Positions 1-64,000 of a stretch of DNA of 64,000 nucleotides are shown piece by piece; positions within the stretch are counted from its first letter, which is position 1; each line of letters begins with the position of its first letter. Both the position numbers and the translations under genes were made by a program. This DNA is from Actinacidiphila alni. GTDB lineage: Bacteria > Actinomycetota > Actinomycetes > Streptomycetales > Streptomycetaceae. The notes beneath the pieces were generated by a model. That model did no database searches and was not told the DNA's origin. It worked only from the letters and a program-made list of their open reading frames with translations. Where the stretch lies: positions 62,001-126,000 of the forward strand of contig NZ_FONG01000009.1 in the NCBI RefSeq assembly GCF_900112845.1. The letters run 5' to 3'.

Positions 1-1199
1 GCCGTAATTTCTACTCCGTCGATCCCAAGGCCATTCCGTCCAGGCTCGCCTGGGACGTCGGCACGGCGCTCGCGGACTCGCTGCTGGCCCGGCATCTGGC
101 GGACACCGGCGCGTACCCGGCGTCGGTGGGCCTGACCGTGTGGGGCACCTCCTGCATGCGCACGCAGGGCGACGACATCGCGGAGATCCTCGCGCTGCTC
201 GGCTGCCGGCCGCTGTGGGACGACGCGTCGCGCCGCGTCACCGGCTTCGAGGTGATCCCCGCCGAGGAGTTGGGGCGGCCACGGATCGACGTCACCGTCC
301 GGATCTCCGGCTTCTTCCGTGACGCCTTCCCGCACGTCGTCGCCCTGGTGGACGACGCGGTGCGGACCGTCGCCGAGCTGGACGAGGACCCGGCCGTCAA
401 CCACGTGCGGGCGCACGCCGACGAGGACTTCACCGGGCACGGCGACCGGCGGCGCGCGACCGCCCGGATCTTCGGCTCCAAGCCGGGCGCGTACGGGGCG
501 GGCCTGCTGCCGCTGATCGACGCCCGCAACTGGCGCTCGGACGCCGACCTCGCCGAGGTCTACGCCGTCTGGGGCGGCTACGCGTACGGCCGGGGCCTGG
601 ACGGGCGGGCCGCGCGCGGCGACATGGAGGCCGCCTTCCGGCGGATCCAGGTCGCCGCGAAGAACGTCGACACCCGCGAGCACGATCTCGTGGACGCCGA
701 CGACTACTTCCAGTACCACGGCGGCATGGTCGCCATGGTCCGGCACCTGACCGGATCGTCCCCGCAGGCGTACGTCGGCGACTCCGCGCTCACCGACCAG
801 GTCCGCACCCGCACCCTGGGTGAGGAGACGCACCGCGTCTTCCGGGCCCGGGTCGTCAACCCGCGCTGGATGGCGGCGATGCGGCGGCACGGCTACAAGG
901 GCGCCTTCGAGATGGCGGCCACCGTCGACTACCTCTTCGGCTACGACGCGACCGCGGGCGTCGTCGACGACTGGATGTACGAGCGGCTCGCCACCGAGTA
1001 CGTCTTCGACCCGCAGAACCAGGACTTCATGCGGAAGTCCAACCCCTGGGCGCTGCGCGGCATCACCGAGCGCCTCCTCGAAGCCGCCGACCGCGGTCTG
1101 TGGTCCGCCCCTGACCCGGACACGCTGGAGCGGCTGCGCGCCACATATCTGGAGCTCGAAGGCGACTTGGAGGGCGACGTGGCAGGTGACGACGCATGA
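1..1199 (+). CDS. cobN: Cobaltochelatase large subunit CobN, C-terminal part (5' truncated by window)
   Basis: C-terminal ~398 residues of the large subunit of the aerobic ATP-dependent cobaltochelatase, which inserts Co2+ into hydrogenobyrinate a,c-diamide. The frame is open from base 3, so the gene begins outside the window. Conserved CobN/ChlH-family blocks are readable: [17 protein letters not shown] near 706, [19 protein letters not shown] near 898, and a final [19 protein letters not shown]. The family also contains Mg-chelatase ChlH/BchH. CobN is favoured because all following genes are for cobalamin. The stop lies 46 bases before the partner chelatase gene, which fits a shared transcript. 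Confidence 0.96.
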
Positions 1200-1245
1200 G
1201 GACGCCGTCGACGAGGACCCGCGACCGTGACCATCTGGAGGCATC

Positions 1246-3315
1246 GTGAGTACGCCGTATCCGTTCACCGCGCTCGTCGGGCAGGACGACCTGCGGCTGG
1301 CGCTGCTGCTGAACGCGGTGAGCCCGGCCGTGGGCGGGGTGCTGGTCAGGGGTGAGAAGGGCACCGCCAAGTCGACGGCGGTGCGGGCGCTGTCCGCGCT
1401 GCTGCCGGAGGTGGCGGTGGTGCCCGGGTGCCGTTTCTCCTGCGACCCGGCGGCGCCCGACCCGGGGTGCCCGGACGGCCCGCACGAAGCGGGCGGCGGC
1501 GCCGAACGGCCGGCCCGCGTCGTGGAGTTGCCGGTCGGCGCGAGCGAGGACCGGCTGGTCGGCGCGCTGGACATCGAGCGGGCGCTCGCGGAGGGCGTGA
1601 AGGCGTTCGAGCCGGGCCTGCTCGCGGCGGCGCACCGCGGTGTGCTGTACGTGGACGAGGTGAATCTCCTCCACGACCACCTGGTGGACCTGCTGCTGGA
1701 CGCGGCGGCGATGGGCGCGAGCTATGTGGAGCGCGAGGGCGTCTCCGTCCGGCACGCGGCCCGTTTCCTGCTGGTCGGCACGATGAACCCCGAAGAGGGC
1801 GAGCTGCGCCCGCAGTTGCTCGACCGCTTCGGCCTCACTGTCGAGGTGACCGCCTCGCGGGAGACCGACGAGCGCGTCGAGGTCGTACGGCGGCGGCTCG
1901 CGTACGACGCCGATCCGGCCGCTTTCACGGCCCGTTGGGCGGCGGACGAGCAGGGGGTGCGCGAACGGATCGCCGCCGCACGGCGGTTGCTGCCCGAGGT
2001 GCGCCTCGGCGACGGCGCGCTGCGGCAGATCGCGGCGACCTGCGCGGCCTTCGAGGTGGACGGGATGCGCGCGGACATCGTCATGGCGCGCACCGCGACG
2101 GCGCTGGCGGCCTGGGCGGGCCGCACCGTCGTCCTGGCCGAGGACGTCCGCACGGCGGCGCTGCTCGCGCTGCCGCACCGGCGCCGCCGCAATCCCTTCG
2201 ACGCGCCGGGCCTGGACGAGGACAAGCTCGACGAGACGCTGGAGCGCGAGCGCGGCGCCGACGAGAACGACGGCGACGGCGGGGACGGGGACGGGGACGG
2301 GGACGACGATCCGGATCCGGACGGACCCGGCGGCGGACGGCCGCCGCAGGACGGGCCGGACGGCGGCCCGGAGAGCGGGCCGGACGGCGAGGCGGCGGAC
2401 GGCCCGGCCCCCGAGGCCGCGGGTCAGGACTCCCCCGACGCGGAACAGCCCGCGGAGCGGCCCCCGGCCGCGGGTGCCGCCGCGGGCGAGCGGCCCGCGG
2501 TGGGCGCCGCCGACCCCTTCAAGGCGCGGCACTTCGACGTGCCGGGACTCGGCGAGGGCGCGGCCGGCCGCAGGTCGCGGGCGCGGACCGCGCACGGCAG
2601 GACGACCGGCGCCCGCCGCCCGCACGGCCCGCTCATCAAGCTGCACCTGGCGGCGACCGTGCAGGCGGCGGCCCCGCACCAGCGGGCCCGCGGCCGGTCG
2701 GGCCGCGGTCTGGTGATCCGCCGCGACGACCTGCGGCAGGCGGTCCGCGAGGGCCGCGAGGGCAATCTCGTGCTGTTCGTGGTCGACGCCTCCGGCTCGA
2801 TGGCGGCCCGGCAGCGGATGAGCGCCGTCAAGGGCGCGGTGCTGTCGCTGCTGCTGGACGCGTACCAGCGGCGCGACAAGGTCGGCCTGGTCACCTTTCG
2901 CGGCGCCGGCGCCGATCTCGCGCTGCCCCCGACCTCCTCGGTCGACGCGGGCGCCGCCCGGCTGGAGAAGCTGCCGACCGGCGGCCGTACGCCGCTGGCT
3001 GCCGGGCTGCTCAAGGCCCGCGAGGTGCTGCGGGTGGAGCGGCTGCGGGACGCCTCGCGGCGCCCGCTGCTGGTCGTCGTCACCGACGGCCGCGCGACCG
3101 GCGGCCCGGAACCGGTGGCGCTGGCCGGGCGGGCCGCCCGCCTGCTGGCCGCCGAGGGCACCGCCGCGGTGGTCGTGGACTGCGAGTCGGGGCCCGTACG
3201 GCTCGGCCTCGCGGGCGCGCTGGCCCGGGAGTTGGCGGGTGTCGCGGTGACGCTGGACGAACTGCGCGCGGACACGGTGTCCGCACTGGTCAAGGACGTA
3301 CGGAGGGCCGCGTGA
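1246..3315 (+). CDS. Putative cobaltochelatase AAA-ATPase/VWA subunit (ChlI-ChlD-like fusion)
   Basis: 689-residue motor subunit expected to power CobN by ATP hydrolysis. The N-terminal AAA+ domain has Walker A GEKGTAKST at residues 36-44 and a Walker B-like LYVDEVNLLHD. A low-complexity linker (about 330-430) is very acidic, then proline/alanine-rich. The C-terminal von Willebrand A domain carries the MIDAS motif DASGS near residue 513. Mg-chelatase D/I and CobS/CobT share this architecture. Actinobacteria commonly use this single fused protein in place of CobS plus CobT, and the position directly after cobN supports the cobalt assignment. The GTG start follows a GGAGG ribosome site about 6 bases upstream. 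Confidence 0.9.
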   Translation: MSTPYPFTALVGQDDLRLALLLNAVSPAVGGVLVRGEKGTAKSTAVRALSALLPEVAVVPGCRFSCDPAAPDPGCPDGPHEAGGGAERPARVVELPVGASEDRLVGALDIERALAEGVKAFEPGLLAAAHRGVLYVDEVNLLHDHLVDLLLDAAAMGASYVEREGVSVRHAARFLLVGTMNPEEGELRPQLLDRFGLTVEVTASRETDERVEVVRRRLAYDADPAAFTARWAADEQGVRERIAAARRLLPEVRLGDGALRQIAATCAAFEVDGMRADIVMARTATALAAWAGRTVVLAEDVRTAALLALPHRRRRNPFDAPGLDEDKLDETLERERGADENDGDGGDGDGDGDDDPDPDGPGGGRPPQDGPDGGPESGPDGEAADGPAPEAAGQDSPDAEQPAERPPAAGAAAGERPAVGAADPFKARHFDVPGLGEGAAGRRSRARTAHGRTTGARRPHGPLIKLHLAATVQAAAPHQRARGRSGRGLVIRRDDLRQAVREGREGNLVLFVVDASGSMAARQRMSAVKGAVLSLLLDAYQRRDKVGLVTFRGAGADLALPPTSSVDAGAARLEKLPTGGRTPLAAGLLKAREVLRVERLRDASRRPLLVVVTDGRATGGPEPVALAGRAARLLAAEGTAAVVVDCESGPVRLGLAGALARELAGVAVTLDELRADTVSALVKDVRRAA

Positions 3316-3337
3316 GCGACGACAGGAGGGCCGTCTG

Positions 3338-3934
3338 ATGCCGCAGGGACAGCCGAATGCCGTACCGGACGACGGCCTGACGACCCGTCAGCGCCGCAAC
3401 CGGCCGCTGACGATCGTGCACACCGGCATCGGCAAGGGCAAGTCGACCGCCGCCTTCGGTCTCGCGCTGCGCGCGTGGAACCAGGGCTGGCCGGTCGGGG
3501 TGTTCCAGTTCGTCAAGTCCGCGAAGTGGAAGGTCGGCGAGGAGCGGGCGCTGCGCGTGCTCGGCGCCTCCGGCGAGGGCGGCACCGTCGCCTGGCACAA
3601 GATGGGCGAGGGCTGGTCCTGGGTGCAGCGGGACCTGGAATCCAGCGAGGAGGCCGCCCGCGAGGGGTGGGAGCAGGTCAAGCGGGACCTGGCCGCCGAG
3701 ACGTACCGGCTGTACGTGCTGGACGAGTTCGCGTACCCCATGCACTGGGGGTGGGTCGACACCGCCGAGGTGGTCGGTGCGCTGCGCGACCGGCCCGGCA
3801 CCCAGCACGTCGTGATCACCGGGCGCAACGCGCCGCCCGCGCTCGTGGACGCCGCCGATCTCGTCACCGACATGTCCAAGGTCAAGCACCCCATGGACGT
3901 GGGGCAGAAGGGGCAGAGGGGCATCGAGTGGTGA
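3338..3934 (+). CDS. cobO: Cob(I)yrinic acid a,c-diamide adenosyltransferase
   Basis: 198-residue CobO/BtuR-type enzyme that transfers the 5'-deoxyadenosyl group of ATP to the reduced cobalt of cobyrinate diamide. The P-loop TGIGKGKSTA lies at residues 29-38; further family signatures are YVLDEFAYPMHWGW and VVITGRNAPPALVDAADLVTDM. Length is normal. The ATG overlaps the stop of an eight-codon minicistron (3312-3338) that contains the AGGAGG ribosome site. The stop overlaps the GTG start of cobB, so translation is probably coupled. Confidence 0.95.
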   Translation: MPQGQPNAVPDDGLTTRQRRNRPLTIVHTGIGKGKSTAAFGLALRAWNQGWPVGVFQFVKSAKWKVGEERALRVLGASGEGGTVAWHKMGEGWSWVQRDLESSEEAAREGWEQVKRDLAAETYRLYVLDEFAYPMHWGWVDTAEVVGALRDRPGTQHVVITGRNAPPALVDAADLVTDMSKVKHPMDVGQKGQRGIEW

Positions 3935-5517
3935 CGTCCACCGCCGTGCCCCGGCTCGTCGTCGCCGCGCCGGCCTCCGGCAGCGGCAAGACGACGGTCG
4001 CCACCGGGCTGATGGCCGCCTTCGCGGCGGCCGGGCTCGCCGTCTCCCCGCACAAGGCCGGGCCCGACTACATCGACCCCGGTTACCACGCGCTGGCCTG
4101 CGGCCGGCCCGGGCGCAATCTCGACCCGTACCTCTGCGGGCCCGAGCGGATCGTGCCGCTCTTCGCGCACGGCGCGGCGGGCTGTGAACTCGCCCTCGTC
4201 GAGGGCGTCATGGGGCTCTTCGACGGCGCCGCCGGGCAGGGGGAGCTGGGCTCCACCGCACAGGTCGCCAAGATCCTGCGGGCGCCGGTCGTCCTGGTGG
4301 TCGACGCCTCGTCGCAGTCGCGGTCGGTGGCCGCGCTCGTCCACGGCTTCGCCTCCTGGGACCCCGGGGTCCGGATCGGCGGGGTGATCCTCAACAAGGT
4401 CGCCTCCGACCGGCACGAAGCTCTTCTGCGCGGGGCGCTCGACGAGTCGGGGGTGCCCGTGCTCGGCGCTCTGCGGCGCGCGGCCGACGTCCATGTGCCG
4501 TCCCGGCACCTCGGGCTGGTGCCCGCCGCCGAGCGGCGGCCCGAGGCGGTCGCGTGGGTCCGCGATCTCGCGGGGCGGCTGCGCGACTCCTGCGACCTCC
4601 CGGCCCTGCTGGCCCTGGCGCGCAGCGCCCCGCCGCTGGACGGCACCGCCTGGGACGCGGTGGAGGAGGTGGCGGCCTGCGGCGCTTCTCTCCCCAGCCC
4701 CGCCCCTTCCCGAAACCGGGGGTCGGCCCCGGACCCCGGTCCTCAAACGCCGGACGGGCTGAATTGTGCTTCTGGCACGCCCGTGGGCTCCGAGCCTCAT
4801 CCTCAACCAGCCCGTCTGGGGGCACCTCCCGGACGGAGTCTGGGGGAGTTCGAGGACCGGGGGTCCGGGGGCCGGCCCCCGGTTTCGGGAAGGGGCGGGG
4901 TAGGGGAGACAGCCCGCCGCAGGCGGCCCGTGGTGACCGTCGCCGGCGGGGCGGCTTTCACCTTCGCGTACGCGGAACAGGTGGAGCTGCTGCGCGCGGC
5001 CGGAGCGGAGCTCGTGACCTTCGATCCGCTCCGCGACGAGGCCCTCCCGGAAGGCACCGCCGGAATCGTCCTCGGCGGCGGCTTCCCCGAGATCTACGCC
5101 GCCGACCTCTCGGCGAACGAACCGCTGCGCAAAGCGGTCGCCGCCTTCGAGGGGCCGATCGCGGCAGAGTGCGCCGGACTGCTCTACCTGGCACGGGAGT
5201 TGGACGGCGCCCCGATGTGCGGGGTGCTCGACGCCGGGGCGACGATGACCGACCGCCTGACATTGGGCTACCGCGAGGCCGTCGCGCTGGGCGACAGCGT
5301 CCTGGCACCGGCGGGCCTGCGCCTGCGCGGTCACGAATTCCACCGGACGCGAGTTGCGCCGGGCGCGGGCCCGGCACCGGCGTGGGGCCTGACCGGCGGC
5401 ACCGGCCGCCGGGTGGAGGGCTTCACCACCACGGACGTGCATGCCTCGTATCTGCATGTGCACTGGGCCGCCGAGCCGTCGCTGGCACGGCGCTTCGTAG
5501 AGAGGTGTGCGCGATGA
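3931..5517 (+). CDS. cobB: Cobyrinate a,c-diamide synthase with an in-frame repeat insertion
   Basis: Glutamine amidotransferase that amidates the a and c carboxylates of hydrogenobyrinate. The N-terminal dethiobiotin-synthetase-like domain starts with P-loop ASGSGKTT (about 14-22) and has SPHKAGPDYIDPGYH and EGVMGLFDG. The C-terminal amidotransferase domain has the nucleophile region IAAECAGLLYL (Cys near residue 414) and GHEFHRTR. The predicted 528 residues exceed the usual ~450. Residues ~253-326 are encoded by a large inverted repeat (4689-4910) that happens to stay open in this frame. It falls in the linker between the two domains, so activity may be retained. Two adjacent GTG codons (3928, 3931) are possible starts. 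Confidence 0.93.
   Translation: MTSTAVPRLVVAAPASGSGKTTVATGLMAAFAAAGLAVSPHKAGPDYIDPGYHALACGRPGRNLDPYLCGPERIVPLFAHGAAGCELALVEGVMGLFDGAAGQGELGSTAQVAKILRAPVVLVVDASSQSRSVAALVHGFASWDPGVRIGGVILNKVASDRHEALLRGALDESGVPVLGALRRAADVHVPSRHLGLVPAAERRPEAVAWVRDLAGRLRDSCDLPALLALARSAPPLDGTAWDAVEEVAACGASLPSPAPSRNRGSAPDPGPQTPDGLNCASGTPVGSEPHPQPARLGAPPGRSLGEFEDRGSGGRPPVSGRGGVGETARRRRPVVTVAGGAAFTFAYAEQVELLRAAGAELVTFDPLRDEALPEGTAGIVLGGGFPEIYAADLSANEPLRKAVAAFEGPIAAECAGLLYLARELDGAPMCGVLDAGATMTDRLTLGYREAVALGDSVLAPAGLRLRGHEFHRTRVAPGAGPAPAWGLTGGTGRRVEGFTTTDVHASYLHVHWAAEPSLARRFVERCAR
4689..4910. repeat. Large inverted repeat inside cobB
   Basis: Left arm (4689-4762) and right arm (4808-4910) share CCCCGCCCCTTCCCGAAACC, GGACCCCGGTCCTC-like and GACGGGCTG blocks in opposite orientation. 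The right arm is interrupted by a 32-bp mini-palindrome (4817-4848). The element is translated in frame as a Pro/Gly/Ser-rich linker of CobB. It is of the kind usually seen between Streptomyces genes. Confidence 0.88.
4817..4848 (-). repeat. Nested mini-palindrome, copy A
   Basis: On the minus strand it reads CTCCCCCAG-ACTCCGTCCGGG-AGGTGCCCCCA. It interrupts the right arm of the cobB inverted repeat; the left arm lacks it. Copy B is at 50294-50324. Confidence 0.8.
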
Positions 5518-6245
5518 CCGCGCTGCTGACCGGCGTCGGGGTGGGCCCCGGCGACCCGGAGCTGGTGACCGTCAAGGGAGTGAACGCGCTGCGCGCGGCC
5601 GCGGCCGTCGTCGTACCGGTGCTGGACACCGGCGAGCGCGGTCGCGCCGAGGCGACGGTGCTGCATTACGTGGACGCCGAGCGCGTCGTCCGCGTGGTGT
5701 TCGCGCTGAACGAGCGGACCGACCGGGCGCGGCGCGAGGCGGCGTGGGACGCGGCGGGCGCGCGGGTGGCCGAGCTGCTGCGGGAGCACGGCACGGTGGC
5801 CTTCGCGACGATCGGCGACCCGAATGTGTACTCCACGTTCACGTATCTGGCGCACACCATCAGGGAGTTGGTGCCCGGCGTGCGGGTGGAGACGGTGCCG
5901 GGGATCACGGCGATGCAGGAGCTGGCAGCGCGCGGCGGCGCCGTACTGACCGAGGGCACCGAGCCGTTGACGCTGGTCCCGGTGACGGCGGGGGCGGCGG
6001 TGCTGAAGGAGGCGCTGGCCGGTCCCGGCACGGTCGTGGCGTACAAATTCGGGCGGCTGGCCGCCGAGGTCGCGGCGGCGCTGCGCGAGACGGGCAGGAC
6101 CGAGGGCGCGGTGTGGGGCAGTTCGCTGGGGCTGCCGGAGGAGTCGATCCGGCCCGCGGCGGAGCTGCTGGACGGGCCGCTGCCGTATCTGTCGACGCTG
6201 ATCGCGCCCGCGCGGCGCGACGGCGGCCGAGGGGGGAAGCTGTGA
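5514..6245 (+). CDS. cobI: Precorrin-2 C20-methyltransferase
   Basis: 243-residue SAM-dependent tetrapyrrole methylase that adds the C20 methyl group to precorrin-2, giving precorrin-3A. The glycine-rich GVGPGDPELVTVKG near the N-terminus and the later FATIGDPNVYSTF and VPGITAMQELAARGG blocks are characteristic of CobI/CbiL. The ATG overlaps the cobB stop (ATGA), and the stop overlaps the cobM GTG, so the gene is inside a tightly packed operon. CbiL, the cobalt-factor version, has the same fold and cannot be excluded from sequence alone. Confidence 0.93.
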   Translation: MTALLTGVGVGPGDPELVTVKGVNALRAAAAVVVPVLDTGERGRAEATVLHYVDAERVVRVVFALNERTDRARREAAWDAAGARVAELLREHGTVAFATIGDPNVYSTFTYLAHTIRELVPGVRVETVPGITAMQELAARGGAVLTEGTEPLTLVPVTAGAAVLKEALAGPGTVVAYKFGRLAAEVAAALRETGRTEGAVWGSSLGLPEESIRPAAELLDGPLPYLSTLIAPARRDGGRGGKL

Positions 6246-7099
6246 GCGCGGCGCAGGCCCCGGCCGGGGCGAAGGTGACGATCGTCGGCGCGGGCCCGGG
6301 CGCGGCGGATCTGCTGACCTTCCGGGCGGCGCGGGCCATCGCCGAGGCGGACGTCGTGATCTGGGCGGCGAGCCTGGTCCAGGCGGAGGTGCTGGAGCAC
6401 GCCCGCGCGGACGCGGAGATCCTGGACTCGGCGGCGATGTCCCTGGAGGACGTGGTCGCGGTGTACGGGCGGGCGCTGCGCGAGGGGCTGCGGGTGGCGC
6501 GGATCCACTCCGGCGACCCGGCGCTGTGGGGCGGCACGCAGGAGCAGGTGGACCGGTGCGCGGCGCTCGGCATCGCGGTCGAGATCGTGCCGGGCGTGTC
6601 CTCCTTCTCGGCCGTCGCGGCGCTGGCCGGGCGGGAGTTGACGATTCCCGAGGTGGCGCAGTCGGTGATCCTGACCCGGCTGGGCGGCGGCAAGACGCCG
6701 ATGCCGCCGGGCGAGGAGGTCAGGGAATTCGCCCGGCACGGTACGACGATGGCGGTGTTCCTGTCCGCGGCCCGGTCGGGTCAACTGGCCGCCGAGCTGC
6801 TGGAGGGCGGCTACCGCACCGACACCCCGGTGCTGATCGCCCATCAGGTCACGTGGCCCGAGGAGCTGTTGCTGCGCTGCACGGTCGGCACGCTGGAGGC
6901 GACCGTCAAGGAGCACAAGCTGTGGAAGCACACGCTCTTCCTGGTCGGCCCGGCGCTCGCGGCGTCCGGGACCCGCTCGCACCTCTACCACCCGGGGCAC
7001 TTCCACGGTTTCCGGCGGGCCGATCCGGCGGCGCGGCGCGCGCTGCGGGAGTCGCGGGCGGGCGAGGAAGCGCGGGAGCCTCGTGAGTCCCATGGGTGA
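6242..7099 (+). CDS. cobM: Precorrin-4 C11-methyltransferase
   Basis: 285-residue tetrapyrrole methylase acting on C11 of precorrin-4. Family features are VTIVGAGPGAADLLTFRAAR at the N-terminus, the substrate/SAM loop HSGDPALWGGTQEQ, VPGVSSFSAVAALAGREL and VILTRLGGGKTPMP. GTG at 6242 overlaps the cobI stop. The C-terminal ~30 residues are charged and not typical of the family; their coding sequence overlaps the start of cobL by 17 bases. Confidence 0.93.
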   Translation: MSAAQAPAGAKVTIVGAGPGAADLLTFRAARAIAEADVVIWAASLVQAEVLEHARADAEILDSAAMSLEDVVAVYGRALREGLRVARIHSGDPALWGGTQEQVDRCAALGIAVEIVPGVSSFSAVAALAGRELTIPEVAQSVILTRLGGGKTPMPPGEEVREFARHGTTMAVFLSAARSGQLAAELLEGGYRTDTPVLIAHQVTWPEELLLRCTVGTLEATVKEHKLWKHTLFLVGPALAASGTRSHLYHPGHFHGFRRADPAARRALRESRAGEEAREPRESHG

Positions 7100-8351
7100 C
7101 GGCGTGATCACGGTGCTCGGCATGGGCACGGGCGGGGCGCCGCCCGTGGTCGGCGGCGCCGATCTGGTGGTGGGCGCCGCCCGCCACCTGGAGGCCGCCG
7201 AACTGCCGTCCGGCGTACGGCGGCTGGTGCTCGGCCCGCTCTCGCCCGCGCTGGACACGATCGCGGAGTACGTGGCCGCGCCCGGCGCCCGGGTGGTGGT
7301 GCTGGCCTCCGGCGATCCCGGATTCTTCGGCATCGTACGGGCGTTGGGCGCGCGGTTCGGCGCGGCGGCCCTCGACGTACGGCCGTCGTCGCCGTCGGTC
7401 GCGGTGGCCTTCGCGCGGCTCGGGCTGCGCTGGGACGACGCGGTGGTGGTCAGCGCGCACGGCCGCGAGCTGCGGACCGCGGTGCATGTGTGCCGGGCGC
7501 ACCCCAAGACGGCCGTGCTGACCGGACCGGGCGCCGGGCCCGCGGAGTTGGGCGCCGCCCTGGCCCGTACCGGCCTGGCGCGCACTCTCGTCGTCGGCTC
7601 GGCGCTCGGTACGGACGCGGAGCGCGTGGAGCGGGTCACGCCGGAGCAGGCCGCCGCCCGCGACTGGTCGGCGGCCGGGGCCGCGGTCGTGCTGTGCCTG
7701 GCCGACGCGGCGCTCGACGGGCGGGCCGGCGCCTCCCGTACGGTCGCCGGCGCGCCGGTCGCGCCCGCCGGGTGGGCGCTGCCCGAGGAGGACTTCGCGC
7801 ACCGCGACTCGATGGTCACCAAGGCCGAGGTGCGGGCGCTGGCCCTGGCCAGGCTCGGGCCGCGCACCGGGGACCTGGTGTGGGACGTCGGCGCCGGGTC
7901 CGGCGCGGTCGCGGTGGAGTGCGCCCGGTTCGGCGCCGCCGTGATCGCCGTGGAGAAGACGGCCGACGGCGCCGGCCGGGTGCGGGCGAACGCCGCCGCG
8001 CACGGTGTCGAGGTGCAGGTCGTGCACGGCGAGGCGCCCGCGGCGCTCGACGGGCTGCCGGCGCCCGACGCGGTGTTCGTCGGGGGCGGCGGGCGGGAGC
8101 TGGCCGCGATCGTGACGGCGTGCGCCAGGCGGGCGCGGCGCTCGGTCGTGGTGACGCTGGCCGCCGTCGACCGGGTGCCGGAGGTACGGGGCGCGCTGCG
8201 CGCCGCCGGGTGGGTGCCCGACGGTGTCCTGCTCCAGTCGTCGCGGCTCGCGCCGCTGCCCGGGGACGTGACGCGGCTGGCCGCGGCGAATCCGGTGTTC
8301 GTGCTGTGGGCGCGGCCCGCGTCCGCCACCAGTGAAGGGGAATCTCTGTGA
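7083..8351 (+). CDS. cobL: Precorrin-6Y C5,15-methyltransferase (decarboxylating), CbiE-CbiT fusion
   Basis: 422-residue bifunctional enzyme. The N-terminal CbiE-type methylase domain (about 1-200; VITVLGMGTGG, LASGDPGFFGIVRAL) methylates C5. The C-terminal CbiT-type Rossmann domain (about 230-410; DSMVTKAEVRALALARLG and SAM loop VWDVGAGSGAVAVE) methylates C15 and decarboxylates the C12 acetate. GTG at 7083 lies inside the end of cobM; an in-frame ATG at 7092 is an alternative start. The stop overlaps the GTG of the next gene. Confidence 0.93.
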   Translation: MSPMGDGVITVLGMGTGGAPPVVGGADLVVGAARHLEAAELPSGVRRLVLGPLSPALDTIAEYVAAPGARVVVLASGDPGFFGIVRALGARFGAAALDVRPSSPSVAVAFARLGLRWDDAVVVSAHGRELRTAVHVCRAHPKTAVLTGPGAGPAELGAALARTGLARTLVVGSALGTDAERVERVTPEQAAARDWSAAGAAVVLCLADAALDGRAGASRTVAGAPVAPAGWALPEEDFAHRDSMVTKAEVRALALARLGPRTGDLVWDVGAGSGAVAVECARFGAAVIAVEKTADGAGRVRANAAAHGVEVQVVHGEAPAALDGLPAPDAVFVGGGGRELAAIVTACARRARRSVVVTLAAVDRVPEVRGALRAAGWVPDGVLLQSSRLAPLPGDVTRLAAANPVFVLWARPASATSEGESL

Positions 8352-10219
8352 TCGGCCTCATCTCCGCGACCGCGGCGGGCCGCACCGGGTGCGAGCGGCT
8401 CGCCGCCGCGTGGCCGGGCAGGACGGTGCTCTACGACGACGGCGCGCGGCCGTTGCGGGAGGTGGTGGGGGCGGCCTTCGCGGAGTGCGACCAGCTCGTG
8501 CTCTTCCTCGCCACGGGGGCGGCCGTCCGCCTGCTCGCGCCGCACCTGCGCGGCAAGGCCGAGGATCCTGGTGTCGTGACCGTGGACGAGGCGCACCGCT
8601 ATGCCGTCGCCCTCCTCGGCGGGCACGGCGGCGGCGCCAACTCCCTTGCCGCGGCGGTCTCCTCCGTCCTCGGCGCCGAGCCGGTCGTCACCACCGCGAC
8701 CGACGCCGTCGGCGCCACCGCCCTCGACACCCTCCCCTACCCCGCCGAGGGCGCCCTCCCCGCCGTCACCCGCGCCCTCCTCGACGGCACCCCACCCGTC
8801 ACCTTCCACACCGACACCATCTGGCCCCACCCACCCCTCCCCCCGGCCCTCATCCCGGCCCCGCCGTCTATGGCGGAAAAGCTCCCTCCGGGAGAGAGCG
8901 CCACGAGGAAGAACGCTTCCCCCGAAGCCAGCCAAGGGCACCCGAGGGAGGACGGTTCCCTCAGGACCGCCGCAACCGGCCGATCCGAAGCGGCGCGGCC
9001 CGGCGGTGCCGAACCGACGCCGGCCGAGAGGGGGGCGGAGGACGAAGCGCCGTACGCGGTGTGGCTCACCGATCGACGGATCACGGCCGGGAACACCGTG
9101 TTCCTGAGGCCGCCTTCGCTGACGGTCGGCATCGGCGGCAGCCGGGGCGTCACCCGGGAGGAAGTGGTGACCCTCGTGCGGAGCACGCTCGCGGAGGCCG
9201 GGCTGGCCGAGCGCAGCGTCACCGCGCTGGCGACCGTGGACGCGAAGGCGTCGGAAGCCGGGATCGTGGCCGCGGCGGCGGCCTTCGGCGTACCGCTGCT
9301 GACGTTTCCCGCGGACACCCTCGCGGCCATCCCCGTACCGAATCCTTCGGCCGCCCCGCTCGCCGCGGTCGGCACCGCGTCCGTGGCGGAGGCGGCGGCG
9401 CTGGCCGCCGCGCCCGGCGGCGAACTCGTCGCCCAGAAGCGGAAGTCGGCGATGGCGACCGCCGCCGTCGCCCGCCGCCACCCGCGCGGCCGGCTCGCCG
9501 TGGTGGGCCTCGGCCCGGGTGCGCGCGACCTGGTGACGCCGCGCGCGGTCGCCGAACTGCGCCGCGCCTCGGTGCTCGTCGGCCTCGACCAGTACGTGGA
9601 CCAGATCCGCGACCTGCTCGCGCCCGGCACCCGGGTGCTGGAGTCCGGCCTGGGCGCGGAGGAGGAGCGGGCGCGCACCGCGGTCGCCGAGGCCCGCGCG
9701 GGCCACGCCGTCGCGCTGATCGGCAGCGGCGACGCCGGGGTGTACGCGATGGCCTCCCCCGCCCTCGCCGAGGCGGCCGACGACATCGATGTGGTCGGCG
9801 TCCCCGGCGTGACCGCCGCGCTGGCGGCAGCCGCCCTGCTGGGCGCGCCGCTCGGCCACGACCACGTGTCGATCAGCCTGTCGGACCTGCACACACCGTG
9901 GGACGTGATCGAGCGACGGGTGCGGGCGGCGGCCGAGGCCGACCTCGTGGTGACCTTCTACAACCCGCGCAGCCGGGGCCGCGACTGGCAGTTGCCGAAG
10001 GCCCTGTCGATCCTGGCCGGGCACCGCGCGCCCGACACCCCGGTGGGCGTCGTGCACGCCGCCTCCCGCCCGGACGAGCGGGTCGCGGTCACCACGCTGG
10101 CCGGCCTCGACCCCGCCACCGTGGACATGGTGACGGTCGTGACCGTCGGCAACACCGCGAGCCGCACCGTCGCCGGCCGCATGGTCACCCCGCGCGGCTA
10201 CCGCTGGCAGGCGCCGTGA
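8348..10219 (+). CDS. cobJ: CbiG-CobJ fusion: cobalamin biosynthesis protein / precorrin-3B C17-methyltransferase
   Basis: 623-residue fusion. Residues ~1-365 resemble CbiG (N, middle and C-terminal parts; FLATGAAVRLLAPHLRGK, HGGGANSLA). CbiG opens the delta-lactone in the anaerobic route. Residues ~380-620 are a CobJ/CbiH ring-contraction methylase, with RLAVVGLGPGARDLVTPRA, IGSGDAGVYAMASP and VVTFYNPRSRGRDWQL. Within the CbiG middle part, residues ~173-234 are a poorly conserved segment with unusual codons (see the separate entry), so this half may be lengthened or impaired. The join of CbiG and CobJ is seen in other actinomycetes. Confidence 0.9.
   Translation: MIGLISATAAGRTGCERLAAAWPGRTVLYDDGARPLREVVGAAFAECDQLVLFLATGAAVRLLAPHLRGKAEDPGVVTVDEAHRYAVALLGGHGGGANSLAAAVSSVLGAEPVVTTATDAVGATALDTLPYPAEGALPAVTRALLDGTPPVTFHTDTIWPHPPLPPALIPAPPSMAEKLPPGESATRKNASPEASQGHPREDGSLRTAATGRSEAARPGGAEPTPAERGAEDEAPYAVWLTDRRITAGNTVFLRPPSLTVGIGGSRGVTREEVVTLVRSTLAEAGLAERSVTALATVDAKASEAGIVAAAAAFGVPLLTFPADTLAAIPVPNPSAAPLAAVGTASVAEAAALAAAPGGELVAQKRKSAMATAAVARRHPRGRLAVVGLGPGARDLVTPRAVAELRRASVLVGLDQYVDQIRDLLAPGTRVLESGLGAEEERARTAVAEARAGHAVALIGSGDAGVYAMASPALAEAADDIDVVGVPGVTAALAAAALLGAPLGHDHVSISLSDLHTPWDVIERRVRAAAEADLVVTFYNPRSRGRDWQLPKALSILAGHRAPDTPVGVVHAASRPDERVAVTTLAGLDPATVDMVTVVTVGNTASRTVAGRMVTPRGYRWQAP
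8864..9045 (+). other. Atypical in-frame segment inside the CbiG half of cbiG-cobJ
   Basis: About 180 bases that interrupt the CbiG middle domain between PPALIPAP and YAVWLTDRR. About 13 of the first 51 codons end in A or T (TCT, CCT, GGA, CAA, CGA and GAA repeatedly), whereas codons in the flanking cob genes almost always end in G or C. Short hairpins are visible, for example CTCCC-TCC-GGGAG at 8880 and GAGGGA-N7-TCCCTC near 8945. This suggests an inserted intergenic-type sequence that remained in frame, comparable to the cobB case. I could not find a second copy in the window. Confidence 0.45.
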
Positions 10220-10274
10220 CCACCTCTCGTACCCCACTCCCGTCCCCCGCCGCCCCCTCCGGAGGAGATGCCGC

Positions 10275-10952
10275 GTGAGCCGTACGGTCCACCCCATCGA
10301 GCAGGAGTCCTTCCGCATCCTGCGGTCCCGCCTCGACACCTCGGGCATGACGCCGCTGCGCCGCGCCGTGGTGGAGCGGGTGATCCACTCCAGCGCGGAC
10401 CTCGGCTACGCCACGGACCTGGTGTGCGACGAGGACGAATTGCGGGCGGCGCACGCGGCGTTGCACGCGGGCGCGCCGGTCGTCGCGGACGTCGAGATGG
10501 TCGCGTCGGGGATCACCGCCCGGTCCTCGGTGTGCCGGCTCGCCGACGCCTCGCCGGGGCCCGGGCTGACCCGCAGCGCGCACGCGGTGCGGCTGGCGTA
10601 CGCGCAGGTCGGGCCCGGCGCGGTGTGGGTGATCGGCTGCGCGCCCACCGCCCTGGAGGAGCTGCTCGCACTGGACGCGGCGCCCGCGCTGGTGATCGGC
10701 ATGCCGGTCGGTTTCGTGGGCGCAGCCGAGAGCAAGGCGCACCTGCGGGCGTCGGGGCTGCCCGCGGTGAGCAACATCTCGGAGAAGGGCGGCTCCGCGG
10801 TGGCCGCCGCCGCGCTCAACGCCCTGCTGTACACCGACCCGGCCGACCTCCCCGCACCCCCCGAACAGCCCGTGCCCGGGCGCCGACTCCCCGAACACGC
10901 CGCCCCCGAACACGCCGTGCCCGCACATCCCGTCAAGGAGAACCACCAGTGA
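10275..10952 (+). CDS. cobH: Precorrin-8X methylmutase
   Basis: 225-residue CobH/CbiC enzyme that moves the methyl group from C11 to C12 to give hydrogenobyrinate. Recognisable blocks are PIEQESFRILRSRLD, a catalytic-region RRAVVERVIHSSADL, SGITARSSVC and IGMPVGFVGAAESKAHL. GTG 10275 is preceded by GGAGGAG at about 8 bases. The last ~30 residues (after LLYTDPADLPAPPE) are a proline/histidine-rich tail beyond the family core. The stop overlaps the start of cbiX. Confidence 0.94.
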   Translation: MSRTVHPIEQESFRILRSRLDTSGMTPLRRAVVERVIHSSADLGYATDLVCDEDELRAAHAALHAGAPVVADVEMVASGITARSSVCRLADASPGPGLTRSAHAVRLAYAQVGPGAVWVIGCAPTALEELLALDAAPALVIGMPVGFVGAAESKAHLRASGLPAVSNISEKGGSAVAAAALNALLYTDPADLPAPPEQPVPGRRLPEHAAPEHAVPAHPVKENHQ

Positions 10953-11908
10953 GCCGACCCCCCGCCCTCCTCCTCGTCGGCCACGGCACGCGTGACGCGG
11001 CCGGCGCCGCGGCCTTCCGTTCCTTCGTCGACCAACTGGGCGCCAAGAGCGCAGACTTGGCGGTCGGCGGCGGCTTCATCGAATTGTCGCCGCCGCCGCT
11101 GGCGGACTCGGTGGCCGCCCTGGTCGAGGCGGGCGAACGGCGGTTCGCCGCCGTGCCGCTGGTGCTGGTGTCGGCCGGGCACGCCAAGGGCGACATCCCG
11201 GCGGCGCTGGCCCGCGAGGAGCAGCGGCACCCGGGCACGTCGTACGCGTACGGCCGCCCGCTCGGCCCGCACCCGAAGCTGCTGACAGTGCTGGAGCGGC
11301 GGATCGACGAGGCGCTGGCCGGGGCGGACCGCGCGGACACCACGGTGCTGCTGGTGGGCCGGGGATCGACCGACCCGGACGCGAACGCCGAGGTGTACAA
11401 GGTGGCGCGGCTGCTGTGGGAGGGCCGCGGTTACGCGGGCGTGGAGACCGCGTTCGTGTCGCTGGCCGAGCCGTCCGTGCCGGCGGGGCTCGACCGCTGC
11501 CTGCGGCTGGGGGCCCGCAGCGTCGTCGTCCTGCCGTACTTCCTGTTCACCGGGGTGCTGCCGGACCGGGTGCGCGAGCAGGCCGCCGCATGGGCGGCCG
11601 GGCAGCCGGGGCTCGACGTACGGAACGCCGAAGTGATCGGCCCCGAGCCGGAGTTGGCGGAGCTGGTGCTGGAGCGCTACCGCGAGACGGTCGAGGGCGA
11701 CCTGCGGATGAACTGCGACACCTGCGTGTACCGGGTGAAGCTGCCCGGCTTCGAGGACCGCGTGGGTAGGCCGCAGCAGCCGCACCACCACCCGGACGAC
11801 CCGTCGCACAGCCACGGCCCGCACGACCACGACCCGCACGACGGCCACGGCTCCCACGACCACGGCTCCCACGATCACGGGGGCGGCCACCATGCGCACG
11901 CCCACTGA
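10949..11908 (+). CDS. cbiX: Sirohydrochlorin cobaltochelatase-like protein CbiX with Cys motif and His-rich tail
   Basis: 319-residue class II chelatase with two tandem CbiX domains (LLLVGHGTRDAAGAAAF, then TTVLLVGRGSTDPDANAEV). Family members insert Co2+ into sirohydrochlorin, the early cobalt step. After the chelatase core comes MNCDTCVYRVKLPGFEDRVG, a Cys-X2-Cys segment like the Fe-S or metal site in long CbiX proteins. The last ~45 residues are mainly His, Asp and Gly, a probable metal-storage or delivery tail. GTG start overlaps cobH; the 3' end overlaps cobC by 17 bases. CobN is encoded in the same operon, so this protein may be an alternative chelatase or a metallochaperone. Confidence 0.88.
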   Translation: MSRPPALLLVGHGTRDAAGAAAFRSFVDQLGAKSADLAVGGGFIELSPPPLADSVAALVEAGERRFAAVPLVLVSAGHAKGDIPAALAREEQRHPGTSYAYGRPLGPHPKLLTVLERRIDEALAGADRADTTVLLVGRGSTDPDANAEVYKVARLLWEGRGYAGVETAFVSLAEPSVPAGLDRCLRLGARSVVVLPYFLFTGVLPDRVREQAAAWAAGQPGLDVRNAEVIGPEPELAELVLERYRETVEGDLRMNCDTCVYRVKLPGFEDRVGRPQQPHHHPDDPSHSHGPHDHDPHDGHGSHDHGSHDHGGGHHAHAH

Positions 11909-13007
11909 CCGCGAGCCCGACGGCCTCGCCGCGGCGCGGACCGCCGCCGGGGGTGACGACGGGCCCGACGCATACGACCTGCGGCACCACGGCGACGCGG
12001 AGGTCGGTGCCGGCCTGATCGACCTGGCGGTCAATGTCCGCGCGGGCACTCCCCCGGTGTGGCTGCGCGAGCGGATCGCGGCCTCGCTGACGGACCTGGC
12101 CGCGTATCCCGACGGGCGCGCGGCCCGGCACGCGGTGGCCGTACGGCACGGCCGGCCGGACGGCGAGGTGCTGCTGACGGCGGGCGCGGCCGAGGCGTTC
12201 GTCCTGCTGGCCCGCGCGCTGACGCCACGTCATGCCGTGGTGGTGCACCCGCAGTTCACCGAACCGGAGGCGGCGCTGCGGGCGGCCGGGCACGAGGTGC
12301 GGCGGGCCCTGCTCGCCGAGGCCGACCGCTTCGTGCTCGATCCGGCGGCGGTGCCCGAGGACGCCGATCTGGTGGTGGTCGGCAATCCGACCAATCCGAC
12401 CTCCGTCCTCCATCCGGCCGCCGCGATACGGAAGTTGGCCCGCACCGGCCGCACCCTGGTGGTGGACGAGGCGTTCATGGACGCGGTGCCGGGCGAGACC
12501 GAGTCGCTGGCGGCGGCCCGGGACGTACCGGGCCTGGTCGTGCTGCGCAGCCTCACCAAGACCTGGGGGCTCGCCGGGCTGCGGATCGGCTATGTGCTCG
12601 GCGACGCCGGCACGATCGCCGCGCTGGAGCGCGCGCAGCCGCTGTGGGCGGTGTCGACCCCCGCGCTGGCGGCGGCCGTCGCGTGCGTCGCGCCGGACGC
12701 CCTCGCGGAGGCGGCGGAGGCGGCCCGTACGGTGGTCGGCGAACGCGCCTATCTGCTGGACCGGTTGGCCGAACTGTCCGGTGTCGAGGTCGCGGGCAAC
12801 GCGCCCGCGGCGCCCTTCGTCCTGCTGCGCATCCCCGGTGCCGCCGCCGTCCGCCGCGATCTGCGGGCGATGGGCTACGCCGTCCGCCGCGCCGACACCT
12901 TCCCCGGCCTCGGCACCGACTGGCTCCGCGTCGCCGTCCGCGACCGCCGTACGACCGACGGCTTCGTCAACGCCCTGGCCACGGCCCTGGCCGACCTCGA
13001 CATGTGA
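11892..13007 (+). CDS. cobC: PLP-dependent aminotransferase-fold protein CobC (threonine-phosphate decarboxylase-like)
   Basis: 371-residue fold-type I PLP enzyme similar to histidinol-phosphate aminotransferase and L-threonine-O-3-phosphate decarboxylase. The latter makes the aminopropanol phosphate linker of cobalamin. Conserved residues include NPTNPTSVLHP, the Asp of TLVVDEAFMDAVPGE and the PLP lysine in LRSLTKTWGLAGLRIGY (near residue 222). The N-terminal ~30 residues are disordered-looking. It is the last gene of the cobalamin operon and converges with the kinase gene 25 bases downstream. The precise reaction is inferred from family and location. Confidence 0.85.
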   Translation: MRTPTDREPDGLAAARTAAGGDDGPDAYDLRHHGDAEVGAGLIDLAVNVRAGTPPVWLRERIAASLTDLAAYPDGRAARHAVAVRHGRPDGEVLLTAGAAEAFVLLARALTPRHAVVVHPQFTEPEAALRAAGHEVRRALLAEADRFVLDPAAVPEDADLVVVGNPTNPTSVLHPAAAIRKLARTGRTLVVDEAFMDAVPGETESLAAARDVPGLVVLRSLTKTWGLAGLRIGYVLGDAGTIAALERAQPLWAVSTPALAAAVACVAPDALAEAAEAARTVVGERAYLLDRLAELSGVEVAGNAPAAPFVLLRIPGAAAVRRDLRAMGYAVRRADTFPGLGTDWLRVAVRDRRTTDGFVNALATALADLDM

Positions 13008-13032
13008 CCGGGGCCCGACTCCCCCGGCAGCG

Positions 13033-16000
13033 CTAGGACTTGATGCCGAGCGCCGTCAGGTCGACGCCGCCGAGCACCTGCTGGTCGTAGACATTGGTCA
13101 GGCGTGTGCCGCGGTAGACCAGGTGCTGGACGTAGATCAGCGGGACCATCGTGCTCTCGCCCATCACCTTGGCGTCCACGGTCTGCCAGATCGACGCGGC
13201 CTTGCCCGGGTCGGCGGTGTTGTCGGCCTCGGACACCAGATTGTTGATCTCGGTGTCGTCCAGATTGGCGTAGTTGTTGACGCTGCCGGGCTGGATCAGC
13301 GCGCGCAGGAAGCCGCCGCCGGTCGGCCAGTCCGCGGCCCAACCGGTCATCACGATGCCCCACTTGGCGGCCTTGAGCTTGCTGGGCGACAGCAGCGTGT
13401 CGTAGAAGGCGGAGGAGTCCTCGGTCACGATCTTGACCTTGATGCCGATCTCGGCGAGCGAGGAACTGATGGACTCCATCGCGTCCTGGAGCCGCGGCGA
13501 GCCCTTGATGCCCGCCATGGTGACGCTGAAGCCGTCGGGCAGCCCGCACTCGCTGAGCTGCTTGCGGGCCTCGTCCGGATACGGCCCCTGCGCGCCGTAC
13601 GGGGTGGCCGAGGTGCTGTAGCCGTCGGTGGTCGGCGGCAGCATGGTGCTGGCGATGTCGCCTGCTTCGTACTGCCCGCCGAGCTTGGCGCGCACCTCGG
13701 CCTTGTCCACGGCGTACTGCACCGCGCGGCGGCACTCGAAGCGGTCGAGCGGCGCGACGGCTGTCTGGAGGCTCAGATAGCGGGTGGTGCCGGTGAAGAC
13801 GAGGTCGGTGTTGGCCTTCAGCGACGGGTCGTTGAGGATCTTCGTCTCGGTCGTGTCGCTGAGCGTCTGACCGGCCAGGTCCAGATCGGCGGCGCCGCTG
13901 AGCAGCGCGGACTCCACGGCGTCCTGGCTGGTGACGATCTTCAGGTCGACCGCGTCGGGCAGCGCGGAGTGGACGGTGTCGGTCGCGGGGTTCCAGTGGG
14001 TGTTGCGGACCATGTGCAGCGACGAGCCCGGCGTGTAACTGGCCACCTTGTACGGGCCGCTGCCGACCGGGTGCTTCTCGAAGTCCTTGCCCTGGCCGGT
14101 GTCGGCGGAACGCGGGACCGGCGCGCCGATGGACAGCGCGAGCACATAGCGGAAGTCGGCGTAGGGCTTGGCGAGTTTGAAGACGATGGTGCGGTCGTCG
14201 GGGGTGGTGACCGAGCGGAGACCGAGCTTGTCGGTGTCGGTGTCCGCGTACGGGCCCGGGTAGTGCTGGCCCTGGTCGAGGATGTCGGTGAAGTAGGAGG
14301 GGCCCTCGGGGAAGGCGCCGCGGTCGAAGGTCCGCTCGATGCCGTACTTGACGTCCTTGGAGGTGATCGGCGTGCCGTTGTCGAAGGTCACGCCGTCCTT
14401 GAGGCGGAAGGTCCAGGTGCGGCCGTCGGAGCTGACCTGGCCGGTGTCGGTGGCGAGGTCGGGCACCACCTTGCGGCCGCCGTCGCCGGGCACGGGTGCG
14501 TAGTCGACGAGCTTGCGCAGGAACATCCGCTGGAGGTTCCACGACGCCTGGTCGTAGGTGGCGGCCGGGTCGAGGAGGTTGGGCGTCGCATAGGTGGTGA
14601 TCAGATTGAGGGTGCCGCCGGTGGCCGTCGAGGGGCGGACGACGCCGTTCACCCCGCCGCTGTAGCCGCTGCCCTCCTTGCCGCCGTGCAGTTTGAGCGC
14701 GGCGTTCTGCACGGTCGGGGTGTCGGTGGGGTCGTCGGTGCCCTTGCCGCCGCCGATCGGCGCGAAGATCAGCGTCACGGTCACCGCGACGGCGGCGACC
14801 GCGACGCCCGCGCCGGCCGCGATCCAGCGGCGTCGGCCGGCGCGGGGGCCGGGCGGCACGGCCTGGCCGGGCGAACGGACGTTGATCGGCGGTGGGGTGC
14901 CCGGCGGCCGGGGCGCGTTCGGCAGGTACTGCGGCGGCAGCGGCCGCGACGGGGTGCGGTACGCGGGGTGCTCCGGCTGTCCGTAGCCGGCCGGGTGCGG
15001 GGTCGCGTCGCGCGCGGCGGACGGCGTTGGGGTGCCCTGGCCCGCGGCGGACGCGGGCGGTACGGGCGTGCCGCGGCCCGCGGCGGAGGCGGCGGCCGGG
15101 GTGCCGGACGGTGACAGTGGCTTCGGCGGGGTGCCCGGCGGGGTCTGCTCGCCGGAGCGCGCCTTGGGCGGCAGCGCGGGCAGCGGCGCGCCGGGCACGC
15201 CGAAGGTGGCACGCGGGTCGGCGGCCGGGGTGCGGCGGCCGGAATGCTGGGAGCCGGAATCCTGGGAGCCGTGGCCTCCGGAGTCGGGGGCGCCGCCGTC
15301 CCGCGGCCCGGTGGCGGGCGTCGCGGCCGGTCCGGTCAGGGCGCTGGAGCCGGTGTCGGCCAGCCAGCCGCGCAGCCGGTCGCGGAAGGCGGCGGCGTCC
15401 GTGGGGCGGTCGGCCGGGTCCTTGGCGAGCGCGCCGAGCACCAGCGCGTCCAGTTCCTTGGGCACCCGCGGATTGCGCTGGGAGGGCGCGGGCGGCGGGG
15501 TGTGCACGTGCCAGTACATGAGGTTGATCGGATTGCCGTCGGTGAACGGCGGCTTGCCGGTGAGCAGTTCCATCAGCACACAGCCGACCGCGTACACATC
15601 GCTGCGGGCGTCGATGTCCACGCCGTTGATCTGCTCGGGCGACATGTAGCTGGGAGTGCCGATGGCGGAGCCGGTGGCGGTCAGCCGGGCGTCGGCGGTG
15701 TGCAGGACGTGCGCGATGCCGAAGTCGGCGACCTTGACGGCGCCTTCGGAGGTGATCATCACGTTCGCGGGCTTCACGTCGCGGTGGACGGTGCCGTGGC
15801 TGTGCGCGTGGGCCAGCGCGTCCAGCATGTCGCAGGCGATCCGTACCGCGCGCTCCGGGTCGAACCAGACCTGCTCGCGGACGAGTTGGGCCAGGGTGCT
15901 GCCCTGGACGTACTCCATGACGAGGAACGGCACCACGGTGTCGTCGTCGGTACGGACCTCGTCCTGGTCGTGCACGGTGACGATGCCGGGGTGGTTGAGG

Positions 16001-16191
16001 GCGCCCGCGGCCTGGGCCTCGCGGGCGAATCTGCGGCGCGCGTCGGGGTCGCTGGCCAGTTCCGGCAGCAGGGTCTTCACGGCGACGACGCGGCCCATGC
16101 GGGTGTCGCGGGCGCGGTGCACTCGGGCCATTCCACCGGAGCCGAGCAGCTCCGCCAGTTCGTAACGACCCGCGAAAAGCCCGTCGACCAT
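13033..16191 (-). CDS. Transmembrane Ser/Thr protein kinase fused to an ABC-type (SBP_bac_5) substrate-binding domain
   Basis: 1052-residue probable receptor kinase. Residues ~8-270 are a Hanks-type kinase: glycine loop LLGSGGMARV, lysine in VVAVKTLLPE, catalytic HRDVKPANVMI near 135-145, DFGIAHV and SPEQI. A Pro/Ala/Gly-rich linker (~275-450) follows. One membrane helix (WIAAGAGVAVAAVAVTVTLI, ~453-475) should place the C-terminal half outside. Residues ~520-1050 match oligopeptide-type solute-binding proteins: GGTLNLITTYATPNLLDP, RKLVDYAP, WTFRLKDGVTFDNG, PVGSGPYKV and MTGWAADWP. The family lipoproteins normally work with ABC permeases. Here the domain is likely a sensor, and no permease is adjacent. 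ATG is preceded by GGAG. Confidence 0.92.
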   Translation of the reverse strand: MVDGLFAGRYELAELLGSGGMARVHRARDTRMGRVVAVKTLLPELASDPDARRRFAREAQAAGALNHPGIVTVHDQDEVRTDDDTVVPFLVMEYVQGSTLAQLVREQVWFDPERAVRIACDMLDALAHAHSHGTVHRDVKPANVMITSEGAVKVADFGIAHVLHTADARLTATGSAIGTPSYMSPEQINGVDIDARSDVYAVGCVLMELLTGKPPFTDGNPINLMYWHVHTPPPAPSQRNPRVPKELDALVLGALAKDPADRPTDAAAFRDRLRGWLADTGSSALTGPAATPATGPRDGGAPDSGGHGSQDSGSQHSGRRTPAADPRATFGVPGAPLPALPPKARSGEQTPPGTPPKPLSPSGTPAAASAAGRGTPVPPASAAGQGTPTPSAARDATPHPAGYGQPEHPAYRTPSRPLPPQYLPNAPRPPGTPPPINVRSPGQAVPPGPRAGRRRWIAAGAGVAVAAVAVTVTLIFAPIGGGKGTDDPTDTPTVQNAALKLHGGKEGSGYSGGVNGVVRPSTATGGTLNLITTYATPNLLDPAATYDQASWNLQRMFLRKLVDYAPVPGDGGRKVVPDLATDTGQVSSDGRTWTFRLKDGVTFDNGTPITSKDVKYGIERTFDRGAFPEGPSYFTDILDQGQHYPGPYADTDTDKLGLRSVTTPDDRTIVFKLAKPYADFRYVLALSIGAPVPRSADTGQGKDFEKHPVGSGPYKVASYTPGSSLHMVRNTHWNPATDTVHSALPDAVDLKIVTSQDAVESALLSGAADLDLAGQTLSDTTETKILNDPSLKANTDLVFTGTTRYLSLQTAVAPLDRFECRRAVQYAVDKAEVRAKLGGQYEAGDIASTMLPPTTDGYSTSATPYGAQGPYPDEARKQLSECGLPDGFSVTMAGIKGSPRLQDAMESISSSLAEIGIKVKIVTEDSSAFYDTLLSPSKLKAAKWGIVMTGWAADWPTGGGFLRALIQPGSVNNYANLDDTEINNLVSEADNTADPGKAASIWQTVDAKVMGESTMVPLIYVQHLVYRGTRLTNVYDQQVLGGVDLTALGIKS

Positions 16192-16264
16192 CTACTCCGC
16201 CCGCCCCGCTCGCCCATCCCCAAGGTGAACGGTAGCCCAGCCGCCGCTCGTGGGGAACAGCGTA

Positions 16265-16294
16265 GAGGGCGGCTCCCGGAGCGGAGCCGCCCTC
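16265..16294 (-). terminator. Hairpin terminator after the LAETG-protein gene
   Basis: Perfect 12-bp stem (GAGGGCGGCTCC / GGAGCCGCCCTC) with a 6-base loop, 41 bases past the stop of the LAETG gene and 74 bases before the kinase start. It has no U-tract, which is usual for Streptomyces. It should separate the two same-strand genes. Confidence 0.7.
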
Positions 16295-16334
16295 CCCACT
16301 ATTGGGGTGTTCGCCCGATTCGGCCGCCGCGGCG

Positions 16335-17555
16335 TTACTCGGCGCCGGAGGACGCCTTGCGGCGGCGGTTGGTGAGCAGGAAGGCGCCGGCGCCGGCCGC
16401 GACCAGGCCGACGGCGCCGAAGGCCATGTACGGCGTGGAGGAGCTGGCACCGGTCTCGGCGAGGTCGCCGGTGCTCACGGTGTCGGTGCCGGTCTGCGCG
16501 CGGGTGTCGGTACCGCCGGTGCCGGAGCTGCCCGAGGTGCCGGCGGAGCCGGACGAGCCGCTGGTGGAGTGGCCGCCCGTGGAACCGCTGGTCGAGCCGG
16601 ACGTGGAACCGGAGGTGGAGCCGGACGTGGAGTGGCCGCCGGTGGAACCGCCGTTGGTCGAGCCACCGTTCGTCGAACCGGAACTGGAGCCGCCGTTGGT
16701 CGAACCGCCGTTGGTCGATCCACCGTTGGTCGATCCACCGTTGGTGGAACCGCCGTTCGTCGAACCGCCGTTGGAGGAGCCGCCGGAGTTGCCGCCCGAG
16801 GTCGAGCCGCCGGTCGAGCCGCTCGCCTGCGGCGTACGGCAGGTGGCCTGCGCCAGCGTGACGTCACCGGTGACGTCGGCGACGCCCAGCTCCAGCGGGT
16901 TGATGTGGATCTTCAACTGGAGGGCGGTGGCCGCGGCCGTACGGGAGGTGATGACGGTATCGGTGAGGCGCAGGCTGACCTTGCCGACCCCGGCGACGTC
17001 CAGATCCGTGCTGCCCACCGCGTTGAGCGAGATCGTCTTCCCGAGAACCGTCACACCGACCAGCTTGGAACTGGCGGTCGGCTTGTGGCCCACCTGGCAG
17101 GTGGCCCTGGAGGTGATCGCGTCCAGCTTCACCAGGGAGAGCAGCGGCAGGCCCGGGACGTGGACCTCTGCCTTGGCGATGTTGGCGTAGCCCTCGGCCT
17201 TCCAGCGGTCGGCCGTGGCGTTGGCCGTCGCGACGTCGGCCCGCAGGATGTTCACCTCGCGCCCGTGCTCCACACCGCTGCCCACCTTCACGGTCAGCGC
17301 GGTCTCCTTGGCGTCGGCCGGCGCCTTCACATCGTTGAGCGAGACGTTCAGCGGCACGTCCACGGTCTTGTTCAACAGCGACACGTCGAGCCCTGCCCGC
17401 AGCACGGTCGCGGTGGACGAGCCGCCCCCCGTGCCGGCGGGCGTCGCCTGCGCGCCCGGCGCGACGACGAGGGTGCCCGCCGCGAGGGCGACGGCGGCGC
17501 CGATGGCGGCGGCCGAACGGCGTGCGGGCAGGCTGACGTTGATGGTGCGGTACAC
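16335..17555 (-). CDS. SCO1860-family LAETG-anchored cell-surface protein
   Basis: 406-residue exported protein. The GTG at 17555 is chosen because a GGGGG ribosome site lies ~10 bases upstream and a normal signal peptide then follows (basic NVSLPARRS, hydrophobic AAAIGAAVALAAGTLVV, cleavage near GAQA-TP). A globular part (~45-250) is followed by a Gly/Ser/Thr/Asn-rich repeat stalk. The end has the sorting signal LAETG, a hydrophobic helix and an RRRK tail, the arrangement of class E sortase substrates. Reading on to an upstream ATG at 17669 would add 38 residues without a secretion signal at the N-terminus. Function is unknown; the gene commonly sits beside cobalamin genes in Streptomyces. 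Confidence 0.88.
   Translation of the reverse strand: MYRTINVSLPARRSAAAIGAAVALAAGTLVVAPGAQATPAGTGGGSSTATVLRAGLDVSLLNKTVDVPLNVSLNDVKAPADAKETALTVKVGSGVEHGREVNILRADVATANATADRWKAEGYANIAKAEVHVPGLPLLSLVKLDAITSRATCQVGHKPTASSKLVGVTVLGKTISLNAVGSTDLDVAGVGKVSLRLTDTVITSRTAAATALQLKIHINPLELGVADVTGDVTLAQATCRTPQASGSTGGSTSGGNSGGSSNGGSTNGGSTNGGSTNGGSTNGGSTNGGSSSGSTNGGSTNGGSTGGHSTSGSTSGSTSGSTSGSTGGHSTSGSSGSAGTSGSSGTGGTDTRAQTGTDTVSTGDLAETGASSSTPYMAFGAVGLVAAGAGAFLLTNRRRKASSGAE
16540..16815 (-). repeat. Degenerate coding tandem repeats (GGSTNGGST / GSTSGST stalk)
   Basis: Short in-frame units encoding GGSTNGGST-like and then GSTSGST-like residues make up about 90 residues before the LAETG signal. They probably form a flexible wall-spanning stalk. 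Copy number is likely to vary between strains and to cause assembly errors. Confidence 0.8.
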
Positions 17556-17857
17556 GGTGGAAAACCCCCACAAGTGGCATGGAGTCCCCGGCGCGGGACT
17601 GTTGGGGACAGCCGCCGGGGACATCGACCCGGCCATGTTTACGCACTGAGGGTGAACTGGCGGGCACACGGCGTCAGTTCACCCATAAGGGTGGTTTCCG
17701 TGTGCTTCTTCGAATCTTGCGGCACGGCTGTTCCCCCGCGTCACCCGGATCACGGGATGACACCGCTCACCTCGGTTGACGCGCCGGTGCGTGCGCGGTG
17801 ATGTCCAACGTGCACCGCCGCCTCCGGGTAACGGTCCGTCAACGACCGTCGCCGCGG
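17556..17857. other. Intergenic region between the amidohydrolase and LAETG-protein genes
   Basis: About 300 bases without a credible gene. It should contain the promoter of the LAETG gene (minus strand) and the 3' end region of the amidohydrolase gene. The clear structure is the inverted repeat at 17650-17684; no obvious terminator is seen. Confidence 0.5.
17650..17684. promoter_or_regulatory. Inverted repeat GGGTGAACTG-N15-CAGTTCACCC upstream of the LAETG gene
   Basis: Perfect 10-bp arms separated by 15 bases, about 95 bases upstream of the GTG at 17555. Each arm includes GTTCACC, the unit that recurs in Streptomyces PhoP boxes. Those are direct repeats, however, and this is inverted, so another dimeric regulator is equally likely. 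Confidence 0.45.
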
Positions 17858-18949
17858 TCAGCCGACGACGGCGCCGCGCAGTACGATCCGCCGCGGCGCG
17901 GCCAGCACCCGGACGTCCGCGCGCGGGTCGCTGTCGTAGACCACGAGATCGGCGGACGCGCCCTCGGTGAGGCCGTCGCGGCCGAGCCAGGCGCGGGCGC
18001 CCCAGGTCGCGGCGGACAGCGCGGCGGTGGCGGGCAGGCCGGCCGCGGCCAGTTCGGCGACCTCGTCGGGGATCAGCCCGTGCGCGAGGCTGCCGCCCGC
18101 GTCCGTACCGGCGAAGACCGGGATCCCGGCGTCGTACGCGGCCCGTACGGTGTCGTGGCGGCGCGCGTGCAGCCGCCTCAAGTGGTCGGCCCAGCGCGGG
18201 AATTTGGCCTCGCCGCCGGCCGCGAGTGCGGGGAAGGTGGCGATGTTGACCAGCGTCGGGACGATGGCGACGCCGTGCTCGGCGAAGAGCGGGATGGTGT
18301 CCTCGGTCAGCCCGGTGGCGTGCTCGACGCAGTCGATACCGGCCTCGACCAGGTCGGTGAGCGAGTCCTCGGCGAAGCAGTGCGCGGTGACCCGGGCGCC
18401 CTCCTCGTGGGCGGCGGCGATCGCCTCGGTGAGCGCGCCCTTGGGCCAGCAGGCGGCCAGGTCGCCGGCCTCCCGGTCGATCCAGTCGCCGACCAGCTTC
18501 ACCCAGCCGTCGCCGCGCCGCGCCTCGCGCCGTACGTACGCGGTCAGGTCGCCGGGCTCGATCTCATGGGCGTAGTTGCGGATGTAGCGGCGGGTACGGG
18601 CGATGTGCCGGCCCGCCCGGATGATCCGCGGCAGGTCGGCGCGGTCGTCGACCCAGCGGGTGTCGCTGGGCGAGCCCGCGTCGCGCAGCAGCAGCGCCCC
18701 GGCCTCCCGGTCGGTGAGCGCCTGCTTCTCCGCGGTGGCCGCGTCGACCGGGCCCTGCGCGTCGAGGCCGACGTGGCAGTGCGCGTCGACCAGGCCCGGC
18801 AGCGTCCAGCCGGTGACGGTCACGGCCGGCGCGGCGGCCGGGCGGTCGTAGCTGATCCGCCCGCCGACCACCCACAGTTCGTCCCTGATCTCCTCGGGCC
18901 CGACCAGCACGCGTCCCTTGATGTGCAGCACATCGCTCTCAGCAGCCAT
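17858..18949 (-). CDS. Amidohydrolase family protein (imidazolonepropionase-like)
   Basis: 363-residue metal-dependent hydrolase of the TIM-barrel amidohydrolase superfamily. Metal-site motifs are LPGLVDAHCHVGLD (HxH) near residue 58, the lysine of GWVKLVGDW, VTAHCFAED, CVEHATG and FAGTDAGGS. The N-terminal and C-terminal strands form the usual small beta-sandwich (VLHIKGRVLVGPEE ... RRIVLRGAVV). The substrate is not evident; relatives include prolidase-like and imidazolonepropionase-like enzymes. ATG at 18949 (MAAESD) starts exactly at the family N-terminus. It stands alone between convergent or unrelated neighbours. Confidence 0.88.
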   Translation of the reverse strand: MAAESDVLHIKGRVLVGPEEIRDELWVVGGRISYDRPAAAPAVTVTGWTLPGLVDAHCHVGLDAQGPVDAATAEKQALTDREAGALLLRDAGSPSDTRWVDDRADLPRIIRAGRHIARTRRYIRNYAHEIEPGDLTAYVRREARRGDGWVKLVGDWIDREAGDLAACWPKGALTEAIAAAHEEGARVTAHCFAEDSLTDLVEAGIDCVEHATGLTEDTIPLFAEHGVAIVPTLVNIATFPALAAGGEAKFPRWADHLRRLHARRHDTVRAAYDAGIPVFAGTDAGGSLAHGLIPDEVAELAAAGLPATAALSAATWGARAWLGRDGLTEGASADLVVYDSDPRADVRVLAAPRRIVLRGAVVG

Positions 18950-19047
18950 GCACCGCACTGTACGAGGCGGGGCCGCGGTCCGGCGGCCGGGTCGCGCCGT
19001 GCCGTGCCGTGCGGTGCCGTGCGGGGAGGGTCGTGAGGACAGAACCG

Positions 19048-20019
19048 TCAGACCGCGGTCAGCCGGGAGAAGGTCGCGCGGTACTCGCTGGGGGTCAGGC
19101 CCGCCCGGCGCAGCAGATGCGCGCGCAGCGAGTCGGCGGTGCCCAGGCCGCTGGCCCGCGCGACCTGGTCGACCGGCAGCGTCGTCGTCTCCAGCAACTC
19201 CTTGGCCCGTTCGACGCGTTGGTGCAGCAGCCACTGGAGCGGGCTCAGCCCGGCCTCGGCGTGGAAGCGGCGGGAGAGCGTACGGACGCTGACCGACGCG
19301 TGCCGGGCGAGGTCGGCGAGGGTGAGCGGCTGGTCGAGCCGGGTCATCGCCCACGCCCTGGTCGCGGCGAGCGAGGTGCCGGTCTCGGCGGGCAGCGGGG
19401 TCTCGGTGAACTGCGTCTGCCCGCCGTGCCGTACGGGTGCGACGAGGGCGAGCCGCGCCACGGTGTTGGCGACGGCCGCGCCGTAGTCGGTGCGGATGAT
19501 GTGCAGGCACAGGTCGATGCCCGCCGCGTAGCCGGAGGAGGTGAGCATCGGGCCGTCCTGGACGAAGAGCACGTCCGGCTCCATGACCACCGCCGGGTAC
19601 CGCTCGGCGAGTTGGCCGGTGTACGCCCAGTACGTGGTGGCCTGGCGGCCATCGAGCAGCCCCGCCTCGGCGAGCAGGAAGGCGCCGGTGCAGATGGAGG
19701 CGACCCGCTTGCCCGCGCCGGCCGCCCGCCGCAGCGCGTCCACCACCCGCAGGTCGGGGTCCTCCCGGGAGCCGGTACCGGCGACGATCACGGTGTCGGC
19801 CCGTTCGACCGCCTCAAGGCCGGGCCGGATCATCAGCTCGGCGCCGCCGCCGGTCCCGACGGCGCCGGGGTCCGGGGTGCACAGCTCGACCTCGTAACCG
19901 GGGCCGCCGTCCACCTCGACCTTGCCGAAGAGCATCTCGGGCACGGCGAGGTTGAACATCGACACCGGCCGCGCGGCGATCACCGCGACCCGGTGCGGCC
20001 GGTGGCAGCTGAAGGGCAT
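19048..20019 (-). CDS. GlxA family transcriptional regulator (DJ-1/PfpI plus AraC helix-turn-helix)
   Basis: 323-residue regulator. The N-terminal DJ-1/PfpI-like domain (about 10-180; VAVIAARPVSMFNLAVPEMLFG, ASICTGAFLLAEAGLLDGR) may sense a small ligand. The C-terminal AraC-type double HTH (about 215-315; LADLARHASVSVRTLSRRF, PLQWLLHQRVERAKELLE) binds DNA. ATG 20019 has GGAGG 8 bases upstream; the in-frame ATG at 20040 lies in front of that site and is less likely. It is divergent from the MFS gene with 70 bases between them, which suggests it controls that transporter. Confidence 0.9.
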   Translation of the reverse strand: MPFSCHRPHRVAVIAARPVSMFNLAVPEMLFGKVEVDGGPGYEVELCTPDPGAVGTGGGAELMIRPGLEAVERADTVIVAGTGSREDPDLRVVDALRRAAGAGKRVASICTGAFLLAEAGLLDGRQATTYWAYTGQLAERYPAVVMEPDVLFVQDGPMLTSSGYAAGIDLCLHIIRTDYGAAVANTVARLALVAPVRHGGQTQFTETPLPAETGTSLAATRAWAMTRLDQPLTLADLARHASVSVRTLSRRFHAEAGLSPLQWLLHQRVERAKELLETTTLPVDQVARASGLGTADSLRAHLLRRAGLTPSEYRATFSRLTAV

Positions 20020-20089
20020 GGCCAGAACCTCCGGAACCATGGCATTGAGGCCACTACTGTACGGCGCCGACCGCCGCCACGCTGATCGC

Positions 20090-21541
20090 ATGTCTTCCTG
20101 CCTGACCGATGACGCGCCGCTGCCCGTACCGGCCTCCCCCGTACCGGCTTCCGGCGCACCGGCTTCCGACGTACCGGCCGCTGAGGCGGTCGTCCGCTCG
20201 CCCGGCCGTACGCTGGCCGCCGCGCTGCTCGGCTTCTTCGTGATCACCCTGGACGCGTCCGTCGTGACCGTGGCGCTGCCGTCCATCGGCGCCGATCTGC
20301 ACGGCGGTCTGGCCGCGCTGCAGTGGGTGGTGGACGGCTACACGCTGGTGTTCGCCGCCTTCATGCTGTCGACCGGAGCGCTGTCGGACCGGATCGGCGC
20401 GGGGCGCGCCTTCCTGGCGGGCCTGGCCGTCTTCACCGCGGCCTCGGCGGCCTGCGGGTGTGCGCCGGGCCTCGGTGTGCTGATCGGTACCCGGGTCGTC
20501 CAGGGCGCGGCGGCCTCGGTGATGCTGCCCGCGTCGCTCGCGCTGGTACGGCAGGCATATCCGGACGCGGGCGGCTCCGGCAGCTCCGGCATGGGCCGGG
20601 CGCGGGCCGTCGCGCTGTGGGCGGCGGGCGGCGCGGTGGCCGTGGCGCTCGGGCCGGTCGCGGGCGGCGCTTTGACCTCGGTCTGGTCCTGGCGCGGCAT
20701 CTTCTTCATCAATCTGCCGATCGGCCTGCTCGCCGCCGCGCTGCTGGCCCGTACGCCGCGCTCCCCCCGGCGGACCGCCCCGCTGGACGTGCCCGGCCAG
20801 CTCACCGCGGTGCTCGGCCTCGCCGCGCTGACCTTCGCGGTGATCGAGGGCGGCGGGCTGGGGGCGGTGGCGGCGGCCGTCGCGGTCGCGGTGCTCGTCT
20901 GCTTCTTCCTGATCGAGGCCCGCACCGCGCACCCCGTCGTACCGCTGGGGCTGTTCCGGGACCGTACGGTGGCGGTCTGCGTCGCGGTGGGCGCCGCGCT
21001 GAGCTTCGCCTTCTACGGGATGATCTTCGTGCTCAGCCTCTTCTTCCAGCAGGTGCGCGGGCAGTCCGCGCTCGGCGCGGGGCTGATGTTCCTGCCGATG
21101 ACGGCGCTGATCGCGCTGGTGAACGTCGTCGCCGGCCGGCTGGCCGCGCGGTTCGGGCCCCGGCTGCCGATGCTCGCCGGACAGCTGCTGATGATCGTCG
21201 GCCTGTTGATCCTGCTGCCGGTCGGTGCCGGGACCCCGGCGGCGCTGCTCGCGGTCGTCATGGTGCCGCTGGGCCTGGGCGGCGCGCTGGCCGTACCGCC
21301 GCTGACCGCCGCGCTGCTGGACGCGACACCGGCCGAGCGGGCGGGCCTGGCGGCCGGTGTGCTCAACGCGGGCCGGCAGATCGCGGGCGCCCTCGCCGTG
21401 GCGGCCTTCGGCGCGCTGGTCGCGCGCCCCGACCGTTTCCTGCCGGGCCTGCGCACCTGTCTGCTGCTGTCCGCCGCGCTGCTGACGGTCACCGCGCTCG
21501 CCACCCTCGCGCTCCGCCGCCCGGCGGCGCCGCACCGCTGA
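20090..21541 (+). CDS. MFS drug-efflux transporter (DHA2, 14-TM type)
   Basis: 483-residue integral membrane protein. After an Ala/Pro-rich N-tail come motifs of the DHA2 branch: FFVITLDASVVTVALPSIG (motif D1), WVVDGYTLVFAAFMLSTGAL, LSDRIGAGRAFLAGL (motif A) and a WRGIFFINLPIGLLA loop. About 14 hydrophobic segments are visible. It probably expels hydrophobic drugs or metabolites by proton antiport. The divergent GlxA-type regulator is the likely controller. The substrate cannot be predicted. Confidence 0.9.
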   Translation: MSSCLTDDAPLPVPASPVPASGAPASDVPAAEAVVRSPGRTLAAALLGFFVITLDASVVTVALPSIGADLHGGLAALQWVVDGYTLVFAAFMLSTGALSDRIGAGRAFLAGLAVFTAASAACGCAPGLGVLIGTRVVQGAAASVMLPASLALVRQAYPDAGGSGSSGMGRARAVALWAAGGAVAVALGPVAGGALTSVWSWRGIFFINLPIGLLAAALLARTPRSPRRTAPLDVPGQLTAVLGLAALTFAVIEGGGLGAVAAAVAVAVLVCFFLIEARTAHPVVPLGLFRDRTVAVCVAVGAALSFAFYGMIFVLSLFFQQVRGQSALGAGLMFLPMTALIALVNVVAGRLAARFGPRLPMLAGQLLMIVGLLILLPVGAGTPAALLAVVMVPLGLGGALAVPPLTAALLDATPAERAGLAAGVLNAGRQIAGALAVAAFGALVARPDRFLPGLRTCLLLSAALLTVTALATLALRRPAAPHR

Positions 21542-21662
21542 CACGGTGGCGCGACGGCGGCGGAAGGCGTTGGCTGGAAGGACGCAAGGGCGGTCCACCC
21601 GGCCGGACCACCAACGGTCACAGGGCCGGACCGCAGGGCCGGAAAGCTGGGAGGCGGGCGGC

Positions 21663-22037
21663 ATGACGAAGGGCGCGGACACGGCGGCCGGCTTCCGGGT
21701 GCGGCGGATCTACGGCGAGGCGGACGCGGACGACGGGGTCCGGGTGCTGGTCGACCGGCTGTGGCCGCGCGGGGTCGCCAAGGCGCGGGCCGCGGTGGAC
21801 GAGTGGTGCAAGGAGCTGACGCCCTCCACGGAGCTGCGCACCTGGTTCCACGCGCACCCCGATCAGTACGCCGACTTCGCCGAGCGCTACCGGGCGGAGC
21901 TGGCCGGGCCCGCGCAGGACGAGGCCGTACGGCGGCTGCGCGAGCTGGCCCGTACCCGGCGCGTGACGCTGCTGACGGCGGTGAAGGACCCGGAGCACAG
22001 CCATGTGCCGGTGCTCCTGGGCCACCTCACCGGCTGA
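21663..22037 (+). CDS. DUF488 family protein
   Basis: 124-residue small soluble protein. The signature stretch VRVLVDRLWPRGVAKARA, followed by WCKELTPSTELRTWFHAHP and VTLLTAVKDPEHSH, is diagnostic of DUF488 (YeaO-like). No biochemical role is established. ATG 21663 is the only start near the conserved N-terminus. It lies 121 bases after the MFS gene on the same strand and converges with the semialdehyde dehydrogenase gene. Confidence 0.85.
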   Translation: MTKGADTAAGFRVRRIYGEADADDGVRVLVDRLWPRGVAKARAAVDEWCKELTPSTELRTWFHAHPDQYADFAERYRAELAGPAQDEAVRRLRELARTRRVTLLTAVKDPEHSHVPVLLGHLTG

Positions 22038-22082
22038 GCCGGCTCGACCCCCTCAGCGGGCTCAGCATCAGCCACCGCGCCG

Positions 22083-23615
22083 TCAGCGCTCCAGCACGCC
22101 GTCCACCCGGCGCGGCACACCCGGCGGATTGTCGTCGCGCAGCTCGGGCGGCAGCAGCGCGGGCGGCGTGTCCTGGTACGCCACCGGCCGCAGCCAGCGC
22201 TCGATCGCGGTGCCGCCCACGGAGGTCGACGTGGAGGTCGTGGCCGGGTAGGGGCCGCCGTGGTGCTGCGCGGGTGCCACGGCGACACCGGTCGGCCAGC
22301 CGTTGACCAGGACGCGGCCGGCGAGCGCGGTCAGCCGGGCCAGCAGCTCCGCCGCCTCGCCGCCGGACCGCGTGGCCTCTTCCGCGCCCAGGTGCGCGGT
22401 CGCCGTGAGATTGCCGGGCAGCCGGTCGAGGACCGCGGCCAGTTCGGCGGCAGACCCGTACCGCACGACGACGGTCAGCGGCCCGAAGCACTCCTCCAGC
22501 AGCAGGTCGTACGCGTCCTGCCCGGCGAGGTCGGCGGCGGCGACGGTGAGGAAGCCGGGGCGTACGGCGTGCTCGCCGCCGTCGCCCGCGGGGACCGGCT
22601 GCGCGACGCCGGGCAGGCCGGCGCGGGCGGCGACGCCCTTGAGGAAGTTGTCGCGCATGCGGGCGTCCAGCAGCACACCGGGACCCGCGCCGGCGGCGGC
22701 GCCGGTGAGCGCGGCCACCAGCCGGTCGCCGTGCTCGCCGCCGGGCGCCAGGACCAGGCCGGGCTTGGTGCAGAACTGGCCGACGCCGAGGGTGAAGGAC
22801 CCGGCGAGGCCCGCGCCGATCTGCTCGGCGCGCTCGGCGGCGGCCTCCTCGGTGACGACCACCGGATTGAGGCTGCCCAGCTCGCCGTGGAAGGGGATCG
22901 GGCGCGGGCGGGCCGCCGCCGCGTCGAACAGGGCCCGGCCGCCGGGGACGGAGCCGGTGAAGCCCGCCGCTGCGATCGAGGGGTGCTTCACGAGGGCGAC
23001 GCCCGCTTCGAAGCCGTGCACCAGGCCGATCGTGCCGTCGGGCAGGCCCGCGGCGACGGCGGCCCGGCGCAGCACGTCGGCGCAGAGCGCGGAGGTCGCG
23101 GGGTGGTCGGGGTGCGCCTTGACGACGACGGGGCAGCCGGCCGCCAGCGCGCTCGCGGTGTCGCCGCCGGGCACGGAGAAGGCGAGCGGGAAATTGCTGG
23201 CCGCGTAGACGGCGACGACGCCCAGCGGGACCTTGAAGCGGCGCAGGTCGGGGCGCGGGATGGGTTTGGCGTCCGGGTCGGCGTGGTCGATGATCACGTC
23301 AAGGAAGCCGCCCTCCTCGACCACGTCCGCGAACGCGCGCAACTGGTAGGCGGTGCGGGCGAGTTCGCCGGTGAGCCGGGGGACGCCGAGCGCGGTCTCG
23401 GCGTCGGCGGCGGCGATGATCCGCTCGGCATCCTCCTCCAGCAGCCCGGCGGCGCCGCGCAGCAGGCGGGAGCGTACGCTGCGGTCGGCGAGCGCGGGGA
23501 GGGCGGCGGCCGCCGCGCGCACGGCGGCGTCCACGTCCCCGGCCGTGGCCTCCACCGCGACCTGCTCCCGCTGCTTCCCGGTTCGGGGGTCGACGCTCCA
23601 GACTGGTACTGCCAC
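22083..23615 (-). CDS. Alpha-ketoglutarate semialdehyde (2,5-dioxovalerate) dehydrogenase
   Basis: 510-residue aldehyde dehydrogenase of the KGSADH type, oxidising 2-oxoglutarate semialdehyde to 2-oxoglutarate with NAD(P)+. Conserved parts are YAASNFPLAFSVPGGDTASA, VVVKAHPDHPATS, AAAGFTGSVPGGRALFD, the glutamate of PIPFHGELGSLNPVVV and the nucleophile cysteine in TLGVGQFCTKPGLV. GTG 23615 has GGAGG 8 bases upstream; the GTG five codons earlier overlaps that ribosome site. Together with kdgD-like and udh-like genes at 32-35 kb it fits oxidative uronate/aldarate catabolism. The divergent IclR gene probably regulates it. Confidence 0.9.
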   Translation of the reverse strand: MAVPVWSVDPRTGKQREQVAVEATAGDVDAAVRAAAAALPALADRSVRSRLLRGAAGLLEEDAERIIAAADAETALGVPRLTGELARTAYQLRAFADVVEEGGFLDVIIDHADPDAKPIPRPDLRRFKVPLGVVAVYAASNFPLAFSVPGGDTASALAAGCPVVVKAHPDHPATSALCADVLRRAAVAAGLPDGTIGLVHGFEAGVALVKHPSIAAAGFTGSVPGGRALFDAAAARPRPIPFHGELGSLNPVVVTEEAAAERAEQIGAGLAGSFTLGVGQFCTKPGLVLAPGGEHGDRLVAALTGAAAGAGPGVLLDARMRDNFLKGVAARAGLPGVAQPVPAGDGGEHAVRPGFLTVAAADLAGQDAYDLLLEECFGPLTVVVRYGSAAELAAVLDRLPGNLTATAHLGAEEATRSGGEAAELLARLTALAGRVLVNGWPTGVAVAPAQHHGGPYPATTSTSTSVGGTAIERWLRPVAYQDTPPALLPPELRDDNPPGVPRRVDGVLER

Positions 23616-23630
23616 CGGAAGAACCTCCAC

Positions 23631-23662
23631 ATTTCCGTACTGCGCGACGATTTCCGTACTGC
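23631..23662. promoter_or_regulatory. Two 13-bp direct repeats ATTTCCGTACTGC
   Basis: Identical 13-base repeats at 23631-23643 and 23650-23662, 19 bases apart, in the promoter region between the divergent dehydrogenase and IclR genes. They may be extra regulator sites or the residue of a small duplication. Confidence 0.4.
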
Positions 23663-23684
23663 TTCTGTGCTGCGCGAGGGCTTC

Positions 23685-23700
23685 GTTCTATATACTGAAC
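23685..23700. promoter_or_regulatory. IclR-type operator GTTCTATATACTGAAC
   Basis: 16-bp palindrome with GTTC/GAAC ends and an AT-rich centre, unusual in this GC-rich DNA. It lies between the divergent dehydrogenase and IclR genes, 88 bases before the IclR start. GTTC-N8-GAAC-like sites are typical of IclR-family repressors. TATACT inside it could also be the -10 element of the IclR gene, which would give autorepression. Confidence 0.65.
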
Positions 23701-23787
23701 GGCGTCTTCAGATGTGAATCACTCTTCGGAGCCTACGTCCACGGGCCCCGACGGAACAAGACGAACGAACGCGAGGGGTCGTACGCG

Positions 23788-24558
23788 ATGGCTGTTGCCG
23801 AGGGAGCCGGTTCCCAGGTCAAGTCCGCGGTCCGCACGGTGGAACTGCTGGAGTTCTTCGCGGGCCGCCCCGGCATGCACAGCCTGGCCGCCGTGCAGGA
23901 GTCGGTGGGATATCCGAAGTCCAGCCTGTACATGCTGCTGCGCACACTGGTCGAGCTGGGCTGGATCGAGACCGACGCCACCGGCACCCGGTACGGCATC
24001 GGGGTGCGGGCGCTGCTCGTCGGCACCTCGTACATCGACGGCGACGAGGTGGTGGCCGCGGCCCGGCCCACGCTGGACCGGCTGTCGGACGACACCAGCG
24101 AGACCATCCACCTCGCCCGGCTGGACGGCACCAGCGTGGTCTATCTGGCCACCCGGCAGTCCCAGCACTATCTGCGGCCCTTCACCCGGGTCGGGCGCCG
24201 GCTGCCCGCGCACTCCACCTCGCTCGGCAAGGCGCTGCTGGCCACGTACACCGACGAGCAGGTGCGCAAGCTGCTGCCGGAGACGCTGGAACCGCTGACC
24301 GAGCACACCCACACCGACCGCGAGAAGCTGATCGAGGAGCTGGCCCAGATCCGGGAGCAGGGCTTCGCCGTGGACCGCGAGGAGAACACGCTGGGCCTGC
24401 GCTGCTTCGGCATCGCCGTCCCGTACCGCACGCCGGCGCGCGACGCCGTGAGCTGCTCGGTGCCGGTCGCCCGGCTCACCCCGGCCCACGAGCAGATGAT
24501 CAAGGACGCGCTCTTCGACGCCAGGGACCGGCTGTTGCTTGCCACGCGGCGGCTCTGA
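23788..24558 (+). CDS. IclR family transcriptional regulator
   Basis: 256-residue regulator: winged HTH at about 10-75 (VKSAVRTVELLEFFAGRPG, YPKSSLYMLLRTLVELGWIE) and effector-binding IclR domain at about 85-250 (ETIHLARLDGTSVVYLAT, GRRLPAHSTSLGKALLA, DREENTLGLRCFGIAVP). ATG 23788 starts at the family N-terminus. Divergent from the KGSADH gene, and with a GTTC-N8-GAAC palindrome between them, it is likely a sugar-acid-responsive repressor of that gene and perhaps of the udh/kdgD locus. Confidence 0.92.
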   Translation: MAVAEGAGSQVKSAVRTVELLEFFAGRPGMHSLAAVQESVGYPKSSLYMLLRTLVELGWIETDATGTRYGIGVRALLVGTSYIDGDEVVAAARPTLDRLSDDTSETIHLARLDGTSVVYLATRQSQHYLRPFTRVGRRLPAHSTSLGKALLATYTDEQVRKLLPETLEPLTEHTHTDREKLIEELAQIREQGFAVDREENTLGLRCFGIAVPYRTPARDAVSCSVPVARLTPAHEQMIKDALFDARDRLLLATRRL

Positions 24559-24593
24559 GGAAGGGCCCCGGGGGGCCCGCGTAGGGTCGGCGC

Positions 24594-25370
24594 ATGGCAA
24601 CTCACACCGGTGCCGACGGCACCGACCCCGAGATGTTCGCGCGCCGGGCCTCCTCCTTCGGGGCGGAGGCCGCCGCTTATGCCGAGCACCGGCCGGATTA
24701 TCCGGAGGCCGGGGTGCGGTGGGCGCTGGGGTCGCGGGACGGGGCGCTGGACGTCCTGGACCTCGGCGCGGGCACCGGCAAGCTGAGCGCGTCGCTGGTG
24801 GCGCTCGGCCACCGGGTGACGGCGGTGGAGCCGGACGACGGCATGCGCGGCGAACTCGTCCGGCTGCTGCCGTCGGTGACGGCACTGGCGGGCGGCGCGG
24901 AGGCGATCCCGCTGCCGGACGCGTCGGTGGACGCGGTGGTGGTGGGGCAGGCGTTCCACTGGTTCGACCAGGAGCGGGCGCTGCCGGAGATCGCCCGGGT
25001 GCTGCGGCCCGGCGGCACGCTGGGCGCGGTGTGGAACACCGACGACGACCGGGTGGAGTGGATCGCGGGGCTCGGGAAAGCGTCGTCCGGACGGGTCTCC
25101 TTCCTGGACTGGGCCTCGGGCCGGGGCATCGAGCCGCACGCCGCGTTCACCCCGGTGGAGAACGCCGACTTCCCGCACCGGCAGCCGCGCACCATTGACT
25201 CGCTGCTGGCCACCATCGCCACCCACTCCCATGTGCTGGTGCTCGAACCGGCCGAGCGCGAGGCCCTGTTGGGGCGGGTACGGGAGTATCTGCTCACCCG
25301 CCCCGAGACGTCCGGGGGCTCCTTCGACCTGGAGATCGTCACGCGGGAACAGCGCTGCGCGCTCAAGTGA
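24594..25370 (+). CDS. Class I SAM-dependent methyltransferase
   Basis: 258-residue soluble methyltransferase of the ubiquinone/menaquinone (type 11) group. SAM-binding loop VLDLGAGTGKLSASLVALGH and acidic VEPDDGMRGELV lie near residues 45-85. IPLPDASVDAVVVGQAFHWFD and ARVLRPGGTLGAVWN complete the core. The acceptor substrate is unknown. It follows the IclR gene by 35 bases on the same strand and converges with the PadR gene. Confidence 0.87.
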   Translation: MATHTGADGTDPEMFARRASSFGAEAAAYAEHRPDYPEAGVRWALGSRDGALDVLDLGAGTGKLSASLVALGHRVTAVEPDDGMRGELVRLLPSVTALAGGAEAIPLPDASVDAVVVGQAFHWFDQERALPEIARVLRPGGTLGAVWNTDDDRVEWIAGLGKASSGRVSFLDWASGRGIEPHAAFTPVENADFPHRQPRTIDSLLATIATHSHVLVLEPAEREALLGRVREYLLTRPETSGGSFDLEIVTREQRCALK

Positions 25371-25386
25371 CCGAAGGAGCAAGCCC

Positions 25387-25403
25387 CCTGACGCGGCGTC
25401 AGG
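25387..25403. terminator. Palindrome at the convergent ends of the methyltransferase and PadR genes
   Basis: CCTGACGC-G-GCGTCAGG, a perfect short palindrome overlapping the PadR stop codon and 17 bases after the methyltransferase stop. It can form a small hairpin and may act as a bidirectional terminator. Confidence 0.4.
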
Positions 25404-26001
25404 CGCCCCGCTCCTCCCGCTCCTCGTCCACGGCCCGCACCTCGGCCGGCTTCGCCCCGGCCGCCCCGGCCTGCGGTGCCCTGGCCTGCGGCGCCAGCCG
25501 CCGCTCGGCGCTCTCGATCAGCTCGAGGTCGGCCTTGGTGTGGGCGATGGCCGCGTCGATGAGCAGGGCGACGAGCGGATCGCCGGTGTGGGCGCGGCGC
25601 TGCCGGGTGAGTCCCGCCAGCTCCGACAGATACGTCTGCCGCTGGTCGGCGACCAGTTCGGCCAGCGCGGCGGGCCCCAGCGCGGTGGCGCCGAAGAGCT
25701 TCAGGAACAGCTCGTCGCGGAAGCCGCCGGAGCGCACCCAGGCGGTGGTGGCCCACTGCCGCACCTCCGCGGCGCCCGCCTCGGTGAGGGTGTACCGCGT
25801 CTTGTCCGGCCGGTCGCTCTGCTGGATCTGCGAGCGGGTGACATAGCCGTCCCGCACCAGCCGGTCCAGGATCTGGTAGAGGTGGCCGATGTTCAGCCCG
25901 CCCCACTGCGGGCCGATGGCCTGCTCGAAGGAGCCCTTCAACTCGTAGCCGTGGTTGGGACCTTCGGTCAGCAGCGCGAGCACCGCGTGGTGCAGTGGCA
26001 T
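25399..26001 (-). CDS. PadR family transcriptional regulator
   Basis: 200-residue regulator. The winged HTH (about 1-75; HHAVLALLTEGPNHGYELKGSFEQA, GHLYQILDRLVRDGYVTRSQ) is followed by the helical PadR C-terminal domain (about 90-170) and a charged, Ala-rich tail. An AGGAGGGG ribosome site precedes the ATG. It is divergent from a macrolide-export-type ABC transporter, the common arrangement in which PadR represses an efflux operon until a ligand binds. Confidence 0.92.
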   Translation of the reverse strand: MPLHHAVLALLTEGPNHGYELKGSFEQAIGPQWGGLNIGHLYQILDRLVRDGYVTRSQIQQSDRPDKTRYTLTEAGAAEVRQWATTAWVRSGGFRDELFLKLFGATALGPAALAELVADQRQTYLSELAGLTRQRRAHTGDPLVALLIDAAIAHTKADLELIESAERRLAPQARAPQAGAAGAKPAEVRAVDEEREERGA

Positions 26002-26016
26002 TTACACCCCTCCTAG

Positions 26017-26027
26017 ATTGTGACAAT
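26017..26027. promoter_or_regulatory. PadR-type operator ATTGT-G-ACAAT
   Basis: Perfect 5+1+5 palindrome centred in the 67-base gap between the divergent PadR and ABC transporter genes. It is AT-rich in a GC-rich context and of the size expected for PadR binding (ATGT/ACAT-like half sites). It could repress both directions. Confidence 0.6.
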
Positions 26028-26068
26028 GTACTCCCGCATCGCAGTGCCGTGGGAGATGGGGAGCCACC

Positions 26069-26767
26069 ATGGGCGTGATTCTGCGGGACGTCACCCGCCG
26101 GTATCCCGGAGTGACGGCGCTGGCGGGCGTCACCCTGCGGATCACCGACGGCACGGCCGTCGCGCTCACCGGCCCCTCGGGCTCGGGCAAGTCGACGGTG
26201 CTGCACCTGGTCGGCGGCATGGACCGGCCCGACCGCGGCACCGTCGAGGTGGACGGCACCGCGCTGACCGCGCGCCGGATGGACGCCCACCGCCGCGGGA
26301 TCGGCTTCGTCTTCCAGCGCTTCCACCTGCTGCCCGCGCTGACCGTGCTGGACAACGTCCTCGCGCCGGTGCTGCCGCGCCGGGTGGACTTCGACCGGCG
26401 GGCCAGGGCGGCGGAGCTGCTGGAGGCGGTGGGGCTGGCCGGGCGGGCCGCCGCGCTGCCGTCGGAGCTGTCCGGCGGACAGCAGCAACGGGTCGCGATC
26501 TCCCGGGCGTTGATCAACCGCCCGGGCCTGCTGCTGGCCGACGAGCCCACCGGGAATCTCGACAGCGTCACCGGACGCGAGATCATCGACCTGCTGCTCT
26601 CCCTGCGCGAGCGATACGGCATGACCCTGCTGGTCGCCACCCACGACACCGAGGTCGCCGCGAGCTGCGACCGGATCGTACGGCTGCACGACGGCCGCGT
26701 CATCGCCGACGATGAGATCACACCCGCCGACGACGTGCTGGAGCGGCTCGGGGGGCTGCGGCCGTGA
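26069..26767 (+). CDS. ABC transporter ATP-binding protein (LolD/MacB type)
   Basis: 232-residue nucleotide-binding subunit: Walker A GPSGSGKST near residues 35-43, Q-loop FQRFHLLPAL, signature LSGGQQQRVAISRAL, Walker B LLLADEPTGNLDS and the switch His in VATHDTEVA. It belongs to the subgroup that pairs with FtsX-fold permeases, and it overlaps the permease start (GTGA). Likely role: export of a toxic compound or lipid under PadR control. Confidence 0.93.
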   Translation: MGVILRDVTRRYPGVTALAGVTLRITDGTAVALTGPSGSGKSTVLHLVGGMDRPDRGTVEVDGTALTARRMDAHRRGIGFVFQRFHLLPALTVLDNVLAPVLPRRVDFDRRARAAELLEAVGLAGRAAALPSELSGGQQQRVAISRALINRPGLLLADEPTGNLDSVTGREIIDLLLSLRERYGMTLLVATHDTEVAASCDRIVRLHDGRVIADDEITPADDVLERLGGLRP

Positions 26768-29571
26768 TCGGCATGATCTGGTCGCAGCTGCGCCGCCGCA
26801 GGGGCCGCGCGCTCGGGCTGGCCGCGGGCATCCTCGTGGCCGCGACCAGTTTCACGCTGCTCACCTCGACGGTGACGACCAGTCAGGCGCACACCACCGG
26901 CCTGGCGCGGCGCAACGCGCGGTCCGCGTACGACATTCTCGTCCGCCCGCCCGGCGCGGTCACCGACGTGGAGCGGCAACGCGGCCTGCTCCAGGCGAAT
27001 TTCCTGTCCGGTGTGTTCGGCGGCATCACCCTCGACCAGTACAAGCGGATCAGGAGGATGGCGGGCGTCGACGTGGCCGCGCCCGTCGCCAACATCGGCT
27101 ATCTGATGGTCGACAGCAGCGTCACGATCGACGTCTCCGCCTTCCTCGACAGCGCGGCGCCCGCGCAGATCCTACGGATCAGGCCGACGGTGACCGCCGG
27201 TCTCAGCAGCAGCTACCAGGGCGCGAGCCAGTACCTGTACCTGACCCGCGCGCCGATCACCACCCACCATCGGGACGCCGCCGACCTCTCCGTCTGGGAC
27301 GGCCTCCAGACGCAGCGGGCGAACGGGAGGACGTACGACGTCTGCTGGTTCTACAACGACGACAGGACCGGCCTCGACCACAACGGCGACGGCACCCCTC
27401 TGACGCCGAGCCCGGAGTCCGAGGACCTGCGCGACATGTCGGCTCTCGACCCCGACCTCAACTCCGCGATGACCTGCCGGTCGGGGCAGCAGAAGGCCAC
27501 GGTGACGGTGCCGGTCTCCTTCCCCGTCCTGCTGTCGGCCGTCGACCCGGCGGCCGAGGACCGGCTGGTGGGCCTCGGCGGCGCGGTCACCTCGGGCCGG
27601 ATGCTGACCGGCCGCGACACGGCCGTGTGGGGGGCGGGCGACGACGACGGCGCACCAGGCTTCCAGGTCCCGGTGCTGCTCAGCGCGCAGCCGCTGACCG
27701 CGGGCAGCATGGACGCCGATGTGGAACGGCTCACCGTCGGCGACCCGGCCGCGCTGCCCGCCAGGCTCGGCAGCCCCGGCGCCCACGACTACGTCAACGG
27801 CCTGGCCGGCACGCCCGTCGGCACGGTCGGCGCCGATCTCGCCGGCGCCTTCACGTATCTGCCCTCGGCCGGTTCCGTCGACACCGAGGACTACTGGACC
27901 GTCGGCCCGGTCCGCTACCGCGTCACCAAGGGCGGCGGCCTGACCGTGCTGCAACAGCCCCCGCAGCGGCCCGATTTGTGGCGGACCAACGTCAACGACC
28001 AGCCGGTGCAGGCCGTCCCCGAGGAGAACAGGGGCCCGCAGTACCGCGCGGTCACCGCGCACCCCTCGACCTTCTGCTGGACCGGACAGGTCTGCGACGG
28101 ATACGACGCGGGCCGCGGGCCGATCCCGCACCTGCGTCTGGTGGGCCGCTACGACACCGGGAAGCTGCGCGGCTTCGACGCGCTGTCCGACGTGCCACTG
28201 GAGACCTACCGCGCCCCGCGGGCGACCGGCGCCGACGCGGCCACCCGGATCGCCCTGCACGACGGGCCGTTGCTGCCCGACCGCAATCTCGGCGGCTATC
28301 TCAGCCCGCCGCCGACACTGCTGACCACCCTCGACGCGGCCTCGGCGCTCACCCACAGCCGGCGGGTGCCGACCGCGCAGGAGAAGGCGCCGGTCAGCGC
28401 GATCCGGGTCCGGGTGGCCGGGGTGAAGGGCGTCGACGCGGGCTCGCGGGCCCGGGTCAACGCGGTGGTCGCGCAGATCCACAGCGCGTATCCGACGCTC
28501 GACGTCGAGGTCACGGTCGGCGCCTCGCCCGCGCCGCAGACCGTCACGCTGCCGTCCGGCTTCAGGATCACGGAGGCGTGGACCGCCAAGGGGGTGGCGC
28601 TGCGCATCCTGACGGCCGTCGACAAGAAGAGCGCGATCCTCTTCGTCCTGGTGCTGGTGGTGTGCGGGCTGTTCATCGGGCAGGCGGCGCTGGCCTCGGT
28701 GCGTTCGCGCCGCACCGAGATCGGCACGCTGCGCTGCCTGGGCTGGAGCGCGCCCGAGGTGCTGGCCCTGATCCTCGGGGAGCTGACGGTGATCGGGCTC
28801 GGCGCGGGCGCGCTGGGCGCGGGCGTCGCCTATCTGCTGGGCAGCCTGCTCGGCCTCGGCGACGCGGGCACCAAGGCCGCGCTCGTCCTGCCGGTGGCGC
28901 TGCTGCTCGCGGTGGCGGCGGGCCTGCTGCCCGCGTGGCGGGCCACCCGGATGGGGCCGCTGGACGCGGTCACCGCGCCGGTGACCGCGGTGCGCCGGAC
29001 GATCCCGGTACGGTCGGTCGCCGGTCTCGCGCTGGTCAATCTGCTGCGGATGCGCGGCCGTACGCTGCTGGGCGCGGCGGGTCTCGCGCTGGGGGTGGCC
29101 GCCTTCACGCTGCTGCTTGCGCTCACCCTGGCCTTCCGCGGCGAGGTCGCCGGGACACTGCTCGGCAACGCGGTGATCGCCCAGGCCCGCACCGCGGACT
29201 ACCTGAGCGTGGCGCTGTCGCTGCTGCTCGGCGCCGCGGGCGCGGTGGACGTGCTGGTGCTCGCCCAGCGCGAACGGGCCGCCGATCTGGCCGTGTTGCG
29301 CGCGACGGGCTGGACCACCGGGGAACTGGCCCGCCTCACCCTCTACGAAGGCGTCGGTATCGCCCTCCTCGGCGGCCTGACCGGCGCGGCGGTCGGCCTC
29401 ACCGCCGTCCTGACGATCGGTCAGGGTCTGTTGCACGGCCGCCTGTTGGCGGTCACCGGCGCCGCCCTCCTGGCGACCGCCGCCGCCGTCCTCCTCGTCT
29501 GCGCCACCCTCGCCCTCCCGATCCGCGCCCGGTCCCGCCGCCCGCCGGCCCAGCTGCTGGCCGCGGACTGA
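26764..29571 (+). CDS. Large FtsX-like ABC transporter permease
   Basis: 935-residue membrane subunit. The N-terminal helix (LGLAAGILVAATSFTLLTS, ~18-37) is followed by a very large extracytoplasmic domain (~40-610). A three-helix FtsX block (~620-740; ILFVLVLVVCGLFIGQAALASVRSRR onward) and a second FtsX block (~755-925) follow. The EIGTLRCLGWS and DLAVLRATGW segments are the conserved permease repeats. The ectodomain is longer than in typical MacB relatives and its fold is not recognised. It is translationally coupled to the ATPase gene. Confidence 0.88.
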   Translation: MIGMIWSQLRRRRGRALGLAAGILVAATSFTLLTSTVTTSQAHTTGLARRNARSAYDILVRPPGAVTDVERQRGLLQANFLSGVFGGITLDQYKRIRRMAGVDVAAPVANIGYLMVDSSVTIDVSAFLDSAAPAQILRIRPTVTAGLSSSYQGASQYLYLTRAPITTHHRDAADLSVWDGLQTQRANGRTYDVCWFYNDDRTGLDHNGDGTPLTPSPESEDLRDMSALDPDLNSAMTCRSGQQKATVTVPVSFPVLLSAVDPAAEDRLVGLGGAVTSGRMLTGRDTAVWGAGDDDGAPGFQVPVLLSAQPLTAGSMDADVERLTVGDPAALPARLGSPGAHDYVNGLAGTPVGTVGADLAGAFTYLPSAGSVDTEDYWTVGPVRYRVTKGGGLTVLQQPPQRPDLWRTNVNDQPVQAVPEENRGPQYRAVTAHPSTFCWTGQVCDGYDAGRGPIPHLRLVGRYDTGKLRGFDALSDVPLETYRAPRATGADAATRIALHDGPLLPDRNLGGYLSPPPTLLTTLDAASALTHSRRVPTAQEKAPVSAIRVRVAGVKGVDAGSRARVNAVVAQIHSAYPTLDVEVTVGASPAPQTVTLPSGFRITEAWTAKGVALRILTAVDKKSAILFVLVLVVCGLFIGQAALASVRSRRTEIGTLRCLGWSAPEVLALILGELTVIGLGAGALGAGVAYLLGSLLGLGDAGTKAALVLPVALLLAVAAGLLPAWRATRMGPLDAVTAPVTAVRRTIPVRSVAGLALVNLLRMRGRTLLGAAGLALGVAAFTLLLALTLAFRGEVAGTLLGNAVIAQARTADYLSVALSLLLGAAGAVDVLVLAQRERAADLAVLRATGWTTGELARLTLYEGVGIALLGGLTGAAVGLTAVLTIGQGLLHGRLLAVTGAALLATAAAVLLVCATLALPIRARSRRPPAQLLAAD

Positions 29572-29691
29572 CGCGGCGGGGTGCGGGCGGGGGCGGGGTT
29601 CGGCGTGAGCGTGACCTCTGCCCAGAGCGTCGCGCCGCTGCTACGCTCTCGCCGCGCCGTGGCGGGGAGGTCCGGGCAGGAAGAGGTGACC

Positions 29692-30417
29692 GTGGGGACC
29701 GTCATCGGTGACGACGCCGACGCCGCCGCGGATTTCCACACGTTCTTCGAACAGCACTACGCCGAACTCGCGCGGCTGGCACACCTGTTGACCGGTGAGG
29801 CGGACGCCGCCGACGACCTGGCGGCGGACGCGCTGGTCGCGATGTGGCGGCACTGGGACCGGGTGCGGGCCGCGGAGCACCCGGTGGCGTACGCGCGCGG
29901 CGTGGTCGCCAATCTGGCCCGCTCGCGGATCCGCAGCGCGGTACGGGAGCGGCGCAGGATCGCGCTGTTCTGGTCGCACCCGCAGGACCAGGACCGTACG
30001 GACGGGCCGGACGTGCCCGCGGTGCTCGACGTGCGCGAGGCGTTGCAGCGGCTGCCGTTCCGCAAGCGGGCGTGCGTGGTGCTGCGGCACGCGTTCGACC
30101 TGTCGGAGCGGGACACCGCGGCGGTGCTCGGCATCTCGGTCGGTACGGTGAAGAGCCAGACGTCGCGCGGCGTCGCGGAGTTGGAGCGGCTGCTCGCACC
30201 GAAGGCGGGTCCCGTCCAGGGCGCGGTCCAGAGCACGGTTCCGGACGCGGTCCAGAGCACAGTTCCGGACGCGGTCCAGAGCACGGTCCCCGCCGCCGTC
30301 CAGGACCGGGCGGCGGCACCGGCCGGTACGGCCCCCGTGCCGGCCGCTCCCCGCGCGGCGCGGATGATGGGTGCGGCGGGTCCAGCGGCTCGTCCTCGTA
30401 CGGGACGGGGAGTGTGA
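29692..30417 (+). CDS. RNA polymerase sigma factor, SigE/ECF type
   Basis: 241-residue ECF-type sigma factor. Region 2 (FHTFFEQHYAELARLAHLLTG ... ALVAMWRHWDRV) spans about 12-80. Region 4 (LPFRKRACVVLRHAFDLSER, TVKSQTSRGVAELERLL) spans about 115-165. The remaining ~75 residues are unusual: Ala/Pro/Val-rich with tandem AVQSTVPD units. GTG 29692 follows an AGGAAGAGG site; GTG 29686 is an alternative. The stop overlaps the ATG of a membrane protein gene, the place where an anti-sigma factor is usually found. Confidence 0.88.
   Translation: MGTVIGDDADAAADFHTFFEQHYAELARLAHLLTGEADAADDLAADALVAMWRHWDRVRAAEHPVAYARGVVANLARSRIRSAVRERRRIALFWSHPQDQDRTDGPDVPAVLDVREALQRLPFRKRACVVLRHAFDLSERDTAAVLGISVGTVKSQTSRGVAELERLLAPKAGPVQGAVQSTVPDAVQSTVPDAVQSTVPAAVQDRAAAPAGTAPVPAAPRAARMMGAAGPAARPRTGRGV
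30223..30294 (+). repeat. Three 24-bp coding tandem repeats
   Basis: Units at 30223-30246 and 30247-30270 differ at one base; the third (30271-30294) is diverged. They encode AVQSTVPD-like octapeptides in the C-terminal tail of the sigma factor. This looks like recent slippage expansion and is potentially variable between strains. Confidence 0.9.
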
Positions 30418-31364
30418 TGGCCGACAGGACCGACCGGGCCGACCGGGCCGGACTGCCGGACCGGCTGCGGGACGCGGCCGGGGCCCACCGGCCCGACCGG
30501 GACCGGATGCTGGCCCGCGTCGAGCGCGGCATGGCGGACGAGGAGCGGGCCGTGGCGGCCCGCGACACCGCGGACCCCCCGCCCGGCCCCGTACGCGACC
30601 GGCCGCCCGGGGCGGGGGCGCCGTGGCTGCGGATCGCCGCCGTGACGGCGGCCGTCGCCGGGGCGATCGGCATCGGCGGCCTGGCGGTCGGCGCCGTGAC
30701 CGGCGACGGCGAACCCACCAGGTCCGTGGTGACCTCGACCGGCCCGGCCCCTTCCCAGCGGCCCACCTCGCACCCGGCAGGGCCCACCTCCCCCGCCGCG
30801 CATCCGGGCACCCGGCAGGACGCGTCCCCGTCGGCCGGCCGGCACGCCAAGGGCGCCACGCACCCCGTGCTCCCGCCGTCCGGCGGCACGCACCGCGCGG
30901 CCACCACTCCCCCGCCGTCCTCGGCCACCGCCACCGGCTCCGGCTCGGCGGGCGGCGGGAGCACGTCCCCCGGTGACGGCACCGCCCAGGACGGCGCTCT
31001 GTCGGCGCGGGCCTCCGTGGACGGCGCGAGCAATCCGTCGTGGACGCAGAGCGATCTGGTGCTGACCACGACGCGGCCGCTGACGTCGCTGACGGTGGAA
31101 GTACGGGTGGCACGCACCGCGGGGGTCAGCAGCACCGGTTCGTGGACCACCGAGTCCGGTGCGACGGCGGCAACCGTGAGCGTGGAGGGCGACGACCTGG
31201 TCTACCGCTGGACGCTCGATTCCGGGCAGACGCTGGCGGCGGGCGACCACACCTTCTCCGCGCAGTTCGACCACGCGCAGGGCGACCGCGACGCGGGCGG
31301 CGACCGCTACAGCGTCCAGGCGCAGGGCCCGGACGGCCCGTTGACGGTCGACGGCCGTTTCTGA
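30417..31364 (+). CDS. Single-pass membrane protein with C-terminal extracytoplasmic beta domain (possible sigma partner)
   Basis: 315 residues, not assigned to a named family with certainty. An Arg/Asp-rich cytoplasmic part (~1-60), one helix (LRIAAVTAAVAGAIGIGGLAVGAV, ~64-87), a Pro/Ser/Thr-rich linker (~90-195) and a C-terminal all-beta-like domain (~197-315; ARASVDGASNPSWTQSDLVL, DLVYRWTLDSGQTLAAGDH) resembling carbohydrate-binding folds. ATG overlaps the sigma-factor stop, so it may tether or regulate the sigma factor. No zinc anti-sigma motif (HX3CX2C) is visible, which weakens the anti-sigma idea. Confidence 0.7.
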   Translation: MADRTDRADRAGLPDRLRDAAGAHRPDRDRMLARVERGMADEERAVAARDTADPPPGPVRDRPPGAGAPWLRIAAVTAAVAGAIGIGGLAVGAVTGDGEPTRSVVTSTGPAPSQRPTSHPAGPTSPAAHPGTRQDASPSAGRHAKGATHPVLPPSGGTHRAATTPPPSSATATGSGSAGGGSTSPGDGTAQDGALSARASVDGASNPSWTQSDLVLTTTRPLTSLTVEVRVARTAGVSSTGSWTTESGATAATVSVEGDDLVYRWTLDSGQTLAAGDHTFSAQFDHAQGDRDAGGDRYSVQAQGPDGPLTVDGRF

Positions 31365-31430
31365 GCCTGCCCGGCACGGGACTCTCCGGACCTGCCCGGT
31401 GCGGGTCCGCGACAGCCGCGGGCGATCGAC

Positions 31431-31457
31431 TGCCGGGTGCCGGGTGCCGGGTGCCGG
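31431..31457. repeat. Four 7-bp tandem repeats TGCCGGG
   Basis: Three exact units and a 6-base partial in the intergenic region after the membrane-protein gene. A simple-sequence tract with no evident function. Confidence 0.85.
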
Positions 31458-31573
31458 AAAATTCCCCGCGCGGCACGGCAACCTCCCGCGCCCCGGCGGC
31501 GACTTGAGTACGCACAGCCCTCCCGCATCAGCGGAGGGTGACGCCCGGGGCGCGGCGGTACCCCCATGATCGC

Positions 31574-31608
31574 CGCTCCCCGGGCCGGGTGCGCGGCCCC
31601 GGGGAGCG
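31574..31608. terminator. Terminator hairpin at convergent gene ends
   Basis: Near-perfect 13-bp stem CGCTCCCCGGGCC / GGCCCCGGGGAGCG, just past the 3' end of the minus-strand TIM-barrel-like gene and downstream of the plus-strand membrane-protein gene. It may act in both directions. Confidence 0.6.
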
Positions 31609-31619
31609 TCGGACGGCGC

Positions 31620-32831
31620 TCAGGCCAGCGCCGCCCGTACGGCACCGAGGTCGGCGTCGGAGGCCAGGCCCGCGTGGTACAGCCGCAGTTCGGTGGCGCC
31701 CAGCTCCGCCGCGTGCGCGGCGTCCGCGGCAAGCGTGCCGGGGCTGCCGCCCATGCCGGAGACGATGGTGAAGTTGGCCGCGAGCACGGTGCCTTCGCGG
31801 CGGTGCGGTGCGAGCGGGGCCAGCATCGCCTCGCGGACGGCCGGTCCGCCGGTGCAGGGCAGCACGAAACCGTCCACCCGGCCGAGGATCCGGGCCGCGT
31901 CCACACCGGCGTTGGCGCCGCAGCGGTACGGCGCCGGGTCGGCGTGCATCAGCACCTGGAAGCCGGGCGCGGCGGCCCGCCGTACGGCGGCGACGGCCTC
32001 CTCCTGGAGCGAGGCGGCCGTCGCGGTGCGCCAGGCGAGGGTGAGCGCGGTCGTGTCGGGGCCGAGCAGCTTCTCGATCGCGGCCACCCCCGTCCCGGCC
32101 TCCGCGCTCCCGCCGGCGAAGACCGGGGCCAGCGCGCTCCGGACGGCGGCGGCCAACTCGGCGGGTTCGGCGCCCAGTTCGGCGTATCCGGCGCGGCAGT
32201 CGGCGCAGAAGCACAGCGACATCAGGTACTGGGCGGCGTCGTCGAGCGGCACCCCGCCGATCTTGTCGTGCGCGTGCAGATGCGCCAGCCCGTACCAGCC
32301 GAGGGACTCCAGTTCGGTGCCGGCCGCGCCGGGGCGTACGGCCGCCTCCGCGGCGAGGTCCACCAGGTAGGCGCGGACGGCGGGTTGGGCGATGCAGGGC
32401 GCCCACGGGTAGCGGTCGCCGAAGGCGTTGACGACCGAGGTGGCCGGATGTTCCGCGCCCAGCCGGGAGTTGTGGGCGAGCACCACCCAGGTGTGGACGT
32501 CGAGGCCGGCGGCGGCCAGGGCGCGGGCGGCGGCACCGTACGCGTCCCGGTGGCCGTCGCGGCGGCCGTCAGGGGCGTCGTCGGCCGCCCAGCCGCCGGC
32601 CGGGCGGGGCCGCAACTCCCGGCCACGCCAGCGCTGTTCGTCCGGCGGGTAGAGCACCGCGGCGTATTCGGCGGTGACCACGCGGTGCTTCGGGTGCCGG
32701 GGGGTCAGCGCGCGGGTGGAGTGGTAGGCGGCGGCGAGGGTGACCTGCTGGACGCCGAGCGCGGCGATCCGGTCGGCCGCGGCCGGGTCGCCGACGACGT
32801 CCCAGGGGTAGACGAAGGCGGAAGTCCTCAT
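31620..32831 (-). CDS. Uncharacterised TIM-barrel (glycoside-hydrolase-like) protein
   Basis: 403 residues; no named function recognised. It starts with AFVYPWDVVGDPAAADRIAALG and has repeated beta/alpha units (VQQVTLAAAYHSTRAL, LDVHTWVVLAHNSRLG, ELESLGWYGLAHLHAHDK, FQVLMHADPAPYRCG), like putative glycoside hydrolases. A CFCADCRAGY motif offers a possible metal site, also seen in such proteins. It lies 88 bases after the kdgD-like gene on the same strand, so it probably belongs to the uronate locus, perhaps processing an oligo-uronate or glycoside. Confidence 0.6.
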   Translation of the reverse strand: MRTSAFVYPWDVVGDPAAADRIAALGVQQVTLAAAYHSTRALTPRHPKHRVVTAEYAAVLYPPDEQRWRGRELRPRPAGGWAADDAPDGRRDGHRDAYGAAARALAAAGLDVHTWVVLAHNSRLGAEHPATSVVNAFGDRYPWAPCIAQPAVRAYLVDLAAEAAVRPGAAGTELESLGWYGLAHLHAHDKIGGVPLDDAAQYLMSLCFCADCRAGYAELGAEPAELAAAVRSALAPVFAGGSAEAGTGVAAIEKLLGPDTTALTLAWRTATAASLQEEAVAAVRRAAAPGFQVLMHADPAPYRCGANAGVDAARILGRVDGFVLPCTGGPAVREAMLAPLAPHRREGTVLAANFTIVSGMGGSPGTLAADAAHAAELGATELRLYHAGLASDADLGAVRAALA

Positions 32832-32919
32832 GGCGTCCTCGTGGTCGGCGCGGTCCTCGTGATCGGCACGGTCGGCGCGGTCATCACGGTTGTCACGGTC
32901 GTCATGTCGGGACCGCGGG

Positions 32920-33852
32920 TCAGCGGTCGCCGAGCAGCGCGAGGCCCCGCTCGATGAGTTCGGCCAGTTCCTTGACGTGCGCCGGGGCCGGTTCCGACAG
33001 CGGCGGCCGGACCTCGCCGACGTCCAGGCCGCGCAGCCGCACCCCGGCCTTGACCAGCGAGACGGCGTAACCGCGGCCCTGATTGCGGAGGTTGACCAGC
33101 GGCCGGTAGAAGCCGTCGATCAGTTTGTCGACGGTGGCGTCGTCGCCGGTGGTGAGCGCCTTGTGGAAGGCGAGCGCGATCTCGGGCGAGAAGGCGAAGA
33201 CGGCCGAGGAGTAGAGCCGCACTCCGATGCCGCGGTAGGCGAGACCGGTGAGTTCCGCGGTGGGCAGGCCGTTGAAGTAGCGGAAGTCGTGGCCGGGAAG
33301 TTCGGTGCGGACGGCGCTGATGATCCGCTGCATCAGGTCGAGGTCGCCGACGCCGTCCTTGAGGCCGATGATGTTGGGCACCCGGGCGAGTTCGACGACC
33401 GTCTCGGGGGTGAAGACGGCGTTGTCGCGCTGGTAGACGATGACGTCGAGGCCGGTGCCGGCCGCGAGCGCGGTGTAGTGCCGCAGCATGCCCTCCTGGT
33501 CGGGCACGACGAGGTAGGGCGGCATGGCGAGCAGCCCGTCGGCGCCCGCCCGCTCGGCGATCCCGGCGTACTGCAGGGCGAGCGCGGTGCCGTATCCGGC
33601 GCCCGCCACCACCGGCACCCGCCCGGCGGTCTCCTCGACGGCCGCGGCGACGCACGCGCCGAACTCCTCGGGGGACAGCGCGTGGAACTCACCCGTGCCG
33701 CAGCACGCGAAGACGGCCGCGGCGCCCGCTTCCACTCCCGCGCGCACATGCGCACGGAAGGCGTCGAGGTCGAGACCGCCGTCCGGGCCGAAGGCCGTGA
33801 CAGGGAAGAACAGCAGGCCGTCGAGACGCTCGGCGAGGGCGGGTGAGGTCAT
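32920..33852 (-). CDS. kdgD: 5-dehydro-4-deoxyglucarate dehydratase-like (DapA superfamily)
   Basis: 310-residue class I aldolase-type TIM barrel of the dihydrodipicolinate synthase superfamily. KdgD converts 5-keto-4-deoxyglucarate to 2-oxoglutarate semialdehyde with loss of CO2 and water. Motifs: LDGLLFFPVTAFGPDGGLD, FACCGTGEFHALSPEE (GTGE in place of GTTGE), the tyrosine of DVIVYQRDNA and Schiff-base lysine in NIIGLKDGVGD. ATG 33852 follows a GGGGG site; upstream ATGs would overlap the operator palindrome. It is divergent from udh. A plain DapA is less likely given the context. Confidence 0.85.
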   Translation of the reverse strand: MTSPALAERLDGLLFFPVTAFGPDGGLDLDAFRAHVRAGVEAGAAAVFACCGTGEFHALSPEEFGACVAAAVEETAGRVPVVAGAGYGTALALQYAGIAERAGADGLLAMPPYLVVPDQEGMLRHYTALAAGTGLDVIVYQRDNAVFTPETVVELARVPNIIGLKDGVGDLDLMQRIISAVRTELPGHDFRYFNGLPTAELTGLAYRGIGVRLYSSAVFAFSPEIALAFHKALTTGDDATVDKLIDGFYRPLVNLRNQGRGYAVSLVKAGVRLRGLDVGEVRPPLSEPAPAHVKELAELIERGLALLGDR

Positions 33853-33886
33853 CGGGTTCCCCCTGAAGGTCTGTGCGCTCATCTGA

Positions 33887-33906
33887 TTCATGTCTATATT
33901 CATGAA
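33887..33906. promoter_or_regulatory. Palindrome TTCATG-N8-CATGAA upstream of kdgD
   Basis: Perfect 6-bp arms with an AT-rich spacer (TCTATATT), 35 bases before the kdgD-like start in the gap shared with divergent udh. It is probably an operator for a sugar-acid regulator (GntR, LacI or IclR type) acting on one or both genes. Confidence 0.55.
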
Positions 33907-34074
33907 CGCTGCCACGCTAGGCGAGGCCCCATGTGCGGGTCAAGCCGATCGGCACCTCCACGGCTCCAGGATGCCGAGCGGCCGATTTTCCGCACTTGTC
34001 CACGTACCTGAATCACGTCCACGGATATACTCGCGGCGGACACCGAGCCGCCCGCCAGACACGGAGACCCCCGT

Positions 34075-34905
34075 ATGCCCGCTCCCCGCACCGTCCTGCT
34101 CACCGGCGCCGCAGGCGGCCTCGGCACCCTCATGCGCGGCCTGCTCCCGGCGTACGGGTACGACCTGCGGCTGTTCGACGTCCGCCCGGTCGAGGGAGCG
34201 CCGGACGGCGCGAAGGTGTTCACCGCGGACCTGACGGACCGCGACGCGCTGCGCGAGGCGGTGCACGGCGTCGACGCGATCATGCACCTGGCGGGGATCT
34301 CCCTGGAGGCGCCCTTCGAGAAGATCCTGCGCAGCAACATCGAGGGCACCTACCACCTCTACGAGGCGGCCCGCGAGGAGGACGTCCGCCGGATCGTCTT
34401 CGCCTCCAGCAACCACGCCGTCGGCTTCACGCCCAGGCCGCAGGGCACCCCCGTACCGAGCGAATCGCTGATCCCGGTCGACACCCCGCGCCGCCCCGAC
34501 ACCTACTACGGCCTGTCCAAGTGCTTCGGCGAGGACCTCGCCCAGCTCTACGCGGACCTGCACGGCATCGACACCGTCTCCGTACGGATCGGCTCCTGCT
34601 TCCCCGAACCCACCACCGTACGGATGCTGTCGGTGTGGATGAGCCCGGCCGACGGCGCCCGGCTCTTCCACGCCGCACTCAGCGCCGGCACCACCGGGCA
34701 CACCGTCGTGTACGGCAGCTCCGCCAACACCCGGCTGTGGTGGGACCTCTCGGGCGCCCGCGCGCTCGGCTACGAACCGCAGGACGACTCCGAGCCGTAC
34801 GCCGCCGCGCTCATCGCCGCGCAGGGCGAACTGGACCCGGACAATCCGGCGCACGCCAACCTCGGCGGCCAGTTCTGCACCGAGCCGCCGGTCTGGCCGT
34901 ACTGA
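34075..34905 (+). CDS. udh: Uronate dehydrogenase-like NAD-dependent SDR enzyme
   Basis: 276-residue extended short-chain dehydrogenase. Family members oxidise D-glucuronate or D-galacturonate to the aldarolactone with NAD+. Features: Rossmann motif TGAAGGLG, MHLAGISLEAPFEKIL, SSNHAVGF, catalytic YGLSK (YxxxK), and RIGSCFPEPTTVRMLSVW, which strongly resembles characterised Udh enzymes. A possible -10 hexamer TATACT lies 46 bases upstream of the ATG. Divergent from kdgD, it completes an oxidative uronate route with the dehydrogenase at 22 kb. Confidence 0.88.
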   Translation: MPAPRTVLLTGAAGGLGTLMRGLLPAYGYDLRLFDVRPVEGAPDGAKVFTADLTDRDALREAVHGVDAIMHLAGISLEAPFEKILRSNIEGTYHLYEAAREEDVRRIVFASSNHAVGFTPRPQGTPVPSESLIPVDTPRRPDTYYGLSKCFGEDLAQLYADLHGIDTVSVRIGSCFPEPTTVRMLSVWMSPADGARLFHAALSAGTTGHTVVYGSSANTRLWWDLSGARALGYEPQDDSEPYAAALIAAQGELDPDNPAHANLGGQFCTEPPVWPY

Positions 34906-34917
34906 CGCGGCCCGCCG

Positions 34918-36771
34918 TCACCCCTCGGTGTCCCCGGGGGTCCCGGGGACACCGGCGGTCTCGACGGCTCCGGCCGCCCCCGGCAGGGCCCCGGTGTCCC
35001 GGGAAGGCCCCGGCAGGGCCCCGGCCGCGTCCGCCGGGCCCTCCTGCGGGACGGCCAGCGTGAAGCGGATCCGGGTGCCGCCGGTGTACTCGTTGTCCAC
35101 CGAGATCCGGCCGCCGTGGTGCTCGACGATCTTCCGGCACATCGCGAGTCCGATACCGGTGCCCTCGTAGGTGTTGCGGCTGTGCAGACGCTGGAAGAGG
35201 ACGAAGACCTTCTCGCTGAACTCCTCCTGGATGCCGATGCCGTTGTCGGTCACGCTGAGTGCGAGGCTGCCGTCGGGCGCGGTGCCCGCCTCCACCGTGA
35301 TCACCGGAGTGCGGTCGGCGGCACGGAATTTGATCGCGTTCCCGATCAGGTTCTGCCACACCAGGGCCAGCAGGGTCGCGTCGCCGACGGTGTCCGGCAG
35401 CGCCTTCGGCCGCTCCACCCGCGCGCCCGACTCCTCCAGCCGGTCGGCCAGGTTGTACAGCGCCTGGTCGAGGGTGGCGTCCAACTGCACCGGGCGGTGG
35501 TCGTCCTGCGCCCGGCCGACCCGGGAGAAGGCCAGCAGGTCGTTGATGAGGATCTGCATGCGCCGGGCGCCGTCCACCGCGAAGTCGATGTACTGCACGC
35601 CGCGTTCGTCCAGCGCGTGCCGGTAGCGCTTCTCCAGCAGCTGGCAGAAGGACGCCACCTTGCGCAGCGGCTCCTGGAGGTCGTGCGAGGCGACATAGGC
35701 GAACTGCTCAAGCTCGGCGTTGGAGCGCCGCAGTTCCTCCGACTGCTCGGTCAGCTCCAGCGCCTGGACGGCCAGCAGCTCGCGCTGGTCGCGGGCTTGT
35801 GCGAGCGCTCCCGCGATGCCGCCGCGCATCGCCTCCACGGCCTCGGCCAGCACCTGCAGATCGGCCGGACCGCTGGACTCGATCGGGGTGTCGAAGTCGC
35901 CGCCCGCCACCCGCAGCGAGGCGTGACGCAGCCGCAGCAGCGGCCGTCCGACGATCTGCCGCACCAGTACGGCGAGCACCACGACGGCCGCGAGGAAGGA
36001 GGCGAGCATCGCCAGCAGCACCGCGTCCCGCTCGCCCCGTACGTGCTTCAACTCGTCCTGGCTGCGCTGCCGTTCCGCCTGGAGGTGGGTGTCCTGGATG
36101 GTGAACAGGGTGCGGACGTCGTCGAACGCCTTCTTGCTGCCGTCCAGAAGCGCGCGGTCGGAGTCGACGGGCACGCCCGCGGTGGCGTCGGCGGTGAGTG
36201 GCTTGGCGTACACATTGCGCCAGTGGTCGGCCGCGACGGTCAGCGCCGTCAGGTCCTTCATGGACCGCGTGTTGCCGGCGATCAGCGGCTTCAGCCGGGC
36301 GTTGACCCGCTTCTGCTCAGCGAGCCCGTCCTTGTAGGGCTGGAAGAACTCCAGCGAGTGGGTGAGGACGTAGCCGCGTACGCCCGTCTCCTGGTCGAGC
36401 AGCGCCGTCTGGAGGCGGACCGACTCCACCCGGGCGGGCTGCACATTGTTCGACAGGTGGTCGGAGATCGTGGTGGTGCGGGAGAGCAACTGGGCACCGA
36501 TCACCGCGAAGACGATGACGAGCAGCGTCATGATGCCGAGGACGAGCTGGAACCAGCCCTGGACGGTGAGCCGTCCGCTCACCTGCCGCCGGCCGGTCTT
36601 CGAGGCGTCGGAGCCGTCCGGGGTTTCCGGCGCGTCCGGGGCGATCGCCTCGGAAGCGCCGGCCGTGTCGCCCACGCCGCTCGTGCTGCTCGTACTGTCC
36701 GCGTTGTCCGTGCTGTCCGCGCCGTTGCGGCCGCTCGTACCGTTCACATCGCTCATGTCCGTGGCCGCCAT
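34918..36771 (-). CDS. Sensor histidine kinase (CHASE3-HAMP-HisKA-HATPase)
   Basis: 617-residue membrane kinase. A disordered acidic N-tail (1-70), TM1 (~72-96), an extracytoplasmic helical CHASE3-like domain (~97-249; ALLDQETGVRGYVLT), TM2 (~250-271), HAMP and coiled coil (~272-355), phospho-acceptor His363 in ASHDLQEPLRKV, and the ATPase domain with NLIGNAIKF, DNGIGI and EGTGIGLA. The gene overlaps the end of the upstream PP2C response-regulator gene by 19 bases, so the two are translated together. An in-frame ATG five codons later is an alternative start. Confidence 0.92.
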   Translation of the reverse strand: MAATDMSDVNGTSGRNGADSTDNADSTSSTSGVGDTAGASEAIAPDAPETPDGSDASKTGRRQVSGRLTVQGWFQLVLGIMTLLVIVFAVIGAQLLSRTTTISDHLSNNVQPARVESVRLQTALLDQETGVRGYVLTHSLEFFQPYKDGLAEQKRVNARLKPLIAGNTRSMKDLTALTVAADHWRNVYAKPLTADATAGVPVDSDRALLDGSKKAFDDVRTLFTIQDTHLQAERQRSQDELKHVRGERDAVLLAMLASFLAAVVVLAVLVRQIVGRPLLRLRHASLRVAGGDFDTPIESSGPADLQVLAEAVEAMRGGIAGALAQARDQRELLAVQALELTEQSEELRRSNAELEQFAYVASHDLQEPLRKVASFCQLLEKRYRHALDERGVQYIDFAVDGARRMQILINDLLAFSRVGRAQDDHRPVQLDATLDQALYNLADRLEESGARVERPKALPDTVGDATLLALVWQNLIGNAIKFRAADRTPVITVEAGTAPDGSLALSVTDNGIGIQEEFSEKVFVLFQRLHSRNTYEGTGIGLAMCRKIVEHHGGRISVDNEYTGGTRIRFTLAVPQEGPADAAGALPGPSRDTGALPGAAGAVETAGVPGTPGDTEG

Positions 36772-38030
36772 CCCGCGTGCACCACGGCCGCGTCGTCCTC
36801 AAGACCGCCACGTCCGGCGGTCGCGGTCTCCGCCGCCTGGATCAGCGCGTCGACGAAGTCGTCGGCCGGCAGCGCGCCGTGTTTGCGGGCCAGCGCCAGC
36901 AGGCCCTCCTCGCCGAGCCGTTCGTCGGGCCCGTCGCCGTACTTCCACTCGAAGAGGCCGTCGGTGAAGAGCACCACGGAGGCGCCGTCCAGCGGTTCCG
37001 CCGTCTCCGGCCAGACGCCGCTGCCGGGCACCAGGCCGAGCGCGGGTCCGTACGGCGGCTCGCACCACTGGACGTCGGTACCGCGGCGCAGCAGCAGCCC
37101 CGGGTGCCCGGCCCTGACGATCTTCACGGTGCCGCGGTCGGGCGGGAACTCCAGCGAGGTGAGGGTGGCGAAGACGTGCTCGCCCGCGCGTTCCGCGACC
37201 AGCATCTGCTCCAGCATCGCGGGCAGTTCCGCGCCCCGGGTGCCGGCCAGCACGAAGGAGCGCCAGGCGACCCGCAGGCACACCCCGAGCGCGGCCTCGG
37301 CGGCGCCGTGCCCCGACACGTCGCCTATCACCACGTGCACCGTGCCGTCGGCGGTCTGCACCACGTCGTAGAAGTCGCCGCCGAGCAGCGCGTGGTCGCG
37401 GCCGGGCCGGTAGCGGGCGGTCACCTGCCAGTCGTCGCCGCGCAGCAGCGGGGTGGGCAGCAGGCCGCGCTCCAGGCGGGCGTTCTCCTCGGCCCGCATC
37501 GAGCTCTCGCGCAGCGCCACATTGGCCCGCTCGATCTGCTTGCGCTGTACGGCGTAGCGGATCGCGCGGCTGAGCGACTGCGGTTCCAGAGCGCTCTTGG
37601 ACAGATACTCCTGGGCGCCGGAGGCGACGGCCGCGAGCCCGGCGTCCTCCTCGGACAGGCCGGTCAGCACCACGACGGCTGCCCGGGGGGCGTCCTTGAG
37701 CAGCCGGGACACCGCGTCCACCCCGAAGGCGTCCGGCAGGTGCAGGTCGAGCAGGACGCACTCGGGAGCGGCGCGGTGGCTCAGCATGGCCAGCGCCTCG
37801 GCGAGGTCGCGCGCCCTGACCACCTCGATCGGGGCGCCGCTCAGCGCGAGGTACTCCTCGACGAGCAGGGCGTCCCCGTCGTCGTCCTCGACCAGCAGGA
37901 CGGTTTCCGGGCCCGACTGCCCCAATGGGGACGCCGCGGCACGCGAGCCCCGGCTGTCACGGCCGTCACGGGCGCGCGGTATGCCCACCGGAAGTCCGGC
38001 CGGAACCCCGGCCGGGCCACTTCGAGCCAC
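36753..38030 (-). CDS. Response regulator with PP2C (SpoIIE/RsbU) phosphatase output
   Basis: 425 residues: receiver domain (~43-160; LLVEDDDGDALL, phospho-Asp95 in CVLLDLHLPD, lysine in EYLSKSAL), coiled linker, then a SpoIIE-type Ser/Thr phosphatase (~205-420) with metal motifs GGDFYDV and GDVSGHGAAEAAL. Such proteins dephosphorylate anti-anti-sigma factors, which links a phosphorelay to sigma-factor partner switching. GTG 38030 has a GGAGG site 8 bases upstream. It is the first gene of an operon with the overlapping histidine kinase. No anti-sigma or antagonist gene is adjacent. Confidence 0.9.
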   Translation of the reverse strand: MARSGPAGVPAGLPVGIPRARDGRDSRGSRAAASPLGQSGPETVLLVEDDDGDALLVEEYLALSGAPIEVVRARDLAEALAMLSHRAAPECVLLDLHLPDAFGVDAVSRLLKDAPRAAVVVLTGLSEEDAGLAAVASGAQEYLSKSALEPQSLSRAIRYAVQRKQIERANVALRESSMRAEENARLERGLLPTPLLRGDDWQVTARYRPGRDHALLGGDFYDVVQTADGTVHVVIGDVSGHGAAEAALGVCLRVAWRSFVLAGTRGAELPAMLEQMLVAERAGEHVFATLTSLEFPPDRGTVKIVRAGHPGLLLRRGTDVQWCEPPYGPALGLVPGSGVWPETAEPLDGASVVLFTDGLFEWKYGDGPDERLGEEGLLALARKHGALPADDFVDALIQAAETATAGRGGLEDDAAVVHAGWRPRT

Positions 38031-38190
38031 GTTTCGTCCTCCGCTTTTCCCTGCCCGACCACTGAGTTTGCGCTGAGCGTACTTGCCCAGGGCAGGAGCG
38101 TATACGCGAGAGCGTGCGCTCCCGTGTTCGATCGGCGAACCTGTGCGATCCGAGCGCCGCGGGACCCGTCCGGGACCGTCCCGGCCACGA

Positions 38191-39150
38191 ATGACAGAGG
38201 ATGGACCGGGTACGCCGGTGCGGGTACGCCGCCTCGTCGCGGCAGCCGCGTTCGGGCGGTCCGGCACGGTGAGCGGGCGAGCCGACGGGAGTGCGGGAGT
38301 GGCGGGAACGACAGGGACGGGCGCCGGGACGGACGCGGGGGCGGACGGCGGGGATTCCGGTGGGCCCGGCGGCATCACCGGCGGTTCCGGCGCGGGCGGC
38401 GGGTCGCCGCGCCCGCGCTACCGGCCGCTGCTGGTGCGGCGGCCGGTGACGGCGCCGCGGGCCGCGGTGCTGGTGCTGCACGGCGGGCGGGAGCACGGCC
38501 TGCGCCCGCCCACGCTGCTGAACGCGCCAGGGCTGCGGATGCGGCCGTTCGTCCGCGCGCTGGCCCGGGCGACCGAGGGCCACGGGGTGCTGCTCGCCGA
38601 GGCCCGCTACCGGCACCGCGGCTGGAACGGCGACCGGGCCGACGCCGCCCGGGACGCCGCGCGGGCGCTGGCCGAGCTGGAGCGGCGGACGGACGGGGCG
38701 CCGGTCGTCCTGGTCGGGCACTCCATGGGCGGCCGGGCGGCGCTGCGGGTGGCCGGTACGGCCGGGGTGGTGGGCACGGTGGCGCTGGCCCCGTGGTGCC
38801 CGCCGGGCGAGCCGGTGGCGCAGCTGGCGAAGACCCGGCTGGTGATGCTGCACGCGACGGCCGACCGGATCACCTCGCCCGCCGGGTCGCTGCGGCTGGC
38901 GGAGCTGGCCAGGGCCGAGGGCGCGGCGGTCTGCCGCTTCGAGCTGCCGGGCGGCGACCACGCGATGCTGCGGCAGGCGGCGCTGTGGCACTCCTTCACC
39001 ACCCGGGCGGTGTGCGGCCTGCTCGGCATCGCCCCGCTGCCGCCCGAAGCGGTGTCCGCCTTCGCGCTGCCCCCGGAGTCGCCCGACGGCCTCACCATTC
39101 CCGCCGTCTCCGTCGTACGGGGCGACCGGCCGGGTCCCGGAGGCCGGTAA
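38191..39150 (+). CDS. Alpha/beta-fold hydrolase
   Basis: 319-residue predicted soluble hydrolase. An N-terminal Gly/Thr-rich extension (~1-70) precedes the fold. Nucleophile elbow VGHSMGGRAALR, acid candidate in LHATADRITSP and histidine in GGDHAMLRQA form a Ser-Asp-His triad. It resembles dienelactone-hydrolase or lysophospholipase-like proteins. The ATG at 38191 has a weak ribosome site and an earlier start is possible. Substrate unknown. It is divergent from the phosphatase gene. Confidence 0.8.
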   Translation: MTEDGPGTPVRVRRLVAAAAFGRSGTVSGRADGSAGVAGTTGTGAGTDAGADGGDSGGPGGITGGSGAGGGSPRPRYRPLLVRRPVTAPRAAVLVLHGGREHGLRPPTLLNAPGLRMRPFVRALARATEGHGVLLAEARYRHRGWNGDRADAARDAARALAELERRTDGAPVVLVGHSMGGRAALRVAGTAGVVGTVALAPWCPPGEPVAQLAKTRLVMLHATADRITSPAGSLRLAELARAEGAAVCRFELPGGDHAMLRQAALWHSFTTRAVCGLLGIAPLPPEAVSAFALPPESPDGLTIPAVSVVRGDRPGPGGR

Positions 39151-39212
39151 CCCGATCACCCGGGTAATGGAACCGCAAAGGTGTGTCGGTCGTTACGGGG
39201 GGCATGACCGCT

Positions 39213-40445
39213 ATGACGCCTGGCTCGAATGTGCCGCTCTCCGTGCCCCGGGTGGCCGTGGACGTCGCCGCCCCCTCCGCGCGGCTCGACGTCTCGGGCC
39301 TGCTCCTGACCGGTGACGGCAAGGTGCGCTCCGACGACGACTTCGTCTTCTACAACCAGCCCCAGGGGCCCGGCGTGACCCACCGTTCCGGAGGCGGTTC
39401 CGGGCCGGACACGATCACCGTCGACACCGCCGCCGTACCGGCCGGGATCGAGAAGATCGTGGTCACCGCCAGTCTCGACGGCGGCGGCCCCTTCGCGGGC
39501 ACCACCCCGACGGCCACCGTGCGCGGCGCCGACGACGGCTCGGTGATCGCCACCTTCACACCCACCGGGCTCGGCCCGGAGACCGCGCTCGTGGTCGTCG
39601 AGGTGTACCGGCGCGGCGGTGCCTGGAAGGTCCGCGCGGTCGGCCAGGGCTACGCCGACGGGCTGGCCGGAATCGCCACCGACTTCGGGGTGAATGTCGA
39701 CGAGCCCGCGGCGCCCGCCGCCCCGGCCCCCGCCGCGTCCGTGAGCGCACCGCCGCCGCCCGCCGCGGCGATGCCGAGCGCCCCGCCGCCCACCGGTGCG
39801 CCCGCCGCGCATCTGCCGCCGCCGCCCGCCGCTCCCCCGGCGTCGCCCGCGCCGGCCGCCGCGCCCGGCAAGGTCAATCTGGACAAGGGCCGGGTCAATC
39901 TCCGCAAGAACGAGACGGTCTCGCTGGTCAAGGCGGGCCGGCCGCTGCTCACCTCGGTGCGGATGGGGCTCGGCTGGGAGCCCGCCTTCGGCGGCCGGGA
40001 CATCGACCTGGACGCCTCCGTCATCGCCTACGGCCCGCAGCGCAACCACATCGCGACCTGCTACTTCGGCAAGCTGGCGATCCTCAACGGCGCGGTGCAG
40101 CACTCCGGTGACAATCTGACCGGCGCGGGCTCGGGCGACGACGAGACGATCACCGTGCACCTGGGCGGGCTGCCGCCCGAGGTGACCGGTCTGGTCTTCA
40201 CCGTGAACTCCTACTCGGGCCAGAAGTTCAACAAGGTCGCGAAGGCGTACTGCCGGCTGCTCGACGCGGGCTCCGGCGAGGAGCTGGTCCGCTTCGACCT
40301 GACCGGCGGCGAGGCCCGCACCGGGGTACTCATGGCGAAGTTGATCAAGCAGTTCTCCGGCGAGTGGGAGATGACCGCCATGGGCGACTTCGTCGACTCC
40401 CGCACCGCCAAGGGAATGGTGAAGCCGGGCGCCTCCGCGCTCTGA
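39213..40445 (+). CDS. TerD family protein with two TerD-like domains
   Basis: 410-residue TerD/TerA-type stress protein; the family binds Ca2+ and is linked to tellurite and general stress resistance. First domain ~1-155 (LDVSGLLLTGDGKVRSDDDF, VVVEVYRRGGAWKVRAVGQGYADGL). A Pro/Ala-rich linker covers ~160-220. The second domain, ~225-410, has VRMGLGWEP and the acidic DIDLDASVIAY site. ATG 39213 (MTPGSNVPL) matches the usual family N-terminus and has GGGGGG 10 bases upstream; ATG 39204 is too close to that site. It is isolated, not in a full ter operon. Confidence 0.87.
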   Translation: MTPGSNVPLSVPRVAVDVAAPSARLDVSGLLLTGDGKVRSDDDFVFYNQPQGPGVTHRSGGGSGPDTITVDTAAVPAGIEKIVVTASLDGGGPFAGTTPTATVRGADDGSVIATFTPTGLGPETALVVVEVYRRGGAWKVRAVGQGYADGLAGIATDFGVNVDEPAAPAAPAPAASVSAPPPPAAAMPSAPPPTGAPAAHLPPPPAAPPASPAPAAAPGKVNLDKGRVNLRKNETVSLVKAGRPLLTSVRMGLGWEPAFGGRDIDLDASVIAYGPQRNHIATCYFGKLAILNGAVQHSGDNLTGAGSGDDETITVHLGGLPPEVTGLVFTVNSYSGQKFNKVAKAYCRLLDAGSGEELVRFDLTGGEARTGVLMAKLIKQFSGEWEMTAMGDFVDSRTAKGMVKPGASAL

Positions 40446-40464
40446 GCGCCATCCTTTCCGCCGG

Positions 40465-40499
40465 GGCGGGCGACGACGCGGGCAGCGTCGTCGCCCGCC
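40465..40499 (+). terminator. Terminator after the TerD-family gene
   Basis: Perfect 15-bp stem GGCGGGCGACGACGC / GCGTCGTCGCCCGCC with loop GGGCA, 20 bases after the stop codon. No U-tract. Confidence 0.8.
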
Positions 40500-40730
40500 T
40501 CCGTCGTCACGCGTCCCCGTAGCCCCCCGCACCCACCGTCACAGGACCACCGCCACGGGGCCGCCGTCACGCGGCTGCCGTCACAGGGCCGCCGCCCGAC
40601 GTTCGCACATCAACATGTCATGGTCACATAAAATTTACCGCTGACGGTCTACCCGCATAGACCCATGGCCGGGACCCTGGTCGAGCACCATCCGTACCGC
40701 TCCACCCCCTAGCCACGGGAGCGCTCAGTC

Positions 40731-41375
40731 ATGCCCAAAAACCGTCTCGTGCACGGAATATGTGCCGCCGTCAGTGCCGCGCTGCTCGCGGCGACGGCGC
40801 TGCTCGTCGGCGGCGGCACCGCGCAGGCCGCCCTGCCGACCCCCATCGCCGCCTCGACCGCCCGCAGTTATCTGTCCGGGATGACGGCGACCCCCGAGAC
40901 GCACGCCTCGACGTACGACCGTGATCTGTTCCCGACCTGGATCACCATCTCGGGCACCTGCGACACCCGCGAGTACGTGATCAAGCGCGACGGCACGAGC
41001 GTGGTGACCAACAGCTCGTGCAAGGCCACCTCGGGACACTGGACCAGCGCCTACGACGGCGTGACCACCACCGACCCGTCGACCTTCGACATCGACCACC
41101 TGGTACCGCTCGCCGAGGCGTGGAGCTCCGGCGCGTGGGCGTGGACGACGGCGCAGCGCCAGGCGCTGGCCAATGACGTGACCCGGCCGCAACTGATCGC
41201 GGTGTCCGCGCACTCCAACCGCTCCAAGGGCGACGGCGACCCGACCGAATGGCTGCCGCAGGCGTCGTACCAGTGCACGTACGCCCGCGCCTGGGTGCAG
41301 GTGAAGCACTACTACGGGCTGACCGTGGACAGCGCGGAGAAGTCGAAGCTCAGCTCGATCCTCAGCGGCTGCTGA
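40731..41375 (+). CDS. Secreted HNH endonuclease family protein (DUF1524-type)
   Basis: 214 residues. The signal peptide (MPKNRLVHGICAAVSAALLA, cleavage near AQA-AL) indicates export. The nuclease core has FDIDHLVPLAEAW, QLIAVSAHSNRSKGD and a nearby DPTEWLP, the His-Asn-Lys arrangement of extracellular HNH proteins; paired cysteines suit an extracellular enzyme. Probable role: degradation of external DNA for nutrients, or competition. A strong hairpin terminator follows at 41409. Confidence 0.9.
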   Translation: MPKNRLVHGICAAVSAALLAATALLVGGGTAQAALPTPIAASTARSYLSGMTATPETHASTYDRDLFPTWITISGTCDTREYVIKRDGTSVVTNSSCKATSGHWTSAYDGVTTTDPSTFDIDHLVPLAEAWSSGAWAWTTAQRQALANDVTRPQLIAVSAHSNRSKGDGDPTEWLPQASYQCTYARAWVQVKHYYGLTVDSAEKSKLSSILSGC

Positions 41376-41408
41376 AACCTTCCTGCCGCCCCACCGGCAC
41401 CTCACGTA

Positions 41409-41444
41409 CGGCTGCCCCGGTCATGGCGGTGACCGGGGCAGCCG
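41409..41444 (+). terminator. Terminator after the HNH nuclease gene
   Basis: Perfect 15-bp stem CGGCTGCCCCGGTCA / TGACCGGGGCAGCCG with a 6-base loop, 33 bases past the stop. Confidence 0.85.
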
Positions 41445-41718
41445 CGTGCGGGCCGACGGCGTGTCAGCAGTTCCTGCCCCTGCCTGCGCCAGGGGCCGGT
41501 GATCGCCAGCGAGGCTCCTTACGTCGCGGTTCGTCGCGCGGTGCGTTGCGGCACACCGTGCCGCCGCTCGGCCAACTCCTCGTGAACGCCGGCCCACTCC
41601 CAGGGGTCCGCCCCTGAACAACCCCAAAAATTCGCAAAGCCCGCCTAAAGCGGAGTGCCCCACCCGTCTCTAAGGGCAAGCCCTTCCACCCGCCGCCGGC
41701 GGAGAGGGGCGCCCCGTC

Positions 41719-41849
41719 AGGGGCGCGGGGAACTGCGCGCTCAGGCCGCGCGGGGCTGCTGCTGACAAACCGCCCCCAGCAGGGCAGACGCTGTTTGTTC
41801 TGCGACCACCGGACCGGTGGGGGCTGAGCGCGCAGTTCCCCGCGCCCCT
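41719..41849. repeat. Palindromic repeat element, copy 1 (25-bp perfect terminal inverted repeats)
   Basis: Arms at 41719-41743 and 41825-41849 (AGGGGCGCGGGGAACTGCGC...) are exact reverse complements. The 81-base core between them includes AAACCGCCCCCAGC and GCAGACGCTGTTTGTTCTGC. A second copy of arms and core is at 50286-50444. It has no coding capacity and resembles the short interspersed GC-rich elements common in Streptomyces intergenic DNA. Confidence 0.9.
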
Positions 41850-41956
41850 AAAAACATGACTCCCGCACTCCGAAGGAGACCTCAGGCACCCCACCCGGAG
41901 AGGCACCGTCCTCCGCAGGAGACATCACACACCCCACTCCCCCGGAGGGGCACCGC
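41850..41956. repeat. Flank module of repeat copy 1 with two tandem ~42-45 bp units
   Basis: Right after the right arm: AAAAACATGACTCCCGCAC, then unit A (41868-41909) and unit B (41911-41956), both of the form CTCCGnAGGAGAC...GGCACCG. The same module, reverse-complemented, precedes repeat copy 2 at about 50218-50285. Confidence 0.8.
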
Positions 41957-41997
41957 ACTCCGCGCGGGCGGGGCGGGTACAGGGGCCGGGCCCCTGG

Positions 41998-43518
41998 TCA
42001 GGACGAGGTGCGGGAACGGGCCTTGAAAGCGGCCTTGCGCGCATCCTTGGCGGACTTCCGGTCCGGATGAAGCCTCCCCATCGCTTCGAGAACGTCGGCG
42101 GTGGCCGGATGATCGACCCGCCACGCCGCGTCGAAGAAACCGTCGTGCCGCGCCACGAGATCCCGCACGAGATCGGAGAGCAACTCCGGCGCGTCATCGG
42201 CGGCGAGCTGCGCCGCCAAGGTGTCGATGGTGAGCCAGAAGACCATGTCGGCGTCGGGCGCCGGCACATCGGCGGCGCCGCGCTCGGTGAGCCAGACCCG
42301 CGCGAGCCCGCCGAGCCTGCGGTCGTCGAGGACCTCCCGCAGCGCGGGCTCGGCCTCGGCGCCGAGCAGGGTGAGCGTCTGCTGGCAGATGAGCCGGCGC
42401 CCGGGCGCCTCGGGGTCGTCGCCGCGCGCGGCGGCGAGCAGTTCGCGCGCCGCGTCCGCGGCCTTGCGGCCCGCGAGCCACAACTCCGCCTCGGCGCGCG
42501 CCGCGTGATCCGGGTAGTGGGTCAGGGCTTCGAGGAGAGCGGTGCCCGAGCCCGCCGCGAGATCCCCGATCGCGGGAGCGTGCGCCCCGGCGTCGGCGAA
42601 CCGTTCGCGCATGCCGTGCACGCCGAGCGGGGTAAGCCGGACCAGGCCGTAGCGGGAGACCTCCTCGGGGTCGAGCTCCTCCCCCGCGCCGCCGGGCGCC
42701 TCCTCGTCCTCGGCCTCCTCGATGAGCGCCTCGTCGACCGGCTGGTAGTCCAGCAGGCCGGAGGTGGCGAGCAGCCGGAAGTGGTCGTCGAGCCGCATCA
42801 TCACCTCGGTGACCTCCTCCAGCACGGCGTCGCTCGGCTGCTCCATCTCGTCGGGCACGACGAGCGAGGCGGCGAGCACCGGCAGCGGCACGGAGCCGGG
42901 TTCGTCCACGGGCCCGTCCCCGGGTGCGTCGGCGGCCTCCGCCGCCTCCATCGCCATCAGGGCGTAGAGGTTGGCGAGCGCGCTGTCGAGGAATTCGGCC
43001 TCCTCCTCCGGGTCCCAGTCCAGCTCGTCCAGCAGGACCTGGTCGCCGTCCTCCATGACCTCGCGCAGGCTCTCGAAGTCGGGCGCGGCGGCCTCGGCGA
43101 GCGCCGTCTCGGCGGCCGCCAGCCAGATGTCGAGGACGTCCTGCGGGTCGCCGCCGGTGATCCGCTCGTACGCCTCGCCCGGCACGGCGCGTCCGGCGAG
43201 TTCGCCGACCGGCGTGGACTCCTCGGCCTCCTCGTCGATCTCGACGGCGAGCAGCCCGGTGTCGACGGCGACGCCCCACGCCTGGGCGGTCTCGGCGAGT
43301 CCTTCCTCGCCCTCGTCGGTGGACAGGCCGAGTTCGTCGGCGGCCCGTACGAGGTCGTCGTCGAGCAGTTCGCCCATCGCGTCGACCGGCCGCTCGGGCG
43401 TGGCCCACTTCGTCAGCCGCAGCGCTCGGTCCAGCAGCGGCACGGCCAGCGCCAGCCGCGCGAGGTCGGCCGCGGGGAGCAGCCGTACGGGCGGCAGGAC
43501 GAGGGGACCTTCGGACAT
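41998..43518 (-). CDS. Hypothetical acidic, helix-rich protein
   Basis: 506 residues, no family recognised. It is strongly acidic, with runs such as DEEAEES, DWDPEEEAEFLD and EEAEDEEAPGG. The C-terminal half (LLEALTHYPDHAARAEAELWLAGR, RRLICQQTLTLLGAEAEPALRE) has helix pairs suggestive of HEAT-like repeats, and the end is basic (KSAKDARKAAFKARSRTSS). No signal peptide or membrane helix. ATG 43518 is chosen over an upstream start because a GGAG site precedes it. Similar proteins are, to my recollection, widespread but uncharacterised in Streptomyces. Confidence 0.7.
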   Translation of the reverse strand: MSEGPLVLPPVRLLPAADLARLALAVPLLDRALRLTKWATPERPVDAMGELLDDDLVRAADELGLSTDEGEEGLAETAQAWGVAVDTGLLAVEIDEEAEESTPVGELAGRAVPGEAYERITGGDPQDVLDIWLAAAETALAEAAAPDFESLREVMEDGDQVLLDELDWDPEEEAEFLDSALANLYALMAMEAAEAADAPGDGPVDEPGSVPLPVLAASLVVPDEMEQPSDAVLEEVTEVMMRLDDHFRLLATSGLLDYQPVDEALIEEAEDEEAPGGAGEELDPEEVSRYGLVRLTPLGVHGMRERFADAGAHAPAIGDLAAGSGTALLEALTHYPDHAARAEAELWLAGRKAADAARELLAAARGDDPEAPGRRLICQQTLTLLGAEAEPALREVLDDRRLGGLARVWLTERGAADVPAPDADMVFWLTIDTLAAQLAADDAPELLSDLVRDLVARHDGFFDAAWRVDHPATADVLEAMGRLHPDRKSAKDARKAAFKARSRTSS

Positions 43519-43738
43519 GGGGTGTGCTCCTATACGGCGGCGGAACGGCCGTACGGCATGGGCGTACGGCATGGGGGCGGGACGGACCGGCACGCGCGCC
43601 GGGCGCGCGTACTCAGCGTAGGCCCTGCGGGACCCCGCCCGTCCTCCTCCGGGCCGCGGGAGGGTCGCCGTCCCGGTCGTTCACCCGGCCGTCACGCGGG
43701 GTTCCGGCCACGGCCGCCGTCGCCGTACGCACCCGGTG

Positions 43739-45226
43739 TCAGCGCACCCCGTCCCACAGCGCGCGTTCCTCGGCGCGCGGATCGCGCACCGGCCCGACGC
43801 GTACGGGCTCGTCCGCGGTGCCGAACACCATCGTCGTACGGTCGGCGGTGTCGTACGCGGGCCAGCCCGGGTCGCCGGTGGTCGCGAAGGCCACCCAGGC
43901 GGCGTGCATGGCGTCGGCGAGCGGCTGCGGCGGGGCCGCGCCGAGCAGGCCGGATTCGCCGGGGGCCGCGAGATTGTCGAAGGCGAAGGCGATCTCGGAG
44001 GCGTGGCAGGCGCCGAGGCGGCCTTCGTAGGCGGTGGAGCGGCGGCCGAATTCGTACAGGTGGGAGCCGGGGACGGCCTCGGCGAGGCGGATCGCGGGGA
44101 TCCGGAAGAACCAGTCGGTGAGGGCGGCGGAGTACAGGTCGCCGGGCGTGGCGCCGGGCCGGGCCGCCGCGTAGACCGGCAGGGCGGTGGCGGGGTCGAG
44201 GCCGTGGCGGGCGGCGCCGGCCCGCAGCCGGGTGTCGTCGATGAAGTCGATGACACCGCTGGGGACGGTGAAGAGCCGGTACTCCTCGGTGGTGGTGCCG
44301 ATCAGCAGTTGGACGCCGCAGTCGGCGCCGGGCATGGTGGCGCCGACCGCGGCGGTGCTCGCGGTGCCCGCGACCGGTTCGAAGGGCATGGCGTTCAGCG
44401 CGGCCTCGCCCCAGATCCGGGGGTCGGGGTCGGCGGTGACCTGGGCGCGCAGCGCGGTCTGCGCGGGCAGCAGTCGGTCGAGCGGCACCGAGCCGATGCC
44501 CGCCATGGTCGGTTCGACGCCGAGGTTCGCCGCGAAGCGGGCGGCGACCATGCGCGCGGTCTCCGGGCCGATGCTGTGGTGGGCGGCGCCGCTCTGCAGG
44601 ATCGCGCGGTGGAACAGGCCGCGGGCGCCCGGGGCGGTGAGCAGGACGCCGATGCTCATCGCGCCCGCGGACTCGCCGAAGACGGTCACCCAGGCGGGGT
44701 CGCCGCCGAAGGCCGCGATGTTGTCGCGGACCCATTCCAGGGCGGCGATCTGGTCCAACACACCGCGGTTGTCGGGCGCGCCCGGCAGGGTCAGGTAACC
44801 GTCGGCGCCCAGGCGGTAGTTGGCGGTCACGCAGACGACGCCGTCGCGGGCGAAGGCGGCGCCGTCGTAGAGCGGCAGCGATCCTGAGCCGTTCATGAAG
44901 GCGCCGCCGTGCAGCCACACCATCACGGGCGCGGCGCCGTCGGTGTCCGGCGTCCACACATTGAGGTTGAGGCAGTCCTCGCCCGCGATGTCGGGGTCGG
45001 GCAGCAGGACGTCGAAGGGCGGCGCGTACGGGCCCTTCGGGGCGGTCGCGCCGAAGGCGGTGGCCTCCCGCACCCCGTCCCAACGGGCGGGCGGCTGCGG
45101 CGCCATGAAGCGCAGTGCCCCGAACGGCGGTGCCGCGTACGGGATTCCGCGGAACACGGCGGACCCGCCGGGGCCCGCCTCACCCCGGACGTCGCCCTGC
45201 CGGGTGGTGCACACCGGTTCGTCCAT
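43739..45226 (-). CDS. Carboxylesterase/lipase family protein (type B)
   Basis: 495-residue type-B carboxylesterase. FRGIPYAAPPFGALRF near the N-terminus, oxyanion loop MVWLHGGAFMNGSG, nucleophile GESAGAMS near residue 185, and a later CHASEIAFAFDN carrying the probable catalytic histidine. No signal peptide is seen, so it is probably cytoplasmic. It would hydrolyse carboxylic esters; the natural substrate is unknown. A TetR-type half-palindromic site (45305-45321) lies in its promoter region. Confidence 0.9.
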   Translation of the reverse strand: MDEPVCTTRQGDVRGEAGPGGSAVFRGIPYAAPPFGALRFMAPQPPARWDGVREATAFGATAPKGPYAPPFDVLLPDPDIAGEDCLNLNVWTPDTDGAAPVMVWLHGGAFMNGSGSLPLYDGAAFARDGVVCVTANYRLGADGYLTLPGAPDNRGVLDQIAALEWVRDNIAAFGGDPAWVTVFGESAGAMSIGVLLTAPGARGLFHRAILQSGAAHHSIGPETARMVAARFAANLGVEPTMAGIGSVPLDRLLPAQTALRAQVTADPDPRIWGEAALNAMPFEPVAGTASTAAVGATMPGADCGVQLLIGTTTEEYRLFTVPSGVIDFIDDTRLRAGAARHGLDPATALPVYAAARPGATPGDLYSAALTDWFFRIPAIRLAEAVPGSHLYEFGRRSTAYEGRLGACHASEIAFAFDNLAAPGESGLLGAAPPQPLADAMHAAWVAFATTGDPGWPAYDTADRTTMVFGTADEPVRVGPVRDPRAEERALWDGVR

Positions 45227-45445
45227 GCCCCGGACTCCTTCGTCGGCTCGCGTACGCTACCGGCGGCCCGCACCCGCGGGAGGGGGCCGCGACGACAGTC
45301 AACATACCAAGCGGTCGGTCATTGACCCACGCTGTCAGAGGCACCGGGCAGGATGGAACGGATTTCGATCACCCGCCATCAACGCAGCCAGGAGCCGCGC
45401 CGTGATTCGGTTCTCCTCCCCCGGCCGGGCGGACAGGATGGGCGC

Positions 45446-46765
45446 ATGAGCCGATCGACGGGGGCAGCGGGCGGTACGCCCGGGTGGCGGCGGGCGACGG
45501 AGCGGCTGTCGGAGGAGTTGCTCGGGGCGGCCGGGGTGCGGCAGACGTTCGCGGTGCTGCTGCCGGCCCGGCTGGTGGCCGATCCGGGGTGGGCGCGGGG
45601 GCCGTTGCCGTTCGCGACGGCGGGGCGGGTGGCGGACGCCGAGTCGCGCCGGCGGCTGTTCACACCGGCGGCGGCGCGGGCACTGTACGAGCGGCGCTGG
45701 CACCGTACGGCGTCCCAGACCGAGGGCGGGCTGCGTCTTGACGGCCTGGAGCTGCTGCGGACTCCGACCGCGCGGTCGCCGGAACAGGCCCTGGCCATCG
45801 CGCACTTCAGTGTGGTGGGCGAACCGATGCTGCCGCTGCTGCGGGCGATCAGCCATCGCCAGGACGCGCCGCCCGATCCGCTGAGCGGGGTGTTCGCGCC
45901 CGCCGCGCTGCTGGCCGGGGTGGCGGAACCCGCCCCGGCCGCCTCACCGTTCGCGCTGTCCCGCCCGTACACGGTGGCCTTCCTCACCCCGGGGCCCGGC
46001 CTGACGGCGGCGCTGCGCGACCCCGAGACCGGTGAACTGCCGGACTCCGCCGACTGGTTGCTGCGGTCGCTGGCGTCACGGTCGACGCCGGCCGATCTCC
46101 CGCTGCCGCCGGAGGACTTCGCGGCGCGCCGGATCGGGGCGAACCGGATCTCCACCGACTGGAGCGTGCTCGTGCTCCGCCAGGGCGCCGCCTTCCTCGG
46201 CCACCGCCCCGATCCCGGCCCGGGCAGCGGCGACTTCTACGACATCGCGGCGGTCAACGCCCGCGCCGCGTACCTGGACGCGCTGCTGCTGGGCAACGCC
46301 CAGCGCGACCGGATCGACGAACTGACCGACGACCTGTCCGAGGTCTTCGAGGGGCCGGGCCTGGCCCGCCGCGTCGCCGACCTGGAGCAGCGGATCGCGG
46401 TCTTCCGCAGCACCTACTGGCGCCAGCACCTGACCGCGCACGGCCCCGCGAACAACATCCTGCTGGACTTCCAGCAGCGGCACCGGCTGCCCGAGCGCTT
46501 CGCGCAGATCCTCGCGGAGGCCGCCGACCACGCCCGGCTGGTGCAGACCCAGGAGAGCCAGCAGATCGCCGGCGCCCTCGGCGTCCTCACCGTCCTCGGG
46601 CTGCCGCTCGGCACCGCGCTGTCGGTCCTCCAGGTGCTGGGCGACTCCGACCCCTGGCACCTGACGGCGGCCCTGGCCGCCTCCTTCGCCGCCACGACCG
46701 CCGCGCTCACCACCCGCTACGGCCGCCTCGTGGTGTCGTCGCTACGAGGCGGCCGTCGCGGGTAG
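45446..46765 (+). CDS. Hypothetical protein with two C-terminal membrane helices
   Basis: 439 residues; not recognised. A long soluble N-terminal part (~1-370), including a helical LGNAQRDRIDELTDDLSEVF region, is followed by two closely spaced hydrophobic helices (IAGALGVLTVLGLPLGTALSV and LTAALAASFAATTAALTTRY). A soluble domain followed by a helical hairpin recalls CorA-like topology, but no GMN motif is present. ATG 45446 is the most plausible start. It converges with DoxX. Confidence 0.65.
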   Translation: MSRSTGAAGGTPGWRRATERLSEELLGAAGVRQTFAVLLPARLVADPGWARGPLPFATAGRVADAESRRRLFTPAAARALYERRWHRTASQTEGGLRLDGLELLRTPTARSPEQALAIAHFSVVGEPMLPLLRAISHRQDAPPDPLSGVFAPAALLAGVAEPAPAASPFALSRPYTVAFLTPGPGLTAALRDPETGELPDSADWLLRSLASRSTPADLPLPPEDFAARRIGANRISTDWSVLVLRQGAAFLGHRPDPGPGSGDFYDIAAVNARAAYLDALLLGNAQRDRIDELTDDLSEVFEGPGLARRVADLEQRIAVFRSTYWRQHLTAHGPANNILLDFQQRHRLPERFAQILAEAADHARLVQTQESQQIAGALGVLTVLGLPLGTALSVLQVLGDSDPWHLTAALAASFAATTAALTTRYGRLVVSSLRGGRRG

Positions 46766-46791
46766 AACTCCCGCCGGTGCACGGCGGGTTC
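46765..46791. terminator. Bidirectional terminator between convergent genes
   Basis: Stem CCCGCCG / CGGCGGG, extended by GAA/TTC with a 2-base bulge, loop GTGCA. It overlaps both stop codons of the convergent gene pair. Confidence 0.65.
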
Positions 46792-47263
46792 AGGTCCGGT
46801 CCACCGCCCGCCGCAGCAGCGCGAGCAGCGCCGTCGTACTGTCCCTGCGGGCCCAGGCGATCACGGCCAGCGGCAGTATCAGGATGATCGGCGTGGCCAC
46901 GTTCTGACCGTCGAAGACGGTGATCTGGGTGACCGTGGCGCCGATCATCAGGCCGATCATGGCGACCGCCGCGACCTGGTAGAGCACCGGGATCACCAGG
47001 GCGACGGCGCCGGCGAACTCCAGCGCGCCGGTGACGTACATGAACCAGTCGCCGAAGCCGATGCGGTCGAATGAGTCGGCGGCGGCGTCGAGGCCGAGCA
47101 GCTTGGGCGCCGCGCTGGCGAAGGTGTAGAAGAGGGCCAGCACGATCTGCAGGCCCATGAGCGAGGCGCGCGCCCGGCCGCTCCCGGTGCGGGGCGCGGC
47201 AGAGGCGGCGGTGCCGGTGGAGGGGGCGGGCGAGACTGCGGTGGTGGCGGCGGTGTGGGTCAC
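46790..47263 (-). CDS. DoxX family membrane protein
   Basis: 157-residue integral membrane protein with four hydrophobic segments (SLMGLQIVLALFYTFASAAP, YVTGALEFAGAVALVIPVLY, AAVAMIGLMIGATVTQ, PIILILPLAVIAW), the DoxX/DoxD fold. Relatives are linked to respiratory-chain or oxidative-stress functions; the exact role is unknown. The GTG start at 47263 has a GAGGAG site just upstream. The N-terminal ~30 residues are Thr/Ala-rich and cytoplasmic. Confidence 0.83.
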   Translation of the reverse strand: MTHTAATTAVSPAPSTGTAASAAPRTGSGRARASLMGLQIVLALFYTFASAAPKLLGLDAAADSFDRIGFGDWFMYVTGALEFAGAVALVIPVLYQVAAVAMIGLMIGATVTQITVFDGQNVATPIILILPLAVIAWARRDSTTALLALLRRAVDRT

Positions 47264-47386
47264 CGTGGACTCCTCGGGTCGGTTCCGTGCGCGCGATGCG
47301 CTGTCTGTCGAAGAGGTAGACCGGGGCCCGCGCCGGAACTCATCGGTGGCGCCGAGAAGGCGGCCGGTAGAGTACGAGTTCCCGAA

Positions 47387-47414
47387 AGGGACCCTTCAGG
47401 GACCTGACAGGGAC
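47387..47414. promoter_or_regulatory. Three AGGGAC direct repeats phased at 11 bp
   Basis: AGGGAC occurs at 47387, 47398 and 47409, exactly 11 bases apart, immediately upstream of the PPOX gene (start 47439). Repeats on one helical face at this spacing are typical of OmpR-type (PhoP) or SARP activator sites, although the hexamer itself does not match either consensus. Confidence 0.4.
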
Positions 47415-47438
47415 GCAACCGGTGGGGGTGTACGGCGC

Positions 47439-48053
47439 ATGCGGGAGATCACCGACGAGGCCGAACTGCGCGAGCTGCTCGGGGAACCCACCCCGATCGT
47501 CCGCGACAAAGTGCGGACGAGGCTGCACGACCTTGACCGGGAGTGGCTGGCGGCGGCGCCCTTCTGCCTGGTGGCCACCTCGGCGGCCGACGGCAGCTGC
47601 GACGTCTCCCCCAAGGGCGACCCGGCCGGCTTCACTCTCGTCCTGGACGACCGCACCATCGCGATCCCCGAACGGACCGGCAACCGCCGTGCGGACGGCT
47701 TCCACAACATCCTGTCCAACCCGCACATCGGCCTGATCTTCTTCATCCCCGGCCGCGGTGACACCCTCCGGATCAACGGCCGGGCGCGCCTGCTGCGCGA
47801 GGCCGACTTCTTCGACCGCATGGTGGTACGGGGCAACCGCCCGCAGTTCGCGGTGCTGGTGGACATCGATGAGGTCTTCTTCCACTGCTCCAAGGCGTTC
47901 CTGCGCAGCGACCTGTGGAAGCCGGACACCTGGCACCCCGAGGCGATGGCCTCCCGGGCCCGGATCTCCAAGGCCCTGGAGCGGCGCGAGGATTCGCTCG
48001 AAGCGCTGGAGGAGTACTACGGGCCCGCGTACGCGGAGCGGATCTACAGCTGA
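47439..48053 (+). CDS. FMN-dependent PPOX-type flavoprotein (MSMEG_1061-like)
   Basis: 204-residue pyridoxamine-phosphate-oxidase-fold protein. LAAAPFCLVATSAADGSCDVSP, the FMN-contact LAIPERTGNRRADG-like strand (seen here as TIAIPERTGNRRADG), GLIFFIPGRGDTLRINGRA and HCSKAFLRSDLW are typical. Such proteins act as FMN or F420 oxidoreductases; the substrate is unknown. ATG 47439 directly precedes the conserved fold. Phased repeats upstream suggest activator control. Confidence 0.85.
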   Translation: MREITDEAELRELLGEPTPIVRDKVRTRLHDLDREWLAAAPFCLVATSAADGSCDVSPKGDPAGFTLVLDDRTIAIPERTGNRRADGFHNILSNPHIGLIFFIPGRGDTLRINGRARLLREADFFDRMVVRGNRPQFAVLVDIDEVFFHCSKAFLRSDLWKPDTWHPEAMASRARISKALERREDSLEALEEYYGPAYAERIYS

Positions 48054-48059
48054 AGCTTG

Positions 48060-48133
48060 TCCGGCCCGAGGTGCTCCGTCTCCCACTGAGGTGCTCAACT
48101 TCCGGCCCGAGGTGCTCCGCGTCCGGCCCGAAA
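48060..48133. repeat. Direct repeats TCCGGCCCGAGGTGCTCCG
   Basis: Two 19-bp copies at 48060-48078 and 48101-48119, a GAGGTGCTC partial between them, and a third partial (GTCCGGCCCGA) after. They lie between the PPOX and SDR genes on the same strand. Function unknown. Confidence 0.75.
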
Positions 48134-48175
48134 CCCGCCTGACGGCCCCGGCGGCCCTCGGTAGGGTCGGTCCTC

Positions 48176-49147
48176 ATGCGCATCCTCGTACTCGGCGGCA
48201 CCTCCTTCATCGGCCGCGCCATCGTCGCGGACGCCCTCGGCCGCGGCCACGACGTGACGATCTTCAGCCGGGGCAGGACCGGCACCGGCCTCTTCCCCGG
48301 CGTCGCCCGGCTGACCGGCGACCGGGACACCGGCGATTACGCGGCGCTCGCGGGCGACGCGCGCTGGGACGCCGTGGTGGACGTCAGCGGCTATGTGCCG
48401 CGGCACGTCGGGCAGGCGATGGACGCGCTCGGCGACCGGGTCGGCCGCTATCTGTTCATCTCCAGCCACGCCGTCTACCAGCGGCCGTGCTCCGGTCCCG
48501 GCACCGACGAGGACACCCCGCGCAGGGCGCCGGTGCGCGACACCGAGGAGCTGGACGAGTCCACGTACGGGCCGTGCAAGGTCGCCTGCGAGGACGACGT
48601 CACCGCGCGCTACGGCGAGCGCGCCACGATCGTCCGGCCCGGCAAGGTGGCGGGCCCTTACGACCCGTCCGACATGTTCACCTACTGGGTGCGCGCGGCG
48701 GCCCGCGGCGGCCGGGTGGCGCTGCCCGGCGACCCCGCGCAGCCGGTGCAGGTCGTCGACGCGCGCGACCTGGCCCGGCTGGTGGTGCGGCTGTTGGAGG
48801 ACGGCAGGCCCGGCGCCTTCCACGCGGTCGGCCCCGAACCGGCCGTCACCCTCGGCGAGTTGATCGAGACGTGCGCGCGGGCCGCGGGTACGGAGGTGGA
48901 GATCGTACGGGTCACGCCGGAGGCCGGAGCCGTACCGCCGATGTTCCCGCTGATCCGCCACGACCTGGCCTCGCAGCAGCGCAGCGCCGCGCGGGCCAGG
49001 GCGGCCGGGATGCCCGCCACCCCACTGGCGGTGACCGCCGCCGACGTCCTGGCCTGGGACCGGCAACGCGGCGAACCGCCGCTCCAGGCCGGCTGGTCCC
49101 CCGAGGAGGAGCAGGCGGTACTGGCGGCGGCGGCCCGTACGGCGTGA
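48176..49147 (+). CDS. NAD-dependent epimerase/dehydratase family protein (extended SDR)
   Basis: 323-residue SDR enzyme. Rossmann motif GGTSFIG at the N-terminus (variant of TGxxGxxG), WDAVVDVSGYVPRHV, a YxxxK-like YGPCK near residue 125, and RPGKVAGPYDPSD. The family includes epimerases and reductases of nucleotide sugars and other metabolites. No neighbour suggests the substrate. It converges with dapD 23 bases downstream. Confidence 0.83.
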   Translation: MRILVLGGTSFIGRAIVADALGRGHDVTIFSRGRTGTGLFPGVARLTGDRDTGDYAALAGDARWDAVVDVSGYVPRHVGQAMDALGDRVGRYLFISSHAVYQRPCSGPGTDEDTPRRAPVRDTEELDESTYGPCKVACEDDVTARYGERATIVRPGKVAGPYDPSDMFTYWVRAAARGGRVALPGDPAQPVQVVDARDLARLVVRLLEDGRPGAFHAVGPEPAVTLGELIETCARAAGTEVEIVRVTPEAGAVPPMFPLIRHDLASQQRSAARARAAGMPATPLAVTAADVLAWDRQRGEPPLQAGWSPEEEQAVLAAAARTA

Positions 49148-49170
49148 CGCCCGCGCATGCTGACGGTGTG

Positions 49171-50151
49171 TCAGTTATGGCTGTGCAGGGCCGCGTTGAG
49201 GCCGCCCCAGGAGCCGGTGCGCTGGAGCACCTCGACCTTGCCGGTGGTCGAATTGCGGCGGAAGAGGAGATTGTTGGCGCCGGAGAGTTCCAGGGCCTTG
49301 ACGATCGTGCCGTCCGGGAGCGTGACGCGGGTGCCCGCGGTGACGTACAGGCCGGCCTCCACGACGCAGTCGTCGCCGAGCGCGATGCCCAGGCCCGACT
49401 CGGCGCCGAGCAGGCAGCGCTCGCCCAGCGACACGCGCTGGGTGCCGCCGCCGGACAGGGTGCCCATGATGGACGCGCCGCCGCCGATGTCGGAGCCGTC
49501 ACCGACGACGACGCCCTGCGAGATGCGGCCCTCGACCATCGAGGTGCCGAGCGTGCCCGCGTTGAAGTTGCAGAAGCCCTCGTGCATCACGGTGGTGCCG
49601 GACGCCAGGTGCGCGCCGAGGCGGACCCGGTCGGCGTCGGCGATGCGTACGCCGGACGGGGCGACGTAATCGGTCATCCGCGGGAATTTGTCCACGCCGT
49701 ACACCGACAGGTGCAGGCCCTCGGCGCGGGCCGCGAGCCGCACGGCCTCGATGCCGGCCACCGGCACCGGGCCGATCGACGTCCACGCGACGTTCGCCAG
49801 CAGACCGAACAGCCCTTCCAGATTCGGCTCGTTGGGCCGGACCAGGCGGTGGCTCAGCAGGTGCAGCCGCAGATACGCGTCGTGCGCGTCGAGCGGCTTG
49901 TCGTCGGTCGACGCGATGACGGTCCTGACCGCGACCACCTCCACGCCGCGGCGCGGGTCCGCGCCCAGCGCCTTGGGCGCCGCCGCGCCCAGCAGTTCCG
50001 CCGCGCGCTCGGCGGACAGCCGCTCGGTGCCCGCGGGGCCCGGCTCGGCGGTCAGCTCGGGTGCGGGGTACCAGGTGTCCAGGACGGTGCCGTCGGCGGC
50101 GACGGTGGCGAGGCCGACGCCGGTGGCGCCGGTGGCACGTGACTCATTCAT
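49171..50151 (-). CDS. dapD: 2,3,4,5-tetrahydropyridine-2,6-dicarboxylate N-succinyltransferase
   Basis: 326-residue DapD: succinyl-CoA-dependent succinylation of tetrahydrodipicolinate in lysine and meso-diaminopimelate synthesis, needed for peptidoglycan. The left-handed beta-helix hexapeptide region (~180-290; [54 protein letters not shown]) and [21 protein letters not shown] match the actinobacterial form. Length is normal. The gene appears monocistronic; copy 2 of the palindromic repeat lies upstream. Confidence 0.94.
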
Positions 50152-50217
50152 AGCCCCGACGCTAACCCTTTCCGCCCCGCCGCACGCAATCGGCCCGCCC
50201 TCCGAGACGCTTCTCCT

Positions 50218-50444
50218 CCGGAGCGCGGTGCCCCTCCGGGGGTGGGTGCCTGATGTCTCCTGCGAAGTGCGGGAGTCATGTTTTTAGGGGCGCTGGGGGC
50301 ACCTCCCAGCGGTAGCTGGGGGAGGAACTGCGCGCTCAGCCCACGCCGGGCCGCAGGCAAAAAACCGCCCCCAGCGGGGCAGACGCTGTTTGTTCTGCGA
50401 CCACCGGGCCGGCGGGGGCGGGCCGCGCAGTTCCCCGCGCCCCT
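50218..50444. repeat. Palindromic repeat element, copy 2, with reverse-oriented flank module and nested mini-element
   Basis: Flank module (50218-50285) is the reverse complement of the one after copy 1. Left arm starts at 50286 but is split by a 31-bp insertion; right arm is 50424-50444. The core (AAACCGCCCCCAGC, GCAGACGCTGTTTGTTCTGC) has the same orientation as in copy 1. Confidence 0.88.
50294..50324 (-). repeat. Nested mini-palindrome, copy B
   Basis: On the minus strand it reads CTCCCCCAG-CTACCGCTGGG-AGGTGCCCCCA. It interrupts the left arm of repeat copy 2; the uninterrupted arm of copy 1 (41719-41743) serves as the empty site. Confidence 0.85.
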
Positions 50445-50509
50445 AAAGGGGCAAGTGGACGCGGCCCTGGCGGCGGTACGCGAGGCCGCCGGGGCCTGAA
50501 CACCCCGGT

Positions 50510-52276
50510 TCAGTAACGGCGTTCGGGAGCCTCGCCGTCCCACGCGGCGGCCTGTCCCGGACCCGCGCCGAGCACCGCGCAGCGCAACCAGTGCTCCCCC
50601 GGCTCCAGTTGCGTCACCAGCGTGGGCAGCGCGGTGCGCCGGGCCAGCACATTGGTGCCGGACAGCGGCTCGACGACGCGCCCCTCGCGGGCGCCGTCCA
50701 GATCGCGCAGCCCGCTCAGCTCCCCCGCCTCGTTGACGACGACCGCGCCGCCGTCCACCTCCTGACGGAGCGTCAGTCCGGCGTCGCGGTCGACGGCGAA
50801 GCCGCCCTCCGCGGTGTGCAGCGCCCGGCCGGTGCGGATGCGATGGGTCCGCAGGTGCCAGGGCGCGGCGGCGGTCAGCCAGGTGGTGATCTCCACGTCA
50901 GGCCAGGGCCGCCAAGTGCTGCGTACGGTGTTGCCGTCCTCGACCGCCGGGTCGTCCTGGTCCTCACGGATCCGGAAATGGCGCGGCGCGTCGCCCGCGT
51001 CGTCGCTGACCGCGAGCACCGAGTCGTACGCCGCGGGCTCCGGCCCGAGGCCGTCCACCGGCACACTGAAGCCGAAGCGGGTGGAGTAGGCGAATTTGGC
51101 GTATTTGGCGGAGCCGCCGCGCGCCCAGTGGTTGTACTGTCGGCCGCTGAGCAGCGTCGCGTCGCCGCCCGACCGCAGCAGCACCGCGCCCGCGTCGGGC
51201 TGGGCGAGCGCGTCCGGCAGGTCGGCGGCGGGCTCCTCCGGCACCGTCCAGAAGGCGTGGTCGGCGGGCAGCGCGAGCGGCAGGAAAGCCTTCGCCGCCC
51301 AGTACGGCGAGCCGGGGCTGTTGTACTGCTCGGCGAGCGCGGGCTGCGGATAGCCGTAGCCGATGGACAGCAGCCCGCCGGGCGAGGTCAGCGCCGAGCG
51401 CTCCCGCCACCACCGCAGGTGCCGCAGCAGCAGCCCCTTGGCCTCGCCGTACGGTACGGCGTCCACGCCCGCGTACGGCAGCGCGCCCCAGAAGGAGCCC
51501 TGCGCGAAACGGTAGGTGAGGCTGCGGCCGAAGGGGACGGCCGCGCCGTCGGCGGCGAACCAGTGCCGGAAGCCGGGCGCGAAGTCGGCGGCGCGCTGCC
51601 GGAAGCGGGCGGCGCGCGCGGGGTCGCCGTCCCCCGCGAGGGCCGCGTAGATCAGGCCGTAGAAGTGCATGGCCCAGGGGATGTAGTAGTCGCGCTGCGC
51701 GGTGTCGCCGTCGGCGTACCAGCCGCCGTTGAGGGCATAGCCCTCCAGCCGGTCCAGGCGGGCGTGCCGGGCGTCCCGGTCGTGGCCGTACCCGACCCGG
51801 TCCAGGCCGAGGCTGACCATCACCGGGAAGAAGTTCCAGTTGTTCTCCGGCGTCCGGACGTGCAGATAGCTCGCCAGCCATGCGCCGACCCGGTCGCGCT
51901 CCTTGCCGGTCAGCGGGTCCCAGAGCCTGTCGGGCGCGAGGGCGAGGGCGAAGCCGATGGCGGCGGTCTCGACGGTCCGCTGATCGATCCCGTCGGCCGT
52001 GCCCCAGTACTCGGGATGCCCCGGATCGGTCCCCGCGGCCAGCCCTCGGGCCCACAGGTCCCAGTGCCCGAAGTCACCCCCACCCGCCGCGAGCGGCGCC
52101 AGCCCCCACAGCGGCCGCGCATACCCCTCCAGATCCGCGGCCGTGTCCGGATAGTGCGCGACACTCACCCCGGGCCGTATCCGCGCCCCACCAGGACTGG
52201 CACACCCCACCAGCGGCTCCACCAACTCCCGCACATACGCCTGCAATTCCCCCCGCGCATCCCCACCGCCCGCCAT
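50510..52276 (-). CDS. DUF2264 domain-containing protein
   Basis: 588-residue protein matching DUF2264 over most of its length: ARIRPGVSVAHYPDTAADLEGYARPLWGLAPL, then helical repeats (PENNWNFFPVMVSLGL, YYIPWAMHFYGLIYAAL) that suggest an alpha/alpha toroid as in polysaccharide lyases and unsaturated glycosidases, then a C-terminal beta-rich part. It is probably an enzyme of plant or uronic-acid polysaccharide breakdown, not biochemically assigned. ATG 52276 has GGAGG 9 bases upstream; GTG 52285 is too near that site. A strong palindrome 20 bases upstream suggests LacI-type repression. Confidence 0.85.
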   Translation of the reverse strand: MAGGGDARGELQAYVRELVEPLVGCASPGGARIRPGVSVAHYPDTAADLEGYARPLWGLAPLAAGGGDFGHWDLWARGLAAGTDPGHPEYWGTADGIDQRTVETAAIGFALALAPDRLWDPLTGKERDRVGAWLASYLHVRTPENNWNFFPVMVSLGLDRVGYGHDRDARHARLDRLEGYALNGGWYADGDTAQRDYYIPWAMHFYGLIYAALAGDGDPARAARFRQRAADFAPGFRHWFAADGAAVPFGRSLTYRFAQGSFWGALPYAGVDAVPYGEAKGLLLRHLRWWRERSALTSPGGLLSIGYGYPQPALAEQYNSPGSPYWAAKAFLPLALPADHAFWTVPEEPAADLPDALAQPDAGAVLLRSGGDATLLSGRQYNHWARGGSAKYAKFAYSTRFGFSVPVDGLGPEPAAYDSVLAVSDDAGDAPRHFRIREDQDDPAVEDGNTVRSTWRPWPDVEITTWLTAAAPWHLRTHRIRTGRALHTAEGGFAVDRDAGLTLRQEVDGGAVVVNEAGELSGLRDLDGAREGRVVEPLSGTNVLARRTALPTLVTQLEPGEHWLRCAVLGAGPGQAAAWDGEAPERRY

Positions 52277-52295
52277 CGACCCCACCCTCCCTGAT

Positions 52296-52321
52296 GATGT
52301 TGCGAAAATTCTCGCAACATC
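52296..52321. promoter_or_regulatory. LacI-type operator palindrome upstream of the DUF2264 gene
   Basis: GATGTTGCGA-AAATTC-TCGCAACATC: perfect 10-bp arms with a 6-base AT-rich centre, 20 bases before the start codon. TTGCGA/TCGCAA half-sites are usual for LacI-family sugar regulators. No such regulator is encoded beside it. Confidence 0.65.
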
Positions 52322-52351
52322 CCCGGGAGGCCGTCAACGGCTCTCACGACG

Positions 52352-52387
52352 CGACCCCGGTGCACGGGGTTCCGTGCGCCGGGGTCG
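52352..52387 (-). terminator. Terminator of the suf operon
   Basis: 16-bp stem CGACCCCGGTGCACGG / CCGTGCGCCGGGGTCG with one G-U type mismatch and loop GGTT, 43 bases past the sufT stop on the minus strand. Confidence 0.75.
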
Positions 52388-52429
52388 GGGCGGGGCGTTG
52401 CTCAGGCGTTCGGCCTCGGACGTCGTGCC

Positions 52430-52771
52430 TCAGACGTTGAAGCCCAGCGCGCGGAGCTGTTCGCGGCCGTCGTCGGTGATTTTGTCCGGGCCCCACGGGG
52501 GCATCCAGACCCAGTTGATCTTGAGGTCCTTGACGATGCCCTCGGTGGCGGACTGGGCCTGTTCCTCGATGACGTCGGTGAGGGGGCAGGCGGCCGAGGT
52601 GAGGGTCATGTCGAGGGTGGCGACATTGGTGTCGTCCACGTGGATGCCGTAGATGAGGCCGAGGTTGACGACGTCGATGCCCAACTCGGGGTCGACGACG
52701 TCGTAGAGGGCCTCGCGGATCTCCTCCTCGGAGGCCGGCGTGGTGCTCAGGCCGTTGGGTACGGGGCTCAT
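52430..52771 (-). CDS. sufT: Metal-sulfur cluster assembly factor SufT (DUF59/MIP18 family)
   Basis: 113-residue protein with the DUF59 signature: EALYDVVDPELGIDVVNLGLIYGI, then LTSAACPLTDVIEEQ with the conserved cysteine, then WVWMPPWGPDKITDDG. It assists maturation of Fe-S proteins. ATG overlaps the sufU stop (ATGA). It is the last gene of the suf operon, followed by a hairpin terminator. Confidence 0.9.
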   Translation of the reverse strand: MSPVPNGLSTTPASEEEIREALYDVVDPELGIDVVNLGLIYGIHVDDTNVATLDMTLTSAACPLTDVIEEQAQSATEGIVKDLKINWVWMPPWGPDKITDDGREQLRALGFNV

Positions 52772-53250
52772 GCGGTCTTCCCTCCGGAAGCGTCGGCGGA
52801 CCCGGAAGGCTCCGACAGCGCCTGCGCCGTCGCGTCCTTCCACGCCATCCAGCTCAGCAGGGCGCACTTGACGCGCGCCGGGTACTTCGAGACACCGGCG
52901 AACGCGACCGCGTCCTCCAGCACCTCCTCCATCGCGTCGTCCGGCTCGATCCGGCCCTTGGACTGCATCAGCTCCAGGAAGGTCTCCTGGATCTTCTGCG
53001 CCTCGGCGAGGTCCTTGCCGACCAGCAGGTCGTTCAGCACCGAGGCGCTGGCCTGGCTGATCGAGCAGCCCTGGCCCTCGTAGCTGACGTCGCCGATGAC
53101 ACTGCCGTCCATCCGCACCCGCAGGGTGATCTCGTCACCGCAGGTCGGATTGACGTGGTGCACCTCCGCCTGGCCGTCCCGAAGGCCGCGCCCGTGCGGG
53201 TGCTTGTAGTGGTCCAGGATCACTTCCTGGTACATCGAGTCCAGCTTCAC
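52768..53250 (-). CDS. sufU: Fe-S cluster assembly sulfur-transfer protein SufU
   Basis: 160-residue SufU that accepts persulfide sulfur from SufS and passes it to the SufBCD scaffold. The three metal/sulfur cysteines are visible in NPTCGDE, GQGCSISQASAS and ARVKCALLSWMAW. The ~20-residue insertion region typical of Gram-positive SufU is present. GTG start at 53250, 13 bases after the sufS stop. Confidence 0.93.
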   Translation of the reverse strand: MKLDSMYQEVILDHYKHPHGRGLRDGQAEVHHVNPTCGDEITLRVRMDGSVIGDVSYEGQGCSISQASASVLNDLLVGKDLAEAQKIQETFLELMQSKGRIEPDDAMEEVLEDAVAFAGVSKYPARVKCALLSWMAWKDATAQALSEPSGSADASGGKTA

Positions 53251-53263
53251 AACCGCACCGCCA

Positions 53264-54541
53264 TCAGCCGAAGAAGTTCCGTACCTGTTCCAGTCCCTCG
53301 ACCAGGGCGTCGACCTCGGCCGGGGTGGAGTACAGATAGAACGACGCCCGCGTGGTCGCAGGAATTCCGTACCGCAGGCAGACCGGGCGCGCGCAGTGGT
53401 GGCCGACGCGTACGGCGATGCCCTGTTCGTCGAGCACCTGGCCGACGTCGTGCGGGTGGATGTCGCCGAGCGTGAAGGAGATCGCGGCGCCGCGGTCCTC
53501 GGCCGTGGTGGGGCCGATGATCCGCAGCGAGGGCACCTCCAGCAGCCGGCCCACCGCGTACTCGGTGAGCGCGTGCTCGTGCGCGGCGATCCTGTCCATG
53601 CCGATCGCGCTCAGGTAGTCCACCGCCGCGCCGAGGCCGACGGCCTGGGCGATCGGCGGCGTACCGGCCTCGAACTTGTGCGGCGCGGGCGCGTACGTGG
53701 AGGAGTGCATCGAGACGGTCTCGATCATCTCGCCGCCGCCGAGGAAGGGCGGCAGGTCCTCCAGCAGCTCCTGGCGGCCCCACAGCACACCGATGCCGGT
53801 CGGGCCGAGCATCTTGTGGCCGGTGAAGGCCACGAAGTCCGCGCCGAGCGCCTGCACGTCGAGCACCATGTGCGGCGCGGCCTGCGAGGCGTCGATCAGC
53901 ACCAGCGCGCCGACGTCCTGGGCGCGGCGCACGATCGCCTCGACCGGGTTGACGGTGCCCAGGATGTTGGAGACCAGCACGAAGGAGACGATCTTCGTCT
54001 TCTCGGTGATGATCTGCTCGATGTCCGACAGGTCGAGCCGGCCGTCGTCGGTCAGGCCGAACCACTTCAGCTTCGCGCCGGTGCGCTGCGAGAGCAGCTG
54101 CCACGGCACGATGTTGGAGTGGTGCTCCATTTCCGTGATGACGATCTCGGTGTCGCTGTCGACCCGGTACGGCTCGTCCGCCCAGCCGAGCATGTTGGCG
54201 ACGAGATTCAGCGACTCCGACGCGTTCTTGGTGAAGATCACCTCGTCGCGGCTGGGCGCGTTGATGAAGGCGGCCACCTTGTCGCGCGCGCCCTCGTACA
54301 GCGCCGTGGCCTCCTCGGCGAGCACGTGCACACCGCGGTGGACGTTGGCGTTGTGCCGCTCGTAGTACTCGTTCAGCGTGTCGAGTACCTGGCGCGGCTT
54401 CTGCGAGGTCGCCGCGTTGTCCAGGTAGACGAGCTTCTTCCCGTCGTGGACCAGACGGTCCAGCACGGGGAAGTCCTTGCGGATCGCCTCGGTGTCGAGG
54501 AGTCCGGCAGGCACGCGGCCCGCGGACGAGGTCGATGTCAC
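53264..54541 (-). CDS. sufS: Cysteine desulfurase SufS
   Basis: 425-residue PLP enzyme that releases sulfur from L-cysteine as an enzyme persulfide. YLDNAATSQKPRQVL, ITEMEHHSNIVPWQ, the PLP-lysine in FVAFTGHKMLGPTGIGVLWG and the active cysteine in VGHHCARPVC are all present. GTG start overlaps the sufC stop (GTGA). It works with SufU, encoded next. Confidence 0.95.
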   Translation of the reverse strand: MTSTSSAGRVPAGLLDTEAIRKDFPVLDRLVHDGKKLVYLDNAATSQKPRQVLDTLNEYYERHNANVHRGVHVLAEEATALYEGARDKVAAFINAPSRDEVIFTKNASESLNLVANMLGWADEPYRVDSDTEIVITEMEHHSNIVPWQLLSQRTGAKLKWFGLTDDGRLDLSDIEQIITEKTKIVSFVLVSNILGTVNPVEAIVRRAQDVGALVLIDASQAAPHMVLDVQALGADFVAFTGHKMLGPTGIGVLWGRQELLEDLPPFLGGGEMIETVSMHSSTYAPAPHKFEAGTPPIAQAVGLGAAVDYLSAIGMDRIAAHEHALTEYAVGRLLEVPSLRIIGPTTAEDRGAAISFTLGDIHPHDVGQVLDEQGIAVRVGHHCARPVCLRYGIPATTRASFYLYSTPAEVDALVEGLEQVRNFFG

Positions 54542-55302
54542 GCCGCAGCGCCACCCTTCACGTAGGACTCGTAGCCCTCTTCCTCCAGCTTGTCCGCCAG
54601 CTCGGCGCCGCCGGACTCGGCGATCCGGCCCTGCGCGAAGACATGCACGAAGTCGGGCTTGATGTAGCGCAGGATGCGCGTGTAGTGCGTGATCAGCAGG
54701 GTGCCGACCTCGCCGCTCTCGCGGACCCGGTTGACGCCCTCGGAGACGATCCGCAGCGCGTCCACGTCGAGGCCGGAGTCGGTCTCGTCGAGGATGGCGA
54801 CCTTGGGCTTGAGCAGTTCGAGCTGGAGGATCTCGTGCCGCTTCTTCTCACCGCCGGAGAAGCCCTCGTTGACGTTGCGCTCGGCGAAGGAGGGGTCCAT
54901 CTGGAGCCGCTCCATCGTCTCCCGGACCTCCTTGACCCAGGTGCGCAGCTTGGGCGCCTCGCCGCGGATCGCGGTCGCGGAGGTGCGCAGGAAGTTGGAG
55001 ACGGAGACGCCGGGGACCTCGACCGGGTACTGCATGGCGAGGAAGAGGCCGGCGCGGGCCCGCTCGTCGACGGTCATCGCGAGCACGTCCTCGCCGTCGA
55101 GGGTGACGGTGCCGCCGGTGATCGTGTACTTGGGGTGGCCGGCCAGCGAGTACGCGAGGGTGGACTTGCCGGAGCCGTTGGGGCCCATGATGGCGTGGGT
55201 CTCGCCCTGCTTCACGGTCAGGTCGACTCCGCGCAGGATCTCGCGCGGACCGTTCTCGGCGTCGACGGTGACGTGCAGGTCGGTGATTTCAAGCGTTGCC
55301 AT
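54538..55302 (-). CDS. sufC: Fe-S cluster assembly ATPase SufC
   Basis: 254-residue ABC-type ATPase of the SufBCD scaffold. Walker A GPNGSGKSTLAYSLAG, LFLAMQYPVEVPGVSVSNFL, signature FSGGEKKRHEILQLELL, Walker B VAILDETDSGLDVDAL and switch His in LLITHYTRIL. ATG 55302 (MATLEITDLHV) is the conserved start; an earlier in-frame codon would overlap the Rieske gene. Confidence 0.95.
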   Translation of the reverse strand: MATLEITDLHVTVDAENGPREILRGVDLTVKQGETHAIMGPNGSGKSTLAYSLAGHPKYTITGGTVTLDGEDVLAMTVDERARAGLFLAMQYPVEVPGVSVSNFLRTSATAIRGEAPKLRTWVKEVRETMERLQMDPSFAERNVNEGFSGGEKKRHEILQLELLKPKVAILDETDSGLDVDALRIVSEGVNRVRESGEVGTLLITHYTRILRYIKPDFVHVFAQGRIAESGGAELADKLEEEGYESYVKGGAAA

Positions 55303-55309
55303 GGGTGCC

Positions 55310-55627
55310 TCAGGACTCCTGGGTGACGGAGACGAGCACGTCGTCCCCAACGATCTTTACGGGGTAAACGGGGACCGGCCGCGTGGCCGGCAGCCCGGAC
55401 GGCTTGCCGGTGCGCAGGTCGAAGCTGGAGCCGTGCAGCCAGCACTCGATCTGGCAGTCCTCGACCTCGCCCTCGGAGAGCGAGACGTTGGCGTGCGAGC
55501 AGATGTCGTTGATCGCGAACACCTCGCCCGCAGTGCGGACCACCGACACCGGGACGCCGTCCAGCTCGACCCGGTGCGGAGTGTCCTCCTCCAGGTCGCT
55601 GGTGGCGCAGGCACGGACGAAGGACAT
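55310..55627 (-). CDS. Rieske-type ferredoxin (non-heme iron oxygenase ferredoxin subunit family)
   Basis: 105-residue Rieske [2Fe-2S] protein with both ligand pairs: CSHANVSLSEG (C-x-H) and CWLHGSSFDLRTG (C-x2-H). It is commonly found between sufD and sufC in actinobacteria; probable electron donor for cluster assembly or repair, though the partner is not proven. The ATG overlaps the sufD stop. Confidence 0.92.
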   Translation of the reverse strand: MSFVRACATSDLEEDTPHRVELDGVPVSVVRTAGEVFAINDICSHANVSLSEGEVEDCQIECWLHGSSFDLRTGKPSGLPATRPVPVYPVKIVGDDVLVSVTQES

Positions 55628-56793
55628 CAGACCGACGCCTCCAGTTCGGCGTCGATCGTCGCCATCAGCCGCTCCTCCAGATCGGCGAGGCCGATCTGCT
55701 GGACCAGCTCGCCGAAGAAGCCGCGCACCACCAGGCGGCGGGCCTCATCGGCGCGGATGCCGCGGGACTGGAGGTAGAACAGCTGCTCGTCGTCGAAGCG
55801 GCCGGTCGCGGAGGCGTGTCCGGCGCCCACGATCTCGCCGGTCTCGATCTCCAGGTTGGGCACCGAGTCGACGCGGGCGCCGTCGGTAAGCACCAGGTTG
55901 CGGTTGAGCTCGTAGGTGTCGGTGCCCTCGGCAGCGGCGCGGATCAGCACGTCGCCGATCCACACCGCGTGCGCGTCCTGGCCCTGGAGCGCGCCCTTGT
56001 ACGTGACGTTGCTCCGGCAGTGCGGGGTGTCGTGGTCGATGAAGAGCCGGTGCTCCTGGTGCTGGCCCTCGTCGGTGAAGTACAGGCCGTACAGCTCGGC
56101 CTCGCCGCCGGGCGCGCCGTAGATCACCCGCGGGTGCAGCCGGACGAGGTCGCCGCCGAAGGTGACGACCACCGACTTGAAGGTGGCGTCCCGGCCGACC
56201 AGCGCGGTGTGCTGAGCGACGTGCACCGCGGTGTCGGCCCAGTCCTGCACGGAGACGACGGTGAGCTTGGCACTGTCGCCGACCAGGAACTCCACATTGG
56301 CGGCGAGGGTGCCGTCGCCGGTGTGGTCGATGACGACCACGGCCTCGGCGAAGGCGCCCAGCTCGATCACCTGGTGGCCGTAGGCGGTGCCGCCGTCGCC
56401 GTGCACGGAGATCCGTACGGGCTCGGTGAGCACGGTCTCCTTGGGGACCGAGATCACCGAGGCCTTCTCGAAGGCGCTGAACGCCTGCGCGGCGACCCGG
56501 TCGGCGGGCTTGCCCGCCTTGCCGACGCGGGCGTCGGTGCGGTCCACGGTCTCCACGGTGACGCCCTCGGGCGCGGTCACCTCGACCCGCAGGCCGCCGG
56601 TGGCCTCGGCGGTGCCGTCGTGCAGGCCGCGCAGCCGCTCCAGCGGAGTGAAACGCCACTCCTCCTCGCGGCCGTGCGGCACCGGGAAGTCGGCCACGTC
56701 GTAGGACGGGGCCGCGCTGACCCGGGCGTCGGTGGGATGGCCCACCGTGATGGCACCGTCCGTGGTGCTGCCCGCAGGAGTGTTGTCAGCCAT
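55627..56793 (-). CDS. sufD: Fe-S cluster assembly protein SufD
   Basis: 388-residue SufB/SufD-family scaffold subunit. EEWRFTPLERLRGLHDGTAE near the N-terminus, beta-helix core, then HHRLFIDHDTPHCRSNVTYKG-like (QEHRLFIDHDTPHC) and VGAGHASATGRFDDEQLFYLQSRG near the C-terminus, with the conserved histidine of the SufC interface region. It forms the SufBC2D complex with its neighbours. A 111-base spacer containing 26-bp tandem repeats separates it from sufB. Confidence 0.94.
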   Translation of the reverse strand: MADNTPAGSTTDGAITVGHPTDARVSAAPSYDVADFPVPHGREEEWRFTPLERLRGLHDGTAEATGGLRVEVTAPEGVTVETVDRTDARVGKAGKPADRVAAQAFSAFEKASVISVPKETVLTEPVRISVHGDGGTAYGHQVIELGAFAEAVVVIDHTGDGTLAANVEFLVGDSAKLTVVSVQDWADTAVHVAQHTALVGRDATFKSVVVTFGGDLVRLHPRVIYGAPGGEAELYGLYFTDEGQHQEHRLFIDHDTPHCRSNVTYKGALQGQDAHAVWIGDVLIRAAAEGTDTYELNRNLVLTDGARVDSVPNLEIETGEIVGAGHASATGRFDDEQLFYLQSRGIRADEARRLVVRGFFGELVQQIGLADLEERLMATIDAELEASV

Positions 56794-56827
56794 GGTGTGT
56801 CGTACTGCTCTCTTTCGGAACGAACGT

Positions 56828-56892
56828 CTTGAGCGGACCGCTTGGGTGGGCCGCTTGAGCGGACCGCTTCGGTGGACCGCTTCGGTGGACCG
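56828..56892. repeat. 26-bp tandem repeats between sufB and sufD
   Basis: Units CTTGAGCGGACCGCTTGGGT... at 56828-56853 and 56854-56879 plus a 13-bp half unit to 56892. Each unit is itself two related 13-mers. They lengthen the only sizeable gap in the suf operon and could form RNA structure that tunes sufD translation. Confidence 0.8.
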
Positions 56893-56904
56893 AGGGTGCG
56901 GCGG

Positions 56905-58326
56905 TCAGCCGACCGCGCCTTCCATCTGCAGCTCGATCAGCCGGTTCAGCTCCAGGGCGTACTCCATCGGGAGCTCCTTGGCGATCGGCTCGACGAAGCC
57001 GCGCACGATCATCGCCATGGCCTCGAACTCGGTCATGCCGCGGCTCATCAGGTAGAAGAGCTGGTCGTCGGAGACCTTGGAGACGGTTGCCTCGTGGCCC
57101 ATGGACACGTCGTCCTCGCGGACGTCCACGTACGGGTAGGTGTCCGAGCGCGAGACGGTGTCGATGAGCAGCGCGTCGCACAGCACGTTGGACTTCGCGC
57201 CCGCCGCGCCCTCGCCGATCTCGATCAGACCGCGGTAGGACGTACGGCCGCCGCCGCGGGCCACCGACTTGGAGACGATGTTGGACGACGTGTTCGGCGC
57301 CATGTGCACCATCTTCGCGCCGGCGTCCTGGTGCTGGCCCTCGCCCGCGAAGGCGATGGACAGCGTCTCGCCCTTGGCGTGCTCGCCCATCAGGTAGACG
57401 GCCGGGTACTTCATGGTCACCTTGGAGCCGATGTTGCCGTCGACCCACTCCATCGTGGCGCCCTCGTAGGCGACCGCGCGCTTGGTGACCAGGTTGTACA
57501 CGTTGTTCGACCAGTTCTGGATGGTCGTGTAACGGCAGCGGGCGCCCTTCTTGACGATGATCTCGACGACCGCGGAGTGCAGCGAGTCCGACTTGTAGAT
57601 CGGCGCGGTGCAGCCCTCGACGTAGTGGACGTACGCGTCCTCGTCGACGATGATCAGCGTCCGCTCGAACTGGCCCATGTTCTCGGTGTTGATCCGGAAG
57701 TAGGCCTGGAGCGGGATCTCCACGTGCACGCCCTTCGGCACGTAGATGAAGGAGCCGCCGGACCACACCGCGGTGTTCAGCGAGGCGAACTTGTTGTCGC
57801 CGGCCGGGATGACGGTGCCGAAGTACTCCTGGAACAGCTCGGGGTGCTCCTTGAGGGCGGTGTCGGTGTCGAGGAAGATGACGCCCTGCTCCTCCAGGTC
57901 CTCACGGATCTGGTGGTAGACGACCTCCGACTCGTACTGCGCGGCGACACCGGCGACCAGGCGCTGCTTCTCCGCCTCGGGGATGCCCAGCTTGTCGTAG
58001 GTGTTCTTGATGTCCTCGGGCAGGTCCTCCCAGGACTCCGCCTGCTTCTCCGTGGACCGCACGAAGTACTTGATGTTGTCGAAGTCGATGCCGGTGAGGT
58101 CGGAGCCCCAGGTCGGCATGGGCTTCTTGCCGAAGAGCTTGAGGCCCTTCAGCCGCATCTTCAGCATCCACTCGGGCTCGGACTTCTTCTGCGAGATGTC
58201 GCGGACGACGGCCTCGGACAGGCCGCGCTTGGCCGCGGCGCCCGCCACGTCCGAGTCGGCCCAGCCGTACTCGTACGTGCCGAGTCCTTCGAGCTCCGGG
58301 TGAGTGGTCTCCGTGGGAGCAGTCAT
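56905..58326 (-). CDS. sufB: Fe-S cluster assembly protein SufB
   Basis: 473-residue scaffold subunit on which Fe-S clusters form. Typical blocks: [68 protein letters not shown] (with the conserved cysteine) and [21 protein letters not shown]. The ATG overlaps the sufR stop (ATGA), so sufR and the assembly genes form one transcript. Confidence 0.96.
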
Positions 58327-59150
58327 GCGGGGTTCCTCCCGGACGTGCTGGCAGATGCTGGTGCGATTGCTGAAGCTGATGGGTCGTGCGGTGAAACCCG
58401 CGCGGCGTCCCCGGGTATTTCCGGATCCGCCGCCGCGGTGGTGCTCGCGTGGTCGGCGCGCGGGATGAACGTGGTGCACACCCCGTCGCCGTGGGCGATG
58501 GTGGCCAGCCGCTGGACATGCGTCCCGAGCAGGCGGGAGAAGACCTCGGCCTCCGCCTCGCACAGCTGCGGGAACTGCTCGGCGGTGTGGGCCACCGGGC
58601 AGTGGTGCTGGCAGAGCTGCTCCCCGGCAGGGCCGGGGGCGCTGCGCGCCGTAGCAGCGTACCCGTCCGCGGACAGGGCCTGGGCCAGGGCGCGGGCCCG
58701 GTCACCGGGGGCCGCGGCCTCCACGATGGGCCGGTACCGCTCGGCCTGGTCGGCGACCCGGGCGCGGGCGAATTCCGAGACCGCGGCCTGGCCGCTCTCG
58801 CCGCCGCCCGCGGACCTGGCGATCCAGTGCAGGGCGTCGGCGGCGAGCTGGTCGTACGCCTGGTCGAAGGCGTCCCGGCCGCAGTCGGTCAGCGCGAAGA
58901 CCTTGGCGGGCCTGCCACGGCCGCGGTGGCCGTAGACCCGCTGGTCGCGGGGCTCGACCACATTGTCCGCGTGCAGCGCGTCGAGGTGCCGGCGGACGGC
59001 GGCCTGTGTGAGACCGAGCCGCTCGGCGAGGTCCGCGGCGGTGGAGGGGCCGTGGTCCAGGATGGACCGGGCGACCCGGTTGCGGGTGCGCCGCTCCCCG
59101 GTCGTCTGCTCCTCCGCCGCCCCCTGGGCAGCACCACGTCCGTATTCCAC
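58323..59150 (-). CDS. sufR: Fe-S-sensing suf repressor SufR
   Basis: 275-residue winged-HTH repressor of the suf operon. HTH at ~25-75 ([39 protein letters not shown]). The C-terminal half has the cluster-binding cysteine region [21 protein letters not shown], as in characterised actinobacterial SufR. GTG 59150 is preferred: extending to TTG 59186 adds a rare TTA codon and reads through the operator. The operator abuts this start, consistent with a short or absent leader. First gene of the suf operon. Confidence 0.9.
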
Positions 59151-59163
59151 AACACCATTGTTG
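59150..59163. promoter_or_regulatory. SufR operator CAACACCATTGTTG
   Basis: Exact match to the 14-bp CAAC-N6-GTTG palindrome that I recall being reported for SufR of Streptomyces avermitilis. It touches the first base of the sufR start codon, so holo-SufR bound here should block transcription of its own operon. Confidence 0.8.
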
Positions 59164-59214
59164 CGTAATTCCTCAGGCCCGAGCAAGCCGCCCGGGTGGC
59201 GATCGTGGTGTACT

Positions 59215-59242
59215 GCGTCACTTAGGGTTACCTAAGTGACGC
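59215..59242. promoter_or_regulatory. Palindrome with 12-bp perfect arms upstream of the ABC exporter
   Basis: GCGTCACTTAGG-GTTA-CCTAAGTGACGC, 65 bases before the ABC transporter start and 65 bases upstream of the sufR start. The TTAGG/CCTAA halves recall iron-box (DmdR/IdeR) ends, but the spacing is shorter than the 19-bp consensus. The cognate regulator is unknown. Confidence 0.6.
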
Positions 59243-59306
59243 CTCCGGGCGGGGCCCCCGCGGACCTGCCGCACGGGCGGTCCGCCGCGCTCCCTAGACT
59301 CGCAGC

Positions 59307-60233
59307 ATGCGAAACGAGCCCGCGGTCGAGGTGACCGGTCTGGTCAAGCGGTACGGGACCAGGACCGCGGTGGACGGCCTCGATCTGTCCGTGGCCCGCG
59401 GCGGGCTGACCGCCGTGCTCGGGCCGAACGGCGCGGGCAAGACGACCACGGTCGAGGTCTGCGAGGGCTACCGGCGGCCGGATGGTGGCTCCGTACGGGT
59501 GCTGGGCCTTGACCCGGTGACCGACGGCGCCCGGCTGCGGCCCAGGATCGGCGTGATGCTGCAGTCCGGCGGCGTCTACCCGGGCGCGCGCGCCGAGGAG
59601 ATGCTGCGGCACACCGCGACGCTGCACGCGAACCCGGTCGACCCGGACCTGCTGATCGAACGGCTCGGCCTGGAGTCCTGCGGCCGCACCGCCTACCGCC
59701 GGCTCTCCGGCGGCCAGCAGCAGCGCCTCGCGCTCGCGATGGCCGTGGTCGGCCGCCCCGAACTGGTCTTCCTCGACGAGCCCACCGCGGGCCTGGACCC
59801 GCAGGCCCGGCACGCGACCTGGGACCTCGTACGGGAGCTGCGCGCGGACGGCGTCACCGTCGTGCTCACCACCCACTTCATGGACGAGGCCGAGCAGCTC
59901 GCGGACCAGGTGGTGATCATCGACGGCGGCCGGGCCATCGCCCGCGGCACCCCGGACGAGCTGTGCCGGGGCGGCGCCGAGAACACCCTGCGCTTTTCCG
60001 GCCGCCCGGGCCTGGACCTGGTCTCGCTGCTCAACGCGCTGCCCGCCGACACCGCCGCCGCCGAGCTGACGCCCGGCAATTACCGCATCGAGGGCAAGGT
60101 CGACCCGCAACTGCTGGCCACCGTCACCTCCTGGTGCGCCCAGCACGGCGTGCTCCCCGACCGCCTCTCGGTGGAGCGCCGCACCCTGGAGGACGTCTTC
60201 TTGGAGCTGACCGGCAAGGAGCTGCGCGCATGA
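59307..60233 (+). CDS. ABC transporter ATP-binding protein (ABC-2 drug-export type)
   Basis: 308-residue ATPase. Walker A GPNGAGKTTTVEVCEGYRRP, Q-loop LQSGGVYPGARAEEML, signature LSGGQQQRLALAMAVVG, Walker B LVFLDEPTAGLDPQ and switch His in TTHFMDEAEQL, plus the C-terminal extension typical of DrrA/CcmA-like exporters. The stop overlaps the permease ATG. It is commonly found beside suf/ctaA genes in Streptomyces; substrate unknown. Confidence 0.92.
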   Translation: MRNEPAVEVTGLVKRYGTRTAVDGLDLSVARGGLTAVLGPNGAGKTTTVEVCEGYRRPDGGSVRVLGLDPVTDGARLRPRIGVMLQSGGVYPGARAEEMLRHTATLHANPVDPDLLIERLGLESCGRTAYRRLSGGQQQRLALAMAVVGRPELVFLDEPTAGLDPQARHATWDLVRELRADGVTVVLTTHFMDEAEQLADQVVIIDGGRAIARGTPDELCRGGAENTLRFSGRPGLDLVSLLNALPADTAAAELTPGNYRIEGKVDPQLLATVTSWCAQHGVLPDRLSVERRTLEDVFLELTGKELRA

Positions 60234-61015
60234 GTGCCGAGATGAGTGCCGCGACCGGCGTCTTCGCGCCCGCGCCCGGCGCCGCGCCGACGGTGCGGAT
60301 GATCCGGGCGCAGGCGCTGCTGGAGACCCGGATGCTGCTGCGCAACGGCGAGCAGCTGCTGCTCACCGTGGTGATCCCGGCGCTGCTGCTGGTGCTGTTC
60401 AGCGCCGTCGACATCGTGGACACCGGCGCGGGCAAGTCGGTGGACTTCCTGGCCCCCGGCATCCTCGCGCTCGCCGTGCTGTCCACCGCCTTCACCGGGC
60501 AGGCCATCGCGACCGGCTTCGAGCGCCGCTACGGCGTGCTCAAGCGGCTGGGCGCCTCGCCGCTGCCGCGCTGGGCGCTGATGACGGCGAAGACCTGCTC
60601 GGTGCTGGTCACCGAGCTGCTCCAGATCGCCCTGCTGGTGGTGATCGCCTTCGCGCTGGGCTGGTCGCCGCACGGCGATCCGCTCGCCGTGGTACTGCTG
60701 CTCCTGCTCGGCACCGCCGCCTTCTCCGGGCTCGGACTGCTGATGGCGGGCACGCTGAAGGCCGAGGCGACGCTGGCCGCGGCGAATCTGGTCTTCATCC
60801 TGCTGCTGGTCGCCGGCGGGGTGATCGTGCCGCTGAGCAAATTCTCCGACGGTGTGCAGTCGGTACTGAAGCTGCTGCCGATCTCGGCGCTGTCCGACGG
60901 GCTGCGCGACGTGCTCCAGCACGGCGCCGGGATGCCGTGGGGCGACCTCGGCATCCTCGCCGTGTGGGCGGTCGTCGGCCTGGCCGCCGCGGCCCGCTTC
61001 TTCCGCTGGGAGTAG
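60230..61015 (+). CDS. ABC-2 type transporter permease
   Basis: 261-residue membrane subunit with six hydrophobic segments (QLLLTVVIPALLLVLFSAV, GILALAVLSTAFTGQAIA, LLQIALLVVIAFALGW, AVVLLLLLGTAAFSGLGLLM, LAAANLVFILLLVAGGVIVP, LGILAVWAVVGLAAAARFF) and the family segment FERRYGVLKRLGASPLPR. Translationally coupled to the ATPase; together they form a homodimeric exporter. The first residues contain two Met starts (60230, 60242); the first gives the overlap. Confidence 0.9.
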   Translation: MSAEMSAATGVFAPAPGAAPTVRMIRAQALLETRMLLRNGEQLLLTVVIPALLLVLFSAVDIVDTGAGKSVDFLAPGILALAVLSTAFTGQAIATGFERRYGVLKRLGASPLPRWALMTAKTCSVLVTELLQIALLVVIAFALGWSPHGDPLAVVLLLLLGTAAFSGLGLLMAGTLKAEATLAAANLVFILLLVAGGVIVPLSKFSDGVQSVLKLLPISALSDGLRDVLQHGAGMPWGDLGILAVWAVVGLAAAARFFRWE

Positions 61016-61039
61016 CCCCGGGAGCGGCCGGAGCCGCGA

Positions 61040-62341
61040 TCAGGCCCCGCCGGCCGGAATGCAGTCGGTGAACCGGACGAAGTCCCGCCCCCGCCCCGCG
61101 TCCAGCGCCAGGAAGGACGCCGGGGCGTGCGAGCCGAAGCGGCACATGTCGTAGCGCACGCACACCGGCGGCGCCGCGTCGGCGGCCGTACGGAACTGGT
61201 GCGCGCCGACCAGCTGGCAGGAGTCGTAGCGCACCAGCGGGCCGTTGGCGCCGATCGTGTAGCGGTGGGCGCGCAGGTCGTCGGAGAAGTCCTTGAAGGC
61301 GTGCGCGGTGTCGTCGCAGTCGTTGAAGTGCACGGTGCCGCGGTTCCAGGCGCAGTCGATCACGACCACCGAGGGGTCGCGCAGTTCGAAGCGGATGTCC
61401 TCGGCGTGGAAGCGCTGGGCGCCGTCGAAGTGCGAGGCGCGCGGGAAGCGGAAGAAGGCGCTCTCGAAGCCGTAGTCGGGGTGCGGGGTGGGGCGGCGCC
61501 CGGTGATGATGTAGCTGCCCGCGCGGCAGGTCACCGAGCCGCCGTACGGGAACTCCAGGAAATTGCCCCACTCGTAGGTGACGTTCATGTCGGTGAACCA
61601 GTAGTTGAGGAACTGGTCCTGCTGCTCCAGGTTCTTGGAGTTCAGCGACAGCCCGGAGTAGAGGAACGCCTTGCGGTAGGCGCCGCCGACCCGGCACGCC
61701 TCCCAGCGCATCTCGGAGTTGGTGTTGCTGCCGTCGAGCGCGAGCCCGTACTCCCACTCCCCCATCCACTCGCAGTCCGAGAAGCGGTAGTTGGCGGCGC
61801 CGCCGGTGGAGTACGAGTAGAAGAAGGACGCGCCGGGGGTGGCCGAGGTGAAGCGCAGGCCCTCGAAGGCGATGTTCTGCCAGGTGTCGACATTGCGGCA
61901 CAGATACGCGTCCTCGGCGTTCGGCGGGTCGAAGACGATGTCGCTGATCCGCAGGCCCGCGCCGCGGAAGCGCAGCCCGTTGACCTGGCGGGTGGGCTTG
62001 TTCGCGTCGAGGAAGGCGTGCGGTTTGGTGATCCGGAACACGCCGGGCGGCACGTCGATCACGGTGCGGCCGGTGCCGGCCGCGGCGCGCTGCTCGGCGT
62101 AGGCGTACGCGGCGGCGAAGGCGGCGCTGTCGTCGGTGTGGCCGTCACCCTTGGCGCCGAAGTCGGCGACCACGTCCACGTATCCGGGGTGGCCGGCCGC
62201 CGAGGCCGGGGTGACGTCGGCGGCCGAGGAGTGCGAGGTGCTGCTGGCGTAGGCGGCGATGCCGGTGCCGGCCAGGGCCGCGGCGGCGCCTCCGTAGAGC
62301 AGATGTCTGCGGCCCACGGTGTCACGGTGTTCGCCGGTCAT
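61040..62341 (-). CDS. Tat-exported pectate-lyase-superfamily (right-handed beta-helix) protein
   Basis: 433 residues. The N-terminus GRRHLLYGGAAAALAGTGIAAYA is a twin-arginine signal. VDVVADFGAKGDGHTDDSAAFAAA is the entry motif of the pectate-lyase-3/GH28-type beta helix, and the rest shows coil-like repeats with many aromatic residues and cysteines. Catalytic residues cannot be assigned, so it could be a lyase, a glycosidase or a non-enzymatic surface protein. Given uronate genes elsewhere in the window, action on an acidic polysaccharide is possible. Confidence 0.78.
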   Translation of the reverse strand: MTGEHRDTVGRRHLLYGGAAAALAGTGIAAYASSTSHSSAADVTPASAAGHPGYVDVVADFGAKGDGHTDDSAAFAAAYAYAEQRAAAGTGRTVIDVPPGVFRITKPHAFLDANKPTRQVNGLRFRGAGLRISDIVFDPPNAEDAYLCRNVDTWQNIAFEGLRFTSATPGASFFYSYSTGGAANYRFSDCEWMGEWEYGLALDGSNTNSEMRWEACRVGGAYRKAFLYSGLSLNSKNLEQQDQFLNYWFTDMNVTYEWGNFLEFPYGGSVTCRAGSYIITGRRPTPHPDYGFESAFFRFPRASHFDGAQRFHAEDIRFELRDPSVVVIDCAWNRGTVHFNDCDDTAHAFKDFSDDLRAHRYTIGANGPLVRYDSCQLVGAHQFRTAADAAPPVCVRYDMCRFGSHAPASFLALDAGRGRDFVRFTDCIPAGGA

Positions 62342-62497
62342 ACGGCGCCTCCCGTCGTCGGTCCCCGTGCGTGACCCCCGATGGTAGGGCCGCGACGCCG
62401 GGTTCGGGTGCTTTCGTGAAGAGCGGGCGTCGCGCGTGGACACCCTGTGGACACCCCTCGTGAAAGCGTGCACAAGCGCGCCGCCTACCATGGGCGC

Positions 62498-63490
62498 GTG
62501 CCGAAGCTTCTCGAACTCGCGCGAAACCCCCTCGCCGCCATCGCCGACCGGTGGACGCCGTCCCCGGCCACGGTGCGCCGCGCGACCCTGTCCGCCCTGG
62601 TCATGTCGGTGGTCATCGTGGTCACCGGCGGCGCGGTGCGGCTGACCGGTTCCGGTCTCGGCTGCCCCACGGCGCCGCGCTGCGTGGGCGACAGCTGGGT
62701 GCCCACCTCGGCGATGGGCGTACACGGAGCGATCGAGTTCACCAACCGCATGCTGACGTACGTTCTCTGCGCCGCCGTCGGCTGGGCCATCATCGCGGTG
62801 CGGTCGCAGAAACCGTACCGTCGCAGTCTGACCCGGCTCGGCTGGGCGCAGTTCTGGATGGTCGTGGCCAATGCGGTGCTCGGCGCCTTCACCGTGCTGA
62901 CCGGTCTCAACCCCTACACGGTGTGCGTGCACTTCCTGCTCGCCTTCATCCTCATCACGATCGCCGTGCTGATGTGGCGGCGGACCACCGAGGGCGACGC
63001 CCCGCCGAGCCCGCTGGTCGGCAAGCCGGTGCAGCAGCTCGGCTGGCTGCTGACCCTCGCGACGGGGCTGCTGGTCGCGGTGGGCACGGTCGTCACCGGC
63101 GCCGGGCCGCACGCGGGCGACTCCAACGATGTGCACCGCATCCCGGTGGACTGGAAGTCGGTGGCGCAGCTGCACGCCGACCTCGCCTGGGTGGTGGTCG
63201 CGCTGACCGTCGCGCTGTGGTTCGTGCTGCGCGCGGTGGACGCGCCGGTCGGGCCGCGCGACCGCACCCGTGACCTGTTCCTGGTGCTGATGTCCCAGGG
63301 CGTGATCGGGTACGTGCAGTACTTCACCGATCTGCCGGAGGCCGTCGTCGGCCTGCACATGTTCGGCGCGTGCATCGTGTGGATCGCGATGCTGCGGGTG
63401 ATGCTGGCGATGCGCGAACGGCCGCTCGCCGCGCCCGCCGTGGTGCCGGGGCCGGCGCAGTCCGGTTCAGCGGTGAGCATCGGCGTCTGA
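62498..63490 (+). CDS. ctaA: Heme A synthase, CtaA/COX15 family
   Basis: 330-residue membrane enzyme that oxidises heme O to heme A for cytochrome aa3 oxidase. Eight hydrophobic segments; VTGGAVRLTGSGLGCPTAPRC with the paired cysteines of the first loop, and heme-ligand histidines in GAIEFTNRM-adjacent VHGAIE, CVHFLLAF, QLHADLAW and GLHMFGA. GTG 62498 lies 6 bases after a -10-like TACCAT and has no ribosome site, suggesting a leaderless mRNA. The C-terminal ~20 residues are variable. Confidence 0.93.
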   Translation: MPKLLELARNPLAAIADRWTPSPATVRRATLSALVMSVVIVVTGGAVRLTGSGLGCPTAPRCVGDSWVPTSAMGVHGAIEFTNRMLTYVLCAAVGWAIIAVRSQKPYRRSLTRLGWAQFWMVVANAVLGAFTVLTGLNPYTVCVHFLLAFILITIAVLMWRRTTEGDAPPSPLVGKPVQQLGWLLTLATGLLVAVGTVVTGAGPHAGDSNDVHRIPVDWKSVAQLHADLAWVVVALTVALWFVLRAVDAPVGPRDRTRDLFLVLMSQGVIGYVQYFTDLPEAVVGLHMFGACIVWIAMLRVMLAMRERPLAAPAVVPGPAQSGSAVSIGV

Positions 63491-63521
63491 GCCGCGCCGC
63501 CGCCCCTTTGTCGGAAGCGGT

Positions 63522-64000
63522 CTAGGGCCTGGTCTCCCTCGTCGGCTCCAGTCGGAAGACCCGGCGGGCGTTGTCCTCGCCGACCAGTGCGGCGACCCTG
63601 CGGCCGTCGGCGGCCGACCACTCGCCGCCGTCGACCCGCTCCCCGATCAGCCGGCCGAGCGCGGCACGAAAGCTCCGCACCCCCGTGACGTACAGCTCGG
63701 GCAGCGCGGCGGCGCCCGAGGCGTGCAGCACCTTCGCGAAGGGGGCGCGGGCCAGCGCGGCGGCCGGATCGGCGCCGAGCGCGACATGCACCTGCGGGAG
63801 TACGGCCGCCAGGTCGGCCGCCGCGCTCTCCTGCCCGGGCCCCGGCAGCAGCACCACATCGGTGCCGAGACCCGTGGTGGCCCGCAGGAACCCCTCGGCG
63901 GCGCCCGGCCCGGGACCGGCGGGGCGGTGCCGGAGCGTCAGCGGCAGTCCGGTGGCGACCGCGTTCCACAGCAGGTGGCGCAGGAGTACGGGGTCGGCGG
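63522..64000 (-). CDS. Amidohydrolase family protein, C-terminal part (5' end outside window)
   Basis: At least 159 codons, open to the window edge on the minus strand. Residues such as KVLHASGAAALPELYVTG and the helical end GEDNARRVFRLEP are typical of amidohydrolase_2-type TIM-barrel hydrolases (alternating GEDNARRVF at the C-terminus). The metal-binding N-terminal part is missing from the window. It converges with ctaA, 31 bases apart; no strong terminator is seen. Confidence 0.75.
   Translation of the reverse strand, partial: ADPVLLRHLLWNAVATGLPLTLRHRPAGPGPGAAEGFLRATTGLGTDVVLLPGPGQESAAADLAAVLPQVHVALGADPAAALARAPFAKVLHASGAAALPELYVTGVRSFRAALGRLIGERVDGGEWSAADGRRVAALVGEDNARRVFRLEPTRETRP

Follow-up and report, generated by a model that had tools for sequence, protein, structure and literature searches.

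A genus-wide palindromic repeat in Actinacidiphila alni whose asymmetric core occurs in either orientation relative to its flank

Two copies of the element in the window

The window, the 64,000-nt stretch of Actinacidiphila alni DNA analysed here, contains two copies of a repeat element of about 131 nt: copy 1 at 41719-41849 and copy 2 at 50286-50444. Both are built from a 21-nt arm (AGGGGCGCGGGGAACTGCGCG), an asymmetric core of about 89 nt and the same arm inverted. In copy 1 the left arm occupies 41719-41739, the core, in its forward direction, 41740-41828, and the inverted right arm 41829-41849 (minus strand). In copy 2 a 31-nt palindromic insert (50294-50324) splits the left arm into an outer part, AGGGGCGC (50286-50293), and an inner part, GAACTGCGCG (50325-50334), which are followed by the forward core (50335-50423) and the inverted right arm (50424-50444, minus strand). 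The arm 20-mer is found in the window at 41720-41739 (plus strand, exact), 41829-41848 and 50424-50443 (both minus strand). To the left of copy 2, with its 5' end facing the element, is a gene for a tetrahydrodipicolinate N-succinyltransferase (49171-50151, minus strand; Pfam THDPS_M); to the right, with its 3' end facing the element, is a DUF2264 gene (50510-52285, minus strand). A search of the whole window against Rfam returned no families.

A first-pass annotation of 50218-50444, an interval whose limits proved correct, had claimed that copy 1 carries a flank module on its right side and copy 2 the reverse complement of that module on its left, while the core itself reads in the same direction in both. 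This description is borne out. With up to three mismatches allowed, the flank 20-mer AAAAACATGACTCCCGCACT matches the window twice, exactly in both cases, at 41850-41869 (plus strand) and 50266-50285 (minus strand), and has no match in the shuffled window. The flank, termed module A, extends with its mini-palindrome units over 41850-41962 beside copy 1, and over 50218-50285 on the minus strand beside copy 2. The cores belong to a direct repeat (41729-41852 and 50324-50447) with 88% identity over 124 nt.

The insert in copy 2 represents another palindrome that looks mobile (TGGGGGCACCTCCC..GGGGGAG and its relatives) and is inserted in arms of the element, on either side, in several species. Palindromes of this type are found at 50294-50324 and in loci L103, L107, L111, L114, L237 and L261, standing just inside the arm in L111 and L114. 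Arms split as in copy 2 number seven left and two right among 94 raw element calls. Near copy 1, an inverted repeat at 41383-41470 follows a reading frame that ends near 41375 and is perhaps a separate terminator.

The repeat family, its gene context and module A

The arm 20-mer occurs at 101 + 99 places in this genome (G000, an 8.27-Mb draft of 49 contigs), with none for the reversed control, and the core 22-mer, allowing at most one mismatch, at 45 + 48. Across the genus, Streptomyces, the arm is widespread, being found in 25 of 35 genomes with a maximum of 231 + 240 places, while the core 22-mer is present in just two of the 35, with 93 matches in G000 and 6 in G019, the closest to G000, at two loci, among the genomes compared. 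A slightly degenerate version found only Streptomyces sp. CBMA29 (six stretches) in a scan of GTDB genomes from which records close to the window's own genome were perhaps omitted. With copy 1 as query, all 13 chosen genomes gave matches, full-length in at least 12 and with 73-84% identity among the matches listed; those fetched from G007 span 45-46 bases, and one of them falls in a two-armed element. The core can be aligned between species (33 hand-chosen sequences), and the 21-nt arms are nearly invariant in 32 aligned copies. The element is therefore a member of a genus-wide, REPIN/BIME-like population of palindromic repeats of about 130 nt, and copies 1 and 2 are a sample of a family with more than 90 copies and no unique event. 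The literature searched, which excluded most subscription journals, held no description of this repeat family.

The counts that follow refer to 92 distinct G000 copies that have both arms and whose core reaches a score of 90 or more against the G000 consensus, drawn from 94 fetched loci plus copy 2 of the window; the raw set of 94 elements contained two double counts. Outside the 92 stand four elements that have both arms but a lower-scoring core of older or divergent type (L162, L166, L170, L197), six low-scoring chance-like calls, L112 and L192, which have no two-armed call, and one element in L390. Parts of the family also occur in arrays. Two stretches of G047 (C1:5497740-5498356 and C1:3600676-3601206; L366 and L369) hold elements or parts of them in tandem, the period being about 163 bases in one array and 210 in the other. 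Single arms lie in a 74-base tandem array in L110 (about 1050-1220), and in L109 (about 994-1160) an outward-facing arm pair forms a long inverted repeat without a core.

None of the 94 raw copies falls inside a gene, as called by a custom heuristic codon-usage caller. Among the 92 copies, 37 lie between convergent genes, 6 between divergent genes, 32 in tandem contexts antisense and 11 in tandem contexts sense, with 6 unclear. Convergent and divergent junctions are expected about equally often on a chromosome, so the excess of convergent contexts (37:6, p 1.6e-6; 35:6 in other genomes pooled) places the element at gene 3' ends. The antisense preference in tandem contexts (32:11, p 0.002) is significant in G000; the counts elsewhere are not (10:10 in G019, 9:9 in G047, 10:6 in G009 and 9:5 in other species).

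Module A consists of an A-run followed by A[CT][AC]TGACTC or close variants. With all cores turned alike, it stands on the right only in 36 of the 92 copies, on the left only in 8, on both sides in 3 and on neither in 45 (binomial p 2.5e-5); a strict definition of the module gives 27:5 in the raw set of 94. In 400 kb of other G000 sequence, at coordinates picked blind, neither module A nor the GCACTCCGCAGGAGA unit was found, and one element was present. Within the window all four A/GCACTCCGCAGGAGA units adjoin the two copies. A CGCGCCCCT end precedes module A in all 20 strict matches (17 element arms and 3 ends of other chained modules) from the window and from fetched loci chosen for containing elements.

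The first-pass annotation had named as its possible undoing a flank that is an independent repeat, placed at random on either side. This is ruled out by the 36:8 bias together with the absence of module A from the 400 kb elsewhere, from which it follows that flank and core are linked and that copy 2 belongs to a real minority. Placement of module A by the neighbouring genes instead of the core is likewise ruled out: in convergent contexts, which are symmetric, the module is on the right in 16 copies and on the left in 4, so it follows the core. Copy 2 is thus the rarer arrangement of core and module A, shared by 8 of the 44 one-sided copies.

Such an exception could arise if the core flips in place between the 21-bp arms, by recombination or template switching and with no dedicated recombinase, copy 2 being the inverted copy. 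The linkage to module A, which makes copy 2 a true exception, speaks for this, as does a resemblance seen by eye between the right-hand modules of left-only copies and the usual left-hand types of right-only copies. Against it stands the relation of the core to the genes. Right-only copies in tandem contexts are antisense in 14 cases and sense in 3, and an in-place flip would give mostly sense left-only copies; instead, all three tandem cases among the eight left-only copies are antisense (a chance of about 0.005 if 14:3 is reversed, with n = 3), and a gene 3' end lies to the right of the core in seven of the eight. Small as these numbers are, they point at the flank rather than the core as the part that occupies the unusual side. 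The earlier claim that the core is inverted relative to its flank thus survives as an observation on a linked pair; its reading as a flip in place is not supported, the orientation of core to gene in left-only copies being mostly the usual one.

Core orientation between genomes

Comparison of 94 element loci of G000 with 38 of G019 revealed 16 intergenic regions that are occupied in both and have both neighbour genes aligned. Combined by hand, the core has the same orientation at 10 and the opposite at 6. The count includes L023/L234 (same orientation), where the second flank match is only 92 bp, and omits five pairs with one aligned flank, all of opposite orientation (L021/L230, L040/L107, L173/L211, L186/L205 and L196/L107); a laxer rule that admits L186/L205 on its weaker second flank match (176 bp, 72%) gives 10:7, and all five added give 10:11. 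In G009 and G047, the closest arm-rich pair (96-97% at two loci), the core is the same way round at 8 of 9 shared regions and opposite at one, the guaB region, a count that omits pairs without a two-armed call at one or both loci (for example L268/L267, L306/L334, L320/L349 and L353/L327). The difference between 10:6 and 8:1 is not significant (Fisher p 0.35).

Two sites common to G000 and G019 were chosen for closer comparison, beside genes that we take, from their protein sequences, to be guaB and tig. At guaB a two-armed element is present in 7 of 30 fetched genomes, four in one direction and three in the other. At tig an element is also present in 7 of 30, five forward and two reverse but weakly scored; in a further genome, G002, the tig element has both arms and a core score too low to orient. 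The spacer downstream of guaB (L236, L237, L241, L242, L243, L247) carries different modules in species that are about 92-96% identical in the adjoining gene. Neither window site is among the shared sites: in the sister genome G019 both lack an element and the spacers do not align. No alignable empty site was seen, and inspection of flanks by eye showed no clear target duplication.

Cores follow the genome and not the site. Their identity is 0.848 within G000, and 0.738 between partners at shared G000/G019 sites without tig (the comparison covers 15 of the 16 pairs, L111/L207 being left out because an insert lengthens its core), against 0.742 for random cross-genome pairs. Outer modules also differ at the shared G000/G019 sites; at nearly all of the 16, core and flanks have both been replaced. 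Three cores are visibly inherited, namely that at tig (0.87, rank 1 of 41) and two at G009/G047 sites (identities of 0.92 and 0.87, each partner ranking first among 30, with ranks computed for seven of the nine sites), and the orientation is unchanged at all three. With partners at shared sites as unlike as random pairs and the inherited cores unflipped, a change of orientation appears to come mostly with replacement of the sequence. The first-pass interpretation is partly supported: between relatives, core orientation changes at 6 of the 16 regions shared by one pair and at 1 of the 9 shared by the other, but there the flanks and, to judge by identity, the cores are replaced as well.

These orientation differences also favour inversion in place, and one site could be a case of it. 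At L029/L108, where the orientations are opposite, the partner ranks 1 of 41 with an identity of 0.80, as an inherited, flipped core might. The L029 core has a mean identity of 0.85 to other G000 cores, for which reason we do not treat it as inherited; on the other reading it would speak for inversion in place. At changed sites both the flanks and, judging by identity, the cores are replaced, and the visibly inherited cores have kept their direction, which weighs against a flip of the core alone and leaves that reading fairly unlikely.

Two further readings of the orientation differences have little in their favour. An invertible DNA switch was one possibility raised by the first-pass annotation; in a programmed form, with a site-specific recombinase, it would account for inverted arms around an asymmetric core and for both arrangements in one genome. 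The element is present in more than 90 copies, no recombinase gene is found among five neighbouring reading frames, a scan for sigma-70-type promoter-like sites, such as the invertible part of a switch would carry, was empty in both copy regions, and from species to species the core changes along with its flanks. The suggestion is extremely improbable. Misjoining of repeat copies during short-read assembly is conceivable in a draft of 49 contigs with an element repeated more than 90 times; yet the arms are only 21 nt and the element about 131 nt long, the biases in gene context and modules are strong, and an orientation difference is also seen against G047, a single contig (although in every pair one or both of the assemblies are drafts). 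An artefact of this kind is very unlikely.

Terminator shape, mobility and related repeats

The core of copy 2 carries two overlapping terminator-like hairpins, one on each strand. On the minus strand, which is that of the DUF2264 gene, CTGCCCCGCTGGGGGCGG-TTTTTT runs from 50382 to 50365, downstream of the gene end at 50510; on the plus strand, CAGCGGGGCAGACGCTG-TTTGTT occupies 50372-50388. A third terminator-like site lies in flank A (50257-50275), bringing the copy 2 region to three against an average of 0.4 in shuffles; the same scan found no site in the copy 1 region, its core included. The GC stem with a T-tract on both strands that marks a bidirectional intrinsic terminator is thus present in copy 2 and, by the scan, not in copy 1. 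Across the family, a T-tract is present on the R strand in 91 of 92 copies (at least 4 T of 6) and on the F strand in 90 of 92 (at least 5 of 8), and 89 of the 92 retain all five pairs of the F stem. In a cross-species alignment an A-run before CCG is found in the new-type cores of G000 and G019 and is absent from other species; the older-type cores L162, L217 and L218 also lack it. Four isolated core strands showed no clear folding advantage over shuffled sequence (z -0.1 to -1.6). In the consensus structure derived from 33 diverse copies it was mainly the arm stem that remained, and few changes affected both sides of a stem, so no claim of RNA covariation is made for internal stems. Judged by sequence, most G000 cores have the shape of an intrinsic terminator on both strands and may terminate transcription.

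Intrinsic terminators of Streptomyces are likewise stem-loops downstream of genes (PMC12207403, PMC8269248, PMC8780764 and PMC6742748). In the Term-seq work of PMC12207403 they are described as U-poor, with 3-4 U in the first 10 nt, and virtually without upstream A-tracts, and strong U-tracts as rare; the core described here differs in having T-tracts on both strands and in belonging to a repeat family. U-rich Streptomyces terminators do exist, with A-tracts reported upstream of them in one paper.

The near-invariant 21-nt inverted arms match the terminal inverted repeats of MITEs, and a putative transposase could use them to insert the element in either orientation, with outer modules accreting independently. 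More than 90 similar copies with such ends, a core type restricted to G000 and G019, and the absence of the 94 raw copies from called genes would all suit transposition of this type. Y1 transposases (Y1_Tnp, PF01797; RAYT-type), the sole family searched, are missing from G000, visual inspection of the first 100 of the 200 arm places revealed no autonomous element flanked by arms, and the flanks display no clear target duplication. Moreover, of the 38 element loci in G019, 16 fall in regions where G000 has an element too, a larger share than would be expected of random insertion. We consider this origin unlikely. Across the genus, Y1 transposases are found in 7 of 35 genomes, comprising 6 of the 10 without the exact arm 20-mer and 1 of the 25 with it, a distribution that maybe reflects only phylogeny. 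Integron attC sites were also considered, and set aside on their consensus.

BIMEs are mosaic combinations of REPs and other motifs, and they resemble the present elements in that repeat units are chained in varied order outside genes. Here, by contrast, modules chain onto a common CGCGCCCCT end, and module A is biased towards one side of a core that is asymmetric. REPINs, which are REP doublets that form hairpins, share with the element two short inverted conserved sequences, a less conserved spacer, many extragenic copies and a population in each genome (PMC3116915). They differ from it in that the spacer here measures about 89 nt and is clearly asymmetric, no GTAG tag is seen in the arms (AGGGGCGCGGGGAACTGCGCG, by eye) and no RAYT-type (Y1) transposase was found in the genome. 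Inverted arms in many extragenic copies are thus shared with REP-RAYT systems; with transposase and GTAG both missing, the element is not filed as a member. The palindromic repeats tagged with CGTC or GTAG in PMC3733652 are likewise short palindromes lying mostly between unidirectional and convergent genes, and those of CGTC type have no dedicated transposase; the arms here end in neither tag and form a longer two-armed unit. Streptomyces is not mentioned in the main text of PMC3733652 and, in what could be obtained of PMC1590033, is named only in the reference list.

On balance, the element is probably a REPIN/BIME-like population that is homogenised within each genome, its symmetric arms leaving the orientation of the core free. 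The arms are mirror images, with outer modules chained onto their ends, and the copies lie downstream of genes. Gene conversion acting through the arms may bring about the homogenisation, or copies may be re-placed again and again within the same regions between genes, and since the arms mirror each other, each such event could leave the core pointing in either direction. How the core is oriented with respect to flanks and genes would then drift over evolutionary time. In this lineage the T-tracts of the core give it the shape of an intrinsic terminator on both strands. Against this reading, transposition or conversion is not seen directly and the orientation counts are small; in-place inversion followed by homogenisation could also produce these counts.

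A bolder version of the homogenised population is possible, on the doubtful side: an ancient genus-wide REPIN-like population might spread and be homogenised without a RAYT in long-lived niches at gene ends, where, in one lineage, the T-tract variant of the core would have come to occupy nearly every copy and so been broadcast, in either direction, as a bidirectional terminator to about 90 gene ends.

A core exchanged as a cassette between conserved mirror-image arms would allow the concerted evolution of regulatory DNA within a bacterial genome to be tested directly. It also raises the question of how a REPIN-like population is mobilised where no RAYT-type transposase is detected in the genome. 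Should the cores terminate transcription, a single sequence variant would have rewired many transcription-unit ends at once.
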